Assembly: GCF_030651915.1 (NCBI RefSeq)
Contig: NZ_JAUSBV010000010.1
Location: forward strand, 496,001-560,000
Source: Parvibaculum sp.
Lineage (GTDB): Bacteria; Pseudomonadota; Alphaproteobacteria; Parvibaculales; Parvibaculaceae
Length of the DNA stretch: 64,000 nt
Direction: 5' to 3'
Part shown: in pieces, positions 1-64,000 of the stretch
Numbering within the stretch: position 1 is the first letter of the stretch
Layout of the letters: each line of letters begins with the position of its first letter
The notes under the pieces: model-generated
The model's database searches: none
Told to the model about the DNA's origin: nothing
What the model saw: only the letters and a program-made list of their open reading frames with translations
Program-made: the position numbers and the translations under genes

Positions 1-1
1 G

Positions 2-205
2 GCCGCCGGCGAAATGGACACCTGCATCGTCTTGCGCACCGCCATCGTCAAGGACGGCAAGATGTATGTGCAGGCCGGCGGCGGCGTCGTCGCCGACTCC
101 AGTCCGCAGGGCGAATACGACGAAAGTGTCAACAAGGCCAAGGCCCTCTTCCGCGCCGCGGACGAAGCCGTGCGCTACGCCTCGCAGGCAGGCAAGCGGC
201 AGTAG
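2..205 (+). CDS. trpE: Anthranilate synthase component I, C-terminal fragment (cut by window edge)
   Basis: This is the last 67 codons of TrpE, the large subunit of anthranilate synthase, which makes anthranilate from chorismate in tryptophan synthesis. The frame is already open at base 2 and ends at TAG 203-205. The residues GEMDTCIVLRTAIVKDG followed by VQAGGGVVADSSP match the conserved C-terminal chorismate-binding core of this family. The start lies outside the window. The partner subunit gene trpG lies 5.7 kb downstream on the same strand, so the usual trpE-trpG neighbourhood has been split by the island at 206-5946. The identification is firm; only the tail of the gene is visible. Confidence 0.93.
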   Translation, partial: AAGEMDTCIVLRTAIVKDGKMYVQAGGGVVADSSPQGEYDESVNKAKALFRAADEAVRYASQAGKRQ

Positions 206-304
206 TCACCCCACCTCCACATGCTGCGGCCGCGCGCAAATCGTCGAGCGTGTAGCCCGCGCGGTGAAGGCGAGGAAGCAGCAAAAGGCCGTCAACTCAT
301 CCTG

Positions 305-350
305 GAGCGCTTCGCGGAAAAGTGGAATCCGGTTTTCCGAAAAGAAGCGC
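305..350. repeat. Palindromic extragenic repeat of alphaproteobacterial type
   Basis: The outer arms GCGCTTC (308-314) and GAAGCGC (344-350) are inverted copies. Inside them lie a second pair, GGAAAA (316-321) and TTTTCC (333-338), around the centre GTGGAATCCGG. From memory, GGAAAAGTG...GGTTTTCCG hairpins are very common intergenic repeats in Rhizobiales genomes; that comparison is not checked here. It sits between the trpE stop and the autotransporter 3' end and carries no gene. Confidence 0.55.
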
Positions 351-367
351 GACCAAACAACAACCTG

Positions 368-404
368 GAGTCTTTCAGTGTTTCCACGAAACACTGAAAG
401 ACTC
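368..404. terminator. Perfect 17-bp hairpin between trpE and the autotransporter gene
   Basis: Bases 368-384 are the exact reverse complement of 388-404, with a three-base loop (CAC). The hairpin abuts the autotransporter stop codon (404-406, minus strand) and lies 163 bases past the trpE stop. No clear T-run follows on either strand. It may end both converging transcripts or protect 3' ends; the terminator role is inferred from position and stem strength. Confidence 0.5.
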
Positions 405-2656
405 TAGAACGCGAAGGCAAACCCGGCGCCCAGCGCCAGACCTTTTTCGCCGCCGCCGCGCAGATCGGTGTCGACGAGGTCGAGCGCCAGACCGAACATG
501 CCGGCGCCGGTTTCGGCGATATATTCGAGCCGCGCCTCGACCGGCAGCGCGTTGCCGTCGAAAGCGGATCGGCGCTGCTCGTAATTGACCGTGCCGTCGA
601 GCTCGCGCCCGACCGGCACCCGCGCCGAAACCGCGCCGCTGGTGATCTGAAGCGGCTTCACCAGCGAGAAGCGCAGCAGGCTGTTCTCATGAAGAACGTT
701 TCGCGCCGCAAAGGTCGCGCCGAAATGATCGGCCGTCCAGCCATCGGCGGCATCGAACAGCGAACCCGCGGTGCCGTAGCTGTCGATGCTGGCGCGCGTG
801 TAGAAGGCGCCGACCGAATAACGCTCATTGATGTCGCCGGAAATATTCAGGCCCTGGAATTGCGTCAGCGCCTCTGTGCCAAGCGAGAAAGCGCCGCTCG
901 ATTCGATGCCGGCCACGCTGCCGCGCTCGTGCAGCACCGCATAGGAGGCGCCGAGCGACCAGCCATCGGCGATGCGATATGAAAGGCCGAGCGCGGCAAA
1001 GCGGCTGTCGCCGTCGGTCTTGCCGCTGTTCTCGAAAAGCACCGGCGCATAGATGTCTTCCGCCGGCGCGGTCGCCGTCATGCTGAAAAGGGTGCCGTCC
1101 AGGCGGTCGGAAATCGGCGCCCGGAAACTCACCGACATGGCGTTGTCGAACAGCGCGCCGGCTTCGCCGAGCGAGGAGAACATCACCTGCGAGAAGCGCT
1201 GCGGCGCCGCCGCGCGATTGGCCGACGGCATGTCCGCCAGGAAGATTTCCGGGGCGCCAAGCCCGATGCTCAGCTCATATCCATCCGTGACCATGCGTAT
1301 GGCGGATGTCGGCTGGCCATCGAGGCCGGTCGCCGTCCAGGCCAGCACCGCCCGGTCGGCATCGTCGAAATTCATCGTCTCCTGCCGCGACACGAGACCG
1401 AGCATCGACAGACCCCGCTGCGACAGCGAACGCGGCGCGGTTCCGGCAAAGCTCCCCGTATCGGCTTCGAAGGGGCGCCCGTAAGCATCGAACACGACCA
1501 TGCCCTTCAGCAGCGCCGGATCGCCGGTGCCGCCATGCGAGAAACGGCCCCTGCCGAATTTCGGCGGCGCCTTCGACTTCGCGGCCTTCTTCGGTGCTTT
1601 TGGCGCTTTCACTTTCTTTGTCGTCACGACCGTCACATCGCCGACCGGCGCCAGCGCCGCCGGCACGTTGAGCAGGCCCCAGCCGAAAACGGCGTCGACG
1701 CCCTTCTTGCCGAGATCGGTCGCCGATTTCTTGATGATCGAGGCGATCTGCGTCGGCGTCAGCGGTGTGTTCTTTTTGAGGCCGTCCTCGGCGATCAACG
1801 CCACGGCGCCGGTGACATGGGGTGCCGCCATCGAGGTGCCCGACATCCAGGCCAGCATCTGGCCCGGATAGTCGGAGAGAATGTTGGTGCCGGGGGCGAC
1901 GATGAAGAAGTTCGACATCTTCTCGCTGGCGGCACATTTGTTCGTTGCGGCGATGCAGGCGGTGCCGGCCTTGTTGGAGTAGCTGGCGATCTTGTTGTTG
2001 GCATCGACCGCACCGACGACCAGCAGATGCCCGAGGTCGCTGCTGGCCTTGCCCGAATACGGCTCGAAAATCGCGTTGACGCCGTCATTGCCGGCCGCAC
2101 GCACCAGAACGACGTCGTTTCTGTAGCCGGCGAACAGCGCCAGCTCGCCGGGAATGAAAACGTCGCCCCGGGCCACCGGGCCGTAGCTCATGTTGACGAC
2201 CCGGATATTGGCGCCCGACAGGTTCAGCGTCCGGATGCTGTTCAGCGCCGCCCGGCCGTGGTCGTGTGCCACCCAGTCGTAATCGTCGAAAACGCCATAG
2301 CCGTAGATATGCGCGCCGGGGGCCACGCCGACAATGCCGAGATTGTTGGCGGCTGCCGCCGCGATGCCGGCCACATGCGTGCCGTGACCGCCATATTGGC
2401 TGTAGAGGCCGCCGCCATAGACATAGAGATCGGTGCGGCCGGTCAGGTCGACGTGAGTCCGATCGACCAGCGAATCGAAGATGGCGATACCGACGCCGGC
2501 GCCGGTCAGCGAACTGTGCAGCGTCTTGGTGACGCCGATCTGGCCGAGATTTAGCTGATGCGTTGGCGAGTATTCATAGTCCGCCGCCGTCGCCCCGAAG
2601 GAGGCGATGCCAACCGACAATCCAGCCATCAATGCCGTCGCTGTCGAGCGTGCCAT
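404..2656 (-). CDS. Subtilisin-family (S8) serine protease, autotransporter-like
   Basis: This is a 750-aa secreted protease. A signal peptide covers about residues 1-25 (cleavage near GATAA-DYEY). The S8 catalytic domain spans about 50-335: Asp61 in IAIFDSLVD, His91 in GGHGTHVAG, Asn190 in AAGND (oxyanion hole) and Ser275 in SGTSMAAPH. A Lys/Pro-rich linker follows at about 340-370. The C-terminal ~330 residues alternate polar and hydrophobic residues and end in GAGFAFAF, with a terminal Phe typical of outer-membrane beta-barrels, so it probably exports itself as a type V autotransporter. The usual D-T-G around the catalytic Asp is D-S-L here. The ATG has AGGGG upstream. It stands alone between trpE and an SDR gene, behind an operator-like palindrome. 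Substrate unknown. Confidence 0.88.
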   Translation of the reverse strand: MARSTATALMAGLSVGIASFGATAADYEYSPTHQLNLGQIGVTKTLHSSLTGAGVGIAIFDSLVDRTHVDLTGRTDLYVYGGGLYSQYGGHGTHVAGIAAAAANNLGIVGVAPGAHIYGYGVFDDYDWVAHDHGRAALNSIRTLNLSGANIRVVNMSYGPVARGDVFIPGELALFAGYRNDVVLVRAAGNDGVNAIFEPYSGKASSDLGHLLVVGAVDANNKIASYSNKAGTACIAATNKCAASEKMSNFFIVAPGTNILSDYPGQMLAWMSGTSMAAPHVTGAVALIAEDGLKKNTPLTPTQIASIIKKSATDLGKKGVDAVFGWGLLNVPAALAPVGDVTVVTTKKVKAPKAPKKAAKSKAPPKFGRGRFSHGGTGDPALLKGMVVFDAYGRPFEADTGSFAGTAPRSLSQRGLSMLGLVSRQETMNFDDADRAVLAWTATGLDGQPTSAIRMVTDGYELSIGLGAPEIFLADMPSANRAAAPQRFSQVMFSSLGEAGALFDNAMSVSFRAPISDRLDGTLFSMTATAPAEDIYAPVLFENSGKTDGDSRFAALGLSYRIADGWSLGASYAVLHERGSVAGIESSGAFSLGTEALTQFQGLNISGDINERYSVGAFYTRASIDSYGTAGSLFDAADGWTADHFGATFAARNVLHENSLLRFSLVKPLQITSGAVSARVPVGRELDGTVNYEQRRSAFDGNALPVEARLEYIAETGAGMFGLALDLVDTDLRGGGEKGLALGAGFAFAF

Positions 2657-2699
2657 ATGTACTGCCCCTTTGGCATATGCCCCCGCCTGGGGGCATATG
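2654..2699 (-). promoter_or_regulatory. CATATG triplet and 11-bp palindrome at the autotransporter start
   Basis: CATATG occurs at 2654-2659, 2674-2679 and 2694-2699, exactly 20 bp apart. The first overlaps the autotransporter start codon. The second and third are the outer ends of a perfect inverted repeat, CATATGCCCCC (2674-2684) and GGGGGCATATG (2689-2699), with a 4-base loop. Spacing of about two helical turns and the position over the leader fit an operator or an RNA hairpin controlling translation. No factor is known to me for this motif. Confidence 0.45.
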
Positions 2700-2753
2700 A
2701 GGCGCCATGAATGGCTCCTTCTATATTGAGGCCTTTTTCCGGAGAAGGAAGCG

Positions 2754-3017
2754 TTAAGAACGATGGTTGAATTTTAGATATCGGCCCTGATTCGCCGCCC
2801 CGGCCCGGAAAGCCGCCATCCGGGCGGCGGCGCCGGGCCCCGGGGTGGCCCCCGAAGGGCGCTGCCAAAGCCCGGCGCGGCTTTCCGTTTCGATATTGAT
2901 CGCATCCGACGAGGCGACCTGCGGCTCTGTCATCGAATTGGCGTGGTTGGTCACCCGGTCGTGATGGTCCTGCTCGTTGGGATAGATATGGGCATCCATG
3001 AAGGCCTGAAGCTTCAC
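2754..3017 (-). pseudogene. Probable remnant of an acyl-CoA dehydrogenase N-terminus
   Basis: This 87-codon frame starts with GTG directly after the SDR stop codon. Its first residues, KLQAFMDAHIYPNEQ, match the helical N-terminal region of long acyl-CoA dehydrogenases as I know them, and RAGLW further on fits the next conserved stretch. The rest has no FAD or substrate-binding region and ends in low-complexity Ala/Gly/Pro codons, whereas the family is about 400 residues. I read it as a decayed 5' piece of a gene once co-transcribed with the SDR. It could also be a chance frame; confidence rests on about 20 residues. Confidence 0.4.
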
Positions 3018-3019
3018 GA

Positions 3020-3757
3020 TCAGGAGAGGATCAACCCGCCATCGACGATGAGCGTCTGTCCGTAAACGTAGGAAGAGAGCGGCGAGGCGAGAAAGAGCGC
3101 CGCGCCCGCCATGTCGTCCGGTGTGCCGAGGCGGCCGGCGGGAATGCCCTTGATCGCCATTTCGCGGCGCTGCGGATTTTCGGTCGTGACCTTGGTGAGT
3201 TTCGTGTCCACCAGCCCCGGCGCGATACCGTTGACGCGAATGCCGTCGCTCGCCCAGGCCTCCCCCAGCGTGCGGGTAAGGCCGATGGCGCCGGTCTTCG
3301 AGGCGTTATAGGCGGGGTTGCCGCGCGTCGAATGGAAACCAGCCGTCGAGCTGACCGTAATCAGCGCGCCCTTCGCGGCGGCCAGCATGTCGTGGAACTT
3401 GATGGCGCAGGCCATCAGGCTGTTCAGATTGACGTCCATCACCTTCTGGAAGCCGTCCATCTTGAATTCGCCGCGCTTGTAGATGACCGTGCCCTGGCAA
3501 AGCACCAGAATGTCGAGCCTCTTGAATGGCGGCGCATAGGCCTCGATGGCATCGAAATCGGCGACGTCCATACGGGCATAGTGAAGACCCTTGAGGTCGG
3601 AGCCTTCGGCGCCGTCATAGTCCTTCGCGCTCGCCCGCGTGCCCCAGACATGCACCTCGGCGCCGCGGCTGCGATAGGCATGCGCGATGCCGTTGCCGAT
3701 GCCGCTCGAACCGCCGACGACCAGCGCCGTCTTGCCTGAGAAATCCAGATCCTTCAT
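3020..3757 (-). CDS. Short-chain dehydrogenase/reductase (SDR), classical type
   Basis: A 245-aa cytosolic NAD(P)-dependent oxidoreductase. The nucleotide-binding glycine motif is VGGSSGIG (14-21); the catalytic Ser lies in VSSTAG and the catalytic pair is YNASK (Tyr-x3-Lys). NGIAPGLVDT and the C-terminal VDGG are family marks. The start is ATG at 3757 with GAGGGGAAG just upstream. The downstream acyl-CoA dehydrogenase fragment hints at an old fatty-acid or alcohol degradation operon. Substrate cannot be told from sequence; a 3-oxoacyl or hydroxy-acyl substrate is possible. Confidence 0.85.
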   Translation of the reverse strand: MKDLDFSGKTALVVGGSSGIGNGIAHAYRSRGAEVHVWGTRASAKDYDGAEGSDLKGLHYARMDVADFDAIEAYAPPFKRLDILVLCQGTVIYKRGEFKMDGFQKVMDVNLNSLMACAIKFHDMLAAAKGALITVSSTAGFHSTRGNPAYNASKTGAIGLTRTLGEAWASDGIRVNGIAPGLVDTKLTKVTTENPQRREMAIKGIPAGRLGTPDDMAGAALFLASPLSSYVYGQTLIVDGGLILS

Positions 3758-3804
3758 GCCGCTTCCCCTCTTTCTTTTTTCGTCTTGTTCGTTTCAGCCG
3801 ATCA

Positions 3805-3855
3805 GGCTTCATCTTCCGGCCGGCAACCCCGGCCAGCCTGCCGTCAGATGAAGCC
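3805..3855. other. Inverted repeat upstream of the SDR gene
   Basis: GGCTTCATCT (3805-3814) and AGATGAAGCC (3846-3855) are perfect inverted copies around a GC-rich 31-base centre containing CCGGCCGG. It lies about 50 bp upstream of the SDR start. The 367-bp gap 3758-4124 otherwise holds one copy of a 29-bp direct repeat (3958-3986) and hairpin copy A (4003-4061), and no gene that I can support. Confidence 0.4.
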
Positions 3856-3957
3856 GGAATTTACCAGCTCAGCCGGCCCAAGGTTGGGGGCAAGTTCAAA
3901 ATGTTCAAAGGACTCTACTTCCAACTGGATGAAATTTGGGGCTCACGTCAGCCGCTG

Positions 3958-3986
3958 CGTCTTGCCCCGGCCGGCCCCGAAAGCCT
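3958..3986 (+). repeat. Direct repeat, left copy (29 bp, 26 identical to 5863-5891)
   Basis: The sequence begins CGTCTTGCCCCGGC and ends GCCT. It matches 5863-5891 at 26 of 29 positions in the same orientation. The two copies bracket the rhodanese gene, both hairpin repeats and the toxin-antitoxin pair (about 1.9 kb). The right copy overlaps the proposed trpG promoter. Confidence 0.55.
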
Positions 3987-4002
3987 GCAAATACGTGGCA
4001 AA

Positions 4003-4061
4003 TACGGTGACAGGAGCAACGATTCCCACGCTCGGAAGGGAACGTTGCTCCTGTCACCGTA
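4003..4061. repeat. Hairpin repeat, copy A
   Basis: The arms TACGGTGACAGGAGCAACG (4003-4021) and its exact reverse complement (4043-4061) enclose a 21-base centre in which a further TTCCC/GGGAA pairing is possible past one bulged base. Copy B at 4789-4849 has the same arms. The two copies flank the rhodanese gene. No T-run follows, so it is not a typical terminator. It resembles REP-type or transposon-derived palindromes (inference). Confidence 0.75.
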
Positions 4062-4124
4062 ATCGCAGTCGAGGGACACGAAGGGCATCAGGTGGCTTGC
4101 GAAGATCGCTACGAGGGACTCGAT

Positions 4125-4694
4125 CTATAGATAAAAACTTTCAGTCTTCCCCGGGGTCCAGACGCTCAGCCCCTGCAACAGCCACCCCTGAAGGCCGTTG
4201 CGATAGTAGAGAATGCGCTCGGCCGGGAAGCCGGCCTCCACCATATTGCGGATCGCCGTCGGCGATTGCCCGCACCAGACACCGTTGCAGAACAGGGCGA
4301 CGCGGGCCGCATCGCGGCAATCCCACCCCTCCGCCCCACGGCGACACCCGAGATGCTCCATCGCCTGATCGGTATCGGTAAAGGGCAGATTGACCGCGCC
4401 GGGAATCGTATATTTTGCATATTGGTCCCGCTTGCGCCCGTCTGCGACCACGATATCCGGCGCGCTCAGCGCTTCGATCAATTCAAGTTCGCCAAGCGGC
4501 ACGACACCCGCAACCGGAACGAGCGGTTGCAGCAGCGCCGGAGGAGCGGGCCGGGACGTGTGCGCCCATTCGTCCGTCAGACGATGGTCGGCATCCGGGA
4601 CGCGGGAAATTTCGATAGCACCATCAGGTGTGTCGACGGACAGGCTGACGACGCCTTCCTTGATACATAGCGGCGCGTCTTGAGCCTCAGACAT
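4125..4694 (-). CDS. Rhodanese-like sulfurtransferase domain protein
   Basis: A 189-aa protein whose C-terminal ~120 residues form a rhodanese domain. IVVADGRKRDQYAKYTIPGA (81-100) is the CH2A-type strand with the conserved Asp. Cys136 in the loop VALFCNGVWCGQSP is the persulfide-carrying residue, and a second Cys (141) sits inside the same loop, giving C-x4-C. GLQGW (167-171) is the usual end motif. The N-terminal ~65 residues are unassigned. No signal peptide is seen. The start codon overlaps the stop of an upstream truncated frame (4687-4787), so it was probably the second gene of an operon. The gene is bracketed by hairpin repeats. Sulfur transfer is the likely role; acceptor unknown. Confidence 0.8.
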   Translation of the reverse strand: MSEAQDAPLCIKEGVVSLSVDTPDGAIEISRVPDADHRLTDEWAHTSRPAPPALLQPLVPVAGVVPLGELELIEALSAPDIVVADGRKRDQYAKYTIPGAVNLPFTDTDQAMEHLGCRRGAEGWDCRDAARVALFCNGVWCGQSPTAIRNMVEAGFPAERILYYRNGLQGWLLQGLSVWTPGKTESFYL

Positions 4695-4787
4695 TCCTCA
4701 CGACCTCGACCAGCATATCGCGGACCTGTCCGGCGACAGCATGCAACGCGGCATTATCGATCGCCAATACGGCAGTATGGTGGCGGC
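4687..4787 (-). pseudogene. 3' end of a truncated gene upstream of the rhodanese gene
   Basis: In the frame ending at TGA 4689-4687 the minus strand reads LAIDNAALHAVAGQVRDML then VEVVRNV. This is protein-like composition, and it ends inside the rhodanese start region in the way translationally coupled operon genes do. Going upstream the frame runs directly into hairpin copy B at 4789 and no start or domain is recognisable. I infer that the 5' part of this gene was lost when the repeat or island junction formed. Function unknown. Confidence 0.4.
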
Positions 4788-4788
4788 A

Positions 4789-4849
4789 ATACGGTGACAG
4801 GAGCAACGATTCCTTCTGAGCATGGGAATCGTTGCTCCTGTCACCGTAT
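4789..4849. repeat. Hairpin repeat, copy B
   Basis: Two 25-base arms (4789-4813 and 4825-4849) are perfect reverse complements around an 11-base loop. The arm holds the 19-base core of copy A (4003-4061) plus ATTCC. Shared sequence also extends a few bases outward (GGCAA before the left arm). It lies between the truncated frame 4687-4787 and the toxin-antitoxin promoter. Confidence 0.8.
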
Positions 4850-4918
4850 CCCCGCCCCGTATCCCCGGCAGGCGATCCTCGGGCGCCGGAATCGCGTCGA
4901 TCCCGATACCTGAAGATT

Positions 4919-4951
4919 TGTCATGACAATGTCTGGCAACGATGCTATATG
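4919..4951 (+). promoter_or_regulatory. Promoter and possible operator of the toxin-antitoxin operon
   Basis: ATGACA (4923-4928), 17 bases, then TATATG (4946-4951) form a good sigma70 promoter 32 bases before the antitoxin start. The 10-bp palindrome TGTCATGACA (4919-4928) covers the -35 box and is a natural site for autorepression by the ribbon-helix-helix antitoxin (inference). The ribosome binding site AGGAGA (4969-4974) is 8 bases from the ATG. Confidence 0.55.
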
Positions 4952-4982
4952 AAGGGCTTCTCTATTTCAGGAGATCCCGGCC

Positions 4983-5273
4983 ATGGGCACGACAACAGTC
5001 ACCCGCTCCGAAAAACTCGATCTCAGGCTCAGCCGCGAGGCAAAGCGGACCCTCCATGCGGCGGCGGCGGCCCAGAACCGTTCGGTGAGCGAGTTCGTCC
5101 TTGAAAGCGCGCTCGCAAAAGCGGCCGAGACGCTGCCCGATCGTCAGCGCTTTGCGCTCGATGCGGAAGGCTGGAAGGCCTTCCAGGCGGCGCTCGATGC
5201 GCCGCCCCGCCCCCTGCCCCGATTGAAGCGCCTGCTCGCCACACCGGCTGCGGCCCCGCCCCGCCGCAAATGA
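4983..5273 (+). CDS. DUF1778 ribbon-helix-helix antitoxin (TacA-like)
   Basis: A 96-aa protein. Residues about 10-45 (EKLDLRLSREAKRTLHAAAA, then NRSVSEFVL) fit the DUF1778 ribbon-helix-helix DNA-binding domain: a beta strand with LDLRLS, then two helices. The C-terminal half (about 50-96) is Pro/Ala-rich and would wrap the toxin. The stop overlaps the start of the acetyltransferase gene by the ATGA arrangement typical of TacAT modules. It should bind and neutralise the toxin and repress the operon promoter just upstream. Assignment is strong by domain and context; the neutralising role is inferred. Confidence 0.85.
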   Translation: MGTTTVTRSEKLDLRLSREAKRTLHAAAAAQNRSVSEFVLESALAKAAETLPDRQRFALDAEGWKAFQAALDAPPRPLPRLKRLLATPAAAPPRRK

Positions 5274-5770
5274 CCGAGGCCTTCAGCGTCGAAAAACTCC
5301 GCCGCGACCATGCGGTGGACGGCTTCGACTGCGGCAAGGAACCGCTCAACCGGTTCCTCATCCGCAACGCGCTCCAGAACCAGCAAGCCAATGCCTCGCA
5401 GACTTATGTTCTGGTCATGGAAGGCCGTGTCGCCGGTTACCACACGCTGGTGGTCGGCGAGGTCGCCTATGACGATGCACCGGAGCGCCTGAAGAAAGGC
5501 CTCGCCCGCCATCCCGTGCCGGTCATGCTGCTCGCGCGTCTCGCCGTTGCATGCGATTGCCAGGGCCGGGGTATCGGCCCCGCGCTTCTCAAGGACGCTC
5601 TCCTTCGAACGCTACAGGCCGCCGACATTGCCGGCATCCGCGCCTTCATGGTTCACGCAAAGGACGACGAAGCGCGCGCCTTCTACGCGCATTTCGATTT
5701 CATCGCATCGCCGTCCGATCCGATGCATCTCTACGTCCTGCTCAAGGACGTCAAAGCGCTTCTGCGCTGA
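5270..5770 (+). CDS. GNAT acetyltransferase toxin (TacT-like)
   Basis: A 166-aa GNAT-fold protein. In TacT toxins, known family members acetylate the amino group of charged tRNAs and block translation. Visible marks are [12 protein letters not shown] (19-30), typical of this subfamily, the acetyl-CoA loop QGRGIG (98-103) followed by the helix PALLKDAL, and Tyr139 in AFYAHFDF, the position of the catalytic Tyr in this family. It overlaps the antitoxin gene by four bases. It sits inside the island that splits trpE from trpG, between the two 29-bp direct repeats. Confidence 0.87.
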
Positions 5771-5862
5771 CGGGCGGCCGGATGGACAGCGCGCTGCCAA
5801 TCGCTCGATGGCGCCGTATCGATCCGATCCGCCTGTCGGAGAGGACGGCCGTCCGGCTGCAA

Positions 5863-5891
5863 CGTCTTGCCCCGGCAGGCCCCAAACGCCT
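5863..5891 (+). repeat. Direct repeat, right copy
   Basis: Matches 3958-3986 at 26 of 29 bases, same orientation. It ends the repeat-bounded part of the island and runs into the TATATAA box before trpG. The three differing bases lie in the second half. Confidence 0.55.
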
Positions 5892-5928
5892 ATATAAAGC
5901 CCTGCATGGCCTGCCCGTCCGGCAGGCC
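5867..5928 (+). promoter_or_regulatory. Putative trpGDC promoter and leader hairpin
   Basis: TTGCCC (5867-5872), an 18-base gap and TATATA (5891-5896) make a plausible sigma70 promoter. It is followed by a perfect 8-bp hairpin, GGCCTGCC (5908-5915) and GGCAGGCC (5921-5928), 18 bases before the trpG start. The hairpin overlaps the leader and has no Trp-rich peptide in front, so classical attenuation is not supported. With trpE displaced, trpGDC needs its own promoter; this is the best candidate. Confidence 0.45.
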
Positions 5929-5946
5929 GTCCCCAAGGGTCCGGCC

Positions 5947-6540
5947 ATGTTGCTCCTGATCGATAATTACGACAGCTTTACCTACAACCTGGTCCATTTC
6001 CTGGGCGAGCTGGGGGCGGAGGCGCGCGTCCATCGCAACGACAAGATCACCGTCAATGAGGTGCTGGCGGCCGCGCCGCAGGCCATCGTGCTCTCGCCCG
6101 GCCCCTGCGACCCCGACAAGGCGGGCATCTGCCTCGACCTCATCGCCGCGGCCGCCGCCCACCGCATCCCGCTTTTCGGCGTCTGTCTCGGCCATCAGGC
6201 GATCGGCCAGTCCTTCGGCGGCAAGGTCGTCCGGGCGCCGACATTGATGCATGGCAAGCTCAGCGCCATTCATCATGGCGGCAAGGGCGTCTTTCGCGGC
6301 CTGCCGAGCCCCATCGAGGCGACGCGCTACCATTCGCTGACCGTCGCGCGCGAGAGCTTTCCCGATTGCCTCGAAATCACCGCCTGGACCGCCGACGGCG
6401 TCATCATGGGCGCGCAACACAAGGAGCTGCCGATCCACGGCGTCCAGTTCCATCCCGAAAGCATCGCGTCCGAACACGGCCACGACATCCTGCGCAACTT
6501 CCTGCAGATCGCCGGCGTCAACACGCGCGAACTGGCGTGA
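5947..6540 (+). CDS. trpG: Anthranilate synthase component II (glutamine amidotransferase)
   Basis: A 197-aa class I glutamine amidotransferase that supplies ammonia to TrpE. The start [20 protein letters not shown] is the family N-terminus, which fixes the ATG at 5947 although the frame is open further upstream. The catalytic triad is Cys80 in FGVCLGHQ, His169 and Glu171 in VQFHPES. SPGPCDP (50-56) is the usual glutamine-site motif. It is first in trpG-trpD-trpC, 16 bases before trpD. TrpE is encoded 5.7 kb upstream. Confidence 0.96.
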
Positions 6541-6556
6541 GGGGGCGGTTGCGGCC

Positions 6557-7585
6557 ATGACCGATCTCAAATCCACAATCGCGCATCTGGCCGAAGGCCG
6601 CACGCTCGACCCCGATGAAGCGCGCGCCGCCTTCGAAACCGTGATGTCGGGCGAAGCGACGCCGGCGCAGATCGCGGCTTTCCTGATGGGGCTGCGCGTG
6701 CGCGGCGAAACCGTCACCGAGATCACGGCGGGCGCCACCGTCATGCGCGAGAAGATGCTGCGCGTCACGGCGCCGCGCGAGGCGATCGACATTGTCGGCA
6801 CCGGCGGCGACGGCGCAGGCACATATAACATCTCGACCGCCACCGCGCTGGTCGTCGCGGCCTGCGGCGTGCCGGTCGCCAAACATGGCAACCGCAAGGC
6901 CTCCTCGCTGTCGGGCACGGCGGACGCGCTGGAAAGCCTCGGCGTCAAGCTCGACATCGGTCCCGCCGTCATTGCCGATTGCATCGACCAGGCCGGCATC
7001 GGCTTCATGTTCGCGCAGATGCATCATTCGGCGATGAAGCATGTCGCGCCGGTGCGCGGCGAGCTCGGCATCAAGACCATCTTCAACATGCTGGGGCCGC
7101 TTTCCAATCCGGCGCTGGTCAAGCATCAGCTTCTCGGCGTCTTCGACGCCAAATGGGTCGAGCCCTTCGCCGAAGCGTTGCGCAATCTCGGTTCCGAAAG
7201 CGCCTGGGTGGTTCACGGGTCCGATGGTCTCGACGAATTGACGACGACCGGTCCGAGCACGGTTGCCGAACTGAAGGGCGGCGAAATCCGCGTCTTCGAG
7301 GTGACGCCGGAGGAAGCGGGCGTCAAGCGCGCCACCGCCGATCAGCTCAAGGGCGGCGATCCGTCGGAAAACGCGCAGGCGATCCTGCGTCTGCTCGAAG
7401 GCGAGAAAGGTCCTTACCGCGACATCGTGCTGCTCAATGCGGCCGCCGCGATGATCGTCGCCGGCAAGGCGACGACGCTGAAGAAGGGCGCCGAACTTGC
7501 CGCACTCGCCATCGACAGCGGCGGCGCCAAGGCGGCGCTCGCGTCGCTTGTCGCCGTCTCCAACGGCAAGTCCGCCCATGTCTGA
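6557..7585 (+). CDS. trpD: Anthranilate phosphoribosyltransferase
   Basis: A 342-aa enzyme that joins anthranilate and PRPP to give phosphoribosylanthranilate. The PRPP loop [14 protein letters not shown] starts at residue 81 and KHGNRKASS (109-117) binds anthranilate/PRPP. Length is normal for the family. The last codons overlap trpC by 8 bases, a sign of translational coupling. Confidence 0.96.
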
Positions 7586-8375
7586 CATTCTCGACAAGAT
7601 CGGCGCCTACAAGCGCGACGAGATCGCGACCGCCAAGCGCGCCCATCCACTCGCCGAGGTCGAGGCAGCGGCGCGCGGCGCCTCGCCCGTTCGCGGCTTC
7701 ACGGCGGCGCTCCGTGCACGCATCGCTTCAGGCCGCCCCGCGCTGATCGCCGAAATCAAGAAGGCAAGTCCCTCCAAGGGTCTGATCCGTGCCGATTTCG
7801 ATCCGCCGGCGCTTGCCCGCGCCTATGAAGCCGGCGGCGCTACCTGTCTCTCGGTGCTGACCGACGGTCCTTCCTTTCAGGGCGCGCCCTCCTATCTTGC
7901 CGCCGCCCGCGCCGCCTGTTCGCTGCCGGTCATCCGCAAGGATTTCATGTACGACCCCTATCAGGTCGCGGAAGCGCGCGCGATGGGCGCCGATGCCATC
8001 CTGATCATCATGGCCGCTGTCTCCGACGTGCAGGCCCGCGAGCTCGAGGACGCGGCCCTCGGCTGGAAGATGGACGTGCTGGTCGAGGTTCACGACGAGG
8101 CCGAACTCACCCGCGCCCTTGTCCTCAAGAGCCCGCTTCTCGGCATCAACAACCGCAACCTCAAGACTTTCGAGACGACGCTCGAAACCACCGAGCGGCT
8201 CGCTCCCCTCGTCCCGGCCGGCCGGCTGGTCGTCGGCGAGAGCGGCATCTTCACGCCGGCCGATCTCGCCCGCCTCGAAAAAGTTGGTGTACGGACGTTT
8301 CTGGTCGGCGAGAGCCTGATGCGCCAGGCCGATGTGGAGGCAGCGACCCGCGCGTTGCTGGTCGGTCCCGCCTGA
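7578..8375 (+). CDS. trpC: Indole-3-glycerol phosphate synthase
   Basis: A 265-aa single-domain TIM-barrel enzyme that closes the indole ring from Cd[14 protein letters not shown] (57-68) holds the catalytic Glu and Lys, and [11 protein letters not shown] and VGESGI are the later active-site strands. The ATG at 7578 lies inside the trpD end and gives the expected MSDILDKI N-terminus. There is no fused TrpF domain. trpF, trpB and trpA are not in the window. Confidence 0.96.
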
Positions 8376-8422
8376 CCCCCGAGGACATCCTGCGGACATT
8401 TTTGTGCTGCAGCATCAAAACC

Positions 8423-8445
8423 GGGGATAAGTGCCACTTATCCCC
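8423..8445. terminator. Perfect 11-bp palindrome after trpC
   Basis: GGGGATAAGTG (8423-8433), one base, then CACTTATCCCC (8435-8445). It starts 48 bases past the trpC stop. With a one-base centre it is a DNA palindrome rather than a good RNA hairpin, and no T-run follows. The words CCACTTATC recur at 8553. It may end trpC transcription or bind a protein. Confidence 0.35.
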
Positions 8446-8484
8446 GTTGCCGGGGTCCCTCCGATCGGGCCTCAAAAGACGTTT

Positions 8485-8513
8485 GTGACAGTTTTATGAC
8501 AGTTTTGTGACAG
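8485..8513 (-). promoter_or_regulatory. Triple Pho-box-like site (copy 1)
   Basis: Read on the minus strand, three CTGTCAY heptamers are separated by AAAA, an exact 11-bp period. Each adjacent pair matches the E. coli PhoB box consensus (CTGTCAT plus a 4-base A/T spacer plus CTGTCAY). 35 bp here (8486-8520, with the G-run) are identical to the complement of 32204-32238. The box points back toward the 3' end of trpC; the GNAT gene starts 105 bases away on the other side. Confidence 0.6.
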
Positions 8514-8617
8514 AGGGGGGTCAAACAGCCGATTCCGCTGTCTCCGCGCTGCCACTTATCACCGGGGCGCTGCTTCCGTGTCACCCTGTCACGCTCCCTG
8601 GAATCCGGAACGACAAC

Positions 8618-9130
8618 ATGACCTACGACATCAGACAAGCACGCATGGACGACCTTCCGCTTCTCGCCGACATCGAACGTGCCGCCGGCGCGCTCTTCGC
8701 CACCGCCGGTATCGGTGAAGTCAATGTCGACGACGTCGCCGAATTGCGTTTCGTCGAATCCGTTGCCCGTACCGCAGGCGCTTTCGTTGCGGCGACGGAC
8801 GACAAACCGGTCGGTTTCATCCTCTCCGCGCCGCTCGATCTTCATATCCACATCTATGAATTGTCCGTACACCCCGCTCATGGGCGGCAGGGCCTCGGCC
8901 GCAAGCTTATCGAGCAGGTCTGCGACGACGCGGCGGCGCGCGGCTTCGCGGCGGTCACGCTGTCGACCTTCAGCGACGTGCCGTGGAACGCGCCCTTCTA
9001 TGCCACCTGCGGCTTTCGTCTTCTCAACCCCGCCGAGTGGACGCCGGCCTTCTATCTCGCGCATTATCACGAAAAGGAAATGGGTCTGCCGATCGAACGG
9101 CGCTGCTTCATGCGCAAGGAACTGAAATAG
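8618..9130 (+). CDS. GNAT family N-acetyltransferase
   Basis: A 170-aa GNAT protein. Motif A is visible as LSVHPAHGRQGLGRKLIEQV, with the acetyl-CoA loop RQGLG, and WNAPFYATCGF carries the C-terminal Tyr region of the fold. The start is set at ATG 8618 (MTYDIRQARMDD), the natural N-terminal beta strand of the fold; the frame is open further upstream. It ends 3 bases before moaC and probably shares its transcript. Substrate unknown. Confidence 0.82.
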   Translation: MTYDIRQARMDDLPLLADIERAAGALFATAGIGEVNVDDVAELRFVESVARTAGAFVAATDDKPVGFILSAPLDLHIHIYELSVHPAHGRQGLGRKLIEQVCDDAAARGFAAVTLSTFSDVPWNAPFYATCGFRLLNPAEWTPAFYLAHYHEKEMGLPIERRCFMRKELK

Positions 9131-9133
9131 ATC

Positions 9134-9619
9134 ATGGCAAAAAAACCAAAGCTCACGCATCTCGATGCAAAAGGCGCGGCGCGCATGGTGGACGTTTCGG
9201 GGAAACCCGAAACGTCGCGCAGCGCAACGGCCAAAGGTCGCGTGACGATGAAGCCCGCAACGCTGAAGCTCATTCTCGAAGACGGGCTGAAAAAAGGAAA
9301 CGCGCTCGAAGTCGCGCGTCTCGCCGGCATCATGGCGGCGAAGAAAACATCCGACCTCATTCCGCTCTGCCATCCGCTGGCGATTGCGAAGGTCGAAGTC
9401 GATCTTCGTCCCGACACGAAAAACAATTGTGTCGATGTCGCCGCGACGGTGAAGGTAACAGGTCAAACCGGCGTCGAGATGGAAGCGCTGACCGCCGTCA
9501 GCGTCGCCTGCCTGACGCTTTACGACATGGCGAAAGCCGTCGACAAGGCCATGACCATCGGCGACATCCGCCTCACCGCCAAGTCGGGTGGCAAGTCCGG
9601 CGACTACAAGGCAAAGTAA
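9134..9619 (+). CDS. moaC: Cyclic pyranopterin monophosphate synthase
   Basis: A 161-aa enzyme of molybdenum cofactor synthesis that converts the MoaA product to cyclic pyranopterin monophosphate. [16 protein letters not shown] (9-24) is the family start. LIPLCHPL (75-82) and [19 protein letters not shown] (from 114) form the active site. It is immediately followed by moeA (3-base gap), so both act in one operon. moaA, moaB, moaD and moaE are not seen. Confidence 0.96.
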
Positions 9620-9622
9620 CCG

Positions 9623-10834
9623 ATGGCACAACAACATCTCCTTTCGGTTGAAGAAGCGCGGGCGCGCATGATGGCGGCGCTCTCGACCACGCAACCCGAA
9701 GTCGTTTCGCTGGCGCAGGCGCTCGGCCGCGTGCTCGCCGAGGAAGCGATCGCGCGGCGAACGCAGCCGCCCGCCGATCTGTCGGCAATGGACGGCTATG
9801 CGGTGCGTGCGGCGGATGTGACGAAAGTTCCGGCGCAACTGCGCATCGTCGGCGAAGCGCCTGCGGGCGGCGCCTATGACGGCACGCTCGGCGACGGCGA
9901 GGCGGTGCGCATCTTCACCGGTGCGCCGCTGCCGAAGGGCGCGGACAGCATCGTCATTCAGGAAGACACGACGCGCGACGGCGCGACCGTTGTCGTCAAC
10001 GAGGCGGCGCGGCCCGGACAACATGTGCGCGTGACCGGCCTCGACTTTCGCACCGGCGATGCCGGCCTGCCGGTCGGACGAAAACTTTCGCCCGCCGACA
10101 TCGCATTTGCCGCCGCCATGAACCTGCCGACGCTCTCCGTTCACCGCCGTCCCGTCATCGCCTTCTTCTCGACTGGCGACGAGCTGGTTCCGCCGGGCAC
10201 CGAGCCCGGACCCAACCAGATCGTCTCCTCCAACAATGACGGTCTCGGCGCTTTGATCGTCGAGGCCGGCGGCGTGCCGCTCGATCTCGGTATCGCACCC
10301 GACAATCTCGACGCGATCCGCGCCGCCGCGGCGCGCGCGGACGCGGCCGACATGCTGGTGACGCTGGGCGGCGCCTCCGTCGGCGAGCACGATCTCGTGC
10401 AAAGCGCGCTTGCGCCTGCCGGTCTCGACATCGACTTCTGGAAGATCGCCATGCGACCCGGCAAGCCGCTGATGTTCGGCAAGCTCGGCGACCTGCCAAC
10501 GCTCGGCCTGCCCGGCAATCCGGTGTCGGCTTTCGTTTGCGCGATGCTCTTTCTCCGGCCGGCGATCGCCCGCATGCAGGGCGGCGACAGCGCGCTCCAC
10601 ACGCTGCAGGCGCGGCTCGGGGCGGCGCTCCCCGCCAATGGTCCGCGCGAAGACTATGTCCGCGCGGCGCTCGACCACATGGCCGGGGAGACCGCCATCG
10701 CCACGCCCTTCGCGCCGCAGGACAGTTCGATGCTCTCCATCCTTGCCCGCGCCGGTTGTCTGGTGATCCGGCCCATCGGGGCGGCCGCCACCCAAGCCGG
10801 TGAAACCGTTACGGTTTTGCCCCTTCGGGTCTGA
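9623..10834 (+). CDS. moeA: Molybdopterin molybdotransferase
   Basis: A 403-aa MoeA that inserts molybdate into adenylylated molybdopterin. LSAMDGYAVRAADV near residue 60 is the domain I signature. Domain III holds STGDELVPPG, GPNQIVSSNN and GGASVGEHD, and KPLMFGKLGDLPTLGLPGNP is the conserved MoeA/gephyrin loop. The stop codon (10832-10834) directly abuts a DnaA box and the lexA promoter. Confidence 0.96.
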   Translation: MAQQHLLSVEEARARMMAALSTTQPEVVSLAQALGRVLAEEAIARRTQPPADLSAMDGYAVRAADVTKVPAQLRIVGEAPAGGAYDGTLGDGEAVRIFTGAPLPKGADSIVIQEDTTRDGATVVVNEAARPGQHVRVTGLDFRTGDAGLPVGRKLSPADIAFAAAMNLPTLSVHRRPVIAFFSTGDELVPPGTEPGPNQIVSSNNDGLGALIVEAGGVPLDLGIAPDNLDAIRAAAARADAADMLVTLGGASVGEHDLVQSALAPAGLDIDFWKIAMRPGKPLMFGKLGDLPTLGLPGNPVSAFVCAMLFLRPAIARMQGGDSALHTLQARLGAALPANGPREDYVRAALDHMAGETAIATPFAPQDSSMLSILARAGCLVIRPIGAAATQAGETVTVLPLRV

Positions 10835-10835
10835 C

Positions 10836-10844
10836 TTATCCACA
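10836..10844 (+). promoter_or_regulatory. Consensus DnaA box upstream of lexA
   Basis: TTATCCACA is an exact match to the high-affinity DnaA box. It starts one base after the moeA stop and ends 8 bases before the lexA -35 box. A 9-base match can occur by chance; its position in a DNA-damage promoter is what makes it notable. Confidence 0.4.
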
Positions 10845-10851
10845 ATTACTC

Positions 10852-10881
10852 TTGACAGATCTCTGAGAACCAAACTAGAAC
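10852..10881 (+). promoter_or_regulatory. lexA promoter with SOS box
   Basis: The -35 TTGACA (10852-10857), an 18-base spacer and TAGAAC (10876-10881) form the promoter. GAACCAAACTAGAAC (10867-10881) is a perfect alphaproteobacterial LexA box, GAAC-N7-GAAC, covering the spacer and the -10. LexA would block RNA polymerase directly, the standard autorepression. A matching box controls the 45-aa gene at 35908-36045. Confidence 0.88.
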
Positions 10882-10953
10882 GTTTGCAGTCGTTTTTGTT
10901 TTGTTCCCGAGACACCCTGTGGCGTCCGGGAGCAATGGGAGAGACCGAAGCCG

Positions 10954-11667
10954 ATGCTGACACGCAAGCAACACGAACTCCTGATGTTCATCCATGAGCG
11001 AATCAAGGAGAGCGGCGTCTCCCCCAGTTTCGACGAAATGAAAGATGCGCTGGACCTGCGCTCCAAGTCCGGCATTCATCGCCTGATTACAGCGCTTGAG
11101 GAGCGCGGCTTCATCCGCCGCCTTGCTCACCGGGCCCGCGCGCTCGAAATTCTCAAGCTCCCCGAGTCGGCATCGCCCAGCCTCGCAACAATGCGCGGCA
11201 AGGGTTTCTCGCCCAGCGTTATCGAAGGCGGCGGGCGCAGCAAAGCGACCAGCCGCGACCTCGCGCCGGCACGCAGCGCCGGCGAAACAATGACACTGTC
11301 GGTGATGGGTCGTATCGCCGCCGGCACGCCCATCGAGGCCTTACAGGAAGAAAGCCATCAGGTCAGCGTGCCGCTCAATCTGCTCGGCTCTGGCGAACAC
11401 TACGCGCTCGAGGTCAAGGGCGACTCGATGATTGAGGCCGGTATTCTCGATGGCGACACGGTACTCATCCAGCGCTGCGACACGGCAACGAGCGGCGATA
11501 TTGTCGTGGCGCTCGTCGATGGCTTTGAGGCAACGCTGAAGCGGCTGCGCAAGAAGGGTGCGTCGATTGCGCTTGAGGCAGCCAATCCCGCCTATGAAAC
11601 GCGAATCTTCGGGCCGGACCGCGTCAAGGTCCAGGGCAAGCTTGTCGGTCTGTTGCGCCGTTACTGA
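10954..11667 (+). CDS. lexA: SOS repressor LexA
   Basis: A 237-aa repressor and self-cleaving protease. The winged helix-turn-helix covers about 1-70 ([17 protein letters not shown]; helix [17 protein letters not shown]). A linker of about 40 residues follows. The latent peptidase has the cleavage pair Ala123-Gly124 in GRIAAGTP, Ser158 in KGDSM and Lys196 in FEATLKRL. The linker is a little longer than in E. coli, as is usual in this class. It has its own SOS box upstream and converges with comEC, 2 bases between the stop codons. Confidence 0.97.
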
Positions 11668-11669
11668 TT

Positions 11670-13823
11670 TCAGTTTTTCCGCTGACGCTGTACCCAGGGC
11701 CGGGCGCCGCGCGCTTGTCGCGACGTTGCGATGTCGATACCGCCATCGGTCCTGAATGTGAGCGTCGTCGATCCCTCCCGCCACATGTCGAAATAGTCGA
11801 TGACCGGAAACGCGCCGCATGTGTGCCGCACGCGCCATGGCAGAGGTTGCTTGACAATAACGATGTCGGCCACAGCACAGTCTTCCGTCGCGGCGTCAAG
11901 CGTCTCGGCAAAGGCAACGATCGGACGTCCCGGTTCGCGATAGACGCAACCTGCGGCATCGCATTTCATATGGGACGAACGAGCCGCCTCGCCGGCTGTA
12001 CGCTTGTCACCGTCATGCCGGAGCCATTGCTCGGCGGCGTAGGCCGGTCGCGCCGCACCGAGCACCAGTTTTCCATCCGCGGCACGAACGGCAAAGAGCG
12101 CGGCATCGCGGTCGATCAGGACGTCCGGCTTCGGTGCGGCGCCCCAAAATGCGAGGCCGAGCAGCATCGGCGCCAGGCCCAGATAGCGCCAGCTCTCGCG
12201 CCAGAGCGCCAGCCACAACCCGCCAAGAACCAACAGCAGCAATGCGTAGAGCGGCGCATCGGCGACAAGACTGTCGGCCCCCTCCCAGCTTGCAACCTCG
12301 TCGGCAACACGGAGCATGCCATCGACACCCGCCCCCATGATCCAGAGCGCCGGTGCGTCGAACCCGAACGGCATCAGCAGCAATGCCAGAAGCGCCATCG
12401 GCATCACGACGATACCAACCAGTGGCATGGCCGCCATATTGCCGGCGAGGCTGTAGACGGCGATGCGATTGAAATGAAAAGCGCCAATGGCCCCGGTGGC
12501 CGCGCCGGCGACGATGCTGGTAAACGCAAGACCCAATGCATAGGCGCCGATCCGGCGCGGCAGGTTTCCAAGACCGATGCGGTTCGGGCTCGATGTCAGG
12601 CCGCGCACCATGTCGCTCTCGTAGAAGGCGATCAGTGCCACGACGGCGGCGAACGACATCTGGAAACTTGCGCCGAGCAGGCTCTCCGGCCGCCAGAGCA
12701 GGATGACGATCGCCGCCAGCGCCACGTTACGAAGGCTGAGTGCCGGACGGTCAAGCATGATGGCGACAAACATCAGCGTGATCATGATCCACGCCCTCTG
12801 TGTCGCAATGGCGGCGCCCGAGATCGCCAGATAAAACGTCGCCCCGACAAGGGCAACGGCCGCCGCCCATTTCTTGATTGGGTAGTACAGCGCCAGTTGC
12901 GGCACCAGCGCGAGACCGGCGCGGACCAGCCAGAAGACCGAACCGCCAAACAGCATCATGTGCAAGCCTGAAATGGCGAGCACATGCGCAAGGCCCGCAG
13001 CGCGAAGATCGGCAGCCGTGTCCTTCGGGATTGCAGCGCGCTCACCGGTCACCAATGCAGCCGAAACGGCGCCGGCCGGGCCGGCAATTACATCACGAAT
13101 GCGCGCGCCGATGCGCCGTCGAAATTCGGTCAGCACGGCGATGGCGCCGGCCGGTGCTTCGACTTGCACCGGCGCCGTATAGGCAAATCCGACACCGCCC
13201 AGGCTTTCGAACCAGACCTGCCGTGCATAGTCGAAGCCGCCGGGCAGGACCGGTTCAGGTGGCGGCATCAACCGCGCTCGAAAGCTCACCGTGGCGCCCG
13301 GAGCAAGCGCCGCGTCTTTCAGCCGGAGATTGACGCGCACCTGCCTTGGCAGCTCACCTGGCGGCATGCCGGCGAAGGACTGCGGCGCCAGGACCGCGAC
13401 GAGGCCGCCCGTCTCTGTCGGCTGGACGGCTATGACGCGCCCCGTCAGCAGGCCGGCCTGCGCTTTCTCGAGCACGGGACCGGCGACCAGATGGGTGCGC
13501 AGCGCGGCGGCCGCAAAGCCCAGAGCAACGCAGAGAATGGCGGCCGCCAGAGGCGCCATTATCGCATGCTGGCGAAACAGCAACCAGGCGAGCGCCGGCA
13601 GCAAGGGGGCCCCCAGGGCCACCGGTAGCGCAGGCTCGAAGGCGATGGCGAAATAGGCCGCAACGCCTGCCGCGATCAAGACCGGCGTCCAGAGAAAGAG
13701 CCGGTCGCCGTCGGTCGCCATGCAGACACGCAGCCATGACGTCAGGGCGGCCGGCGCGCCTGCAAACGCGCCGCCGTCCCACCGGACCCGTAACCAGCCA
13801 TGCCACCGCCGCCAAAGCGCCAA
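11670..13823 (-). CDS. comEC: ComEC/Rec2 family DNA-uptake channel protein
   Basis: A 717-aa polytopic inner-membrane protein of natural transformation. The N-terminal part is the DUF4131-like soluble region between helices (to about 230). The competence domain follows, with AGLAHVLAISGLHMMLF as signature and about ten membrane segments. The C-terminal ~150 residues carry no HxHxDH motif, so no active metallo-beta-lactamase domain is evident. The start is TTG at 13823, supported by GGAGGG four bases upstream; ATG at 13721 is the alternative. Competence is not shown by the presence of this gene alone. Confidence 0.88.
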   Translation of the reverse strand: MALWRRWHGWLRVRWDGGAFAGAPAALTSWLRVCMATDGDRLFLWTPVLIAAGVAAYFAIAFEPALPVALGAPLLPALAWLLFRQHAIMAPLAAAILCVALGFAAAALRTHLVAGPVLEKAQAGLLTGRVIAVQPTETGGLVAVLAPQSFAGMPPGELPRQVRVNLRLKDAALAPGATVSFRARLMPPPEPVLPGGFDYARQVWFESLGGVGFAYTAPVQVEAPAGAIAVLTEFRRRIGARIRDVIAGPAGAVSAALVTGERAAIPKDTAADLRAAGLAHVLAISGLHMMLFGGSVFWLVRAGLALVPQLALYYPIKKWAAAVALVGATFYLAISGAAIATQRAWIMITLMFVAIMLDRPALSLRNVALAAIVILLWRPESLLGASFQMSFAAVVALIAFYESDMVRGLTSSPNRIGLGNLPRRIGAYALGLAFTSIVAGAATGAIGAFHFNRIAVYSLAGNMAAMPLVGIVVMPMALLALLLMPFGFDAPALWIMGAGVDGMLRVADEVASWEGADSLVADAPLYALLLLVLGGLWLALWRESWRYLGLAPMLLGLAFWGAAPKPDVLIDRDAALFAVRAADGKLVLGAARPAYAAEQWLRHDGDKRTAGEAARSSHMKCDAAGCVYREPGRPIVAFAETLDAATEDCAVADIVIVKQPLPWRVRHTCGAFPVIDYFDMWREGSTTLTFRTDGGIDIATSRQARGARPWVQRQRKN

Positions 13824-14084
13824 ACCGCCCTCCCGGGGACGAAAAACAGGCGATGGGCTGCCTTAAAAGACCGCCCCAACACACTAAAGACAAAGGCCAT
13901 TTCTTCAGACCCAGAAGCACGTCTCCCGCGTGCGTTTCGGGCTTACGCTGCGTTGCCGCAATGTGCTAGAAATCCCCCTGTCCGCAGCGGGCCATCAAGG
14001 CCTCGCGCCCAGTTCTCGGGTCGAAGCTTGCCAACATTTACCGGAATTGCCTAGCCGCGCGGCTGCGGAGCCGGATCGCAGGAG

Positions 14085-15500
14085 ATGATGAGCGAAAAGA
14101 AGACAGTCATTACCCGCTTCGCCCCGTCGCCGACCGGTTATCTGCATATCGGAGGGGCGCGCACGGCTTTGTTCAACTGGCTCCTTGCGCGGCACCATCA
14201 CGGCCAGTTCCTGCTGCGGATTGAGGATACGGATCGTCAACGTTCGACAGAGCCGGCGGTCGCGGCCATCTTCGAAGGACTGCGCTGGCTTGGCCTCGAT
14301 TGGGATGGCGAGGTTGTGCACCAGTTTTCCCGTCAGGCTCGCCATGTCGAAGTTGCCAACGAACTGCTGAGCCTCGGCAGGGCCTATTACTGCTATGCGA
14401 GCGCCGAAGAACTTGACGAAATGCGCGATAAAGCGCGCGCTGAGGGACGTCCTGCCCGCTATGACGGACGCTGGCGCGATCGCGATCCGTCCGAAGCGCC
14501 TGAAGGCGTCAAGCCGGTCATTCGGTTCCGCTCGCCCGACGAAGGCGAAACATTGGTGCGCGATCAGGTGATGGGCGATGTTCGCTTTCCGAACGATCAA
14601 CTTGACGATCTGATCATCGTTCGGAGCGATGGAACACCGACCTACAACCTGTCCGTTGTCGTCGACGATCACGATATGGCCATCACGCATATTGTTCGCG
14701 GCGACGATCATCTGACCAATGCCGGGCGGCAGAGCCAAATATACGATGCACTCGGCTGGCAGGTGCCGGCGTTTGCCCATGTGCCGTTGATCCACGGACC
14801 CGACGGCGCGAAGCTCTCAAAGCGCCATGGCGCGCTGGGTGCCGAGGCCTATCGCGATATGGGCTATCTGCCCGAGGCAATGCGAAATTACCTTGTGCGC
14901 CTTGGCTGGAGCCATGGCGACGAGGAGATATTCTCAACCGAGCAAGCGATAGCGTGGTTCGGCCTCGAGAACGTCGGTCGCTCACCGGCGCGGTTCGATT
15001 TTGCGAAGCTCGAAAATCTGAACGGCCACTATATTCGCGAGGCCGACAACATCCGGCTTGCCGACGAAACCATCGCGCTCATGGAACGCGTTGAGCAATG
15101 GACGGTCGACGCGGCCTTCCGCGACAAGCTGATTGCTGCCATGCCTGGGCTGAAAGAGCGTGCGAAGACGCTTCTGGAAATTGGCCATGGCGCAGCCTTT
15201 CTGCGCGCACAAAGGCCGATTGCGCTCGACGACAAGGCGTCGCAACTCCTCAACAGCGAAGCCCGCGCCTTGTTGAAGCGGTTGCTTGACCGGCTGGAAG
15301 TACGAAACGATTGGGTTGTGGAAGAAATCGAAGCGACCGTGCGCTGCTTCGCCGAAGACGAGAATCTCAAGCTCGGCAAAGTCGCACAGCCTCTGCGTGC
15401 TGCGGTGACCGGCAGTTCGGTCTCTCCACCGATTTTCGACGTTCTGGCGACTCTCGGACGCGATGAGGCGCTCGGCCGAATCAAGGATCAAGCTGCCTGA
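14085..15500 (+). CDS. gltX: Glutamyl-tRNA synthetase
   Basis: A 471-aa class I synthetase. The HIGH motif is HIGG (21-24) in [20 protein letters not shown], and the KMSKS motif is KLSKR (243-247). The C-terminal helical anticodon-binding region is complete. Two tandem ATGs occur; AGGAG touches the first, so initiation at 14088 is more likely by spacing. The 261-bp gap to the divergent comEC holds the promoters, with TTACGC-N18-TAGAAA near 13950-13979 as a weak candidate. No second gltX copy is seen here. Confidence 0.95.
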
Positions 15501-15549
15501 CCCCGATGGCTGACGGGTGAGGCGCAAACGAATATGGTATTCAACACAC

Positions 15550-15583
15550 TGTCCGGCCCGCACGGGACCAAACGGACCGGACA
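15550..15583 (+). promoter_or_regulatory. Hairpin in the gltA leader
   Basis: TGTCCGG (15550-15556) and CCGGACA (15577-15583) are perfect inverted copies, ending 22 bases before the gltA start. A purine-rich ACAGGGGACAGGCAGG stretch with the ribosome binding site follows. It could modulate translation; there is no direct evidence. Confidence 0.3.
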
Positions 15584-15605
15584 GACAGACAGGGGACAGG
15601 CAGGC

Positions 15606-16922
15606 ATGACAAAATTCGGAACCAAGGCCGGCGCGATTTCGAACGCGACCCTTTCGGTGGGCGGCAAATCCTACGAAATGCCTGTCTATGGCGGATCGCT
15701 GGGGCCAAGCGTGGTCGACATTTCGACCCTTTACGGCAAGAGCGGTCACTTCACCTACGATCCCGGCTTTACGTCGACGGCAAGCTGCGAATCCGACATC
15801 ACCTATATCGACGGTGAGGAAGGCATCCTGCTCTATCGCGGCTATCCGATCGACCAATTGGCGGATCACGGGAACTTCATCGAGACCTGCTACCTGCTGC
15901 TCAATGGCGAGCTTCCGAATTCAGAACAGTACCGGGAGTTCGAGCGCGCCATCACCATGCATACCATGGTGCATGAACAGATGACGTTCTTCCTGCGCGG
16001 TTTCCGGCGTGACGCCCATCCCATGGCGATCATGTGCGGTATGGTCGGCGCATTGTCGGCCTTCTATCACGACTCGACCGACATCAATGACCCGCTCCAG
16101 CGGATGATCGCCAGCCGCCGCCTGATTGCCAAAATGCCGACGATCGCCGCCATGGCCTACAAGTATTCAGCCGGTCAGCCGATCGTTTATCCGCGCAATG
16201 ATCTCGATTACGCCGAGAACTTCCTGCATATGTGCTTTTCGGTTCCGGCCGAGTCCTACAAAGTCGACCCAATTCTCGCGCGCGCGATGGACCGCATCTT
16301 CATTCTGCATGCCGATCATGAGCAGAATGCCTCAACATCGACGGTACGCCTCGCTGGCTCGTCGGGTGCCAATCCATTTGCCTGTATCGCCGCCGGTATC
16401 GCGTGCCTGTGGGGCCCTGCGCATGGCGGCGCCAACGAGGCGGCGCTCAACATGCTGCAGGAAATTGGCACAGTTGACCGTATTCCCGAGTACATCAAGA
16501 AGGCGAAAGACAAAGACGATCCGTTCCGCCTGATGGGCTTCGGTCATCGTGTCTACAAGAACTACGATCCACGCGCACGCGTTATGCAGCAGACCTGCCA
16601 CGAAGTGTTGAAAGTGCTCGGGATCAAAGACGACCCAATGCTCGACGTCGCGCTGGAGCTGGAGCGGATTGCGCTCAATGACGAATATTTTGTCGAAAAG
16701 AAGCTCTATCCGAATATCGACTTCTATTCCGGCATCACGCTGAAAGCGATGGGCTTTCCGACCACGATGTTCACCGTGTTGTTCGCCCTGGCCCGCACCG
16801 TCGGCTGGGTCGCACAATGGAATGAGATGATCGAGGATCCCGGCCAACGGATCGGACGTCCACGCCAGCTCTACACCGGCGCACCGCAACGAAACTATGT
16901 CGAGGCTGGAAAGCGCAAATAG
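15606..16922 (+). CDS. gltA: Citrate synthase (type II, hexameric)
   Basis: A 438-aa enzyme that condenses oxaloacetate and acetyl-CoA at entry to the TCA cycle. Active-site marks are [20 protein letters not shown] (catalytic His) and IDFYSGI (catalytic Asp). The N-terminal beta domain present in Gram-negative type II enzymes is seen (about 1-60). The ATG at 15606 gives [11 protein letters not shown], with GGGGACAGG upstream; the frame is open back to 15534, but that stretch is leader-like. A strong bidirectional hairpin follows the stop. Confidence 0.96.
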
Positions 16923-16943
16923 GATTTCATCGTTACGGAAACG

Positions 16944-16972
16944 CGGGCGCCTCGAAAGAGGCGCCCGTTCTT
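16944..16972. terminator. Bidirectional terminator between gltA and lpxB
   Basis: CGGGCGCCTC (16944-16953), loop GAAA, GAGGCGCCCG (16958-16967), then TTCTT. It is a 10-bp GC stem with a stable tetraloop exactly between two convergent genes; the lpxB stop codon is 16972-16974. Confidence 0.85.
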
Positions 16973-18147
16973 CATAACGAAGGCGTTTCGAGAATTTCCA
17001 GAACCGCGCGCGCGGCGCGGCGACTTGGCGCTTCTCCGTCAACGCCGATCCGTTCTCTCAGCTCCTCGAAATCCGCCAGCGCACGAAGACGTTCGGGTGT
17101 TTCGCGCAGTAGCGGCATCAATCCTTCGGCGAGAGCATCGGCTGTACAACGAAACTGCAGATATTCCTGCACCGACGGCCGATCGAGAATGAGGTTAACC
17201 AACACGACCGAGGGAATTTTCAGGATACTGAGGGCAAACCACCCGACAACTGTCTCGGCGCGGTAGGCAATCACCATCGGGACTCCCGCCAAGCCGAGCT
17301 CCAGTGAAATGGTTCCGGAGGCTGCAAGCGCAGCGGTCGCGGCGTCGAATGCCGCGCGCTTGTCCATCTCGTCCTCGACAATTTGCACGTCAATCGGCCA
17401 GTTCGCGACCTCGGCCTCCACGTATTTGCGAACATGCGGCACCACCGGCAAAACGACTTGCAAATCGGGTGTCTCAGCCGCCACGCGGCGCACAGCATCG
17501 CCGAACACACCAATGAGATGCTTGACTTCATTGAGACGGCTTCCCGGCAACACCAGCAACAGGGGTGCCTCGGCAGGAATTCCCCGCGCGGCACGAAAGC
17601 GCGCACCCGCGCCCCTTTCGGGAATGCGGTCTATTGCCGGATGACCCACATAGACGCAGTCGACACCAACGGTGCGGAGAAACGCCGGTTCAAACGGCAG
17701 GAGCGCCAGGACACGCCGGATATATTTTTTCATTGAACGTGCACGGCCGCGGCGCCACGCCCAGACACTCGGAAGAACATAGTCGACGATTGGAATCGAT
17801 GGCGCGCGGCGCGCCACGCGTCGCGCCACCATATGCGTGAACTCAGGGCTGTCGATGACGATCATAACATCAGGTTTTTCGGTGACCGCGTGGTTCACCG
17901 TCTGGCGAATACGCTTGAAAATCAGTGGGAGGCGCGGGACGATTTCGCGCGGCCCCATCACCGATATGTCGGTCATCGGGAAAATCGAGGACATCCCCTC
18001 CGCCATCATGTGCGCGCCACCGACGCCCGAAAAGCGGACACCGTCACCAGTCATATTCCGCAATGCAGCCATCAACTCGCCCCCAAGCGCATCGCCGGAG
18101 GGCTCGCCGGCGACCAGCATGATGTGCAGTGCGGCGCGCGCCGTCAT
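16972..18147 (-). CDS. lpxB: Lipid-A-disaccharide synthase
   Basis: A 391-aa glycosyltransferase (GT19) that joins UDP-2,3-diacylglucosamine and lipid X into the lipid A disaccharide at the inner membrane. HIMLVAGEPSGDALGGELM is the family start, LPSVWAWRRGRARSMKKY and LLVLPGSRLNEVKHL are later signatures. The ATG at 18147 overlaps the lpxI stop (ATGA), which favours it over upstream in-frame starts. Last gene of the long minus-strand block. Confidence 0.95.
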   Translation of the reverse strand: MTARAALHIMLVAGEPSGDALGGELMAALRNMTGDGVRFSGVGGAHMMAEGMSSIFPMTDISVMGPREIVPRLPLIFKRIRQTVNHAVTEKPDVMIVIDSPEFTHMVARRVARRAPSIPIVDYVLPSVWAWRRGRARSMKKYIRRVLALLPFEPAFLRTVGVDCVYVGHPAIDRIPERGAGARFRAARGIPAEAPLLLVLPGSRLNEVKHLIGVFGDAVRRVAAETPDLQVVLPVVPHVRKYVEAEVANWPIDVQIVEDEMDKRAAFDAATAALAASGTISLELGLAGVPMVIAYRAETVVGWFALSILKIPSVVLVNLILDRPSVQEYLQFRCTADALAEGLMPLLRETPERLRALADFEELRERIGVDGEAPSRRAARAVLEILETPSL

Positions 18148-19013
18148 CGGCGCGCTTCCGCGATGCGCCCGGCGCTGAGACCGACAACAAAGAGACCATG
18201 CGCATTCGCGCACGAAGCGACCTCCTCACCATCGACCATGAGCGTCCCACCCGCTTCCACTGCGATGCCGGCGAGCCCCGCCGCCGCCGCATTCTCGACC
18301 GTCTTAACGCCGATGGTCGGCATATCGACACGCCGCTCCTGCCCTGGCTTTGTCAGTTTGACGAGCACCCCCTCCCGTGCGCCGGGCCGCCCGCGCATGG
18401 CCGGGTCCATTGCCGCAACGCGTGCCAGCATGGCATCCGTTCCGGAATCGTCTTCCCGCGCGAGCACGACACCGCGGCAAGCGACGGCTCCCTGTCCGAT
18501 GTCGCGTGCGCCGACATCCAACGCAGCCCGAATTGCCGTGTCGATATCGAGAGCATGTCGTTCTTCAGGTGAGGCGGTTGTCAGCACGGCTTCGGGAACA
18601 AGCAGGTTTTCGGCCACTTCATGTGCGCCGATGACCCGGAGTCCGTGGTCCTTTTCAAGATAGCCGGCGATGCCGCGCAAAAGGCCATCGTCACCTTGTG
18701 CCAGCCAACGCACGAGGCGCGGCAAAAGTCTGATGCCTGCGAAATCGAGGCCGATCTTCGACAAATCGGGGCGGTTGATCCCACCGATCAATACGATGTC
18801 CCGACAGCCATTTTTTTTCAGGAGTCGAAGGAACTCTCCATGTGCGCCGATACGAACACGGGCATGGGGAAAGCGCTCAATTTCCGGGTTCACATCATCG
18901 TCGATGGCAACGATGAAGACCTCACGCCCTGCCGCAATCGCCGATTCCGCGAGCGCGACCGGCAAGGGCCCACGTCCGGCCACAATGCCCAGTTTCCGGG
19001 GTTCGTCAGTCAT
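18144..19013 (-). CDS. lpxI: UDP-2,3-diacylglucosamine pyrophosphatase LpxI
   Basis: A 289-aa LpxI (DUF1009), the enzyme that in most alphaproteobacteria replaces LpxH and makes lipid X from UDP-2,3-diacylglucosamine. KLGIVAGRGPLPVALAESA (7-25) begins the N-terminal domain. GQGAVACRGVVLAREDDSGTD and VKLTKPGQERRVDMPTIG belong to the C-terminal catalytic domain. It lies between lpxA (27-base gap) and lpxB (4-base overlap), the usual order. Confidence 0.94.
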   Translation of the reverse strand: MTDEPRKLGIVAGRGPLPVALAESAIAAGREVFIVAIDDDVNPEIERFPHARVRIGAHGEFLRLLKKNGCRDIVLIGGINRPDLSKIGLDFAGIRLLPRLVRWLAQGDDGLLRGIAGYLEKDHGLRVIGAHEVAENLLVPEAVLTTASPEERHALDIDTAIRAALDVGARDIGQGAVACRGVVLAREDDSGTDAMLARVAAMDPAMRGRPGAREGVLVKLTKPGQERRVDMPTIGVKTVENAAAAGLAGIAVEAGGTLMVDGEEVASCANAHGLFVVGLSAGRIAEARR

Positions 19014-19040
19014 GGCAGTGGCGCATGGGGCTCACCCCGC

Positions 19041-19841
19041 TCATGCCGCCCGGTCGTGTCTGGGCATACAGATCGCTCGATCCGACTCCGCACGGATAAA
19101 GTCGACGATCTCCATCACTTCCGGTTCCTCGGCAAAACGATCTGCTACACGCTCCAGCCGATCGCGCAGCGTTCCGACTTCCGCAAAGAGGGCACTGTAG
19201 GCTTCGCGCATGGCATGTATCCGGTCGCGCGAAAACCCCCGGCGTTTCAGGCCAACAAGATTGAGGCCCATCAGTACGGCGCGGTTTCCAACAACAAGCC
19301 CGTAAGGGATAACATCATTCTCGACAGCGCTCATGCCGCCAATAAATGCATGCTTGCCAACGCGCCCGAACTGATGAAGCGCCGCTCCGCCGCCAAAAAT
19401 CGCGTAGTCGTCCACCTTGCAGTGGCCGGCCAACATCACGTTGTTCGAAAAAACAACGTGATCACCAATGATGGAGTCGTGACCGACATGCGAACTTGCC
19501 AAAAATGCGCAGTTGTCTCCGATGCGCGTGATCATACCGCCACCTTCCGTTCCCGGATTCATGGTGACGTGTTCGCGAATTAGATTGTCCGCGCCGATTT
19601 CCAGCCGGCTCGGTTCGCCCCTGTATTTGAGATCCTGCGGCGCATGACCGATGGACGCGAATGGGAATATCTGTGTGCGAGCGCCAACACTTGTCCGCCC
19701 CGCGACAACAACATGAGAATGAAGCACAACGCCTTCGTCCAACGCGACATCAGGACCGACAAAACAGTATGGCCCTACAATCACACTCGGTGAGAGCCGC
19801 GCTTTGGCGTCAACAATTGCGGTTGAGTGAACTTCTGTCAT
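19041..19841 (-). CDS. lpxA: UDP-N-acetylglucosamine acyltransferase
   Basis: A 266-aa left-handed beta-helix protein with hexapeptide repeats ([20 protein letters not shown]). It is the first committed step of lipid A synthesis. [18 protein letters not shown] and the catalytic His region [15 protein letters not shown] are visible, and the C-terminal helices follow [13 protein letters not shown]. It overlaps fabZ by 4 bases. Confidence 0.96.
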
Positions 19842-20314
19842 TTCTCTGACCGGCTGGAGATCATCGCCCCGAGATCACACTCCGCAACGAGCTGACCATT
19901 GACGCGGCCTTCCCCGTGGTACTTCCAGACAGTGCCGCGACTCTGCAACTTAGTCACGTGAATGTGCAGAACATCGCCCGGGACAACCGGTTTGCGAAAC
20001 CGTGCGCGATCGACCGTCATGAAATAGACCAGCTGATTGGTGCCTGATGTTCCAAGATGATGGACGACGAGTGCGCCTGCGGTCTGTGCCATTGCCTCGA
20101 CAATCAGCACACCCGGCATCACCGGATAGCCCGGAAAGTGCCCCTGAAAAAAAGGCTCATTATTGGTGACGTTCTTGATACCGATTGCCGACTCATCACC
20201 CTTCATTTCGATGATGCGATCGATCATCAGCATCGGATAGCGATGCGGAAGGAGTTCCAGCACCCGTTGAAAATCGGCGCTGCCAAGGTTTTCGGTCGCC
20301 TCTGCTTCGCTCAT
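19838..20314 (-). CDS. fabZ: 3-hydroxyacyl-ACP dehydratase
   Basis: A 158-aa hot-dog fold dehydratase of fatty acid elongation. [14 protein letters not shown] (20-33) holds the catalytic His, and [20 protein letters not shown] carries the catalytic Glu. It competes with LpxA/LpxD for hydroxyacyl-ACP, which explains its position between these genes. A 54-base gap separates it from lpxD. Confidence 0.96.
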
Positions 20315-20368
20315 ACCTCGCGTCCTTCCAACACATGCATCGAATTGGCGCCTTTTTCTGCCGACACT

Positions 20369-21430
20369 TCACTTCTCGTCGTTCACGACCGGTTTGGGCC
20401 GCCTTCCAAGCTTTCGCAGCTCCACCACTTCACGGCGCCACTCGGCGATCGGCTTTGCCGGCACGCCTCCGTACTGCTGCCCGGCCGGAACATCGTGTAC
20501 GACCGCACCCCGCGCCGCGATCTGGGCACCGGAATTGACCGTCAAATGCCCGGTCACGCCGACCTGGGCCGCCAGCACAACAAAATCTCCAAGTTTTGCG
20601 CTGCCGGCGAGGCCCGTCTGCGCAGCGATTATGCAGTGACGCCCAATCTCGACGTTGTGACCGATCTGCACGAGATTATCAATCTTGCTCCCCTCACCAA
20701 TTACCGTATCCGGGCCGGCGCCGCGGTCTACCGTTGAATTGGCGCCGATCTCAACATCGTCCTGAATGATGACGCGGCCAAGCTGCGGCACCTTTTCGTG
20801 GCGCGGCAACCCCATCGCAAAGCCGAACCCATCCTGTCCAATACGGACACCCGGATGCAACATGACGCGATCGCCAATATGGGCATGGCTGATGGTGACA
20901 TTTGAACCGATGGCGCAGTCTTTTCCCACGGTACAGGCCTTGCCGATGCTGGAATTGGCGCCGATCACCGTTCCATTGCCAATCTCGACATCCGCACCGA
21001 CCGATGCGCCAGGCTCGATCGTCACGCCGGTACCTAACTTTGCAGTCGGATGAACGGCCGCCCGGGGATCGACTTGTGCACGCATACCGAACGTGTCCGT
21101 TGCCTTCACCGTCTCCGGAAAGAACATCTGCGCCGCGAGCGCATAAGCCCGATACGGTTGATCCGACAAGAGCATCGCCAGGTCGGCCGGCGCGCGGCCG
21201 GCAAAGCGCGGATGCACGATGCATGCGCCCGCCGAGGTATTCTCGAACTGGTTTATGTATTTCGGGTTGTCAAGAAAGCTCAAATCGTTGGGCCCCGCGA
21301 CACCCAACGCGGCCACACTCGCTATTGTCCGCTGTCCGTCGACACCGGACGCCAGCGTCGCCCCAACACGCGTGGCGATATCCGCCAGCGTGCAAGGGCC
21401 GCTATTCGTAAAGAAGCGCTTATCCGCCAT
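20369..21430 (-). CDS. lpxD: UDP-3-O-(3-hydroxyacyl)glucosamine N-acyltransferase
   Basis: A 353-aa acyltransferase, third step of lipid A synthesis. The N-terminal uridine-binding domain (about 1-100) has LSFLDNPKYI. A long hexapeptide beta-helix follows (VTIEPGASVGADVEIGNGTV), with the catalytic His region LVQIGHNVEIGRHCI. The start MADKRFFTNSG at 21430 is chosen on family length; upstream codons look non-coding. Confidence 0.94.
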   Translation of the reverse strand: MADKRFFTNSGPCTLADIATRVGATLASGVDGQRTIASVAALGVAGPNDLSFLDNPKYINQFENTSAGACIVHPRFAGRAPADLAMLLSDQPYRAYALAAQMFFPETVKATDTFGMRAQVDPRAAVHPTAKLGTGVTIEPGASVGADVEIGNGTVIGANSSIGKACTVGKDCAIGSNVTISHAHIGDRVMLHPGVRIGQDGFGFAMGLPRHEKVPQLGRVIIQDDVEIGANSTVDRGAGPDTVIGEGSKIDNLVQIGHNVEIGRHCIIAAQTGLAGSAKLGDFVVLAAQVGVTGHLTVNSGAQIAARGAVVHDVPAGQQYGGVPAKPIAEWRREVVELRKLGRRPKPVVNDEK

Positions 21431-21479
21431 GGCCGTCGTGTGTCGGCCGCCGCATCTCCCGGCGCGCCTCTCCGTCAGA

Positions 21480-22082
21480 TCAATTGCCGCTCTTCTGCTG
21501 TGCCTGAAGCTCGGCAATCGAAACCGGCTTCACCTCGATCGTTGTCAGCTTCTCGTTGAGCCGCTTGAGGACTTCAGCCGAAATGTCGAGGTCGGACCCT
21601 CCGGCAACAATAACCGACTGGTCAAAAAGCACAGTTCCGCCTTTTTCCTTCATCACGTCAGAAAAAATCGGGCGCAACGCAGCCTCGACCTTGGCATTGG
21701 CCTGCTGAACACCAAGTTGAAGCGCTTGCCCCTTCTCCTGCATCGACTGCTGGAACTCCACTTCACGCTTCTGCAAAGCCTGGAACTTCTTCTGGAGATC
21801 CTCGGGTGAAAGGAGCGCGCGCTCGTCGCTCAGCTTCTTTGCATCCGCCTGAAGTGCCGTCTCCGTCTTGGCGCCTTCTGCTTGCAGCTTCTTGGCCTGT
21901 TCCTGGAACTGGGTGCGGATGCTTTGTCCGACCTTCGATTGCGCAAAAACCGCTTCCGTGTTGACGATCAATATGACTGCCGGGCCGGCGGCCAAGGCCG
22001 AGCCCGCCGTCAACGGCGCTGCGGCCAGCGACAGAAGAGCGACCGCCGAAAGGGTACGCATAACAACCGACTTCAACTTCAT
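21480..22082 (-). CDS. skp: OmpH/Skp-family periplasmic chaperone
   Basis: A 200-aa exported chaperone for outer-membrane proteins. The signal peptide is about 1-32 (MKLKSVVMRTLSAVALL through SALAA). The mature part starts with a beta strand (AVILIVNTEAVFAQSKVGQ) and continues as a long coiled coil rich in Gln, Lys and Glu (about 60-140). It follows bamA in the block, as is usual, and works with it in outer-membrane protein assembly. Confidence 0.88.
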   Translation of the reverse strand: MKLKSVVMRTLSAVALLSLAAAPLTAGSALAAGPAVILIVNTEAVFAQSKVGQSIRTQFQEQAKKLQAEGAKTETALQADAKKLSDERALLSPEDLQKKFQALQKREVEFQQSMQEKGQALQLGVQQANAKVEAALRPIFSDVMKEKGGTVLFDQSVIVAGGSDLDISAEVLKRLNEKLTTIEVKPVSIAELQAQQKSGN

Positions 22083-22136
22083 CTCACTGCATCCTTGTTG
22101 CAAAGGTTTCAGGCGCGCCGGCCGGACCGGCAAACC

Positions 22137-24488
22137 TTAGAACGATGTGCCGGCACTGAACCGGAACGTCTCCTGTTCGTCATAGGGTTCTTCCAGAAGC
22201 ACATTCGCAAAATCGAGACGGATCGGTCCGAATGGCGACTGCCAGTACAGACTGAGACCGACCGAAGCGCGCGGCGCGAAATCATCGACGACACCCGGAA
22301 AGAGCGTTCGATCGAAATCCGAATAGCCGATATAGCCGGCATCAACAAAAACCGATGTCCGAATACCTAGCGCCTCCGGTATCCCGTTCGGGAACGAGAG
22401 TTCCGACGTGCCGAAAATGAAAGCCTTGGCACCAACGGAATCCCTGTTCGGCGAAGCCAGATCTCGTGGTCCAACGCCAGCTCGCGCAAACCCGCGAATT
22501 GTGCTGCCGCCCTTGAAGAAGTGATCATTCAATTCGACGTCCTGGCCCACGCCTTGGACGTAGCCGCCGTCGAGGCGCCAACTCGTCAGGAAACCCTCGG
22601 CGATCTGATAGTAGTAACGCGTCAATACTTCCGTCGAAACGTAGCGGACCGTGCCTCCAAGCCCGGCAAAATTCTGTGTGAACAGGAAATCCCAACCGCC
22701 GGTTGGATCAATCGGATCGTTGCGGTTGTCGTAGTAGTAGTCGTAGCCGATGATCGAGCGATAGTCGCTGCCTTCCGCTGCCTTGACGACCGGCGACGCA
22801 GCCGGATGAACATTGAATATCTCGTCGAAGCGGAACTGGTAGCGCGCGAGGAAGCGGCTCTTTTCGGATAAGGGAAAACCGAACCTGAAACCGAAGCCCT
22901 GCGAACGGGAATCGAATGACGATTCGTTCTGGAAATTGGTTTCACTGCCGAAGAGGTCGAAACCGCCAACGAGATCCCGATCCAGAAAGTAGGGATCCGT
23001 ATAGTGAAACTCGATCAGCTGACGACGTTTGGAGATCGACAACGACGTGCTGAGTTGCAGGCCGCGTCCGAGAAAGTTGCGCTCGGAAAGTTGAATGCCC
23101 GCAACGGCATTGTCGAGCGTCGAGAAACCGGCACTGAGCGAAAGCGAACCTGTCGACTGCTCCTGAACGTCGACATTCAAGATCGTCTTGTCGGGCGCCG
23201 TGCCGGGATCCTGCGTGACATTGACCCTGCTGAAGTACTGCAAGGCCCGAATATTCTTCTCCGACTTGTCCAGCAGCACCTTGTTGAAGGCATCGCCCTC
23301 AGACATGCGCATCTGCCGGCGCACGACCTTGTCAAGCGTGCGCGAATTGCCGGTAATATTGATCCTTTCAACATAGACTCGAGGACCTTCAGTGATCTGG
23401 AACGTCAAGTCGATCACACGTTCGTCCTTGCGGCGGCTGACGCGCGGTCGAACTTCCGCAAAGGCATAGCCACTTGTGCCGGCAGCGAAAGTCAGCGCGT
23501 CAATTGTCTTGTCGATCAGACCGGCATTGTAGATTTCACCACTCTTGGCCAACACCAATGAATCGAGCTCTGCTTGATCGAGCTTGTCGAGCGACGTTTT
23601 CACAGCGACGTCGCCAAACTCATAGACCTCTCCTTCATCAACCGTGAAGGTAATGTGGAAAGCTGCATCGTCCCGGCTCAAATCGGCGACGGCCGAAACA
23701 ACACGGAAGTCCGCGTAGCCGCGCTGGAGATAGTAGCGACGCAGCAATTCGCGATCATAGGTCAAGCGATCGGGATCATAGGTGTCTGACGACGACAAGA
23801 ACTTCCACCAAGCGGATTCGCCGGTCGAAACAACCTCGCGCAGCTTTCCATCGCTGAACCGGGTGTTGCCGATGAAATTGATCGACGCAATCTTCGTCTT
23901 CGGCCCTTCGGTGATTTCGAACACGAGATCAACGCGGTTTTGCGGGAGCTGGATCACCTTTGGTTCGACAGAAGCGGAGAAACGACCACTGCGGCGATAG
24001 AGCTCGATCATGCGCGTGACGTCACCCTGCACTTTGGCGCGCGTGTAGACAACGCGCGGCTGGAGTTGCACCTCCTTTTGCAGGTCCTCCTCCTTGAGCG
24101 CACTGTTCCCCTCGAAGGCGACGCGATTGACAATCGGGTTCTCGACGACCGAGACAATGACACGCCCCCCTTGCTGACGCATCGTTATGTCCGCGAAAAG
24201 ACCGGTTCCAAAAAGCTGCTTGAGTGATGCGTCGGCGATCGACGGGTCGTAGGACATGCCTGGACGAAGGAGCATGTAGGAGCGCACCGTATCGGATTCG
24301 ATGCGCTGATTGCCTTGCACCGCAATCTCGGTAATGACCGGCCCGGGAGACGTTTCCTGTGCCAATGCAGCGCCAGCAGAACCCATTCCGAACGGGACGG
24401 CGCCCGCCAGAGCCCAAGCGAAGAAAAGCGTTGCGGCGAGCCCGCCGACATTCGCAATCCCGGTCACAAATCCGGCCAGTCGCCCCAT
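22137..24488 (-). CDS. bamA: Outer membrane protein assembly factor BamA
   Basis: A 783-aa outer-membrane insertase. A signal sequence (about 1-45) is followed by five POTRA domains; the first begins VITEIAVQGNQRIESDTVRS and another begins RVYVERINITGNSRTLD. The C-terminal 16-strand barrel (about 430-783) has the conserved loop GGSTIRGFARAG (VRGF/Y type) and ends in Phe (RFSAGTSF). ATG 24488 has AGGGGA upstream and is preferred to a TTG at 24521. Confidence 0.96.
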   Translation of the reverse strand: MGRLAGFVTGIANVGGLAATLFFAWALAGAVPFGMGSAGAALAQETSPGPVITEIAVQGNQRIESDTVRSYMLLRPGMSYDPSIADASLKQLFGTGLFADITMRQQGGRVIVSVVENPIVNRVAFEGNSALKEEDLQKEVQLQPRVVYTRAKVQGDVTRMIELYRRSGRFSASVEPKVIQLPQNRVDLVFEITEGPKTKIASINFIGNTRFSDGKLREVVSTGESAWWKFLSSSDTYDPDRLTYDRELLRRYYLQRGYADFRVVSAVADLSRDDAAFHITFTVDEGEVYEFGDVAVKTSLDKLDQAELDSLVLAKSGEIYNAGLIDKTIDALTFAAGTSGYAFAEVRPRVSRRKDERVIDLTFQITEGPRVYVERINITGNSRTLDKVVRRQMRMSEGDAFNKVLLDKSEKNIRALQYFSRVNVTQDPGTAPDKTILNVDVQEQSTGSLSLSAGFSTLDNAVAGIQLSERNFLGRGLQLSTSLSISKRRQLIEFHYTDPYFLDRDLVGGFDLFGSETNFQNESSFDSRSQGFGFRFGFPLSEKSRFLARYQFRFDEIFNVHPAASPVVKAAEGSDYRSIIGYDYYYDNRNDPIDPTGGWDFLFTQNFAGLGGTVRYVSTEVLTRYYYQIAEGFLTSWRLDGGYVQGVGQDVELNDHFFKGGSTIRGFARAGVGPRDLASPNRDSVGAKAFIFGTSELSFPNGIPEALGIRTSVFVDAGYIGYSDFDRTLFPGVVDDFAPRASVGLSLYWQSPFGPIRLDFANVLLEEPYDEQETFRFSAGTSF

Positions 24489-24577
24489 TCCGTCCCCTGC
24501 CTGTCTTGACGCGCCAGCCAAAAGCCGGCGGCATGCCCAATCCCGCGGTCGTCGTCAGCCGACGAAACGCGAAACAA

Positions 24578-25744
24578 TCAACTAAAAAGTCCCGTCAGGA
24601 ATGAAAAGACCTGAAGGTGGACCAGATCGTTCCATGTCGCAAAAATCATCAGCATCATCACCAGCGCGAGGCCGATGCGAAAACCGTATTCCTGAGCTTG
24701 CTCACCCAGCGGTCGACCGCGGACGGCCTCCACCGCATAATACAGAAGATGTCCGCCATCAAGCAGCGGCACCGGAAAGAGGTTGAGCAGGCCAATGCTG
24801 ACCGACAGCACAGCGACCATAGTCAGAAGCGCCATAAAGCCGATGGTCGCAACCTGCCCGGAAACCTGTGCAATGCCAAGAACGCCGCGCAACTGATCGG
24901 CGCTTTCGCGCCCGGTCACAATACCACCGAGATAGTTCAACGTCCGCTCAGCGACAAACCACGTCTCCTTGGCACCGAGCCAGAGCGCGCGGACGGGATC
25001 GCTGCGAACGATTTCGATATTTCCAGATCCACCGTGACGCTGGATGCCAAGGCGCGCGACCCTATGGATATTGCCGAAACTGTCGACGACTTCCTGAATC
25101 TCCGGCGTTGCCTGGATCGGAACCTCGATACCGCGCCTGTCAACCAGAAAACTCAACTCGGAGGAACTCGTCGCAACGATGCGTTGCATTTCCTCGAAGC
25201 TTGCAACGGGGCTGCCGTCGATCGAAACGATCCGGTCGCCGACCGCAAATCCCGCTGCCGCCGCCGGGCTCCCCGGCATGATGTCGTCCACGACCGGTGT
25301 TGCAACGGTCCGCCCAACAAAGGTGAATACGCCGGCGAAAATAACGGTAGCCAAAATGAAATTGGCGATCGGCCCCGCGGCTACGATTGCAGCGCGCTGG
25401 CGCAGCGGCTTGAAGTGAAAGAGATCCTTGCGGTCTTCGGCCGGAATCAGCGCAAGGCGCTCGCGGTCTGGAACGCTCGCGGCATTTTCATCGCCCGCAA
25501 ACTTCACATAGCCGCCAAGCGGAATCCAGCTCACCTTCCAGCGCGTGTCGTATCGATCATTCCAGCCAAATATCTCGCGCCCGAATCCGATCGAGAAAGT
25601 ATCCACCTTCACACCGCACCAGCGTGCCACCAGGAAGTGTCCCAGCTCGTGGAAAAAGACCACGACCGTCAGCACGAACAGGAAGGGGATGACGTAGCTT
25701 CCGAGCGATCCGCCAAAGCCACCGATACCCGTTAGAAAATCCAT
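24578..25744 (-). CDS. rseP: RIP metalloprotease RseP (site-2 protease)
   Basis: A 388-aa inner-membrane zinc protease that cuts anti-sigma factors and leftover signal peptides within the membrane. The zinc site is HELGH (32-36) in the first helix, with the partner motif LLDGGHLL near the C-terminus. One PDZ domain is clear (VVDDIMPGSPAAAAGFAVGDR). It has the short form with a single clear PDZ rather than the two of E. coli. The start MDFLTGIGGF at 25744 precedes the first helix. Confidence 0.94.
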   Translation of the reverse strand: MDFLTGIGGFGGSLGSYVIPFLFVLTVVVFFHELGHFLVARWCGVKVDTFSIGFGREIFGWNDRYDTRWKVSWIPLGGYVKFAGDENAASVPDRERLALIPAEDRKDLFHFKPLRQRAAIVAAGPIANFILATVIFAGVFTFVGRTVATPVVDDIMPGSPAAAAGFAVGDRIVSIDGSPVASFEEMQRIVATSSSELSFLVDRRGIEVPIQATPEIQEVVDSFGNIHRVARLGIQRHGGSGNIEIVRSDPVRALWLGAKETWFVAERTLNYLGGIVTGRESADQLRGVLGIAQVSGQVATIGFMALLTMVAVLSVSIGLLNLFPVPLLDGGHLLYYAVEAVRGRPLGEQAQEYGFRIGLALVMMLMIFATWNDLVHLQVFSFLTGLFS

Positions 25745-25885
25745 CGCGTCCAAGCTATTGTCCCACTCAAACCAATCCGCACCGCCCATCGGCCAAGCTG
25801 CTGGACGGCGTCCCCCGATACATGACCGCCACCACCCGCCCAAGAGGCCGGTGCCGTGTATCTAGCCAACGCCGCATAGCCTACG

Positions 25886-27106
25886 TCAGCGGCCGCGGTT
25901 TTGCACCATTTCCTCTGCTCGAATCCGGGCAATTCGATCAAGTTCGTAAACTTCAGCAAGGTCCGCCGGGCGTTCGCCAAGTGCCATGGATTGCTCCAAA
26001 ACTGCGTTCGTAACGGCCACAATGGCGTGAAACCCTATACGCCCGGCCAAAAAGGCTGCAACGGCGACTTCGTTGGCGGCATTCAGGACGGTCGGCGCGC
26101 TACCGCCGACATGCAGAGCCTCTCGTGCCAGCGTTAAAGCCGGAAACCTTTTTAAATCAGGCGCTTCGAAGGTTAATTGACCAATCTGCGCAAGGTCGAG
26201 GCGCGCCGACGGTGTGGCCATCCGCCGAGGCCATGCCAAGGCGTATGCGATTGGCGTCCGCATATCAGGCATACCTAACTGCGCCAAAACCGACCCGTCG
26301 ATATAGGCGACCATGCTGTGGATGATGGATTCGGGATGGATGACCACATCGAGCCGTTGCTCACCCACCGGAAACAGGTAGTAGGCCTCGATCAATTCGA
26401 GGCCCTTGTTCATCAAAGTCGCGGAATCGACCGAGATTTTGGCCCCCATGTCCCATCTCGGATGAGCGACCGCCTGAGCCGGAGTGGCCCTGGCCATTTC
26501 CTCAAGACTCCACGTACGGAAGGGACCGCCCGAGGCCGTCAACACGATCCGTTCAACCGCCTCCAATCGGTCCACGTCGAGAACCTGGAAGATTGCATTA
26601 TGCTCGGAGTCGACTGGCAAAAGCGTGGCACCCGAGCGCTTTACCTCTTCAAGAAAAAGCGGGCCCGCCGAGACAAGGCATTCCTTGTTGGCGAGGGCCA
26701 CACAGGCGCCGCGCTTCACGGCCGCAAGGGTAGGCGCCAATCCGGCAGCCCCAACGATCCCGGCCATCACCCAATCGGCAGGGAGGGCTGCCGCGTCGAC
26801 CAGTGCTTCCGCGCCCGCGGCAACCTCAATCCCTGTGCCGCTCAAACCGGACTTCAGTTCCGCGTAACAAGCAGGATCGGCTACTACGGCGAAACGCGGC
26901 CGAAACGCTCTCGCCTGTTCGATCAACGTCCCGACATTGCGGTGCGCCGTCAGCGCTACCAGCTCGAAGCGCGCCCTATCGCGACCGATCAAATCAAGCG
27001 TAGAACACCCAACGGAACCGGTAGATCCCAGAATGGTGACGCTCTTCACCTCGCCTGCAGCCGTTGCGGCAGGATTGTCATCTGCTGCCGCTGCAATCAG
27101 GGCCAA
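25886..27106 (-). CDS. dxr: 1-deoxy-D-xylulose 5-phosphate reductoisomerase
   Basis: A 406-aa enzyme of the MEP isoprenoid pathway, giving MEP with NADPH. TILGSTGSVGCSTLDLI is the nucleotide-binding start. VDSEHNAIFQ holds the metal ligands, and SVDSATLMNKGLELIEA and HPESIIHSMV are active-site loops. The start is taken as TTG 27106, with GGAG six bases ahead and a 10-base overlap with cdsA; a GTG at 27049 would give a more usual N-terminus. Confidence 0.94.
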   Translation of the reverse strand: MALIAAAADDNPAATAAGEVKSVTILGSTGSVGCSTLDLIGRDRARFELVALTAHRNVGTLIEQARAFRPRFAVVADPACYAELKSGLSGTGIEVAAGAEALVDAAALPADWVMAGIVGAAGLAPTLAAVKRGACVALANKECLVSAGPLFLEEVKRSGATLLPVDSEHNAIFQVLDVDRLEAVERIVLTASGGPFRTWSLEEMARATPAQAVAHPRWDMGAKISVDSATLMNKGLELIEAYYLFPVGEQRLDVVIHPESIIHSMVAYIDGSVLAQLGMPDMRTPIAYALAWPRRMATPSARLDLAQIGQLTFEAPDLKRFPALTLAREALHVGGSAPTVLNAANEVAVAAFLAGRIGFHAIVAVTNAVLEQSMALGERPADLAEVYELDRIARIRAEEMVQNRGR

Positions 27107-27966
27107 ATCAAAACTCCCGCGCCCGGATGGACTGCATTGTGGAGTAGCGCCAGCAGTGCCGCGCCCACAGCGACGGTCACAAGGCCATCCACGCGATCAA
27201 GAATACCGCCATGACCGGGGATCAGGGTACCGGAATCCTTGACGCCAGCGCGACGCTTAAGTGCCGACTCCAGGAAATCGCCGGCCTGCTCGACCACCGT
27301 CATTCCGATTCCAACCAGCGCCAAAAGCACCGGCGATCCCATGCCTATCCAGAGGGAGGTGACGACGCCAACCGTCGCCGCACCCGCCATGCCACCCACG
27401 AGTCCGGCCCAGGTCTTTTTCGGAGAAATGCGCGGTGCGAGCTTCGGTCCACCAATAAATCGGCCGGCGAAATACGCGCAAATATCGATCGCCCAGACCG
27501 TTACCAGAAGCCAGAGAACGACTTCGAGTCCCCATTCCGGATCGTTGCGGAGCCAAATCAACGCAACCAACGGCAAGACCAGATAGGGATAGGCGACAAG
27601 GGCCGGAAACAGGCTGCGACCGCTCCAACTGCGGCCAGCCAAGGCGAAGCCCAAGACAGCGCCACCGGCAGCCAATGCACCTGCCGGCAGGCCGGCCGTT
27701 GCCAGAGCGATGGCGACAAGAGCAGCAAGTCCCGGGCCGATTGCCTCCCGCGTGCCGATCCTGCCAGCGTCGGGCACAGCGTAGAGAAGCCGTGTCAATT
27801 CCAGCGCCATGATCAATGCCGCGGCGGCAAGTAAAACCGCGAAAAACCATCCTCCGGCCCATGTTGCGCCGAGCGCAACAGGTGCCAAAACAATTGCCGA
27901 CAAGACCCGTATCTTCAGATCGGAGCCCGTTTTTGCGGCAGGCGGAGCCATTTCCTCGGCAACCAT
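27097..27966 (-). CDS. cdsA: Phosphatidate cytidylyltransferase (CDP-diacylglycerol synthase)
   Basis: A 289-aa polytopic membrane enzyme making CDP-diacylglycerol for phospholipids. About eight helices are visible. The CTP transferase signature KKTWAGLVGG followed later by SALKRRAGVKDSGTLIPGHGG and ILDRVDGL is complete. ATG 27966 has AAGGA seven bases upstream and lies 4 bases after uppS; an ATG at 27996 would overlap uppS by 26 bases. Confidence 0.94.
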   Translation of the reverse strand: MVAEEMAPPAAKTGSDLKIRVLSAIVLAPVALGATWAGGWFFAVLLAAAALIMALELTRLLYAVPDAGRIGTREAIGPGLAALVAIALATAGLPAGALAAGGAVLGFALAGRSWSGRSLFPALVAYPYLVLPLVALIWLRNDPEWGLEVVLWLLVTVWAIDICAYFAGRFIGGPKLAPRISPKKTWAGLVGGMAGAATVGVVTSLWIGMGSPVLLALVGIGMTVVEQAGDFLESALKRRAGVKDSGTLIPGHGGILDRVDGLVTVAVGAALLALLHNAVHPGAGVLIWP

Positions 27967-27970
27967 TGGA

Positions 27971-28741
27971 CTATCCTTCGCCCCGGGTCGCATCATCTGG
28001 GTCGACGGCGCCGAAACGGCGGTTGCGACGGCGATATTCGTCTATCGCCGCACGCAGTGCGTCAGGGGTGAAATCCGGCCAAAGCGCGTCGGCGAACACG
28101 AGCTCGGAATAGGCACTTTGCCAGAGCAGGAAATTGGAAAGCCGCATTTCGCCGCTTGTCCGGATGATGAGGTCAGGATCGGGAACGCCAGCCGTGTCGA
28201 GATGCGCCGCAACCGTCTCCGGTGTGATGGCTTCGGGATCGATGCGGCCCAACTGTACCTCGCGAGCAATACGTCGCATCGCAGAAGTGATTTCCGACTG
28301 ACCGCCATAGTTGAAGGCGATCATCAGTCTCAACTTGCGATTGTCTCGGGTCAGCGTCTCCGCCTCGTCGATAAGCGCGACAATGTCGGCCTCCAGATGG
28401 TCGCGTTCGCCGATCACGCGGACCTGAACACCGTTCTGATGCAGTTCGGCCAGGTCACGACGAATAAAGAACCGCAACAGACCCATCAAATCGCTGACTT
28501 CTTCGGGCGGCCGCTTCCAGTTTTCCGAACTAAACCCGTAAAGCGTCAGATATTCGATACCGAGCTCACCGGCGGCACGAACAATGATGCGGACAGTCTC
28601 CACCCCCTGCCGATGGCCAGCGACGCGTGGCAGATGCCGCTTTGCCGCCCAGCGTCCGTTTCCGTCCATGATGATCGCGACGTGCCGCGGCAGTGCGCCA
28701 TGTGCGGGTTCGCTCATCGATTGGCTGGACTTGAGCATCAT
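27971..28741 (-). CDS. uppS: Undecaprenyl diphosphate synthase
   Basis: A cis-prenyltransferase of about 256 aa that makes the lipid carrier for cell-wall and LPS synthesis. [20 protein letters not shown] holds the catalytic Asp; [14 protein letters not shown] and [19 protein letters not shown] are the later signatures. The start is uncertain among ATGs at 28741, 28738 and 28717; the longest with an upstream AAGGA is given. Confidence 0.93.
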
Positions 28742-28817
28742 TTTCTCAGGCTTTTTCCTTGAAAGACATATGGTTAAAGCAATGTCTTTATCTCGTTTGC
28801 GGGCGTTGCCGGAGAGC

Positions 28818-29381
28818 TTACACTTGCATAATTTCCGCTTCCTTGTGGGCGAGAGCGGCGTCAATCTCACCCACAATCCTGTCTGTCAGCTTCTGAACCT
28901 TTTCGGTCCATGACTTGTGGTCGTCCTGACTCATGTGTGCGTCTTTTTCGAGGCGCTTCAATTCGTCCATGGCATCGCGGCGTACATTGCGGACAGCCAC
29001 GCGGGCCTGTTCGGTATATTTAGCCGCAATCTTGGTTAGTTCGGTACGGCGTTCCTGATTAAGCTCCGGAATCGGCAGGCGGATCAGGGTCCCGTCAACA
29101 TTGGGATTGAGACCAAGCCCGGAATTCCGGATCGCCTTGTCGACGGCCGAAACCATACCTTTATCCCACACTTGCACCGTCAGCATGCGCGGCTCCGGCA
29201 CGCCGATGGTGCCAACCTGATTTATTGGCATTGACTGGCCATAGGCTTCAACGACGATGGGCTCAAGCAAACTTGCCGAGGCGCGACCGGTGCGCAAACC
29301 GCCAAATTCCTGCTTCAGCGCCTGCAATGCCCCGCGCATGCGGCGCTCGACATCGTCGAGATCGAATTCGGTATCAGCCAT
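28818..29381 (-). CDS. frr: Ribosome recycling factor
   Basis: A 187-aa factor that splits post-termination ribosomes with [23 protein letters not shown] and the [17 protein letters not shown] loop are diagnostic, and [13 protein letters not shown] lies in the long helix. It directly follows pyrH, the near-universal order in bacteria. Confidence 0.96.
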
Positions 29382-29423
29382 TTCCTCTCCTTCCGGTCCA
29401 GTACGTCTTCGGTCGAGGCAGAT

Positions 29424-30149
29424 TCAGGCCGCGTCCGAAATGATCGTGCAGCGGCCCGCGCCCGTCAGAACATTGACGAAACCGCCCTCGTCGTCGATCG
29501 AATAGACAATGATCGGGATGTTGTTTTCGCGCGCCAGGGAGATCGCCGAGGCGTCCATCACCTTTAAATCGCGCGACAACACATCCATATAGGTCAATCG
29601 GTCGTAGCGCACGGCATTGGCGACCTTGTGCGGGTCTGCCGAGTAGACACCGTCAACCTGCGTGCCCTTGAAAAGCGCGTCACAACCCATCTCAACGGCC
29701 CTGAGCGCCGCTGCCGTGTCGGTGGTGAAAAAGGGATTTCCGGTGCCGGCAGCAAAAATCACCACGCGACCTTTTTCCATGTGGCGGACGGCGCGGCGGC
29801 GGATATAGGGTTCGCAGACCGTCATCATCGGGATCGCCGATTGAACCCGTGTCGGCACGCCAATGCTTTCGAGCGATTGCTGCATGGCCAGCGCGTTCAT
29901 GACTGTCGCCAGCATGCCCATGTAATCAGCACTGGCACGCTCCATACCCTTGGCCGCTCCCGACAAGCCGCGGAAGATGTTGCCGCCGCCGATGACAAGG
30001 CAAACCTGAACTCCGGCCTCGGTCGCCTGCCTGATTTCATTCGCGATGCGCCCGACCGTGTCGACGTCGATGCCGTATTGCCCTTCTCCCATCAATGCCT
30101 CGCCCGACACCTTGAGCAGGACACGCGAATAGTGCGGTTTCGGGGACAT
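29424..30149 (-). CDS. pyrH: Uridylate kinase
   Basis: A 241-aa hexameric UMP kinase. [18 protein letters not shown] is the N-terminal phosphate-binding strand, [12 protein letters not shown] and [19 protein letters not shown] are the UMP and ATP sites. The ATG at 30149 matches the family start [17 protein letters not shown]. Confidence 0.96.
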
Positions 30150-30206
30150 GGTATCTCTTCCATCAAGACATGGCGGGGCGCCCAGACCGAATCCGCCGGG
30201 CCCCCC

Positions 30207-30245
30207 AACAATAACGCCCCCAACGCACAATGGCGAAGGGGGCGT
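30207..30245 (-). terminator. Terminator-like hairpin between tsf and pyrH
   Basis: ACGCCCCC (30214-30221) and GGGGGCGT (30238-30245) pair perfectly. On the minus strand TATTGTT follows the stem. It lies 22 bases past the tsf stop and would end or attenuate the rpsB-tsf transcript before pyrH. Confidence 0.6.
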
Positions 30246-30267
30246 CAATTCAATCGCCAAAAGCAGC

Positions 30268-31194
30268 TTAACCGCGCGCGGCAGCCGCGACTTCGGCCGC
30301 AAAGTCCGACTCTTCCTTCTCGATTCCCTCGCCCAGCGCAAAGCGGACAAAGCCCACGACGCTGACCGGCGCGCCAATGCCAGCTTCCGCTGCCTTGACC
30401 GCCTTCTCGACCGTGTTGTCGGGGTCGATCACAAAGGCCTGTGAGAGCAGGACGACTTCCTCGTAAAACTTGCGGATGCGGCCCTCGACCATTTTCTCGA
30501 TAATGTTCTCAGGACGACCGCTCTCCTTCGCCTCAGCGATCAGGACGTTGCGCTCACGCTCGATGACCGCGGGATCGAGTTCTTCCGTGCGGGTTGCCAG
30601 CGGGTTGGTCGCCGCAATGTGCATGGCGATCTGGCGGCCGAGTTCGGCGATTTTCTTCTTGTCGCCCGTCGACTCGATGCCGACCAATACACCGATCTTC
30701 CCAAGACCCGGCACGACCGCGCTATGGACATAGGCTGCGACAACGCCGTCTGTGACGGAGATCGAACCCGCGCGGCGCACATTCATGTTCTCACCGATGG
30801 TGCCGACCATCTCGGTGACATAATCCTTCACCGATTGCGATGTCCCGGGATAGGTCGAGGCGATGAGCTTGTCGAAATCGCCGTCCGCCGCCAGTGCGGC
30901 GGATGCTATGTCGCTCACCATCTTCTGGAACTGCTCGTTGCGGGCGACGAAGTCGGTCTCGGAGTTGACTTCCACGACCGCACCCTTCGTGCCTTGCGCG
31001 ACAACGCCGATCAGGCCTTCGGCGGCAACGCGGCCGGCCTTTTTCGCTGCCTTGGCAAGGCCTTTTGTGCGCAGCCAGTCGATGGCCGCTTCCATGTCGC
31101 CGCTGGTTTCGTTGAGCGCCGATTTGCAGTCCATCATGCCTGCGCCGGTCTTTTCGCGCAGTTCCTTCACCATGCTCGCGGTGATTTCAGCCAT
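30268..31194 (-). CDS. tsf: Elongation factor Ts
   Basis: A 308-aa nucleotide exchange factor for EF-Tu. [20 protein letters not shown] (UBA-like start) and [11 protein letters not shown] (core) are diagnostic. The start [12 protein letters not shown] at ATG 31194 lies 43 bases after rpsB, with which it is co-transcribed. Confidence 0.97.
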
Positions 31195-31237
31195 TGTATT
31201 TCCTCGGTAATCGTATGAAGCGGAGCGACCGAATGCC

Positions 31238-31996
31238 TTATTCGGCGCTGGCCGGCACCTCGACGACGGGCTCGGCTTGCGCGCCGACATCCACACCCGA
31301 CGCGGAATGACTCTGCGAGATGCCATCGATGACAGCACGCGAAACCAGATCGCAGTAAAGCGCGATTGCGCGCGCCGCATCGTCATTGCCGGGAACCGGA
31401 TAGGCGATGCCGTCGGGATTGGAGTTCGAGTCGAGGATCGCAACGACCGGGATGCCGAGCTTGCGGGCTTCCTGAATAGCGATCTCTTCCTTGTTGGTGT
31501 CGATCACGAAAATCAGATCCGGCAGGCCGCCCATGTCCTTGATGCCGCCGATGGCGCGCTCAAGCTTGTCGCGCTCGCGGGTCAGGTTCAGGACTTCCTT
31601 CTTGGTCAGGCCGCGCGCTTCGCCGGCCAGCATCTCGTCGAGCTGGCGCAGGCGCCGGATCGAATTCGAGATGGTTTTCCAATTGGTTAGCGTGCCGCCG
31701 AGCCAGCGGTGGTTGATGTAATACTGGGCGCATTGACGCGCCGCCGCGGCAACCGGGTCGGATGCCTGACGCTTGGTGCCGACAAAGAGCACACGACCGC
31801 CGCCGCCGACCGCATCGCGCACCGCGAGAAGGGCCTGATGGAGGAGCGGCACGGTCTGCGCCAAGTCTATGATATGTATGTTGTTTCGGTCGCCGAAGAG
31901 GAACGGTTCCATCTTCGGATTCCAGCGATGAGTCTGGTGGCCGAAGTGAACGCCGGCTTCCAGAAGTTGACGCATAGAGAAATCGGGAAGTGCCAT
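31238..31996 (-). CDS. rpsB: Small-subunit ribosomal protein S2
   Basis: A 252-aa S2 protein. [20 protein letters not shown] and [10 protein letters not shown] are diagnostic, as is [20 protein letters not shown]. The Ala/Val/Glu-rich tail of about 20 residues is common in this class. ATG 31996 follows AAAAGGAG. A leader of roughly 125 bases runs from the promoter at 32131-32159. Confidence 0.97.
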
Positions 31997-32130
31997 GGCA
32001 CTTTTGCTCCTTTTCCGGTTGAACCTCCGCGGGGAGTGAACGACTCGACGTCGCACCGGACCGACTAACCCTATGTTTTCCTTGGTAAAAAGGAAGTGGG
32101 TTTGCCGAACCCCGCGTGTGGAATGGCGCC

Positions 32131-32159
32131 TTGATAGGCGCAAAACGGGCAAAAAGCAA
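32131..32159 (-). promoter_or_regulatory. Putative rpsB promoter
   Basis: On the minus strand TTGCTT (32159-32154), 17 bases, TATCAA (32136-32131). The spacing is ideal and the site lies between the dnaE terminator-like hairpin and rpsB. The leader it would make contains the S2 translation-control region; I see no recognisable conserved leader motif in it. Confidence 0.5.
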
Positions 32160-32168
32160 GCGCCGACA

Positions 32169-32199
32169 GGCTGTTAGCACAGCAGCCCTGAAAACAGCC
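32169..32199 (-). terminator. Hairpin downstream of dnaE
   Basis: GGCTGTT (32169-32175) and AACAGCC (32193-32199) are inverted copies; the dnaE stop is 37 bases away on the minus strand. No tight T-run follows, though CTTGCTTTTT comes within 20 bases. A moderate candidate for dnaE termination. Confidence 0.4.
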
Positions 32200-32210
32200 G
32201 TACCCCCCCT

Positions 32211-32239
32211 CTGTCACAAAACTGTCATAAAACTGTCAT
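32211..32239 (+). promoter_or_regulatory. Triple Pho-box-like site (copy 2), overlapping the dnaE stop codon
   Basis: Three CTGTCAY heptamers at 32211, 32222 and 32233 are separated by AAAA, each pair matching the PhoB box consensus. The dnaE stop codon (32238-32236) lies inside the last heptamer. 35 bp (32204-32238) are identical to the complement of 8486-8520. In the orientation typical for activation it points into the 3' end of dnaE; on its other side lies the rpsB promoter. Confidence 0.6.
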
Positions 32240-35200
32240 ATATCCTGGACCTCGACGATGCCGGGGATCGATTTGACGGCGCCGCGGATCTGCGGCGTCA
32301 CCCGGTAGCGGCCCTTGAGGCGCAGCTCGACCTCCCGGCCGCCCTCGCCCATCAGCACCAGCTGGACCAGACCCTTGCCGCGCTCGCCGAGACGGGCCTT
32401 GATCGGCTCCAGCGAGGCCGCGTCGTCGAGAAAGATCTTCAGCCCCTCGCCGGCGTCCTTGACCGTCTCGTCGACGCTGCGGATCGACTGGGCGCGCAGC
32501 TTGACCTCCTCGCCGGCGCGGTCGATCTCGACGCCGATGACGACCGAACTGCCGGGTTCCATCAGATCGCGGGAACGGGAGAGGACTTCCGAGAAGACGA
32601 CGATCTCGAACTGGCCCGTGGCGTCCGACAGGCTCAGAAAGGCGAAGGGGTTGCCCTTCTTCGATTTGCGCTCCTGCTTGGCGGTGACGGTGCCGGCGAT
32701 GAAGCCGGCTTGCATGCCCCTGGCGAGCAGGTCGGCGAGGGTCGAGACGCCGGAACGCTTCAGCGAGGTTCTGTAGTCATCGAGGGGATGGCCGGAGAGG
32801 TAGAAGCCGACGGCGTTGAACTCCTCGGTGAGACGCTGCATCGCCTGCCAGGCCTCGACGGCGGGCAGCGCGGGGGCGGAGGCGGCGGCGCTCTCCTCGC
32901 CGAAAAGGCTGACCTGCTGGCTCTCGCGGTCCTGCGCCGACGCATTGGCGGTGCCGAGGACCAGATCGACCGCGGCCATGACCTGGGCGCGGTTGGCATT
33001 GAGGCAATCGAAGGCACCGGCGCGGGCCAGATTTTCGAAGGCGCGCTTGTTGATCATGCGCGGATTGATGCGGCGGGCGAAATCGAACAGGTCGCGGAAG
33101 GGGCCGCCCTCGCGGCGGACCTCGACCAGATGCTCCATCGCCTGACGGCCGACATTCTTGATCGCGGCCAGCGCGTAGAGGATTTCGCCGTCGGCGACGC
33201 CGAACATCGCTTCCGAGCGGTTGACGCAGGGCGGGCGCACCGCGATGCCGAGCCGTTCGGCTTCCTGTTTGAAGAGACCGAGCTTGTCGGTGTTGCCGAG
33301 ATCGAGGCTCATCGAAGCGGCCAGGAACTCGACCGGATGGTTGGCCTTCATCCAGCCGGTCTGGTAGGCGACCAGCGCGTAGGCGGCGGCATGCGACTTG
33401 TTGAAGCCGTAGCCGGCGAACTTGTCGACCAGCTCGAAAATCTCGGAGGCCTGTGTCTTGTCGACACCCTTGGCGACCGCGCCGGTGACGAAGCGTTCCT
33501 TCTGCGCCTCCATCTCGGCCTTGATCTTCTTGCCCATGGCGCGACGCAGCAGGTCGGCTTCGCCAAGCGAATAGCCGGACAGGATCTGCGCGATCTGCAT
33601 CACCTGCTCCTGATAGATGATGACGCCGTGGGTTTCCTTCAGCACCGGCTCGAGCAGCGGATGCAGATAGTCGGCCGCCTCGCGGCCGCGCTTGCGGGCG
33701 ACATAGCTGGGAATGTTGTCCATCGGGCCGGGACGGTAGAGCGCCACAAGCGCGATGATGTCCTCGAAGCGGTCGGCATCGAGCTTCCTGAGCACATCGC
33801 GCATGCCCGAACTTTCAAGCTGGAACACACCGACGGTTTCACCGCGCCCCAGCATCTGGAAGGTCTTTTCATCCGCCAACGGAAGATTGAGCAGATCGAT
33901 CTCGATGTCGCGGCGGGCGACCAGCTTCACCGCCTGATCGAGAACGGTGAGGGTCTTCAGACCCAGAAAATCGAACTTCACGAGGCCGGCCGGCTCGACC
34001 CATTTCATGTTGAACTGGGTGACCGGCATGTCGGAGCGCGGATCGCGGTAGAGCGGCACCAGCTCGTCGAGCGGCCGGTCGGCGATGACGACGCCTGCCG
34101 CGTGGGTCGAGGCATGACGGTAGAGGCCTTCAAGCCGCAGGCCGATTTCGAGCATACGGGCGACGCCTTCGTCCGACGCCTGTTCTTCGCGCAGGCGCGG
34201 CTCACCCTGGATTGCTTCGGCGAGCGTGACGGGCGCGGCCGGATTGTTGGGCACCAGCTTGCAGAGACGGTCGACCTGACCATAGGGCAATTGCAGCACA
34301 CGGCCGACGTCGCGCAGCACGGCGCGGGCCTGAAGCTTTCCGAAGGTGATGATCTGCGCCACGCGATCTTCGCCGTAGCGCTGTTGCACATAGCGGATCA
34401 CCTCGTCGCGGCGGTCCTGGCAGAAGTCGATGTCGAAGTCCGGCATCGAGACGCGTTCGGGGTTGAGGAAGCGTTCGAAAAGCAGGCCAAAGCGCAAGGG
34501 ATCGAGGTCGGTGATGGTCAGCGCCCAGGCCACAACCGAACCGGCGCCGGAGCCACGGCCCGGGCCGACCGGAATGCCCTGCCCCTTCGCCCATTTGATG
34601 AAGTCGGCAACGATCAGGAAATAGCCGGGGAAATCCATCTTGATGATGACGTCGAGCTCGAAACGCAGCCGAGCGCGATAATCTGCTTCCGGGGCGACGG
34701 TTTCGAGGGTGGCGAGGCGCTGCGTCAGGCCTTCCTCGGCCTGGCGGCGCAACTCGTCGGCCTCGCTGGTGCCGGCGGCGAATTTCGGCAGGATCGGATC
34801 GCGGGTCAGCGGACGAACGGCGCAACGGCGCGCAATCTCGACGGTGTTTTCGAGCGCCTCGGGCAGGTCGGCGAAGAGTGCGGCCATTTCGGCCTGCGTC
34901 TTGAAACGATGTTCGGGCGTCAGGCGGCGGCGCTCGGCCTGTACGACATAGGCGCCTTCGGCAATGCAGATCAGCGCGTCATGGGCCTCGTAATCGGCCT
35001 CGGCGACGAAATGGGGCTCGTTGGTGGCGACCAGCGGCAGGCCGTGGGCATAGGCAAGGTCTATCAGCGCCGGTTCGGTCTGGCGCTCACGGGGCTGCCC
35101 ATGGCGCTGCAACTCGACATAGAGGCGGTCGCCGAAGGTCTGCTTGAGGCTCAGCAGCAATTCTTCCGCCGCCGGGCGCTGGCCGGCTTCGAGCAGGCGG

Positions 35201-35649
35201 TTGACGACGCCATCGGGACCGCCGGTGAGGCAGATCAGGCCTTCATGGTGGGCCGCCAGCAGCGCCAGCGGCACATAAGGCGGTTCGCCGGGCTCGGGGC
35301 CGAGAAAGGCCCGGCTCGAGAGCTTCATCAGGTTCAGGTAGCCCTGCTCGTCCTTGGCGATGAGGGCCAGCGTGCCGGCCGGCTCGTGGCGCAGGGGGCC
35401 GCGGGCGGGTTCCTCGCCTTCGTCCAGCAGGATCGGCAGGGTGCAGCCGACAATCGGCTGAATGCCGGCCTCGGAGAGGGTTTCGGAAAACTCCAGCGCG
35501 CCGAAAAGATTGGCCGTGTCGGTGATGGCGACGGCCGGCATGCCGTCGGCCTTGCAGAGCTTCGGCACTTCCTTGACGCGGATCGCGCCCTCCAGCAGCG
35601 AATAGGCGGTGTGGAGGCGGAGATGGATGAACTGGGGCGAGTCGGGCAT
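32236..35649 (-). CDS. dnaE: DNA polymerase III alpha subunit
   Basis: A 1137-aa replicative polymerase. The N-terminal PHP domain starts at FIHLRLHTAYSLLEGAIRV. The palm carries GRGSGAGSVVAWAL and the catalytic Asp pair in PDFDIDFCQDRRDEV. The C-terminal half has the helix-hairpin-helix region (GVDKTQASEIFELVDKFAGY) and an OB-fold (GTVTAKQERKSKKGNPFAF). Length and order are those of DnaE1, not of the SOS-type DnaE2. ATG 35649 gives MPDSPQFIHLRLH. Its upstream region contains two tandem hairpins and the SOS-controlled 45-aa gene. Confidence 0.97.
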   Translation of the reverse strand: MPDSPQFIHLRLHTAYSLLEGAIRVKEVPKLCKADGMPAVAITDTANLFGALEFSETLSEAGIQPIVGCTLPILLDEGEEPARGPLRHEPAGTLALIAKDEQGYLNLMKLSSRAFLGPEPGEPPYVPLALLAAHHEGLICLTGGPDGVVNRLLEAGQRPAAEELLLSLKQTFGDRLYVELQRHGQPRERQTEPALIDLAYAHGLPLVATNEPHFVAEADYEAHDALICIAEGAYVVQAERRRLTPEHRFKTQAEMAALFADLPEALENTVEIARRCAVRPLTRDPILPKFAAGTSEADELRRQAEEGLTQRLATLETVAPEADYRARLRFELDVIIKMDFPGYFLIVADFIKWAKGQGIPVGPGRGSGAGSVVAWALTITDLDPLRFGLLFERFLNPERVSMPDFDIDFCQDRRDEVIRYVQQRYGEDRVAQIITFGKLQARAVLRDVGRVLQLPYGQVDRLCKLVPNNPAAPVTLAEAIQGEPRLREEQASDEGVARMLEIGLRLEGLYRHASTHAAGVVIADRPLDELVPLYRDPRSDMPVTQFNMKWVEPAGLVKFDFLGLKTLTVLDQAVKLVARRDIEIDLLNLPLADEKTFQMLGRGETVGVFQLESSGMRDVLRKLDADRFEDIIALVALYRPGPMDNIPSYVARKRGREAADYLHPLLEPVLKETHGVIIYQEQVMQIAQILSGYSLGEADLLRRAMGKKIKAEMEAQKERFVTGAVAKGVDKTQASEIFELVDKFAGYGFNKSHAAAYALVAYQTGWMKANHPVEFLAASMSLDLGNTDKLGLFKQEAERLGIAVRPPCVNRSEAMFGVADGEILYALAAIKNVGRQAMEHLVEVRREGGPFRDLFDFARRINPRMINKRAFENLARAGAFDCLNANRAQVMAAVDLVLGTANASAQDRESQQVSLFGEESAAASAPALPAVEAWQAMQRLTEEFNAVGFYLSGHPLDDYRTSLKRSGVSTLADLLARGMQAGFIAGTVTAKQERKSKKGNPFAFLSLSDATGQFEIVVFSEVLSRSRDLMEPGSSVVIGVEIDRAGEEVKLRAQSIRSVDETVKDAGEGLKIFLDDAASLEPIKARLGERGKGLVQLVLMGEGGREVELRLKGRYRVTPQIRGAVKSIPGIVEVQDI

Positions 35650-35765
35650 GCCCCATTGTCGGGGTCCCGGGTGTGCGAGTCACGCGGCAGGTGCCGAAGG
35701 ATTGGCCAAAGCTGTGGACAACCCCGGTTCGGCAACTATCAAGCATCGAGTCAGCGCCCCCGCCC

Positions 35766-35788
35766 CGAAATTTGCGAGGCAAATTTCG
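35766..35788. repeat. 10-bp hairpin upstream of dnaE (first of two)
   Basis: CGAAATTTGC (35766-35775), loop GAG, GCAAATTTCG (35779-35788), perfect. A similar hairpin follows at 35824-35848. The 258-bp gap between the 45-aa gene and dnaE otherwise shows no gene. A near-DnaA box (TGTGGACAA) lies at about 35713. Confidence 0.5.
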
Positions 35789-35823
35789 ACTGGCCCTTCG
35801 CTTGCGCTCCGGCATTCGGCGCC

Positions 35824-35848
35824 CGAAAAGGCCCACTTGGCCTTTTCG
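35824..35848. repeat. 10-bp hairpin upstream of dnaE (second of two)
   Basis: CGAAAAGGCC (35824-35833), 5-base loop, GGCCTTTTCG (35839-35848), perfect. It shares the outer CGAAA/TTTCG form with the hairpin at 35766-35788 and with the one at 40022-40045. It may end the 45-aa gene transcript before dnaE, or be part of a repeat family. Confidence 0.5.
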
Positions 35849-35907
35849 TTTGCGTTCCGCAAATCGCACCTCACCCCCAAGCGGCAGGTGGGACGCGAGA
35901 TCGCGCC

Positions 35908-36045
35908 TCAGCCGATCAGGGCCTCGGCGATGCCGACCCAGGCACCGGCCGCCCAGATGAAGGCGGCAACCGAGATCAGCGCTGCCACATCCTGAAGCCA
36001 GTCGCCGGCTTCGCTGTCTCTTGTCCGGTTCCACATTCCGCGCAT
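35908..36045 (-). CDS. Small SOS-controlled membrane protein, 45 aa
   Basis: A complete 45-codon gene: ATG 36045-36043, stop TGA 35910-35908. The N-terminal part is charged (starts MRGMWNRTRDSEAGDW); residues about 19-42 form one hydrophobic helix (DVAALISVAAFIWAAGAWVG). GGAGGG lies 6 bases before the ATG, an excellent ribosome binding site. A perfect LexA box is at 36064-36078 and a one-mismatch box at 36090-36104, inside a promoter with TTGACA. Known SOS-induced small membrane proteins such as SidA of Caulobacter (division inhibitor) and TisB of E. coli are of this size and type; I see no sequence match to either. A function in division arrest or membrane effects is inference. It sits upstream of dnaE on the same strand. 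Confidence 0.8.
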   Translation of the reverse strand: MRGMWNRTRDSEAGDWLQDVAALISVAAFIWAAGAWVGIAEALIG

Positions 36046-36063
36046 CGCTCGCCCTCCAGATGT

Positions 36064-36115
36064 GTTCCTGTAATGTTCTCATCCGGAGTGTTGCTTGTTT
36101 GTTCTCGCGTGTCAA
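36064..36115 (-). promoter_or_regulatory. SOS promoter of the 45-aa membrane protein gene
   Basis: On the minus strand: TTGACA (36115-36110), 17 bases, AACACT (36092-36087), then GAACATTACAGGAAC (36078-36064), a perfect GAAC-N7-GAAC LexA box lying just after the likely transcription start. A second box with one mismatch (GAAC-N7-CAAC, 36104-36090) overlaps the spacer and -10. Two boxes predict tight repression. The rest of the 300-bp gap 36046-36345 shows no other gene I can support. Confidence 0.82.
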
Positions 36116-36345
36116 GAGGGGGGCGTGACCCGGCGCAGCGCGCAACTGCCCGAGGTCCGATTTTTCAGTCCATGGATACCGGCTTGAGCGGGTATGACAA
36201 TTTCTGGATTTGGCCGAGCATGCGATCAAGCGCCATTTCGCTTTTCCCTGAATTGCGAAATCGCTTCATATCTTTGATTCCGGCGCGTCTTCGAACGACG
36301 ATCCGTCCCCTCTGCGTGAAAGGAGCCACGTCGCCTGGAAACGCT

Positions 36346-36606
36346 TTAGCGGCGCTGGAGCCTCGGGCTAAAGGCCGCCCGAGCCGGGCGGGCCGCAGCA
36401 GGGCCCTTCGCCGATCGCCCCGCCGGATGAAGCAGCAGCGCATATGCAAACAGCATCACCGCGACCGCAATCCAGCCCCAAGTCGCCAGACCCGCATCGG
36501 CGGATACCAGCGGCGCCATGCGATCAACCAAGGCCGCAAAGGAACCATGGATGTCGTCGGCGACAAGTTGTTGCGTTTCCCCCCTCAAGGATTCGCCCTC
36601 CCTCAT
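36346..36606 (-). CDS. Small hypothetical membrane protein, 86 aa
   Basis: One clear membrane segment (about 42-60, ATWGWIAVAVMLFAYALLL) follows a soluble N-terminus of about 40 residues; the C-terminal 25 residues are Arg/Ala/Pro-rich and would lie in the cytosol by the positive-inside rule. ATG 36606 has GGGAG close upstream. It lies 102 bases past the SDR stop on the same strand, so it may belong to that operon. I do not recognise the family. Confidence 0.5.
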   Translation of the reverse strand: MREGESLRGETQQLVADDIHGSFAALVDRMAPLVSADAGLATWGWIAVAVMLFAYALLLHPAGRSAKGPAAARPARAAFSPRLQRR

Positions 36607-36708
36607 TATCTCCCACGGGGTAATGCTAAGCCGATTTCCCGACTCGATGAAAGGGTCTTTCGCTGTTGCGCCGCAGCAATCCTGCGCGCGCCGAACCGAC
36701 GGCAGCCG

Positions 36709-37422
36709 CTACCAGGGAACCGGCTTGCCATGATGGTCGAAAAAGCCGCCGGATTGTTCGGGGCCGAGGGCGCCGATTACGGCCAGAAGACGGGCTGCGG
36801 CGTCGGCCGGAGACTGGGTGTCGCGCCCGATGCGGGCAAAGGGCGCCGACAGGCCGGTCGCGACCGTGCCCGGGTGGAGGGCGACGCAGAGGGCCTGCGG
36901 GCGCTTGCGGGCCAGTTCGATGGCGGCGGTACGCACCAGCTGGTTGAGAGCCGCCTTCGAGGCACGGTAGCCGTACCAGCCACCCAGACGGTTGTCGCCG
37001 ATGCTGCCGACTCGCGCGGACAGGGTGGCGAAGACCGACCGCCCCTCGCGCGGCAGAAGCGGCAGCAGATGCTTCATCAGCAAGGCCGGGCCGATCGCGT
37101 TGACCGCGAAGGCATGGGCCAGCGCCGCCGGATCGAGGTCGCGCCAGCTCTTTTCAGGCCGGCAGGTTTCGTCATGGAGGAAGCCGGTCGCGTCGATCAC
37201 CAGGCGCAACTCGCCGGATGCGGCGATACCGGCTGCCGCCACCGCGATGCTCGCCTCATCCAGAAGATCGAGCAGTGGCGCCGTGCGGCGGCCGAGCGCG
37301 ACGACCCGGGCAAAGGTCCCATCCGCATGCAGACGATCGAGCAAGGCGCCGCCAATACCGCCGCCGGCACCGACAACGACCGCCACCGCATGCGACGGCG
37401 TGGCAACCGGTTGACCGGTCAT
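36709..37422 (-). CDS. SDR-family oxidoreductase (C-factor-like)
   Basis: A 237-aa Rossmann-fold protein. The cofactor motif is [13 protein letters not shown]; the active site is Ser in ATLSARVGS and YRASK (Tyr-x3-Lys), followed by [14 protein letters not shown]. The short loops and [11 protein letters not shown] form resemble the CsgA/C-factor branch of SDRs. ATG 37422 overlaps the stop of the DCC gene (ATGA), which fixes the start. Substrate unknown. Confidence 0.85.
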
Positions 37423-37838
37423 GCGTGCGCCCGGCCCCAAAGCCGGCCGACGAGCCATGACAATAGCGGCCGCAGCGGAAGAAACAGGCGATAGGCGCCT
37501 TCAAGCAGCAACATTCCGCCCGGCAGGCTGGCAAGACGCGCCGCCCAGCGCCAGCGCGGCAGGAGCCGCCAGATGGCAACGAAGGCCGCCGCACCCGACA
37601 GAAGCGCACCATCGGCGCTACGCACATGAAAACGCGCCATGGCCCGTTCGCGCGTCAGGCCGGGACCGAGAGGGACCGCCGAATGTGCGACATCGAGAAA
37701 ACAGAGCGCCGCCGCACCATGCTGTGCCGCATAATGCGCAATTTCGGCACGACAGAGCGGACAGGCGCCGTCGAAATAGACCGTCGCCTCGTGACCGCCA
37801 GCCCCGCTTCCGACTTCCGTTTCCGTCCGTTCCGACAT
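37419..37838 (-). CDS. DCC family (DUF393) thiol-disulfide oxidoreductase-like protein
   Basis: A 139-aa protein with the signature [17 protein letters not shown], where the DGxCxxC motif names the DCC family and resembles a thioredoxin-like redox centre. Downstream are a hydrophobic region [13 protein letters not shown] and a C-terminal amphipathic or membrane-apposed stretch ([20 protein letters not shown]). It overlaps the SDR gene by 4 bases, so the two form an operon after lolD. The family's substrate is not established to my knowledge. Confidence 0.85.
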
Positions 37839-37905
37839 GTCTGCACCTTCCGCTTCGTTCTTTCTACGGCGGAGGATGGGCCATGGACCAGTTTGTGCGT
37901 GGCGA

Positions 37906-38616
37906 TCAGAGACTCTGGAAGGCGGCGGCCAGATCGGCGCCTTCATGGAGACGACCTTCATGGAGCAAAACAATGCGGTCCATGTGGCTCGCCAGATCGA
38001 GATTATGGGTGGCGATGAGGGCCGCCACGCCCTGATTGCGGCAGATGTCGAGCAATTCGCCGAAGACCATCCGGGCCGTTTTCGGATCGAGATTGCCGGT
38101 CGGTTCGTCGGCCAGCAGGATGCGCGGGCGGTTGGCCAGCGCGCGGGCAATGGCAACGCGTTGCTGCTCGCCGCCCGAGAGTTCGGCTGGACGGTGCGTG
38201 GCACGGTTGGCGAGTCCCATGCGGGTCAGCAGTTCCAGCGCGAAGGCCTCGGCACGGCGCCGCGGCACGCCGGCAATCATCTGCGGCAGGACGACGTTTT
38301 CCAACGCCGAAAACTCGGCCAGCAGATTGTGAAACTGATACACAAAACCGATTTCGCCGCGGCGGATCGCCGTGCGGCGGGCGTCGGAGAGATGCACCGC
38401 CTCGTGGCCGGAAATCCAGACATCGCCCGCATCCGGCGCTTCGAGCAGACCGGCGATGTGGAGCAGCGAGGACTTGCCGGCGCCGGAGGGCCCGACCAGC
38501 GCGACGATCTCGCCGGCGAAAACATCGAGGTCGGCACCGGCGAATATGTGCAGTGTTTCCTCGCCCTGCAGGTAGGTGCGTGTGATGCCACGAAGGCTGA
38601 GAACGGCATCACTCAT
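37906..38616 (-). CDS. lolD: Lipoprotein-releasing system ATP-binding protein
   Basis: A 236-aa ABC ATPase that powers lipoprotein extraction from the inner membrane. Walker A GPSGAGKS (42-49), signature LSGGEQQR (146-153), Walker B ILLADE (166-171), LolD-type motif [19 protein letters not shown]. It overlaps the permease gene by 8 bases; start ATG 38616 gives [11 protein letters not shown]. Confidence 0.95.
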
Positions 38617-39901
38617 AACGCAGTGCCTCCACCGGATCGAGCGAGGCGGCGCGCCAGGCAGGATAAAGCGTCGCGGCAAATGACAGCGCCAACGCCATCA
38701 ACACCACCGAGGTCACTTCGCCAACATCGATCTCGGCGGGCATGCGGCTCAGAAAATAGACTTCGGGCGAAAACAGCTCGGTGCCCGAGAGCTTCGACAG
38801 CCATTGGCGCAGGGTTTCGATGTTGAGACAGAAGACCGTACCAAGGACAAACCCCGCCAGCGTACCGACGACGCCGATCGAGGCGCCCGAGATGAAGAAG
38901 ACGCGCATGACGGCGCCCTTGGTCGCACCCATGGTACGCAGCACCGCGATGTCGCGCCCCTTGTCCTTCACCAGCATGATCAGGCCCGAGACAATGTTCA
39001 GCGCCGCGACAATCAGGATCAAGGTCAGGATCAGAAACATCACATTGCGCTCGACCTGCAGCGCGCTGAAGAAGCTCTGATTGGTCTGCTGCCATGTCTG
39101 CACATCGCAACAGTCGCCGGCCGCAGCGCGGATCGCCGGCGCAACCGCGTTGACGCGATCAGGATTGTCGATGCGAATTTCGAGCGCGCTGACACCCTCG
39201 AAGGTACGGAAATAGTTGCGCGCTTCATCGAGCGGCATGAAGACGAAGCTGGCATCGTATTCCGACATGCCGACTTCGAAGACGGCAACAACCGGATAAG
39301 CGCCAACGCGGGGCGCCGTGCCGAAGGGCGTGATGGCGCCGCGCGGCGACAGCAACGTGATGTTGTCGCCGACAAGAAGGCCGAGCGATTGCGCCATCCG
39401 GGAACCGATCACGACGCCGCCTTCATCGAATCCGTCCAGCGAGCCGGCCACGATGCTGTCCGAAACAACGGTCAGATTTTTCAGGTCGCGCTCGCGCATG
39501 CCGCGGACGATGGCCCCGCCGGCATTTTGCGGGCTCGAGACCATGACCTGGCCTTCGACCAGCGGCATGACGCTGACGACACCCGGGATTTCGCCAATGC
39601 GGGCGGCCTTTGTATCGTAGTCCATCACATGCATGCCGATACCGCGCACGAACATGTGACCGTTGAGGCCGAGAATTTTCGAGAGAAGTTCGGTGCGAAA
39701 ACCGTTCATCACCGACATGACGATGATCAGCGTCGCCACACCCAGCATGATGCCGGCAAAGGAGAAGCCGGCAATGACAGAGATGAAACCTTCACGCCGG
39801 CGGGCGCGCAGATAGCGCATCGCCAGCAGCCATTCGAAGGCGCCGAAGGGGCGTGCCCTGCCCTGGGCCGGTTCGGCTGCGGAATGTGCGATATCGGTCA
39901 T
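38609..39901 (-). CDS. lolC: Lipoprotein-releasing system permease (LolC/LolE family)
   Basis: A 430-aa MacB-type permease with four membrane helices: one N-terminal ([20 protein letters not shown]), a large periplasmic domain (about 60-280), and three C-terminal helices ([20 protein letters not shown] onward). RLALP-type N-terminus [18 protein letters not shown] is typical. There is one permease gene only, as in many alphaproteobacteria, so it probably works as a homodimer with LolD; LolC versus LolE cannot be separated. Confidence 0.93.
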
Positions 39902-40021
39902 GCCCTGTCCTCAGGGCCATCGGCTTTGCCGATTGCCCTTCGTTGTTTGGCCTCAAGCGCCGGCGCCGCCATCCGGCGGCTTGGCTTACGCGCCATAAGG
40001 CGCGGCGGCCGGTCGGCCTTG

Positions 40022-40045
40022 CCGTTTTTCGTAAGCGAAAAACGG
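40022..40045. terminator. 10-bp hairpin after proS
   Basis: CCGTTTTTCG (40022-40031), TAAG, CGAAAAACGG (40036-40045), perfect. It starts 20 bases past the proS stop on the minus strand. No T-run follows the stem; the stem itself is T-rich. It shares the CGAAA/TTTCG core with hairpins at 35766-35848. Confidence 0.45.
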
Positions 40046-40064
40046 ATACCCTCTTATCACCATC

Positions 40065-41384
40065 TCAACTCGCAATCTTCGCCAGCGCCGCCTCCGGCGA
40101 CAGTTCGACGCGTTCGCCACTGGCGCGATTCTTCAACTCGACTGTGCCGGATTTAAGGCCACGCGGGCCGACGACCAGCTGCCAGGGCAGACCGATCAGA
40201 TCCATGTTCGAGAATTTCGCCCCTGCCCGCTCGTCGGTATCGTCGTAGAGCGTGTCGATGCCGAGGGCGGCGAGCTTCGCATAGAGGTCCTCGCAGGCGG
40301 CATCGGTTTCGGCATCGCCCGATTTCAGGTTGATCAGGCCGACGCGGAAGGGCGCGACCGCTTCGGGCCAGACGATGCCCGCCTCGTCGTGGCTTGCCTC
40401 GATGATGGCGCCGACCAGGCGCGAGACGCCGATGCCGTAGGAGCCCATCTGGGCCGGGACTTCCTTGCCGTCGGATCCGGCAATGACGCAGCCCATCGCC
40501 TCGGAATATTTGGTGCCGAAGAAGAAGATGTGGCCGACCTCGATGCCGCGGGCGGAGAGCTGCTTGTCGGCCGGGACTTCGGCGGCGAAGCGGGCGGCAT
40601 CGTGCTTCTCGTCGGTGGCGGCGTAAAGGGTGGTGCGGGCGTCGATGACCGGCGTCAGGTCGCCCTCGTAGTCGAGGTCGTCGCCGGGGACGGGCATGTC
40701 GACCAGATCGCGATGGCAGAAGACGGCGCTCTCGCCGGTTTCGGCCAGGATGATGAATTCATGGCTCATGTCGCCGCCGATGGGGCCGGTGTCGGCGGCC
40801 ATCGGGATCGCCTTCAGGCCCATGCGTTCGAAGGAGCGCAGATAAGCCACGAACATCTTGCGATAGGCGCGGCGCGCGCCCTCGACATCGATGTCGAAGG
40901 AGTAGCCGTCCTTCATCAGGAATTCGCGGCCGCGCATGACGCCGAAGCGGGGGCGGATCTCGTCGCGGAACTTCCACTGGATGTGGAAGAGATTGCGCGG
41001 CAGATCGCGATAGGACTTCACGGCACCCTTGAAGATTTCGGTGATCATCTCCTCGTTGGTGGGGCCGAAAAGCATGTCGCGCTCGTGGCGGTCCTTGATG
41101 CGCAGCATTTCGGGGCCGTAGGCGTCGTAGCGGCCGGACTGGCGCCAGAGGTCGGCCGATTGCAGCGTCGGCATCAGGAGTTCGATGGCGCCGGCGCGGC
41201 GCTGTTCGTCGCGGACGATCGCCTCGATCTTGCGCAGGACGGCCAGCCCCAGAGGCAACCAGGCATAGATGCCGGCGGCGGTCTGGCGGACCATGCCGGC
41301 ACGCAGCATCAGCCGGTGCGAGGGGATCTGCGCCTCGGCCGGGTTTTCCTTCAGGGTGGGCAGAAAATATCTTGAAAGGCGCAT
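40065..41384 (-). CDS. proS: Prolyl-tRNA synthetase (short alphaproteobacterial form)
   Basis: A 439-aa class II synthetase. [20 protein letters not shown] and [19 protein letters not shown] are at the N-terminus; [13 protein letters not shown] (motif 2 region) and [14 protein letters not shown] (motif 3) complete the core, followed by the anticodon-binding domain. It lacks the editing insertion of the ~570-aa bacterial form, the known short type of this class. ATG 41384. Confidence 0.96.
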
Positions 41385-41450
41385 GATCACCTGACCGCGG
41401 GGGCACGAGCCTTGCGGCGGCCGCCGAGGCTTCGGATTGGGGCTCAAGTT

Positions 41451-43151
41451 TTAGGGGGTTGCGACCGGATTCGCAATGTCGGGCACGGCGACCGACTGGC
41501 GGCGCACCAGGCCCTCCAGATATGCCCTCACATCGACCTCCGGACCCTCAACGACGCCGCGGCCGGTGCGCGGGCCCCAGGGGCCGCGTTCGAGTTCGTC
41601 GATCGAATAGCCCATGTCGACATCGTAGGTGCGGTCGATCTGGTTCCTGAGATAGCGCTGGGCCTCGTACCAACGGGTCTTGTCCGCGCCTTCGTTGCAG
41701 GAGGCGAGTTCATCGCCGGATGCGCCCCATCGGCGCTCGATGCATTGATAGGGATCGAAGGAGAGATCGTAGAGGCGGTGGACGATGTCATCGATGGTGA
41801 GCGTGACGGTGCGGCCGGCGGAATTCCTGTAGTCGATGCGGCAGAGTTCGTTCTGTTCCCTGTAAGCGGTCAGCAGATCGCCGGCGAGATCGGTACCCTC
41901 GTAATGGAGGCGCGGGGCGTCGACCATGTCCAACTTGATGAAGTCGACAATGTGATCGTACATCTCCTTGAAGGCGGTCTTCAGGCGGGCGTCGCGCGAG
42001 GGTGTCGAGTAGAGCTCCCAAACGCCGTGCGTGCCGTAGATGTTGTTGGGCAGACGCGCGGGCGGGCTCATGTTCTGGATGCCGCGGGCGGTCGAGATTT
42101 CGACGGCATGCTTGCGGGCGCGCAGATCGAAGCAAACCGACTGCATCATGCCGCGCAGTTCGGCGACCGGATGATATTCGAGTTCGCCGATCGACATGCG
42201 GGCGCGCAAATAAGTGTAGAAATCCATGCTCTCGCCGTTCCAGACCCATTGCGCCATGCCCCATGCATAAGGATTGACGGGCGGGTTGCCGGTGTATTGC
42301 TCGAGCGAGAAATCCTCCAGATCGGCATTCATGATCGGCGCGATGCGGCCGCCGACAAGGGCACCGTTGGCGGCGCGGATTGCGCCGACGACTTCGATGG
42401 GGCGGAACTTCTGAAAGATCGAGCCGAGTTGCGGGCCGGTGCGCAGGAATTCGCGACCGAGAAAGGTGCGGCTCAGCGAATGATCGGGGTGGGACGAGAA
42501 GATCAGGATGCGGCCGCCGGATTCGACGCGCCAGACCAGCGAGGCATGGCCGTTGACGTCATAGGCGATGGTGCCGGGGCGGATCGACGCGCGGTCGAGG
42601 CGCGGCGCATAGGTGTCGGTGAACATCACGGGATGGTCGATCGTCGCGTCGCGGCGGAACATCGCCGTCGAAACGAAATTGACGATGTTGTGAAGGATCG
42701 GCACAGCGGCAACCCCGCGCGCGGTGCGCGGCACGGAATCGCGGGCGACGATGTCGTTGCCTTCCAGCGAATAGCGAATATCCGTACCCGGACCGTCATG
42801 GGCACGCATCGCCGATTGCCAGGCGAAAGGCAGGCCGTTCTTCCAGGCGAAATAGGCGCGCAGGACATAGGGCATGTCGGCGCAGTCGGCGTAGAAGCGG
42901 GTGCGCGGATCGGTGTGGCGATAGGGGTTGGCCGGGCTTTTCAGGCACTGGTCGAGCGTCCAGCAATCGGCGGCGCCGAGGCCGGCGATGAAATCCTCCC
43001 AGGATTTTTCGTGCGCGTCGCTCCAGCGTTGCTCGGTGATGCGCCAGAGGCCGTCGCTTGCCGAGGCGGCGGGCGCAAGCGCCAGCGACCAGAATGCCGC
43101 AAATCCGACGCACAAAGACAGAATGCCGGTTTTCCGGCCCCAGAAACGCAT
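41451..43151 (-). CDS. Secreted hypothetical protein, possible papain-like cysteine hydrolase
   Basis: A 566-aa protein with a signal peptide (about 1-32, MRFWGRKTGILSLCVGFAAF through PAASAS). Cys90 in RFYADCADMPYVLRAYFAWK starts a helix, and His202 in YDVNGHASLVWRVE sits on a strand. This Cys-helix then GH-strand order is that of NlpC/P60 and transglutaminase-like hydrolases. Further Cys at 63, 69 and in the C-terminal half (ELCRIDY, YQCIERR) could form disulfides in the periplasm. The C-terminal ~250 residues are unassigned. I do not recognise a named family. It is the last gene of a three-gene minus-strand operon, 77 bases after the 147-aa gene, and ends 66 bases before the proS start. Confidence 0.75.
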   Translation of the reverse strand: MRFWGRKTGILSLCVGFAAFWSLALAPAASASDGLWRITEQRWSDAHEKSWEDFIAGLGAADCWTLDQCLKSPANPYRHTDPRTRFYADCADMPYVLRAYFAWKNGLPFAWQSAMRAHDGPGTDIRYSLEGNDIVARDSVPRTARGVAAVPILHNIVNFVSTAMFRRDATIDHPVMFTDTYAPRLDRASIRPGTIAYDVNGHASLVWRVESGGRILIFSSHPDHSLSRTFLGREFLRTGPQLGSIFQKFRPIEVVGAIRAANGALVGGRIAPIMNADLEDFSLEQYTGNPPVNPYAWGMAQWVWNGESMDFYTYLRARMSIGELEYHPVAELRGMMQSVCFDLRARKHAVEISTARGIQNMSPPARLPNNIYGTHGVWELYSTPSRDARLKTAFKEMYDHIVDFIKLDMVDAPRLHYEGTDLAGDLLTAYREQNELCRIDYRNSAGRTVTLTIDDIVHRLYDLSFDPYQCIERRWGASGDELASCNEGADKTRWYEAQRYLRNQIDRTYDVDMGYSIDELERGPWGPRTGRGVVEGPEVDVRAYLEGLVRRQSVAVPDIANPVATP

Positions 43152-43228
43152 ATCTTCGCCCCACCCATTGAGCCACAAGCCTGTGGGCGGGGGACTTCCG
43201 TGTCAACAAAAGCCGGATCGCGATCGCG

Positions 43229-43672
43229 TCATTTCACCGGCTTGTGATGCAATCTTGCACAAGCTTCGGCCAAAGCATGGTTAGCGCCGGAGACATCGTG
43301 GCCGTCAATGGTGGTTCGGCCGGTCTTCATGTCGATCGCGACGCGCGCGACGGTCAATTTCGTCGCCGAATTGAAAGCCGGGTTGCGGCCGACCAGCGGG
43401 TCGAGTGTCATGTCGAATTCGTAGACGGGACGCAGACCATAGGAATAGCCGCCGCCGAGGTCGGCCGGGGCGACGGGGCTGCCGTCGGCGGCAACGCCCG
43501 GAAGGTAATCCGCGCCACCGGGGAAGTGAACGGCAATGGCGTCGCAGTCGGATTGCTCGATATAGGCGATGTCGGTGCCTGCCAGTTCCTCGGTCGATGC
43601 CGGGAGGGCCGCTACCATTGCGGTAGCGAGCCCTATCAACCATGACAAATACCGACTCGATCGAACCGACAT
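43229..43672 (-). CDS. Secreted hypothetical protein, 147 aa
   Basis: A signal peptide (about 1-28, SWLIGLATAMVAALPAS) and a mature domain of about 118 residues. Visible features are YIEQSDCDAIAVHFPGGADY with a single Cys, a Gly-rich GGGYSYGLRPVYEFDM and DPLVGRNPAFNSATKLTVA. The ATG is at 43672, 4 bases after the 81-aa gene. No family recognised. Probably periplasmic and co-expressed with the 566-aa protein. Confidence 0.68.
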   Translation of the reverse strand: MSVRSSRYLSWLIGLATAMVAALPASTEELAGTDIAYIEQSDCDAIAVHFPGGADYLPGVAADGSPVAPADLGGGYSYGLRPVYEFDMTLDPLVGRNPAFNSATKLTVARVAIDMKTGRTTIDGHDVSGANHALAEACARLHHKPVK

Positions 43673-43676
43673 TGCT

Positions 43677-43922
43677 TTACTTCTTCCAGACCGACCGGTC
43701 GCTCTCAAGCAACGACAACAAATACCGGCAGGCGGATTCTTCATCTGGAAAGCGTCTGAGTTCATTCTTTCGACCACGTTCGGCGTAGTAGACTTCCCAC
43801 ATCGATCCCGAATGCTCGATACGAAACTCCTCGGTGTCGGCATCCGAACCGGATCCGTAGCGGACCGCGGCGGGATCGATATTTCGTCCCGCCAAAAACT
43901 CCTGAAGCTCACCCAGTGTCAT
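43677..43922 (-). CDS. Small hypothetical protein, 81 aa, immunity-like composition
   Basis: A cytosolic 81-aa acidic protein: MTLGELQEFLAGRNIDPAAV, a central strand pair MWEVYYAERGRKNELRRF, and PDEESACRYLLSLLESD at the end. From memory, WxVYYxERG...F..E..ACRYLL is a pattern of small proteins next to toxin domains in other bacteria; unverified. ATG 43922 has AAGG upstream. First gene of the operon, behind two palindromes at 43946-43990. Confidence 0.68.
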   Translation of the reverse strand: MTLGELQEFLAGRNIDPAAVRYGSGSDADTEEFRIEHSGSMWEVYYAERGRKNELRRFPDEESACRYLLSLLESDRSVWKK

Positions 43923-43945
43923 CACCCACCTTGTGTGAATCGAGC

Positions 43946-43990
43946 GACATCTTGATGTCAGCAATATTGTTGCGGGAAATCCTCAACAAT
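43946..43990 (-). promoter_or_regulatory. Two palindromes upstream of the three-gene operon
   Basis: GACATC-TT-GATGTC (43946-43959) and ATTGTTG (43966-43972) with CAACAAT (43984-43990) lie 24-68 bases before the start of the 81-aa gene. TTGAGG and AATATT within this stretch could be a weak promoter. Placement suggests operator sites for an unlinked regulator. Confidence 0.45.
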
Positions 43991-44259
43991 ACAAACCAGC
44001 ACCCGACAAGGGACGTTGCGGCGGGGGCAGCATTTCGTGAACGACCGGAAACCGAGGCCGGCGCTGTCAGAGCGCCCGTTCGATCTTGCGGGCAACGGGA
44101 CAACGGTCCGGACCGCGGGACTCGCCGTCGCCTTCGCCGTCAAGCTCGCCTTGCAGCGAACCGGGCAATGAAGCGGACGTCAGCGGCCTCTCATTCGACC
44201 GGAAATTGCCGAGCGCGGGACTCGGATTTGCGAAAATTTCCAGCAGACACAATAGGCGC

Positions 44260-44288
44260 GTGACACGTCGCCGCAGGCTGGCTATAGT
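44260..44288 (+). promoter_or_regulatory. Strong sigma70 promoter of a small RNA candidate
   Basis: GTGACA (44260-44265), exactly 17 bases, TATAGT (44283-44288). Five of six match at each box. No protein gene with a normal start follows on this strand before the terminator at 44404-44436. Confidence 0.65.
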
Positions 44289-44293
44289 CCCTG

Positions 44294-44436
44294 CACAAAA
44301 AGGGGAAATAAGCGCGCGAGCGCGGCCCAGGTTTAGGGAGGAAACGCAGACTTTGTCCGCCGGAAACGGGCGGCAGAGGCGCGGCAAGAGGGAATACTAA
44401 CGAGCAAGGCAGCGAAAGCTGGCCTTGCTTTTTTTT
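44294..44436 (+). ncRNA. Candidate small RNA of about 140 nt
   Basis: The stretch between the promoter at 44260-44288 and an intrinsic terminator. It contains GC-rich inverted pieces (GCGCGCGAGCGCG near 44312; CCGCC and GGGCGG around GGAAAC near 44360-44372) and a purine-rich AGGGAGGAAACG (44335-44346) that could pair with or act as a ribosome binding region. A 15-codon frame from TTG 44353 to TAA 44400 is possible but poorly placed, so a tiny mRNA is the alternative. It is not SRP RNA, tmRNA or RNase P RNA by sequence; a 6S-like RNA cannot be excluded. It ends 27 bases from the convergent DUF1467 stop. The remaining sequence 43991-44259 shows nothing I can support. Confidence 0.5.
44404..44436 (+). 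terminator. Intrinsic terminator of the small RNA candidate
   Basis: GCAAGGC-AGC (44404-44413), loop GAAA, GCT, one bulged G, GCCTTGC (44422-44428), followed by eight T (44429-44436). This is the best intrinsic terminator in the window. Confidence 0.88.
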
Positions 44437-44463
44437 GCGGTTTTCCCCGGAACCTGCTGCCCG

Positions 44464-44736
44464 TCAGTATCCGTCGCCAAAATCCGGCATGAAGGGAAGA
44501 TCGTCGATGGCCACCGGCTGCGCGACGACCAGCCAGACGATGAGGGCCCAGACCAAGGCCGCAACAATTGTGGTGACGCCCATCTTCCAGAGCAACAAGG
44601 GCGCGGCGGGCGCGCCCGGATCGCCGCCTGCAGGTACTTCCGATGTCGTCTGGGCCCGAACGCCCCAGGGCAGAATCGCGAAGAGCACGATCCACCAGAC
44701 GACAAAGTAGATGGCCAGTCCGGCTGTCCAGGTCAT
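44464..44736 (-). CDS. DUF1467 family membrane protein
   Basis: A 90-aa protein with two membrane helices (about 5-25, GLAIYFVVWWIVLFAILPWG; and about 50-72, MGVTTIVAALVWALIVWLV). The phrase LPWGVRAQ between them and its place after the methylmalonyl-CoA epimerase gene are typical of DUF1467 in alphaproteobacteria. Function unknown. Last gene of the nuo-birA-rnj-mce run. Confidence 0.88.
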   Translation of the reverse strand: MTWTAGLAIYFVVWWIVLFAILPWGVRAQTTSEVPAGGDPGAPAAPLLLWKMGVTTIVAALVWALIVWLVVAQPVAIDDLPFMPDFGDGY

Positions 44737-44758
44737 CTCTGTTCCTCGCCCGTCAGTG

Positions 44759-45163
44759 TCAGGCCTGCTCGAGCTCGACCAGCGTGCCGTTCAGGTCTTT
44801 CGGATGCAGGAAGACCACCGGCTTGCCATGGGCGCCGATGCGCGGCTTGCCGGTGCCGGTGATGGTGACGCCTTCGGCGTTCATCTTTTCGCAGGCCGCA
44901 TCGATGTCGTCGACCTCGATGCAGATGTGATGGATGCCGCCCTTCGGGTTTTTGGCCAGGAAGCCGGCGATGGGCGAGTTCTCGCCCAGCGGTTCCAGCA
45001 ATTCGATCTTGGTGTTGCCGAGATCGACGAAGACGGTGGTCACGCCATGGTCCGGCTGCGGCACCGCGTCGGAGACCCGGGCGTTGAACTTCTTGCGGTA
45101 GAGCTCGCCCGCCGCTTTGACGTCGGGGACAGCGATGGCGACGTGGTTGAGAGGACCAAGCAT
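44759..45163 (-). CDS. mce: Methylmalonyl-CoA epimerase
   Basis: A 134-aa glyoxalase-fold (VOC) enzyme that interconverts the two methylmalonyl-CoA epimers in propionyl-CoA use. LNHVAIAVPD (5-14) carries the first metal His; KGGIHHICIEVDD and FLHPKDLNGTLVELEQ carry the others. Mutase genes are not in the window. Confidence 0.94.
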   Translation of the reverse strand: MLGPLNHVAIAVPDVKAAGELYRKKFNARVSDAVPQPDHGVTTVFVDLGNTKIELLEPLGENSPIAGFLAKNPKGGIHHICIEVDDIDAACEKMNAEGVTITGTGKPRIGAHGKPVVFLHPKDLNGTLVELEQA

Positions 45164-45233
45164 CGATTTTTCCTCAGCGTTGAATGCGAATGGCCCATGT
45201 TTAGGCCGGTTTCAGGAAAGGGGCAAGGCGGGC

Positions 45234-46922
45234 TCAGATGCGGGTGACAACCACGTCGACCTGGGGCTTCTTGCCCCATTGGCGGCGCAGTGCCCCGCGC
45301 ACCGCCCGGCGCAAGAACTCGGCGACGGTGTCGTCGTCGTCGCGCCGTTTGGCCGGCAGGCGGTCGAGCGCTTCATCGACCGCATCAAGCGCGCGGTCCT
45401 CGAAATCGACGCCGTTGCCGTCTTCCTCCGGCAAGCCCATCAGGCGGACCTGCGGATCGCCGCGGACCTGGCCCTTGCCGTCGAGGACGATGCTGACAAA
45501 GACCGAGCCGGCGAAAGCGAGGCGGCGGCGCTCCTGTACCGCGCCCTCGTCGGCCGCGGTCAGCACCTCGCCATCGAGATAGATGCGGCCCGACGGCGCC
45601 TCGTCGACGATCTCGGCCGGACCCGGCGCCAGACGGACCATCAGGCCGTTGCGGATGACGACCTGCTGCGGCACCTGCAGCTCGCGCGCCAGCGCCGCGT
45701 GTTCGGCCAAGTGGCGGGCCTCGCCATGCACCGGCACCGATATTTCAGGCCGGATCCATTGATACATGCGTGCCAGCTCGTCGCGGCAGGGATGACCCGA
45801 GACGTGGACGAAATGATCCTTCTCGGTGATGACGCGCACACCGCGCAAGGCCAGCGTGTTCTGCAGGTCGAAGATCGAGATTTCGTTGCCGGGGATGACG
45901 CGCGACGAAAAGATCACGCTGTCGCCCCGGTTGAAGGTGATGTTCGGATGGCCATCCTCGGCGATGCGGGCAAGCGCCGCGCGCGGCTCGCCCTGGCTGC
46001 CGGTGCAGATGAAGAGCACCTTCTCGCGCGGCAGATAGCCCGCATCCTGTTCGCTCACGAAGGGGGGCAGGTCATTCAGATAGCCGGCATCGCGCGCTGC
46101 GGCGACGACGCGGTGCATGGCGCGGCCGACCAGCACCGCGTGACGGTCGCAGGCCGCCGCCGCGCGGGCGATGCTTTCGAGACGTGCAACATTCGACGCA
46201 AAGGTGGTGACGGCCACCCTGCCCTCGAGCGGCCGGATCAGTTCGATCAAGCTGGTGGCGACATCGGCTTCCGATCCGGAGCTGCCGGGCGAAAAGACAT
46301 TGGTCGAGTCGCAGACGATGGCGCGGACGCCTTCGTCGCCGATTTCGGTGAGGCGGGCAATGTCGATGTCGCCGCCCAGCACCGGGTCGGGATCGATCTT
46401 CCAGTCGCCGGTATGCATGACAAGGCCGAGGGCTGTGCGGATCGCCAGCGCGTTCGGCTCGAGGATCGAATGGGTCAGCGTCACCAGTTCGATGTCGAAG
46501 GGGCCGAGATCGAAGCGATGGCCGAGCGGAATGATGTGCATCGGCACTTCGCTTTCGAGGCCCGCCTCGATCAGCTTGCCGCGCACCATGGTGGCCGTAA
46601 AGGGCGTTGCATAGACGGGGCAGCGCAGGCGCGGCCAGAGATGCGCGACGGCCCCGATGTGATCCTCATGGGCATGGGTCAGCACGATACCGAGCAAGCG
46701 GTCGCGCCGCTCCTCGATGAAGGCGGGGTCGGGCATGATCAGGTCGATGCCCGGCGTGCGCTCATCGCCGAAGGTGACGCCGAGATCCACCATGATCCAG
46801 TGGCGGTCATCCGCAGGCCCATAGCCATAGAGGTTGAGGTTCATGCCGATCTCGCCCGAGCCGCCAAGCGGCAGGAAGACGAGTTCATCATTTGTGTGCG
46901 GCGATGCGGGGGATCTGGTCAT
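45234..46922 (-). CDS. rnj: Ribonuclease J
   Basis: A 562-aa metallo-beta-lactamase/beta-CASP nuclease with endo- and 5'-exonuclease activity in RNA decay. ELVFLPLGGSGEIGMNLNLY starts the fold; the zinc motif is HAHEDH (83-88); HTGDWKIDPDP, FICTGSQGEPRAAL and VHVSGHP are later motifs. It lies in the usual alphaproteobacterial place between birA and mce. Confidence 0.95.
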   Translation of the reverse strand: MTRSPASPHTNDELVFLPLGGSGEIGMNLNLYGYGPADDRHWIMVDLGVTFGDERTPGIDLIMPDPAFIEERRDRLLGIVLTHAHEDHIGAVAHLWPRLRCPVYATPFTATMVRGKLIEAGLESEVPMHIIPLGHRFDLGPFDIELVTLTHSILEPNALAIRTALGLVMHTGDWKIDPDPVLGGDIDIARLTEIGDEGVRAIVCDSTNVFSPGSSGSEADVATSLIELIRPLEGRVAVTTFASNVARLESIARAAAACDRHAVLVGRAMHRVVAAARDAGYLNDLPPFVSEQDAGYLPREKVLFICTGSQGEPRAALARIAEDGHPNITFNRGDSVIFSSRVIPGNEISIFDLQNTLALRGVRVITEKDHFVHVSGHPCRDELARMYQWIRPEISVPVHGEARHLAEHAALARELQVPQQVVIRNGLMVRLAPGPAEIVDEAPSGRIYLDGEVLTAADEGAVQERRRLAFAGSVFVSIVLDGKGQVRGDPQVRLMGLPEEDGNGVDFEDRALDAVDEALDRLPAKRRDDDDTVAEFLRRAVRGALRRQWGKKPQVDVVVTRI

Positions 46923-46931
46923 GGCGCCAAA

Positions 46932-47699
46932 CTACGCTGCCGCGGGGGCAAAGAACACATCGCCGGCCGAAACCTGGCGCAGGCTGCCATCGGCCAGACG
47001 CAACAGAAGCGCGCCATCCGGCGCCAAGCCCTCGAAAACGCCGTCGAATGTTTCCTGCGCGAGGCGGACGGTGAGGCCTTCGCCGAGGCCGATCGCGCGG
47101 GCAAGCCAGGCTTCGCGGATGGCGGCAAAACCCTGAACGCCGCGCCAGATGGCGAGCCAGCGCTCGAAGGCCGCTACCAATGCCGCCAATGCCTCGTCGG
47201 GCGCGACGGGCGGGGCACCGATGGCGGGGAGCGACGTTGCCGGGAATTCGACGCCTTCCGGGTGACCGGCGAGGTTGATGCCGATGCCGATGGCGAGCCA
47301 GGCAACCTCGGCCCCAGCTATACCGGAGGATTCGAGCAGGATGCCCGCCAGCTTGCGTCCGTCATACAGCAGGTCGTTGGGCCATTTGAGGCGCAGGCCG
47401 GGGCGGTCCGGCGGAGGCAGGAGCGTCTCGACCGCGTCGAAGACGGCAACGGCAGCGACAAAGGAGAGTTCGCCGGCCTGACGAGGACCGCAGCGCGGGC
47501 GCAGCAAGAGCGTGCCCATGAAGTTGCCGGGCGGCGATACCCAGCTCCGACCGCGCCGGCCGCGGCCCGCTGTCTGCCGCTCGGCAACAATCCAGAGGGG
47601 TCCTTCCGCGCCGGATTCGCCGAGGCGACGCGCTTCCTCGTTGGTGCTGTCGATCTCGATGAAGCGGCGAAGTGCGGCACCTGAAGGAAGATCAACCAT
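46932..47699 (-). CDS. birA: Biotin--[acetyl-CoA-carboxylase] ligase
   Basis: A 255-aa biotin ligase without the N-terminal DNA-binding domain, so it does not act as the bio repressor. ERQTAGRGRRGRSWVSPPGN holds the biotinyl-AMP loop (GRGRRGR, 45-51), and LRLKWPNDLLYDGRKLAGIL has the catalytic Lys. ATG 47699 is chosen; a GTG lies one codon upstream. It directly follows nuoN. Confidence 0.94.
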   Translation of the reverse strand: MVDLPSGAALRRFIEIDSTNEEARRLGESGAEGPLWIVAERQTAGRGRRGRSWVSPPGNFMGTLLLRPRCGPRQAGELSFVAAVAVFDAVETLLPPPDRPGLRLKWPNDLLYDGRKLAGILLESSGIAGAEVAWLAIGIGINLAGHPEGVEFPATSLPAIGAPPVAPDEALAALVAAFERWLAIWRGVQGFAAIREAWLARAIGLGEGLTVRLAQETFDGVFEGLAPDGALLLRLADGSLRQVSAGDVFFAPAAA

Positions 47700-47705
47700 C
47701 ACCGT

Positions 47706-49154
47706 TTACGGCAACAGCGCGCCGACCGCGACTTGCGAGGCGACGATGAGCGGAGCCGGCCAGACGAAGAAGAAGAGCGTAAAGACACCCGAAATGCCGA
47801 GAATGGTCGTCAGTTCGGCGGGCATGGGTTGTGCGAAGGCTTCTGCCGGTTCGTCGAAATACATGATCTTGACGATGCGCAGGTAATAGTAGGCGCCGAC
47901 GACGCTCGACAGAACACCGATGACGGCAAGCGGATAGAGCCCCGCCTGCACCGCTGCCATGAAGACGTAGAATTTGCCGAAGAAACCCGCGAGCGGCGGA
48001 ATGCCGGCCAGCGAGAACATCAACATGCCGAGAAGGAATGCGACCATCGGCTGATTGCGCGACAAGCCGGCCAGATCACCGATCGTCTCGACATAGCCTT
48101 CATCGCGACGCATGGCGAGAATGCAGCAAAAGACACCGGCATTCATGATCACATAGATGACCAGATAAATGAGGACGCCACGCACGCCCTCCGGCGTTCC
48201 AGCGGCAAGGCCGACAAGCGCGAATCCCATATGCGAGATCGAGCTGTAGGCCATCAGACGCTTTATGTTGGTCTGACCGATGGCGGCGAAGGCGCCAAGC
48301 ACCATCGAGGCGATGGAAATGAAGATGACGATCTGCTGCCACTCGGCCATCATCGACGGGAAGGCACCGAAAAGGACACGCAGGATCAGGGCCATGGCCG
48401 CAACCTTCGGCGCACCGGCGAAGAAAGCCGTGACCGGCGTCGGCGCTCCTTCATAGACATCGGGCGTCCACATGTGGAAGGGGACCGCCGAAATCTTGAA
48501 TGCAAGGCCCGCGAGCACGAAAACGATGCCGAAGATGACGCCGATATTGGTGCCGTCTTTTGCCAGCACTCCGGCTATTGCGTCGAATTCAACGCTGCCG
48601 GTGAAGCCGTAGATCAGCGAGGCGCCATAGAGAAGCATGCCGGAGGCAAGCGCGCCGAGGACGAAATACTTCAAGCCTGCCTCGGAGGCACGACCGCTGT
48701 CGCGATTGAATGCCGCAACGACATAGAGCGCGAGGCTCTGCAGCTCGAGGCCCATATAGAGCGCGATCAGGCCGTTGGCCGAAACCATCATGAACATGCC
48801 GAGCGTCGCCAGAACGATCAGCACCGGGAACTCGAAACGGTCCATGCCTTCGCGACGAATATAGGTGAGCGACATGACCATGGCGGCGGCCGCGGCCAGC
48901 AGGATCAGCAGTTTCATGAATCGTGTGAAGCCATCGACGACAAACATGCCACCGAATGCCTGGACGGCGGTGCCGGGCTCAACGATCAACAGCGCAGCGA
49001 CGAGCAGGAAAAGCCCGAGAGCGCCGTAGCTTGCCTCGCGTGCCGTGCAGTCCTTGCGAAAGGCGCCATACATCAACAACGCCATGGCGCCGACCGCCAT
49101 GATGATTTCCGGCAGTGCCGGAAGCAGCGAGGAGACGGTGGTTGCGTTTTCCAT
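47706..49154 (-). CDS. nuoN: NADH-quinone oxidoreductase subunit N
   Basis: A 482-aa antiporter-like membrane subunit of complex I with 14 predicted helices. MLLYGASLIYGFTGS, KISAVPFHMWTPDVYEGAP and KRLMAYSSISHMGFALVGL hold the Lys/His residues of the proton channel. Last of the nuo genes, 6 bases before birA. Confidence 0.95.
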   Translation of the reverse strand: MENATTVSSLLPALPEIIMAVGAMALLMYGAFRKDCTAREASYGALGLFLLVAALLIVEPGTAVQAFGGMFVVDGFTRFMKLLILLAAAAAMVMSLTYIRREGMDRFEFPVLIVLATLGMFMMVSANGLIALYMGLELQSLALYVVAAFNRDSGRASEAGLKYFVLGALASGMLLYGASLIYGFTGSVEFDAIAGVLAKDGTNIGVIFGIVFVLAGLAFKISAVPFHMWTPDVYEGAPTPVTAFFAGAPKVAAMALILRVLFGAFPSMMAEWQQIVIFISIASMVLGAFAAIGQTNIKRLMAYSSISHMGFALVGLAAGTPEGVRGVLIYLVIYVIMNAGVFCCILAMRRDEGYVETIGDLAGLSRNQPMVAFLLGMLMFSLAGIPPLAGFFGKFYVFMAAVQAGLYPLAVIGVLSSVVGAYYYLRIVKIMYFDEPAEAFAQPMPAELTTILGISGVFTLFFFVWPAPLIVASQVAVGALLP

Positions 49155-49167
49155 TTTCCCGTTCTCC

Positions 49168-50712
49168 CTATCGGCCGGTGATGAGGGCGGCGAGATGCGA
49201 CATCACGCCTCCCCCCTCGGCCAGCCGATGCGCCTCGACGGCGGCATTGTAGTTCGACACCAGATTTTCCACGGACATCGCCGTAACATTCATGATCGGC
49301 GCCGGGTAGATGCCGAAAAAGATCGTGGCGGCCAGAAGCGGTGCGAGCATCACGACTTCGCGGCGATTGAGATCGGCTATGGCCTTGAGCGTATCCTTTT
49401 CCAACACGCCGAAGATGATGCGCCGGTAGAGATAGAGCGCATAGGCCGCTGCCAGAATAACGCCGGTTGCGGCAATGGCGCCGACCCATGTGCTGACCTT
49501 GAAAGCCCCGATGATCGTCAGGAATTCGCCCACGAAACCGCTGGTGCCGGGCAGACCGACATTGGCCATCGTGAAGACCATGAAGGCCAGCGCATAGAGC
49601 GGCATGCGATTGACGAGGCCGCCATAGGCTGAAATTTCACGCGTGTGCATGCGGTCATAGATCACGCCCACACACAGGAAGAGCGCGCCGGAGATCCAGC
49701 CATGGCTCAGCATCTGGAAGATGCCGCCCTGCACGCCCTGCTGGTTGGCGGCAAAAATGCCCATGGTGACGAATCCCATATGGGCCACCGAGGAATACGC
49801 GATCAACTTTTTCATGTCCTCCTGCACCAAAGCCACCAGCGAGGTGTAGACGATGGCAATGAGGCTGAGGCCGAAGACGAGCCAGGCGAGATCGGCGGAA
49901 GCAATCGGAAACATCGGCAGCGAGAAACGGAGGAAACCGTAACCGCCCATCTTCAGCAGAATGCCGGCCAGAATAACCGAACCAGCAGTCGGCGCTTCGA
50001 CATGCGCATCGGGCAACCAGGTGTGAACGGGCCACATCGGCATCTTGACCGCAAAGGAAGCAAAGAAGGCGAGCCATAGCCAGAATTGCATGTCGGCCGG
50101 AAAGTCATGCGCCAACAGCACGGGGATGCTGGTCGTGCCTGCATGCCAGTACATCGCCATAATGGCGAGCAGCATCAGCACCGACCCGGCCAGCGTGTAG
50201 AGGAAGAACTTGAAGCTCGCATAGATGCGGCGTTTGCCGCCCCAGACACCGATGATCAGGAACATCGGAATCAGGCCGCCTTCAAAGAAGAGATAGAAGA
50301 GAACCAGATCAAGCGCACAGAAGACGCCGATCATCAGCGTTTCGAGCACCAGGAAGGCGATCATGTATTCCTTGACGCGCGTGTCGATCGACGTCCAGCT
50401 CGCCAGAATGCAGGCCGGCATCAGGAAGGCGGTCAGGATGACGAAGAGCACCGAAATACCGTCGACGCCCATGTGGTAGTCGATCGCGCCGCCCAGCCAC
50501 TCGGACTTCTGCACGAACTGGAAATCAGACGTCGTCGGATCGAACTGCGCCCAGATATAAAGCGAGAGAATGAAGGTTACACCGGTGGTCCAGAGCGCCA
50601 CATAGCGTGCATTGCGCGCCACCGCGGCCTCGTCGCCACGCACCGTCAGGATGATCAAAGCACCGACGAGCGGAAGGAATGTGACCAGAGAAAGAATATA
50701 GCCGTCGGCCAT
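49168..50712 (-). CDS. nuoM: NADH-quinone oxidoreductase subunit M
   Basis: A 514-aa antiporter-like subunit. [20 protein letters not shown] carries the key Glu, [20 protein letters not shown] and [18 protein letters not shown] the channel Lys/His. The start overlaps the nuoL stop by one base (TAATG). Confidence 0.96.
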
Positions 50713-52643
50713 TACTGCGCCCCCCCGAGCATGAACCAGCTCGCCAACCCGGCGACGCCGAGCAGCATGGCAAAGGCGTAGTGATAGAGATAACCGCTCT
50801 GGAGGCGGACAACGCCGCGGGTAATGTCGAGCACACGCGCCGAAATACCGTCCGGACCCCAGCCGTCGATGATGCGGCCGTCACCCTGCTTCCACAGGAC
50901 ACGGCCGAGCCAGAAGGCCGGACGAACGAACAGGAAGTCGTAGATCTCGTCGAAATACCACTTGTTGAGCAGGAAGTTGTAGAGCGGCTCCTGCGTACGC
51001 GCGAGCTGCTTCGGAATGTCGGGCCGGGCGATGTAGAAGAGCCATGCGGTGGCAAAACCGATAATCATCATCAGCGTCGGCACGAACGGCACCCAATCCG
51101 GCACTTCGTGCATGGCGTGAATAATGTGGTTTTCAGCCCCGCGATAGATCGCCTCGAGCCAGAAGGCTTCATAGGCATGACCAATGAAGAGCGGCGCGAA
51201 GAGGAACCCGGCACCCAGAGCTCCGACCGCAAGAATGAATAGTGGAACCAACATAACGATCGGCGATTCATGGACGTGGGAAAGCGTCTCATTGGAAGCA
51301 CGGGATTCGCCGTGGAACGTCATGAAGATCAGGCGCCATGAATAGAAGGATGTCAGAAGTGCCGCCGCCACGGTGAGTGCGAAGGCGTACATGTGCGCCG
51401 CGTTGTGGCCAGCGAACGCTGCCTCGATGACAGCATCCTTCGAATAGTAGCCTGCCGTGAAGGGGAACCCCGTCAACGCCAGCGTACCGATAACCATCAT
51501 CAGCCAGGTGATCGGGATCATCTTGTAGAGACCGCCCATCTTGCGCATGTCCTGCTCGTCGCTCATCGCATGGATGACGGAGCCCGAACCGAGGAACAGC
51601 AATGCCTTGAAGAAAGCGTGTGTGAACAAATGGAACATCGCCACTTCGTAGGCGCCGACGCCGATGGCAACGAACATGTAGCCAAGCTGCGAGCACGTTG
51701 AATAGGCAATGACGCGCTTGATGTCGTTCTGAACGAGACCGACGGTGGCCGCAAAGAAGGCCGTCGTTGCACCGATGACCGTAACGACCGTAAGCGCATA
51801 GGGCGAGAATTCGAAAACGGGCGACATCCGCGCCAGCAGGAAGACGCCGGCCGTGACCATGGTCGCGGCGTGGATCAGCGCCGAAACGGGGGTCGGACCT
51901 TCCATCGCATCCGGCAGCCACGTGTGCAGGAAGAACTGCGCCGACTTGCCCATGGCCCCCATGAAGAGCAGCAGGCAAGCGGTGGTGACGATCGGGACGT
52001 CGTAACCGAGGAAATGGAAGGTGTCATCGGCGATTTCCGGTATGGCCTTGAAGACCGTATCGAAATCGACAGAGCCGACGGTCAGGAAAAGCGTTGCGAT
52101 ACCGAGGATCAGACCGAAATCGCCGACACGATTGACCACGAAGGCCTTGATGGCCGCCGCGTTGGCGCTGGGCCGCTGATACCAGAAGCCGATCAACAGG
52201 TAAGAGGCGAGACCGACGCCCTCCCAACCAAAGAAGAGCTGCACGAAGTTGTCGGCTGTCACCAGCATCAGCATGGCGAAGGTGAACAGCGACAGATAGG
52301 CGAAGAAGCGCGGCTGGTGCGGATCGTGGCTCATATAGCCGATCGAATAGATATGCACGAGCGCCGACACCGAGGTCACAACGACAAGCATCACCGCGGT
52401 CAGTGTATCGATGCGCAACCGCCAGTCGGCTTCGAAACCTCCGGAATTGATGAAGGTCAGAACCTGAACACGTGCGGTCTCGCCGCCAAGACCGACCGAG
52501 ACCAACGCCACAAACGAGAGAAGCGCCGAAACGACCAGCAGGCTCGACGTCACGATCTGCGCGCCGCGCGCGCCAAGCCAATGACCGAATATGCCGGCAA
52601 TCAGAAAGCCTAGAAGCGGCAGGAAGACGATGGCCGAATACAT
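50712..52643 (-). CDS. nuoL: NADH-quinone oxidoreductase subunit L
   Basis: A 643-aa antiporter-like subunit with the C-terminal lateral helix that ties the membrane arm together. [40 protein letters not shown] and [20 protein letters not shown] are diagnostic. It starts 6 bases after nuoK. Confidence 0.96.
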
Positions 52644-52649
52644 TCTTCC

Positions 52650-52958
52650 TTACCCCTTCATCACGTTGATGTCTTCAACCGCGATGGAACCGCGATTGCG
52701 GAAGTAAACGACCAGAATGGCCAAGCCGATGGCGGCCTCGGCCGCAGCGACCGTCAGAACAAAGAGCGCGAAGACCTGACCCACCAGATCGCCGAGATGG
52801 GCAGAGAAAGCGACCAGATTGATGTTGACCGCGAGCAGCATCAATTCGATCGACATCAGGATGACGATGACGTTCTTCCGGTTGAGGAAGATGCCGAAAA
52901 TGCCGAGCGTGAAAAGGATCGCCGCCACGGTCAGATAATGTTCGAGGCCGATTGCCAT
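52650..52958 (-). CDS. nuoK: NADH-quinone oxidoreductase subunit K
   Basis: A 102-aa three-helix subunit. The buried Glu residues lie in [17 protein letters not shown] and [18 protein letters not shown]. It is normal in length and position, 65 bases after nuoJ. Confidence 0.95.
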
Positions 52959-53023
52959 TCTCTATCTCCTGCCCCTTGCGCAACTTGCGCCGGGACCAGT
53001 CCCCACTTTTCTCGTTACGCCGC

Positions 53024-53638
53024 TCAGAGCCCCTGACCGGGTTCGACCTTCTTCAATTCGACAGCCTGTTCGCGCGTTCGTGCGACCTGATCCGCAATCA
53101 CCTGCCGTTTCACATTCGGCTTGTGGCGCAGCGTCAGCACGATGGCGCCGATCATTGCGACCAGCAGGATCAGGCCGGCCGCCTGGAACAGGTAGGCATA
53201 TTGCGTGTAGATAATTTGTCCCAGCGCACGCGTGTTGTGCACTTCGGATATCACCGGGGCCGGTGCGGCCGCGATGCCCGCCGCCTCGGGCGATATCACC
53301 CAGGCACCAAGCACCAGCATCAGCTCGATCATCAGAATCAAGCCGACCAGGGCGCCAATCGGCAAATACTGCAGAAAGCCTTCGCGCAGCTCCAGAAAAT
53401 CGATGTCGAGCATCATGACAACAAAAAGGAACAAGACCGCGACTGCACCGACATACACGATGACAAGAATCAGGGCGATAAACTCCGCCCCGAGCAGCAC
53501 GAAGAGCGCGGCCGAATTGAAGAAGGCCAGGATCAGGAACAATACCGAGTGAACGGGATTGCGCGAAGCGATCACCATGAAGCCCGCAGCAACGGTTATC
53601 GCTGCAAAGAGATAGAACGCAATGGCGGTGGCAATCAT
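53024..53638 (-). CDS. nuoJ: NADH-quinone oxidoreductase subunit J
   Basis: A 204-aa five-helix subunit. NPVHSVLFLILAFFNSAALF and VYVGAVAVLFLFVVMMLDID (with the conserved pi-bulge Tyr) are diagnostic. The start is ATG 53638; upstream in-frame codons read into the nuoI spacer and look non-coding. Confidence 0.94.
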   Translation of the reverse strand: MIATAIAFYLFAAITVAAGFMVIASRNPVHSVLFLILAFFNSAALFVLLGAEFIALILVIVYVGAVAVLFLFVVMMLDIDFLELREGFLQYLPIGALVGLILMIELMLVLGAWVISPEAAGIAAAPAPVISEVHNTRALGQIIYTQYAYLFQAAGLILLVAMIGAIVLTLRHKPNVKRQVIADQVARTREQAVELKKVEPGQGL

Positions 53639-53669
53639 ATGGACCTCTCGTCCCCTCGACGGTCTTCGT

Positions 53670-54161
53670 TCAACGGTATGGTGCGTCGAGCGCGATGTTT
53701 GTCGCGATCTCGCGCTCCCAACGGTCGCCATTCGCCAACAACCGATCCTTGTCGTACATCAGCTCTTCGCGCGTTTCCGTCGCGAATTCGAAATTCGGCC
53801 CTTCGACGATCGCATCGACCGGGCACGCCTCTTGGCAGAGGCCGCAATAAATGCATTTCGTCATGTCGATGTCGTAACGCGTGGTGCGGCGCGTACCGTC
53901 GTTGCGGCGCGGGCCGGCCTCAATCGTAATGGCGAGCGCCGGACAAACCGCCTCGCAGAGCTTGCAGGCGATACAGCGTTCCTCGCCGTTCGGATAGCGG
54001 CGCAGCGCATGCTCGCCGCGAAAACGCGGACTCAGCGGGCCTTTCTCGAAGGGGTAGTTGAGCGTTACTTTCGGTTTGAAAAAATAACGCATCGCGAGCA
54101 CGAAGCTCGATACGAACTCCGCGAGAAAGAGCGACCGCGCCGACTGTTCCAGCCAGGCCAT
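53670..54161 (-). CDS. nuoI: NADH-quinone oxidoreductase subunit I
   Basis: A 163-aa ferredoxin-like subunit with two [4Fe-4S] clusters: [16 protein letters not shown] and [16 protein letters not shown]. It bridges NuoG and NuoB. It starts 38 bases after nuoH. Confidence 0.97.
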
Positions 54162-54199
54162 TGTTCAGTCCCTTCCCGTATGTGTCATCGTGCCCATCC

Positions 54200-55213
54200 T
54201 CAATGCTGCGGCACGATGTCGAAGCCAACCAACACACTGGCGGTCAGCACAACCCAGAACAGCGAGAACGGCAGAAATACTTTCCAGCCGAGGCGCATGA
54301 GCTGGTCGTAGCGGTAGCGCGGCACGAACGCCTTCACCATGGCAAACATGAAGAAGACAAAGAGAACCTTCAGCAGAAACCAGACAATTCCGGGTACCCA
54401 ATTGAACGGCGCAATGTCGAAGGGTGGCAGCCAGCCGCCGAGAAACAGGATCGTCGTCATGGCGCACATCAGCAGGATCGCCACATATTCACCGAGCATG
54501 AACATCATGTAGGGGGTCGAGGAATATTCGACCATGAAGCCGGCGACGAGTTCGGATTCCGCTTCCACCAGATCAAAAGGCGGACGATTGGTTTCAGCCA
54601 ATGCCGAGATAAAGAAGATCGCGAACATCGGCAGGTGCGGAATGAAATACCAAACTGTCTTCTGCGCTTCGACGATTTCAGTGAGGTTCAGGGAGCCGGC
54701 GGTCAGCAACACGCAGACAATGACGAAACCAATCGAGACTTCATAGGAGACCATTTGCGCGGCCGCACGAAGCGCCGAGAGAAAGGGGTACTTCGAGTTC
54801 GACGCCCAGCCCGCCATGATGACGCCGTATACCCCGAGCGAGGAGATCGCGAAGATGTAAAGAACGCCGACGTTGATGTTGGATATGACCACGCCTGCGT
54901 CGAACGGGATCACGACCCATGCGGCGAGCGCCAGCGTCACCGTCACCAACGGCGCAAGCAAGAAGACGCCTTTGTTGGCGCCTGCCGGGATCACAACCTC
55001 CTTGAACACGAATTTCAGAAGGTCAGCGAAGGATTGCAGAAGGCCGAAGGCACCGACAACATTGGGGCCGCGACGCAGCTGCACCGCTGCCCAGATCTTG
55101 CGATCAGCCAGCAGCACATAGGCGGTGACCAACAATATCGCAACGATAAGTGCCAGCGACTGTCCAATGATGATGGCGAGAGGGATGCCATAGGTGATCA
55201 GAAATTCGGTCAT
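54200..55213 (-). CDS. nuoH: NADH-quinone oxidoreductase subunit H
   Basis: A 337-aa eight-helix subunit forming the quinone chamber. [40 protein letters not shown] and [14 protein letters not shown] are diagnostic. It follows nuoG by 7 bases. Confidence 0.97.
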
Positions 55214-55220
55214 GCCACCC

Positions 55221-57263
55221 TCACTCCGCCGCCTGGACGCGCGTGCCGGCGTGTTCCGCCGAGCAGCGCGCCATAACGGCGCTCGCGCGCGCGATCGGAT
55301 TCGTCAGGTAAAAGTCCTTCACCGGCGTCTCAAACGGCGCCGCATCGAGATCGCCAAGCGGAAGGTCGGGCAATGCGCCAGCGGCAACGACCGCGTCGAC
55401 TTCCGCAAAGTGGGGTGCATCAACCGTCATGGCGGCCCGCAACGTCGTCAGATTGTCATAAGGCAACGTGTGACCGAGAACGGCAGAAAGTGCGCGCAGG
55501 ATCGTCCAGTCCTCGCGCGCAGCGCCTGGCGGGAAAACCGAACGCCTGCCGAGCTGAACACGGCCCTCGGTATTGACCCAGGTTGCATTTTTTTCCGTGT
55601 AGGCCGCACCCGGCAGGATCACGTCGGCGCGGTGAGCGCCGGCATCGCCATGGGTGCCTTGATAGACGACGAAGGCAGAGCCGAGGCGGCTCATATCAAT
55701 CTCGTCCGCAGCGAGGAGATACACAAATTCGATCCCGCCGTCGGCGGCGCCGTCGAGAATGCCTGCGATGTCGCGTCCGCCGCGCGTCGGCACGAAGCCG
55801 AGATCGAGCCCGGCGACACGCGCCGCCGCGGTGTGGAGCACATTGAAACCGTTCCAGCCGTCGCGGACAGCGTTGACGGACTTGGCCAAGGCGATGGCCG
55901 TGGCAAGAACCGCGGCACCATCCTTCCGCGTCAACGCACCCTGCCCGACCACAATCATCGGATTGGAAGCATTCTTCAGAACGTCCGCAAACGCACCAAG
56001 GTCTTTCAGCGAGAGCGGGCCGGCGCCGAGATGGTCGTAGGCATATGAAAGATCGGAACGCGGACCGACGACCCCGACCCTCAGGCCACCCCTTCGGGCA
56101 CGCTTCAGGATGCGCGCGTTGAGAAGCGGCGCTTCCTTGCGCGGATCGGTTCCGATCAGCAGGATCGCATCGGCCTCTTCAATTCCGGCGATGGTGGTGT
56201 TGAAGAGATAAGACGCCCGTGCCGAGGCATCGAGCTTCGCGCCATCCTGACGGCAATCGATATTGGCAGAACCAAGCGCTGCATAAAGATCTTTCAACGC
56301 CTTCATGGATTCCGCACAGGCAAGATCGCCGGCGATCGCGGCGATGCGTTCGCCTTTCAATCCCTTCAGTCGCGCGGCGATTGCCGCAAAGGCCTCATCC
56401 CAGGTCGCCGACCGCAGACGGCCGTTTTCGCGGATATAGGGCGTATCGAGGCGTTGGCTCTTGAGCCCGTCCCAAACGAAACGCGTCTTGTCGGAAATCC
56501 ACTCTTCGTTCACGTCTTCGTTCAGACGCGGCAGGATGCGCATGACTTCGGCGCCGCGCGCATCAACGCGAATGTTGGAGCCTACTGCATCCATCGCATC
56601 TACGGATTCCGTCTTGCGCAGTTCCCAAGGCCGTGCCGTGTAGGCGAAGGGATGGAACGTCAGCGCGCCGACCGGGCAGAGATCGACGACATTCGCCGAC
56701 AGCTCCGAAGTGAGCGCGTGTTCGAGATAGGTCGTGATCTCCATGTCCTCGCCGCGGCCGATGGCACCGAGTTCCGGCACGCCGGCGACTTCCTGCGAGA
56801 AGCGGATGCAGCGCGTGCAATGGATGCAGCGGGTCATCACCGTCTTGACCAGCGGACCCATGTATTTGTCCTCGACGGCACGCTTGTTCTCCTGAAAGCG
56901 CGAGCCATCGACGCCATAGGCCATCGACTGGTCCTGAAGATCGCATTCGCCGCCCTGATCGCAAATCGGGCAGTCGAGCGGGTGGTTGATCAGCAGGAAT
57001 TCCATCACGCCTTCGCGGGCGCGCTTGACCTGTTCAGTCCTGGTGTGAACGATCATGCCATCGGCCGCCGGCATGGCACAGGAGGCCACCGGCTTCGGCG
57101 ATTTCTCGACTTCAACGAGGCACATGCGGCAATTGCCGGCAATCGACAGGCGCTCGTGGTAGCAGAACCGCGGAATCTCGGCGCCCGCTTCCTCGCAGGC
57201 CTGGAGCAGCGTGGCGCCGTTTTCGACCTCGACCTCAATGCCATCGACAATCAGTTTTGGCAT
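55221..57263 (-). CDS. nuoG: NADH-quinone oxidoreductase subunit G
   Basis: A 680-aa iron-sulfur subunit. The [2Fe-2S] site is [15 protein letters not shown] with a Cys further on; the His-ligated cluster is [18 protein letters not shown]; the next cluster is [16 protein letters not shown]. The rest is a molybdopterin-enzyme-like domain without cofactor. Start ATG 57263 gives [16 protein letters not shown]. Confidence 0.96.
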
Positions 57264-57267
57264 GCCC

Positions 57268-58553
<1,286 letters not shown>

Positions 58554-58554
<1 letters not shown>

Positions 58555-59171
58555 TACTCACCCCCACCCGAACGCGGCGCCGATGTCAGGCTGGTCAGAC
58601 CGCCCAAGGGCTCGGACGAATGCCGGGCGCTTTGTGGCCCGGGCTTCACGTCCTTGCCTGCGCGCAGGTCGGCCAGAATGCGCTCCAGCGCTGCCGCGTC
58701 GAGGTCTTCATAGAAGTCGGCATTGATCTGGACCATTGGCGCGTTGACGCAGGCACCGAGGCATTCAACCTCGAGCCAGGAGAGCTTGCCGTCGGCGCTG
58801 ACCTGCCCCTCGGGCCCGATCTGCTTGCGGCAGACTTCTTTCAGCTCGTCGGCGCCGCGCAGCCAGCAAGGGGTCGTACCGCAGAGCTGCACGTAATGCT
58901 CGCCGACCGGCGAGAGATTGAACATCGTGTAAAAGGTCGCGACTTCGAGCGCGCGGATGAAATCCATGCCAAGCATGTCGGCGATATAGCGAATGGCCGG
59001 TTCGGGCAGCCAGCCGCCATGCTGCTCCTGCGCCCGCCAGAACAGCGGGATGATGGCCGAAGCCTGCTTGCCTTCGGGATATTTGGAGATCTGCTTCTTC
59101 GCCCATTCGGCGTTCTCGGGCGTGAAGGCAAAGCTCGCCGGCTGGTTGGGATCAAGTCTACGAACGCTCAC
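58554..59171 (-). CDS. nuoE: NADH-quinone oxidoreductase subunit E
   Basis: A 205-aa [2Fe-2S] subunit of thioredoxin-like fold. Ligands lie in [12 protein letters not shown] and [12 protein letters not shown]-terminal extension of about 35 residues goes beyond the E. coli length, as is usual in this class. GTG 59171 overlaps the nuoD stop (GTGA), giving [16 protein letters not shown]; this is preferred to a far upstream start inside nuoD. Confidence 0.94.
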
Positions 59172-60346
59172 CGGTCCACCTCTCCGAACACGATATCGAT
59201 GGAGCCGAGGATGGCGGCGACGTCCGCCAGCATGTGGCCCTTGCACAGATGATCCATGGCCTGGAGATGGGCATAGCCCGGCGCGCGGATCTTGCACTTG
59301 TAGGGTTTGTTGCCACCGTCGGAAACCAGATAGACGCCGAATTCGCCTTTCGGCGCCTCGACCGCCACATAGACTTCGCCCGCAGGTACGCGGTAACCCT
59401 CGGTGTAAAGCTTGAAATGATGGATCAACGCTTCCATGGAGCGCTTCATGTCGGCGCGCGACGGCGGCACGACTTTGCCGTCTTCGGCATGAACGGGTCC
59501 ACCCGGCATCATTTCGATGCACTGCTTCATGATGCGCAGTGACTGTCGCATCTCTTCCATCCGGATTACGTAACGGTCGTAGCAGTCGCCATTCTTGCCG
59601 ACGGGGATGTCGAAATCGAGTTCGGAATAGACCTCGTAGGGCTGCGAGCGACGCAGGTCCCAAGCCATGCCGGAGCCGCGCACCATGACGCCAGAGAACC
59701 CCCAGGCGAGCGCGTCGTCCTGCGAGACGACGCCGATGTCGACATTGCGTTGCTTGAAGATGCGGTTGCCGGTCAGCAATTCTTCAAGGTCGTCGAGCGC
59801 TTGTTCGCACGGGTCACAGAAATTGTAGATGTCCTCGATGAGTTTCGGCGGCAAATCGCGATGCACGCCGCCGACGCGAAAATAGTTGGCGTGCAGGCGC
59901 GCGCCGGATGCGCGCTCGTAGAAGATCATCAGCTTTTCGCGCTGCTCGAAGCCCCAGAGCGGCGGCGTCAGCGCGCCGACGTCCAGCGCCTGCGTCGTCA
60001 CATTGAGCATGTGGGCGAGGATGCGGCCGATCTCGGAATAGAGCACGCGAATGAACTGGCCGCGGCGCGGGACTTCGAGACCCAGCAATTTCTCGGCAGC
60101 GAGCACAAAGGCGTGCTCCTGATTCATCGGCGCCACATAGTCGAGGCGATCAAAATAAGGCGTCGCCTGAAGGTAGGTCTTGTATTCGATCAGCTTCTCG
60201 GTGCCGCGATGCAGGAGGCCGATATGCGGGTCGACGCGCTCAACAACCTCGCCATCGAGCTCCAGCACGAGGCGCAGCACGCCATGCGCGGCCGGATGTT
60301 GCGGTCCGAAGTTCAGGTGGTAGTTGCGGAGTTCCTGTTCAGCCAT
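59168..60346 (-). CDS. nuoD: NADH-quinone oxidoreductase subunit D
   Basis: A 392-aa subunit related to the [NiFe] hydrogenase large subunit, which lines the quinone site. [20 protein letters not shown] is the diagnostic start, with [13 protein letters not shown] and [17 protein letters not shown] further on. It is separate from nuoC, three bases apart. Confidence 0.97.
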
Positions 60347-60349
60347 GAG

Positions 60350-61006
60350 CTAGTTCTCCGCCTTCTCGTCGCCCGGCAACAGATACTCGACGCCTTCCCA
60401 GGGGCTGGCGAAATCGAAACTGCGGAATTCCTGAACCAGCTTGACCGGCTCGTAGACGACGCGCTTTTCGTCGTCGTCGTATCGCACCTCGACATAACCC
60501 GTAAGTGGAAAGTCCTTGCGCAGGGGGTAGCCGTTGAAGCCGTAGTCGGTGAGGATACGGCGCAGATCCGGATGGTCGCTGAAGAGCACGCCGTACATGT
60601 CGAAAGTCTCGCGCTCGTACCAATTGGCCGCCGGATAGATGCCGACGACGCTCGGCACGGCCGTATCTACATCGGTCTCGACGACGACGCGTATGCGCTG
60701 GTTCTGGTGCATCGACAGCAGGTGATAGACGATATCGAAACGGCGCGCGCGCTGAGGATAGTCGACGGCGGTGATGTCGATCAGCGTCGCAAAATGACAG
60801 GCCGGATCGTCGCGCAGAAATTTCAGCACACGCGCAATCGATCGGGCCTGCGCCCGGATCGTCAGCTCGCCAAATTCTACGCTGTAGCCCAGCGTCGAAT
60901 CCTCGACGCCGCCGAGAATGTGCTCGCCCAGTTCTGTGAGACTTTCGTCCATCGATGCGGTCTCGAAACTCATGGGCAGGATTTCGCTTCCGGCAAGGAA
61001 GGTCAT
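60350..61006 (-). CDS. nuoC: NADH-quinone oxidoreductase subunit C
   Basis: A 218-aa hydrophilic subunit. The signature [20 protein letters not shown] and [19 protein letters not shown] are complete. The start is uncertain: ATGs at 61006, 60973 and 60952 are in frame, none with a strong ribosome binding site; the longest is given. Confidence 0.95.
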
Positions 61007-61025
61007 TGCTGCCGCTCAGTGGAAC

Positions 61026-61586
61026 TCAACGGTCGAGCGTACCCGTCCGGCGAATTTTCTTTTGAAGGGCGAGGATGCCGTAGAGCAGTGCCTCAGCGGT
61101 TGGAGGGCATCCGGGCACATAGATGTCAACCGGGACAATCCGGTCGCAACCGCGCACCACGGAATAGGAGTAATGGTAGTAGCCGCCGCCATTCGCACAT
61201 GAGCCCATCGAGATCACATAGCGAGGCTCCGGCATCTGGTCGTAGACCTTGCGCAACGCGGGCGCCATCTTGTTGGTCAACGTCCCGGCGACGATCATCA
61301 CGTCGGACTGGCGCGGGCTCGCGCGCGGCGCGACACCGAATCGTTCCGCGTCGTAGCGCGGCATGGAGGTGTGCATCATCTCGACCGCACAACAGGCCAG
61401 ACCGAAGGTCATCCACATCAGCGAACCGGTGCGCGACCAGTTGATCAAGTCGTCGACCGTGGTCAGCACAAAACCCTTGTCGGCCAGCGCATCCGACGCG
61501 TGCTGGAAGAACGCATCATCCTGCCCGCTTCCCACAATCGCATCACCTGCCGGTGCGACCGCGCCGCCGGTTTGTATCACTCCCAT
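61026..61586 (-). CDS. nuoB: NADH-quinone oxidoreductase subunit B
   Basis: A 186-aa subunit carrying cluster N2, the last cluster before quinone. Ligands are in [20 protein letters not shown] and [14 protein letters not shown] 61586 overlaps the nuoA end by 10 bases. Confidence 0.96.
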
Positions 61587-61942
61587 TCCAGGGCGCCCTT
61601 CTTCCACTCGTAGGTGAAGCCGATCGTCAGCACCGCGAGGAACACGATCATCGACCAGAAACCAAACAAACCGACATCACCCAGCGCAACTGCCCATGGG
61701 AACAGAAAGGCCACTTCAAGATCGAAGATTATGAAGAGAATAGCGACCAGATAGTACTTCACATCGAACTTCATTCGCGAATCGTCGAATGCATCGAATC
61801 CACATTCATAAGCGGCGAGCTTTTCGGGATCCGGTTTGCTCGGCGCGACAATGAACGGCGCGATGAGCAGCGCAAGACCGATCACGAGCGACAGCCCTAT
61901 AAATATCAATATGGGCAAGTACTCGAGAAGCAGGTCTTCCAT
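61577..61942 (-). CDS. nuoA: NADH-quinone oxidoreductase subunit A
   Basis: A 121-aa three-helix subunit and first gene of the complex I operon. [20 protein letters not shown] is the conserved loop; [15 protein letters not shown] is helix 2. ATG 61942 gives [16 protein letters not shown]. The 279-bp gap upstream to tRNA-Asp must hold the operon promoter; within it CTGCCCTTGCGC (62133-62144) pairs with 62153-62167 past a two-base bulge. Confidence 0.95.
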
Positions 61943-62221
61943 CGAATTGTCCCCAACAAGAGACCGATACCTTTTGGACATCGGCCGGGCAGATTTTCAC
62001 GCTGCGCGGGCGCGCAGCAGGACGATTGGATCGTCCCTAATCGGCTGCCCAATTCGGCGCACAGTATATCTCTCGCATGCGCGAAATCAAAGGCCGGCTG
62101 ACGTTTTGTCGGAGCAAAAACCTTTGAACTTCCTGCCCTTGCGCCAGGTCATGCGCAAGGTGGGCAGCGCACGCATACTGGCGCGCGTGGCGATCGCATA
62201 CGCCCGATGAATTGGAAACGA

Positions 62222-62298
<77 letters not shown>

Positions 62299-62405
62299 AA
62301 CACGGCCAGAAAGACCGCCTGAAAGGTGGGCGGTTCGTAAGCCAAGGCCCCTTCCCTGTCAAGGCGCATCGACCCTTGCAGCGGTGCATGTGGCCATGAC
62401 TTGCC

Positions 62406-62481
62406 TGGTGGGCGGTGACGGGCTCGAACCGCCGACCCTCTCGGTGTAAACGAGATGCTCTACCAACTGAGCTAACCGCCC
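62406..62481 (-). tRNA. tRNA-Val (anticodon TAC)
   Basis: On the minus strand 76 nt including CCA (62408-62406). The acceptor GGGCGGT pairs with ACCGCCC; the D-arm has AGCTCAGTTGGTAGAGC; the anticodon is TAC (complement of 62446-62448); the T-arm contains GGTTCGAGCC. It lies 107 bases upstream of tRNA-Asp on the same strand, so the two may share a transcript. Confidence 0.96.
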
Positions 62482-62544
62482 CTGCCGACCAGCCGCAACG
62501 CTTGCCCAGGCAACGCCGCAACTCCTATCGAATGCCTGCCGGCA

Positions 62545-63933
62545 ATGCAATCGGACCATTGCAATGGCACCCCAAACACCCGATCTTGGGCCATCGCCCT
62601 TCGGCTCATCGACAGACCGGGTGCCCCGTTGACTCGTACCCTCGCCCCCGTCCTTTCGCTGCTGATGGCCACAGCCATCTTGCTGGTCGGCAATGGCCTT
62701 CTCGGTACGCTGATCCCGATTCGTGCGGGTTACGAGGGCTTCGCGACCATCACCGTCGGCGTCATTGGCAGCTTCTATTTCGCCGGATTTCTCGCGGGTT
62801 GCTTCGCAACGCCCCATATTGTGCGCCGCGCCGGGCATATCCGCAGCTTCGCGACATTCTGCGGTCTGGCCGCTGCGGCGCCGCTCATTCATGCGATGTC
62901 TTCCGATCCCGCCACATGGGCGCTGATGCGGGTCCTGACCGGCTTCTGCTTCGCCGGCCTCTACATGGTCATCGAGAGCTGGCTCAACGAACAGTCCACC
63001 AACGACACCAGAGGACGAATTTTCGCTGTCTACCTCGCGGTCAACCTCACGGCGCTCGCCGGCGGCCAATTGATGCTCAACGCTGCCGATTCAACCGGTT
63101 TCGTCCTTTTTGCCATCTGCTCGATCCTGACATCGCTGGCGCTCGTCCCTGTGGCGATGACGACCTCCGTCCAGCCGATGCCTATACAGAGCACGCAGAT
63201 CAATATCTGGAACCTCTACGCTCTTTCGCCCGTCGGACTGGTCGGGTCCTTTGTGGTCGGCCTGACCAATGCGCCGTTCTGGACCTTGGCGCCGCTCTTT
63301 GCGATGGAAAGCGGGCTCGGTGAAGGCGGGATTGCAGCCTTCATGCTTGCAGCGATCGCCGGCGGCGCAATCGCACAATGGCCAATCGGACGCATCTCGG
63401 ACCGCATGGACCGGCGGCGCGTCATCGTCGCGCTTTGCCTTGGTTCGGCGTTGGGCGAGGTAGCACTGGTTTTCGCGGGCGTCAGCGGAAGCGCGGTCGC
63501 TATGTTGCTGACCGGCGTTCTCTTCGGTGTCTTCGCACTGACACTCTATTCGGTCTGCGTGGCGCATATGAACGATCACGGGCAGAGCGAAAGCTTTGTC
63601 TCGATTTCGGGCGGGCTGCTGGTCGTCTATTCAGTGGGTGCCATCGTTGGCCCCACTGCAGCATCGCTGGGTGTCGGCAGTTTCGGCATTTCGTCGATTT
63701 TCGTGTTCCCCGCGCTTGTTCATCTCTTGTTCGCCGGTTACACGATCTACCGAATAATCTCGACGCCAGCACTCCCCGACGAGCAACGGGCCGATTTTGT
63801 CGCCGTCCCCTTCCCGCAGGCTCATCCGCTACCGACCGAACTCGACCCGCGCGCCGCCGAGGAGGGGCCCGCAACCGCCGATGGCGCCACGACAACCGAC
63901 CACCCCGCCAGCGGGCAAACCACCGGCCAATGA
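62545..63933 (+). CDS. MFS transporter (YcaD-like)
   Basis: A 462-aa major facilitator protein with 12 predicted helices, for example LAPVLSLLMATAILLVGNGL and IGSFYFAGFLAGCFATPHIV. The intracellular loop 8-9 motif GRISDRMDRRRVIVALCLG and the IESWLNEQSTNDTRGRIFA region resemble the YcaD group. The C-terminal ~45 residues are a hydrophilic Pro/Thr-rich tail. ATG 62545 is given, but the first helix starts only after residue 29, so TTG 62629 is possible. Substrate unknown. It diverges from the tRNA pair. Confidence 0.85.
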   Translation: MQSDHCNGTPNTRSWAIALRLIDRPGAPLTRTLAPVLSLLMATAILLVGNGLLGTLIPIRAGYEGFATITVGVIGSFYFAGFLAGCFATPHIVRRAGHIRSFATFCGLAAAAPLIHAMSSDPATWALMRVLTGFCFAGLYMVIESWLNEQSTNDTRGRIFAVYLAVNLTALAGGQLMLNAADSTGFVLFAICSILTSLALVPVAMTTSVQPMPIQSTQINIWNLYALSPVGLVGSFVVGLTNAPFWTLAPLFAMESGLGEGGIAAFMLAAIAGGAIAQWPIGRISDRMDRRRVIVALCLGSALGEVALVFAGVSGSAVAMLLTGVLFGVFALTLYSVCVAHMNDHGQSESFVSISGGLLVVYSVGAIVGPTAASLGVGSFGISSIFVFPALVHLLFAGYTIYRIISTPALPDEQRADFVAVPFPQAHPLPTELDPRAAEEGPATADGATTTDHPASGQTTGQ

Positions 63934-63935
63934 AA

Positions 63936-63969
63936 AAGGCCGGCACGCTTCCCTACGCGGCCGGCCCTT
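63936..63969 (+). terminator. Hairpin after the MFS gene
   Basis: GGCCGGC (63938-63944) and GCCGGCC (63960-63966) pair, with AA before and CTT after extending the stem past one base. CTTAAATT follows. It starts 5 bases past the stop codon, a likely terminator with a poor T-run. Confidence 0.55.
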
Positions 63970-64000
63970 AAATTCACCGTTTCTCCCGGCTAGCTGTTCA

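Follow-up and report, generated by a model that had tools for sequence, protein, structure and literature searches.

This study revealed that the 45-codon open reading frame (ORF) ahead of dnaE in the analysed stretch of Parvibaculum DNA (the window, 64,000 nucleotides at its full length) is, as judged from the conservation of its sequence, a real gene. It is likely a highly diverged homologue of sidA, probably its positional orthologue, and would encode an SOS inhibitor of the septal complex. Its place before dnaE, which the first-pass annotation had suspected of being conserved, is kept in the genus, in the family, in Caulobacteraceae and at many Hyphomicrobiales loci.

The small gene, its control region and its conservation

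The SidA-like gene occupies positions 36045-35908 of the minus strand, with its ATG at 36045-36043 and its stop codon at 35910-35908. The elements previously described around it were recovered in the same order and exactly to the base, all on the minus strand and all as motif matches: a -35-like TTGACA (36115-36110), a putative LexA-type box GAACAAACAAGCAAC with one mismatch to GAAC-N7-GAAC (36104-36090), a -10-like AACACT 17 nt after TTGACA (36092-36087), a putative LexA-type box GAACATTACAGGAAC that matches GAAC-N7-GAAC perfectly (36078-36064), a presumed ribosome-binding site GGAGGG (36057-36052) and the 45 codons themselves. The two putative boxes are 26 bp apart, and the one-mismatch box sits between the -35 and -10 elements. 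The -10-like element is weak, as it shares 3/6 positions with TATAAT, and it reads AACATT in several relatives; a sigma-70 promoter scan of 35600-36300 returned no promoter. The gene for the replicative DNA polymerase III alpha subunit, dnaE (35649-32236, minus strand; NCBIfam NF004226), starts 258 bp past the small gene on the same strand, and this downstream neighbour is conserved. The presumed repressor gene lexA was identified by NCBIfam at 10954-11667 of the plus strand (TIGR00498, E 1.6e-49), and the same type of box does lie ahead of it, as had been claimed: the putative box GAACCAAACTAGAAC, a motif match at 10867-10881 of the plus strand. Two further frames were noted around the locus. 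Directly upstream of the SidA-like gene is an ORF of 86 codons (36346-36606, minus strand) that contains one hydrophobic stretch, TWGWIAVAVMLFAYALLL. On the strand opposite dnaE and the small gene there is an open frame of 1792 codons (32116-37494, plus strand), which probably just reflects the codon usage of G+C-rich DNA.

With regard to the frequency of the boxes, the window holds five perfect GAAC-N7-GAAC motifs against 2.05 expected, and at least five were obtained in 6 of 100 shuffles. Across the whole genome there are 92 (51 on the forward strand, 41 on the reverse), compared with 76 (35, 41) for a reversed-pattern control. As both counts are near chance, enrichment alone was dropped as proof, and the box is significant because it is conserved across relatives and not because of its count. 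The search for tandem pairs of two perfect boxes in the same genome returned none, since the first box of the window carries one mismatch. Elsewhere in this genome, boxes also precede ORFs matching ImuA and UvrA; these matches were made with the first 150 residues only and so score under the whole-protein cut-offs. ORFs lie downstream of the boxes at G000:C10:224518, C5:312922, C8:618785, C6:100595 and C7:162144 (L267, L269, L266, L268 and L273, respectively), where the first 150 residues gave matches to ImuA, UvrA and the TIGR04283 glycosyltransferase; two others were recognized by eye only, one resembling a cytosine methyltransferase and the other YifB/ComM.

The small ORF was found in 24/27 genomes of the genus and in 37/40 genomes of the family, including all 13 outside the genus, with a single match per matching genome. 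The three genus genomes that lack it also lack a proper DnaE N-terminus (two gave hits of 31-34% identity and one gave none). The frame evolves under purifying selection, with dN/dS values of 0.03-0.41 in 20 within-clade pairs and with 74, 24 and 155 differences at the first, second and third codon positions of within-clade pairs. The control region is conserved as well. In each of the 24 genus loci, the 130 bp ahead of the matched gene stretch contain TTGAC together with two or more boxes that deviate at no more than one position, at least one of them being perfect, and at a 70% threshold the conserved upstream columns are restricted to the promoter block. The 13 loci from other genera of the family all have a perfect box within 260 bp upstream of the match, one in 11 of them and two in the other 2; the presence of two boxes is thus a feature of the genus, most other genera of the family showing one perfect box. 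Downstream, dnaE follows on the same strand at 13/13 loci of the other genera and at 22/24 loci of the genus, the remaining 2 stopping at a contig end. Both the frame and the box, whose loss in related genomes would have spoken against the original proposal, are therefore kept.

The product is predicted to be a short protein with a single transmembrane helix, a trait of the SidA-like group. Its best 19-residue stretch, ALISVAAFIWAAGAWVGIA, has a hydropathy of 1.98, and AlphaFold2 returned one helix spanning residues 3-44 (mean pLDDT 82.8, pTM 0.44) on the basis of a shallow, 7-sequence alignment, so that both predictions agree with the single hydrophobic helix initially proposed. Counting against the SidA-like reading, a Kyte-Doolittle mean of at least 1.6 over 19 residues is reached by only 18 of 28 Parvibaculaceae proteins.

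Relation to SidA

Profile methods overturned the earlier view that the sequence shows no match to SidA. Aligned as profiles by hhalign, 28 proteins from Parvibaculaceae and 29 SidA proteins from Caulobacteraceae gave a probability of 93.6% (E 2e-7, score 30.5), and none of 200 column shuffles was as good (maximum 16.8), although such shuffles are unlike other real membrane helices and convergence readily produces alignments between short hydrophobic helices. Comparison of the Parvibaculaceae proteins with 15 Hyphomicrobiales proteins gave 95.5% (E 1.4e-8, shuffle maximum 21.0), whereas SidA aligned directly with the Hyphomicrobiales proteins at only 62.4% (E 7e-5, shuffle maximum 17.4). As the direct score is lower than either of those obtained via the Parvibaculaceae, this family forms a bridge between both groups.

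The window protein gave no match to the SidA equivalog model of NCBIfam (NF033228), a weak match at E<=1 was obtained for 2/22 genus proteins, and the best score, reached by 1 of 8 genus proteins, was 16.2 bits against a cut-off of 35 bits. Given that this cut-off is missed, the window protein is not filed as a SidA equivalog. The missed cut-off, the shortness and hydrophobicity of the sequences, the low direct score between SidA and the Hyphomicrobiales proteins and an identity to SidA of 23% over 26 aligned columns, which counts against homology, could all be explained by convergence, that is, by an unrelated SOS-controlled small membrane protein having arisen at the same place. We consider this very unlikely, since the locus, the strand, the neighbour and the type of box are all shared with SidA and the column shuffles never equalled the real alignment. 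Moreover, the family profile matched once in each of the 37 matching genomes, and ordinary membrane helices in these genomes therefore do not match it. Homology with SidA thus remains the preferred reading: the window gene combines the profile homology of its family, a same-strand place upstream of dnaE, a GAAC-N7-GAAC box and a short product with a single predicted helix, the features by which the SidA-like group is recognized here.

A search with the SidA model over 289 genomes of the class, with Caulobacter vibrioides as the control genome that matches it, gave four weak matches, none of the 289 genomes exceeding the cut-off. One of these four, L069, corresponds to a 31-residue ORF before dnaE and behind GAAC repeats. 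The model matched at E<=0.05 in 97/119 genomes of the family of L069, and over the cut-off in 71; we took this family to be the Caulobacteraceae because Caulobacter, Phenylobacterium and Caulobacteraceae loci have the same kind of ORF. The hits in G310, G213 and G088 were taken as chance, there being no DnaE match in the stretch and no perfect box nearby. At L070, one of the rejected loci, three boxes with one mismatch each share a strand.

The 30 best SidA-model matches of the Caulobacteraceae were examined as loci. At all 30, dnaE follows sidA on the same strand, and a box is present no more than 120 bp ahead of sidA, perfect at 20 loci and with one mismatch at the other 10. In Caulobacter, dnaE is CC1926, according to PMC1839093. 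The interval from the sidA stop to the start of the DnaE match, which begins at residue 4 or 7, is 41-87 bp at these 30 loci, as opposed to the gap of 258 bp in the window. SidA (NF033228) and the window protein are both short proteins with a single helix, a predicted one in the window protein, and are encoded behind LexA-type GAAC boxes, on the same strand as and upstream of dnaE, and they have in common a core pattern around (D/E)xxALxS...F. The window protein is longer, with 45 residues against 29, of which about 12 extra residues are at its N-terminus.

The target of the box and its reach among alphaproteobacteria

In PMC3323433, dnaE is counted as reported to be SOS-regulated in Caulobacter crescentus and recurs in the alphaproteobacterial comparison. 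It could accordingly be proposed that the boxes regulate dnaE itself and that a long 5' region merely includes the small ORF as a leader or by-product. No site resembling a terminator was detected between 35600 and 36300 on the minus strand, and the short interval between sidA and the DnaE match at the 30 Caulobacteraceae loci would make co-transcription possible. However, the distance from the last perfect box to the ATG is kept at 26-41 bp in the 21 genus loci measured, whereas the distance to dnaE varies: at L279 (G002) and L280 (G008), about 1.5 and 1.9 kb separate the SidA-like gene from dnaE, and boxes and small gene stay together. This constant spacing beside a variable distance points to the small gene as the target. 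In addition, purifying selection acts on the frame at the protein level, and the product of Caulobacter sidA is described as a division inhibitor in PMC4211646. That the boxes regulate dnaE itself and the small ORF is a leader or by-product thus appears unlikely, and the putative LexA box, as read from the arrangement of the loci, probably serves the small gene and not dnaE; read-through from the small gene into dnaE may occur.

The reach of this arrangement was assessed at dnaE loci drawn with the DnaE of the window, limited to the best 80 of the named matches, which numbered at least 591. Within these best 80, a Rhodobiaceae MAG came closest (81%), followed by Tepidicaulis marinus (69%). The initial pointer to Rhizobiales was close: Tepidicaulis, the named relative, is a member of the Parvibaculaceae, within the order Hyphomicrobiales in the NCBI taxonomy. 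Relatives upstream of dnaE, which it had been suggested to seek there, are indeed present at many Hyphomicrobiales loci, as found by profile searches. Among the 72 loci of the best 80 that have at least 500 bp upstream, 41 have a perfect sense-strand GAAC-N7-GAAC motif and 18 a GTTC-N7-GTTC motif, compared with control patterns at 0 (CAAG), 0 (CTTG), 4 (N6), 0 (N8), 0 (N5) and 1 (N9). A profile of 12 Parvibaculaceae and Caulobacteraceae sequences detected an upstream small ORF at E<=0.01 in 18/61 other named dnaE loci (those with 800 bp upstream, 8 from these two groups being omitted), and 0/61 for each of the antisense, reversed, farther-upstream and inside-dnaE controls; the farther-upstream control gave one locus at E 0.088.

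Box and ORF occur together. With a 25-sequence profile, a SidA-like ORF was detected in 39/41 loci with a perfect box versus 2/31 without, a result that is partly circular because the profile was built partly from loci later found. With the 12-sequence profile the figures are 24/41 versus 2/31, the comparison including 8 Parvibaculaceae or Caulobacteraceae-like loci from the source groups of the profile. The boxed loci without a profile hit, L175 and L182, have similar ORFs that score barely under the threshold, and L141 and L186 have the ORF but no perfect box. The Hyphomicrobiales ORFs before dnaE (Bradyrhizobium, Kaistia, Stappia, Phyllobacterium and others) share place, box type and sequence pattern with the window gene, but they are shorter, with about 26-38 residues, and lack its N-terminal extension. 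A second box, GTTC-N7-GTTC, lies in opposite orientation 18 bp after the start of the first at 15 loci, many of them from Bradyrhizobium (L120, L130, L134, L137, L138, L142, L143, L147, L148, L149, L170, L173, L178, L183 and L188), which sets the Bradyrhizobium types apart from the window.

The SidA-like trait is clade-limited and not class-wide. Neither a perfect box nor a convincing ORF was found at the Azospirillum (3), Skermanella, Pelagibius and Rhodospirillaceae (6) loci, and some Hyphomicrobiales loci, such as L190 (Mesorhizobium) and L176 (a Rhizobiales MAG), lack both box and ORF. When 69 families were sampled with one genome each, a perfect box was present in 9/69. At E<=0.01, the 12-sequence profile matched 4/69 and the 25-sequence profile 5/69 of these regions, one of which is only 281 bases long, and both controls matched 0/69; weak control hits at E<=1 amounted to 2 antisense and 1 reversed for the 12-sequence profile and to 3 reversed for the 25-sequence profile. 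At all 9 boxed per-family loci the best match falls on a short ORF that is located between box and dnaE and appears hydrophobic by eye, only 5 of them reaching E<=0.01 with the 25-sequence profile. Finally, a combined 26-row profile, some rows of which stem from the same genomes, gave hits at E<=0.01 in 20 of the 289 class genomes, 17 of these hits adjoining dnaE. The hits in G270 and G048, enclosed by longer frames (612 and 209 codons, respectively), were taken as chance, and that in G056, at a contig edge, was not counted. We think it probable that a LexA-controlled SidA-type brake before dnaE is ancestral in much of the Alphaproteobacteria (Caulobacteraceae, Parvibaculaceae, many Hyphomicrobiales and some further families) and not peculiar to Caulobacter, and that the "LexA-regulated dnaE" in the alphaproteobacterial SOS regulons published so far is really this small gene.

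Predicted function and its meaning

The observed homology, synteny and conservation of frame and box lead us to infer induction and division arrest. LexA would bind both GAAC-N7-GAAC-type boxes of the tandem, the first lying between the -35 and -10 elements and the second just downstream, and block the promoter, which RecA-stimulated cleavage of LexA would free after DNA damage. The 45-residue product, predicted to insert in the inner membrane as a single helix, may then, by analogy with SidA, hold the assembled septal FtsW/FtsI/FtsN complex inactive and delay division until repair. The product is accordingly likely to be an SOS-induced inner-membrane inhibitor of this complex, as far as its relationship to SidA allows a prediction.

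Small SOS-induced membrane proteins can also be toxins. TisB-type toxins have an antisense RNA antitoxin adjoining the gene. DinQ is described in PMC3567139 as a toxic inner-membrane peptide with a single transmembrane segment. A TisB- or DinQ-like toxin that depolarises the membrane, instead of inhibiting the divisome, would be compatible with the SOS control and the single hydrophobic helix, which fit toxin and inhibitor alike. Profile homology and synteny favour SidA, and searches with 22 members gave nothing better than E 0.017 in Pfam (diacylglycerol kinase, 2/22) and, apart from SidA, nothing better than 0.16 in NCBIfam, which makes a toxin highly improbable. Other searches gave best values of 0.0098 in PHROGs (in 1/26) and E 0.64 among solved structures, and nothing at E<=0.1 in PADLOC.

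Compared by description with other inhibitors, the SidA-like product resembles DidA of Caulobacter, a division inhibitor that is small, has a single transmembrane segment and is induced when DNA is damaged, but DidA has 71 residues, is SOS-independent (DriD) and binds FtsN, as stated in PMC4211646. YneA of Bacillus and SosA of Staphylococcus, SOS-induced division inhibitors from another phylum, would work alike, and YneA is reported to interact with FtsW (PMC13396833 and PMC6851548). The accessible portions of the open literature (PMC4211646, PMC12700426, PMC13384398, PMC4117421, PMC3323433, PMC1839093 and PMC9578287) contain no statement of SidA homologues outside Caulobacter; most subscription papers lie beyond this coverage, and a prior mention is possible.

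If the SidA-type gene is an ancestral brake, the damage-induced division checkpoint of nitrogen-fixing and environmental Hyphomicrobiales would become testable through one small gene, and LexA control of the replicative polymerase, as published, would take on another meaning. A family of tiny genes could then be annotated by the combination of place, box and sequence pattern. Its deep sequence variation would provide a natural map of the residues that a helix of about 30 residues needs for interaction with the divisome.
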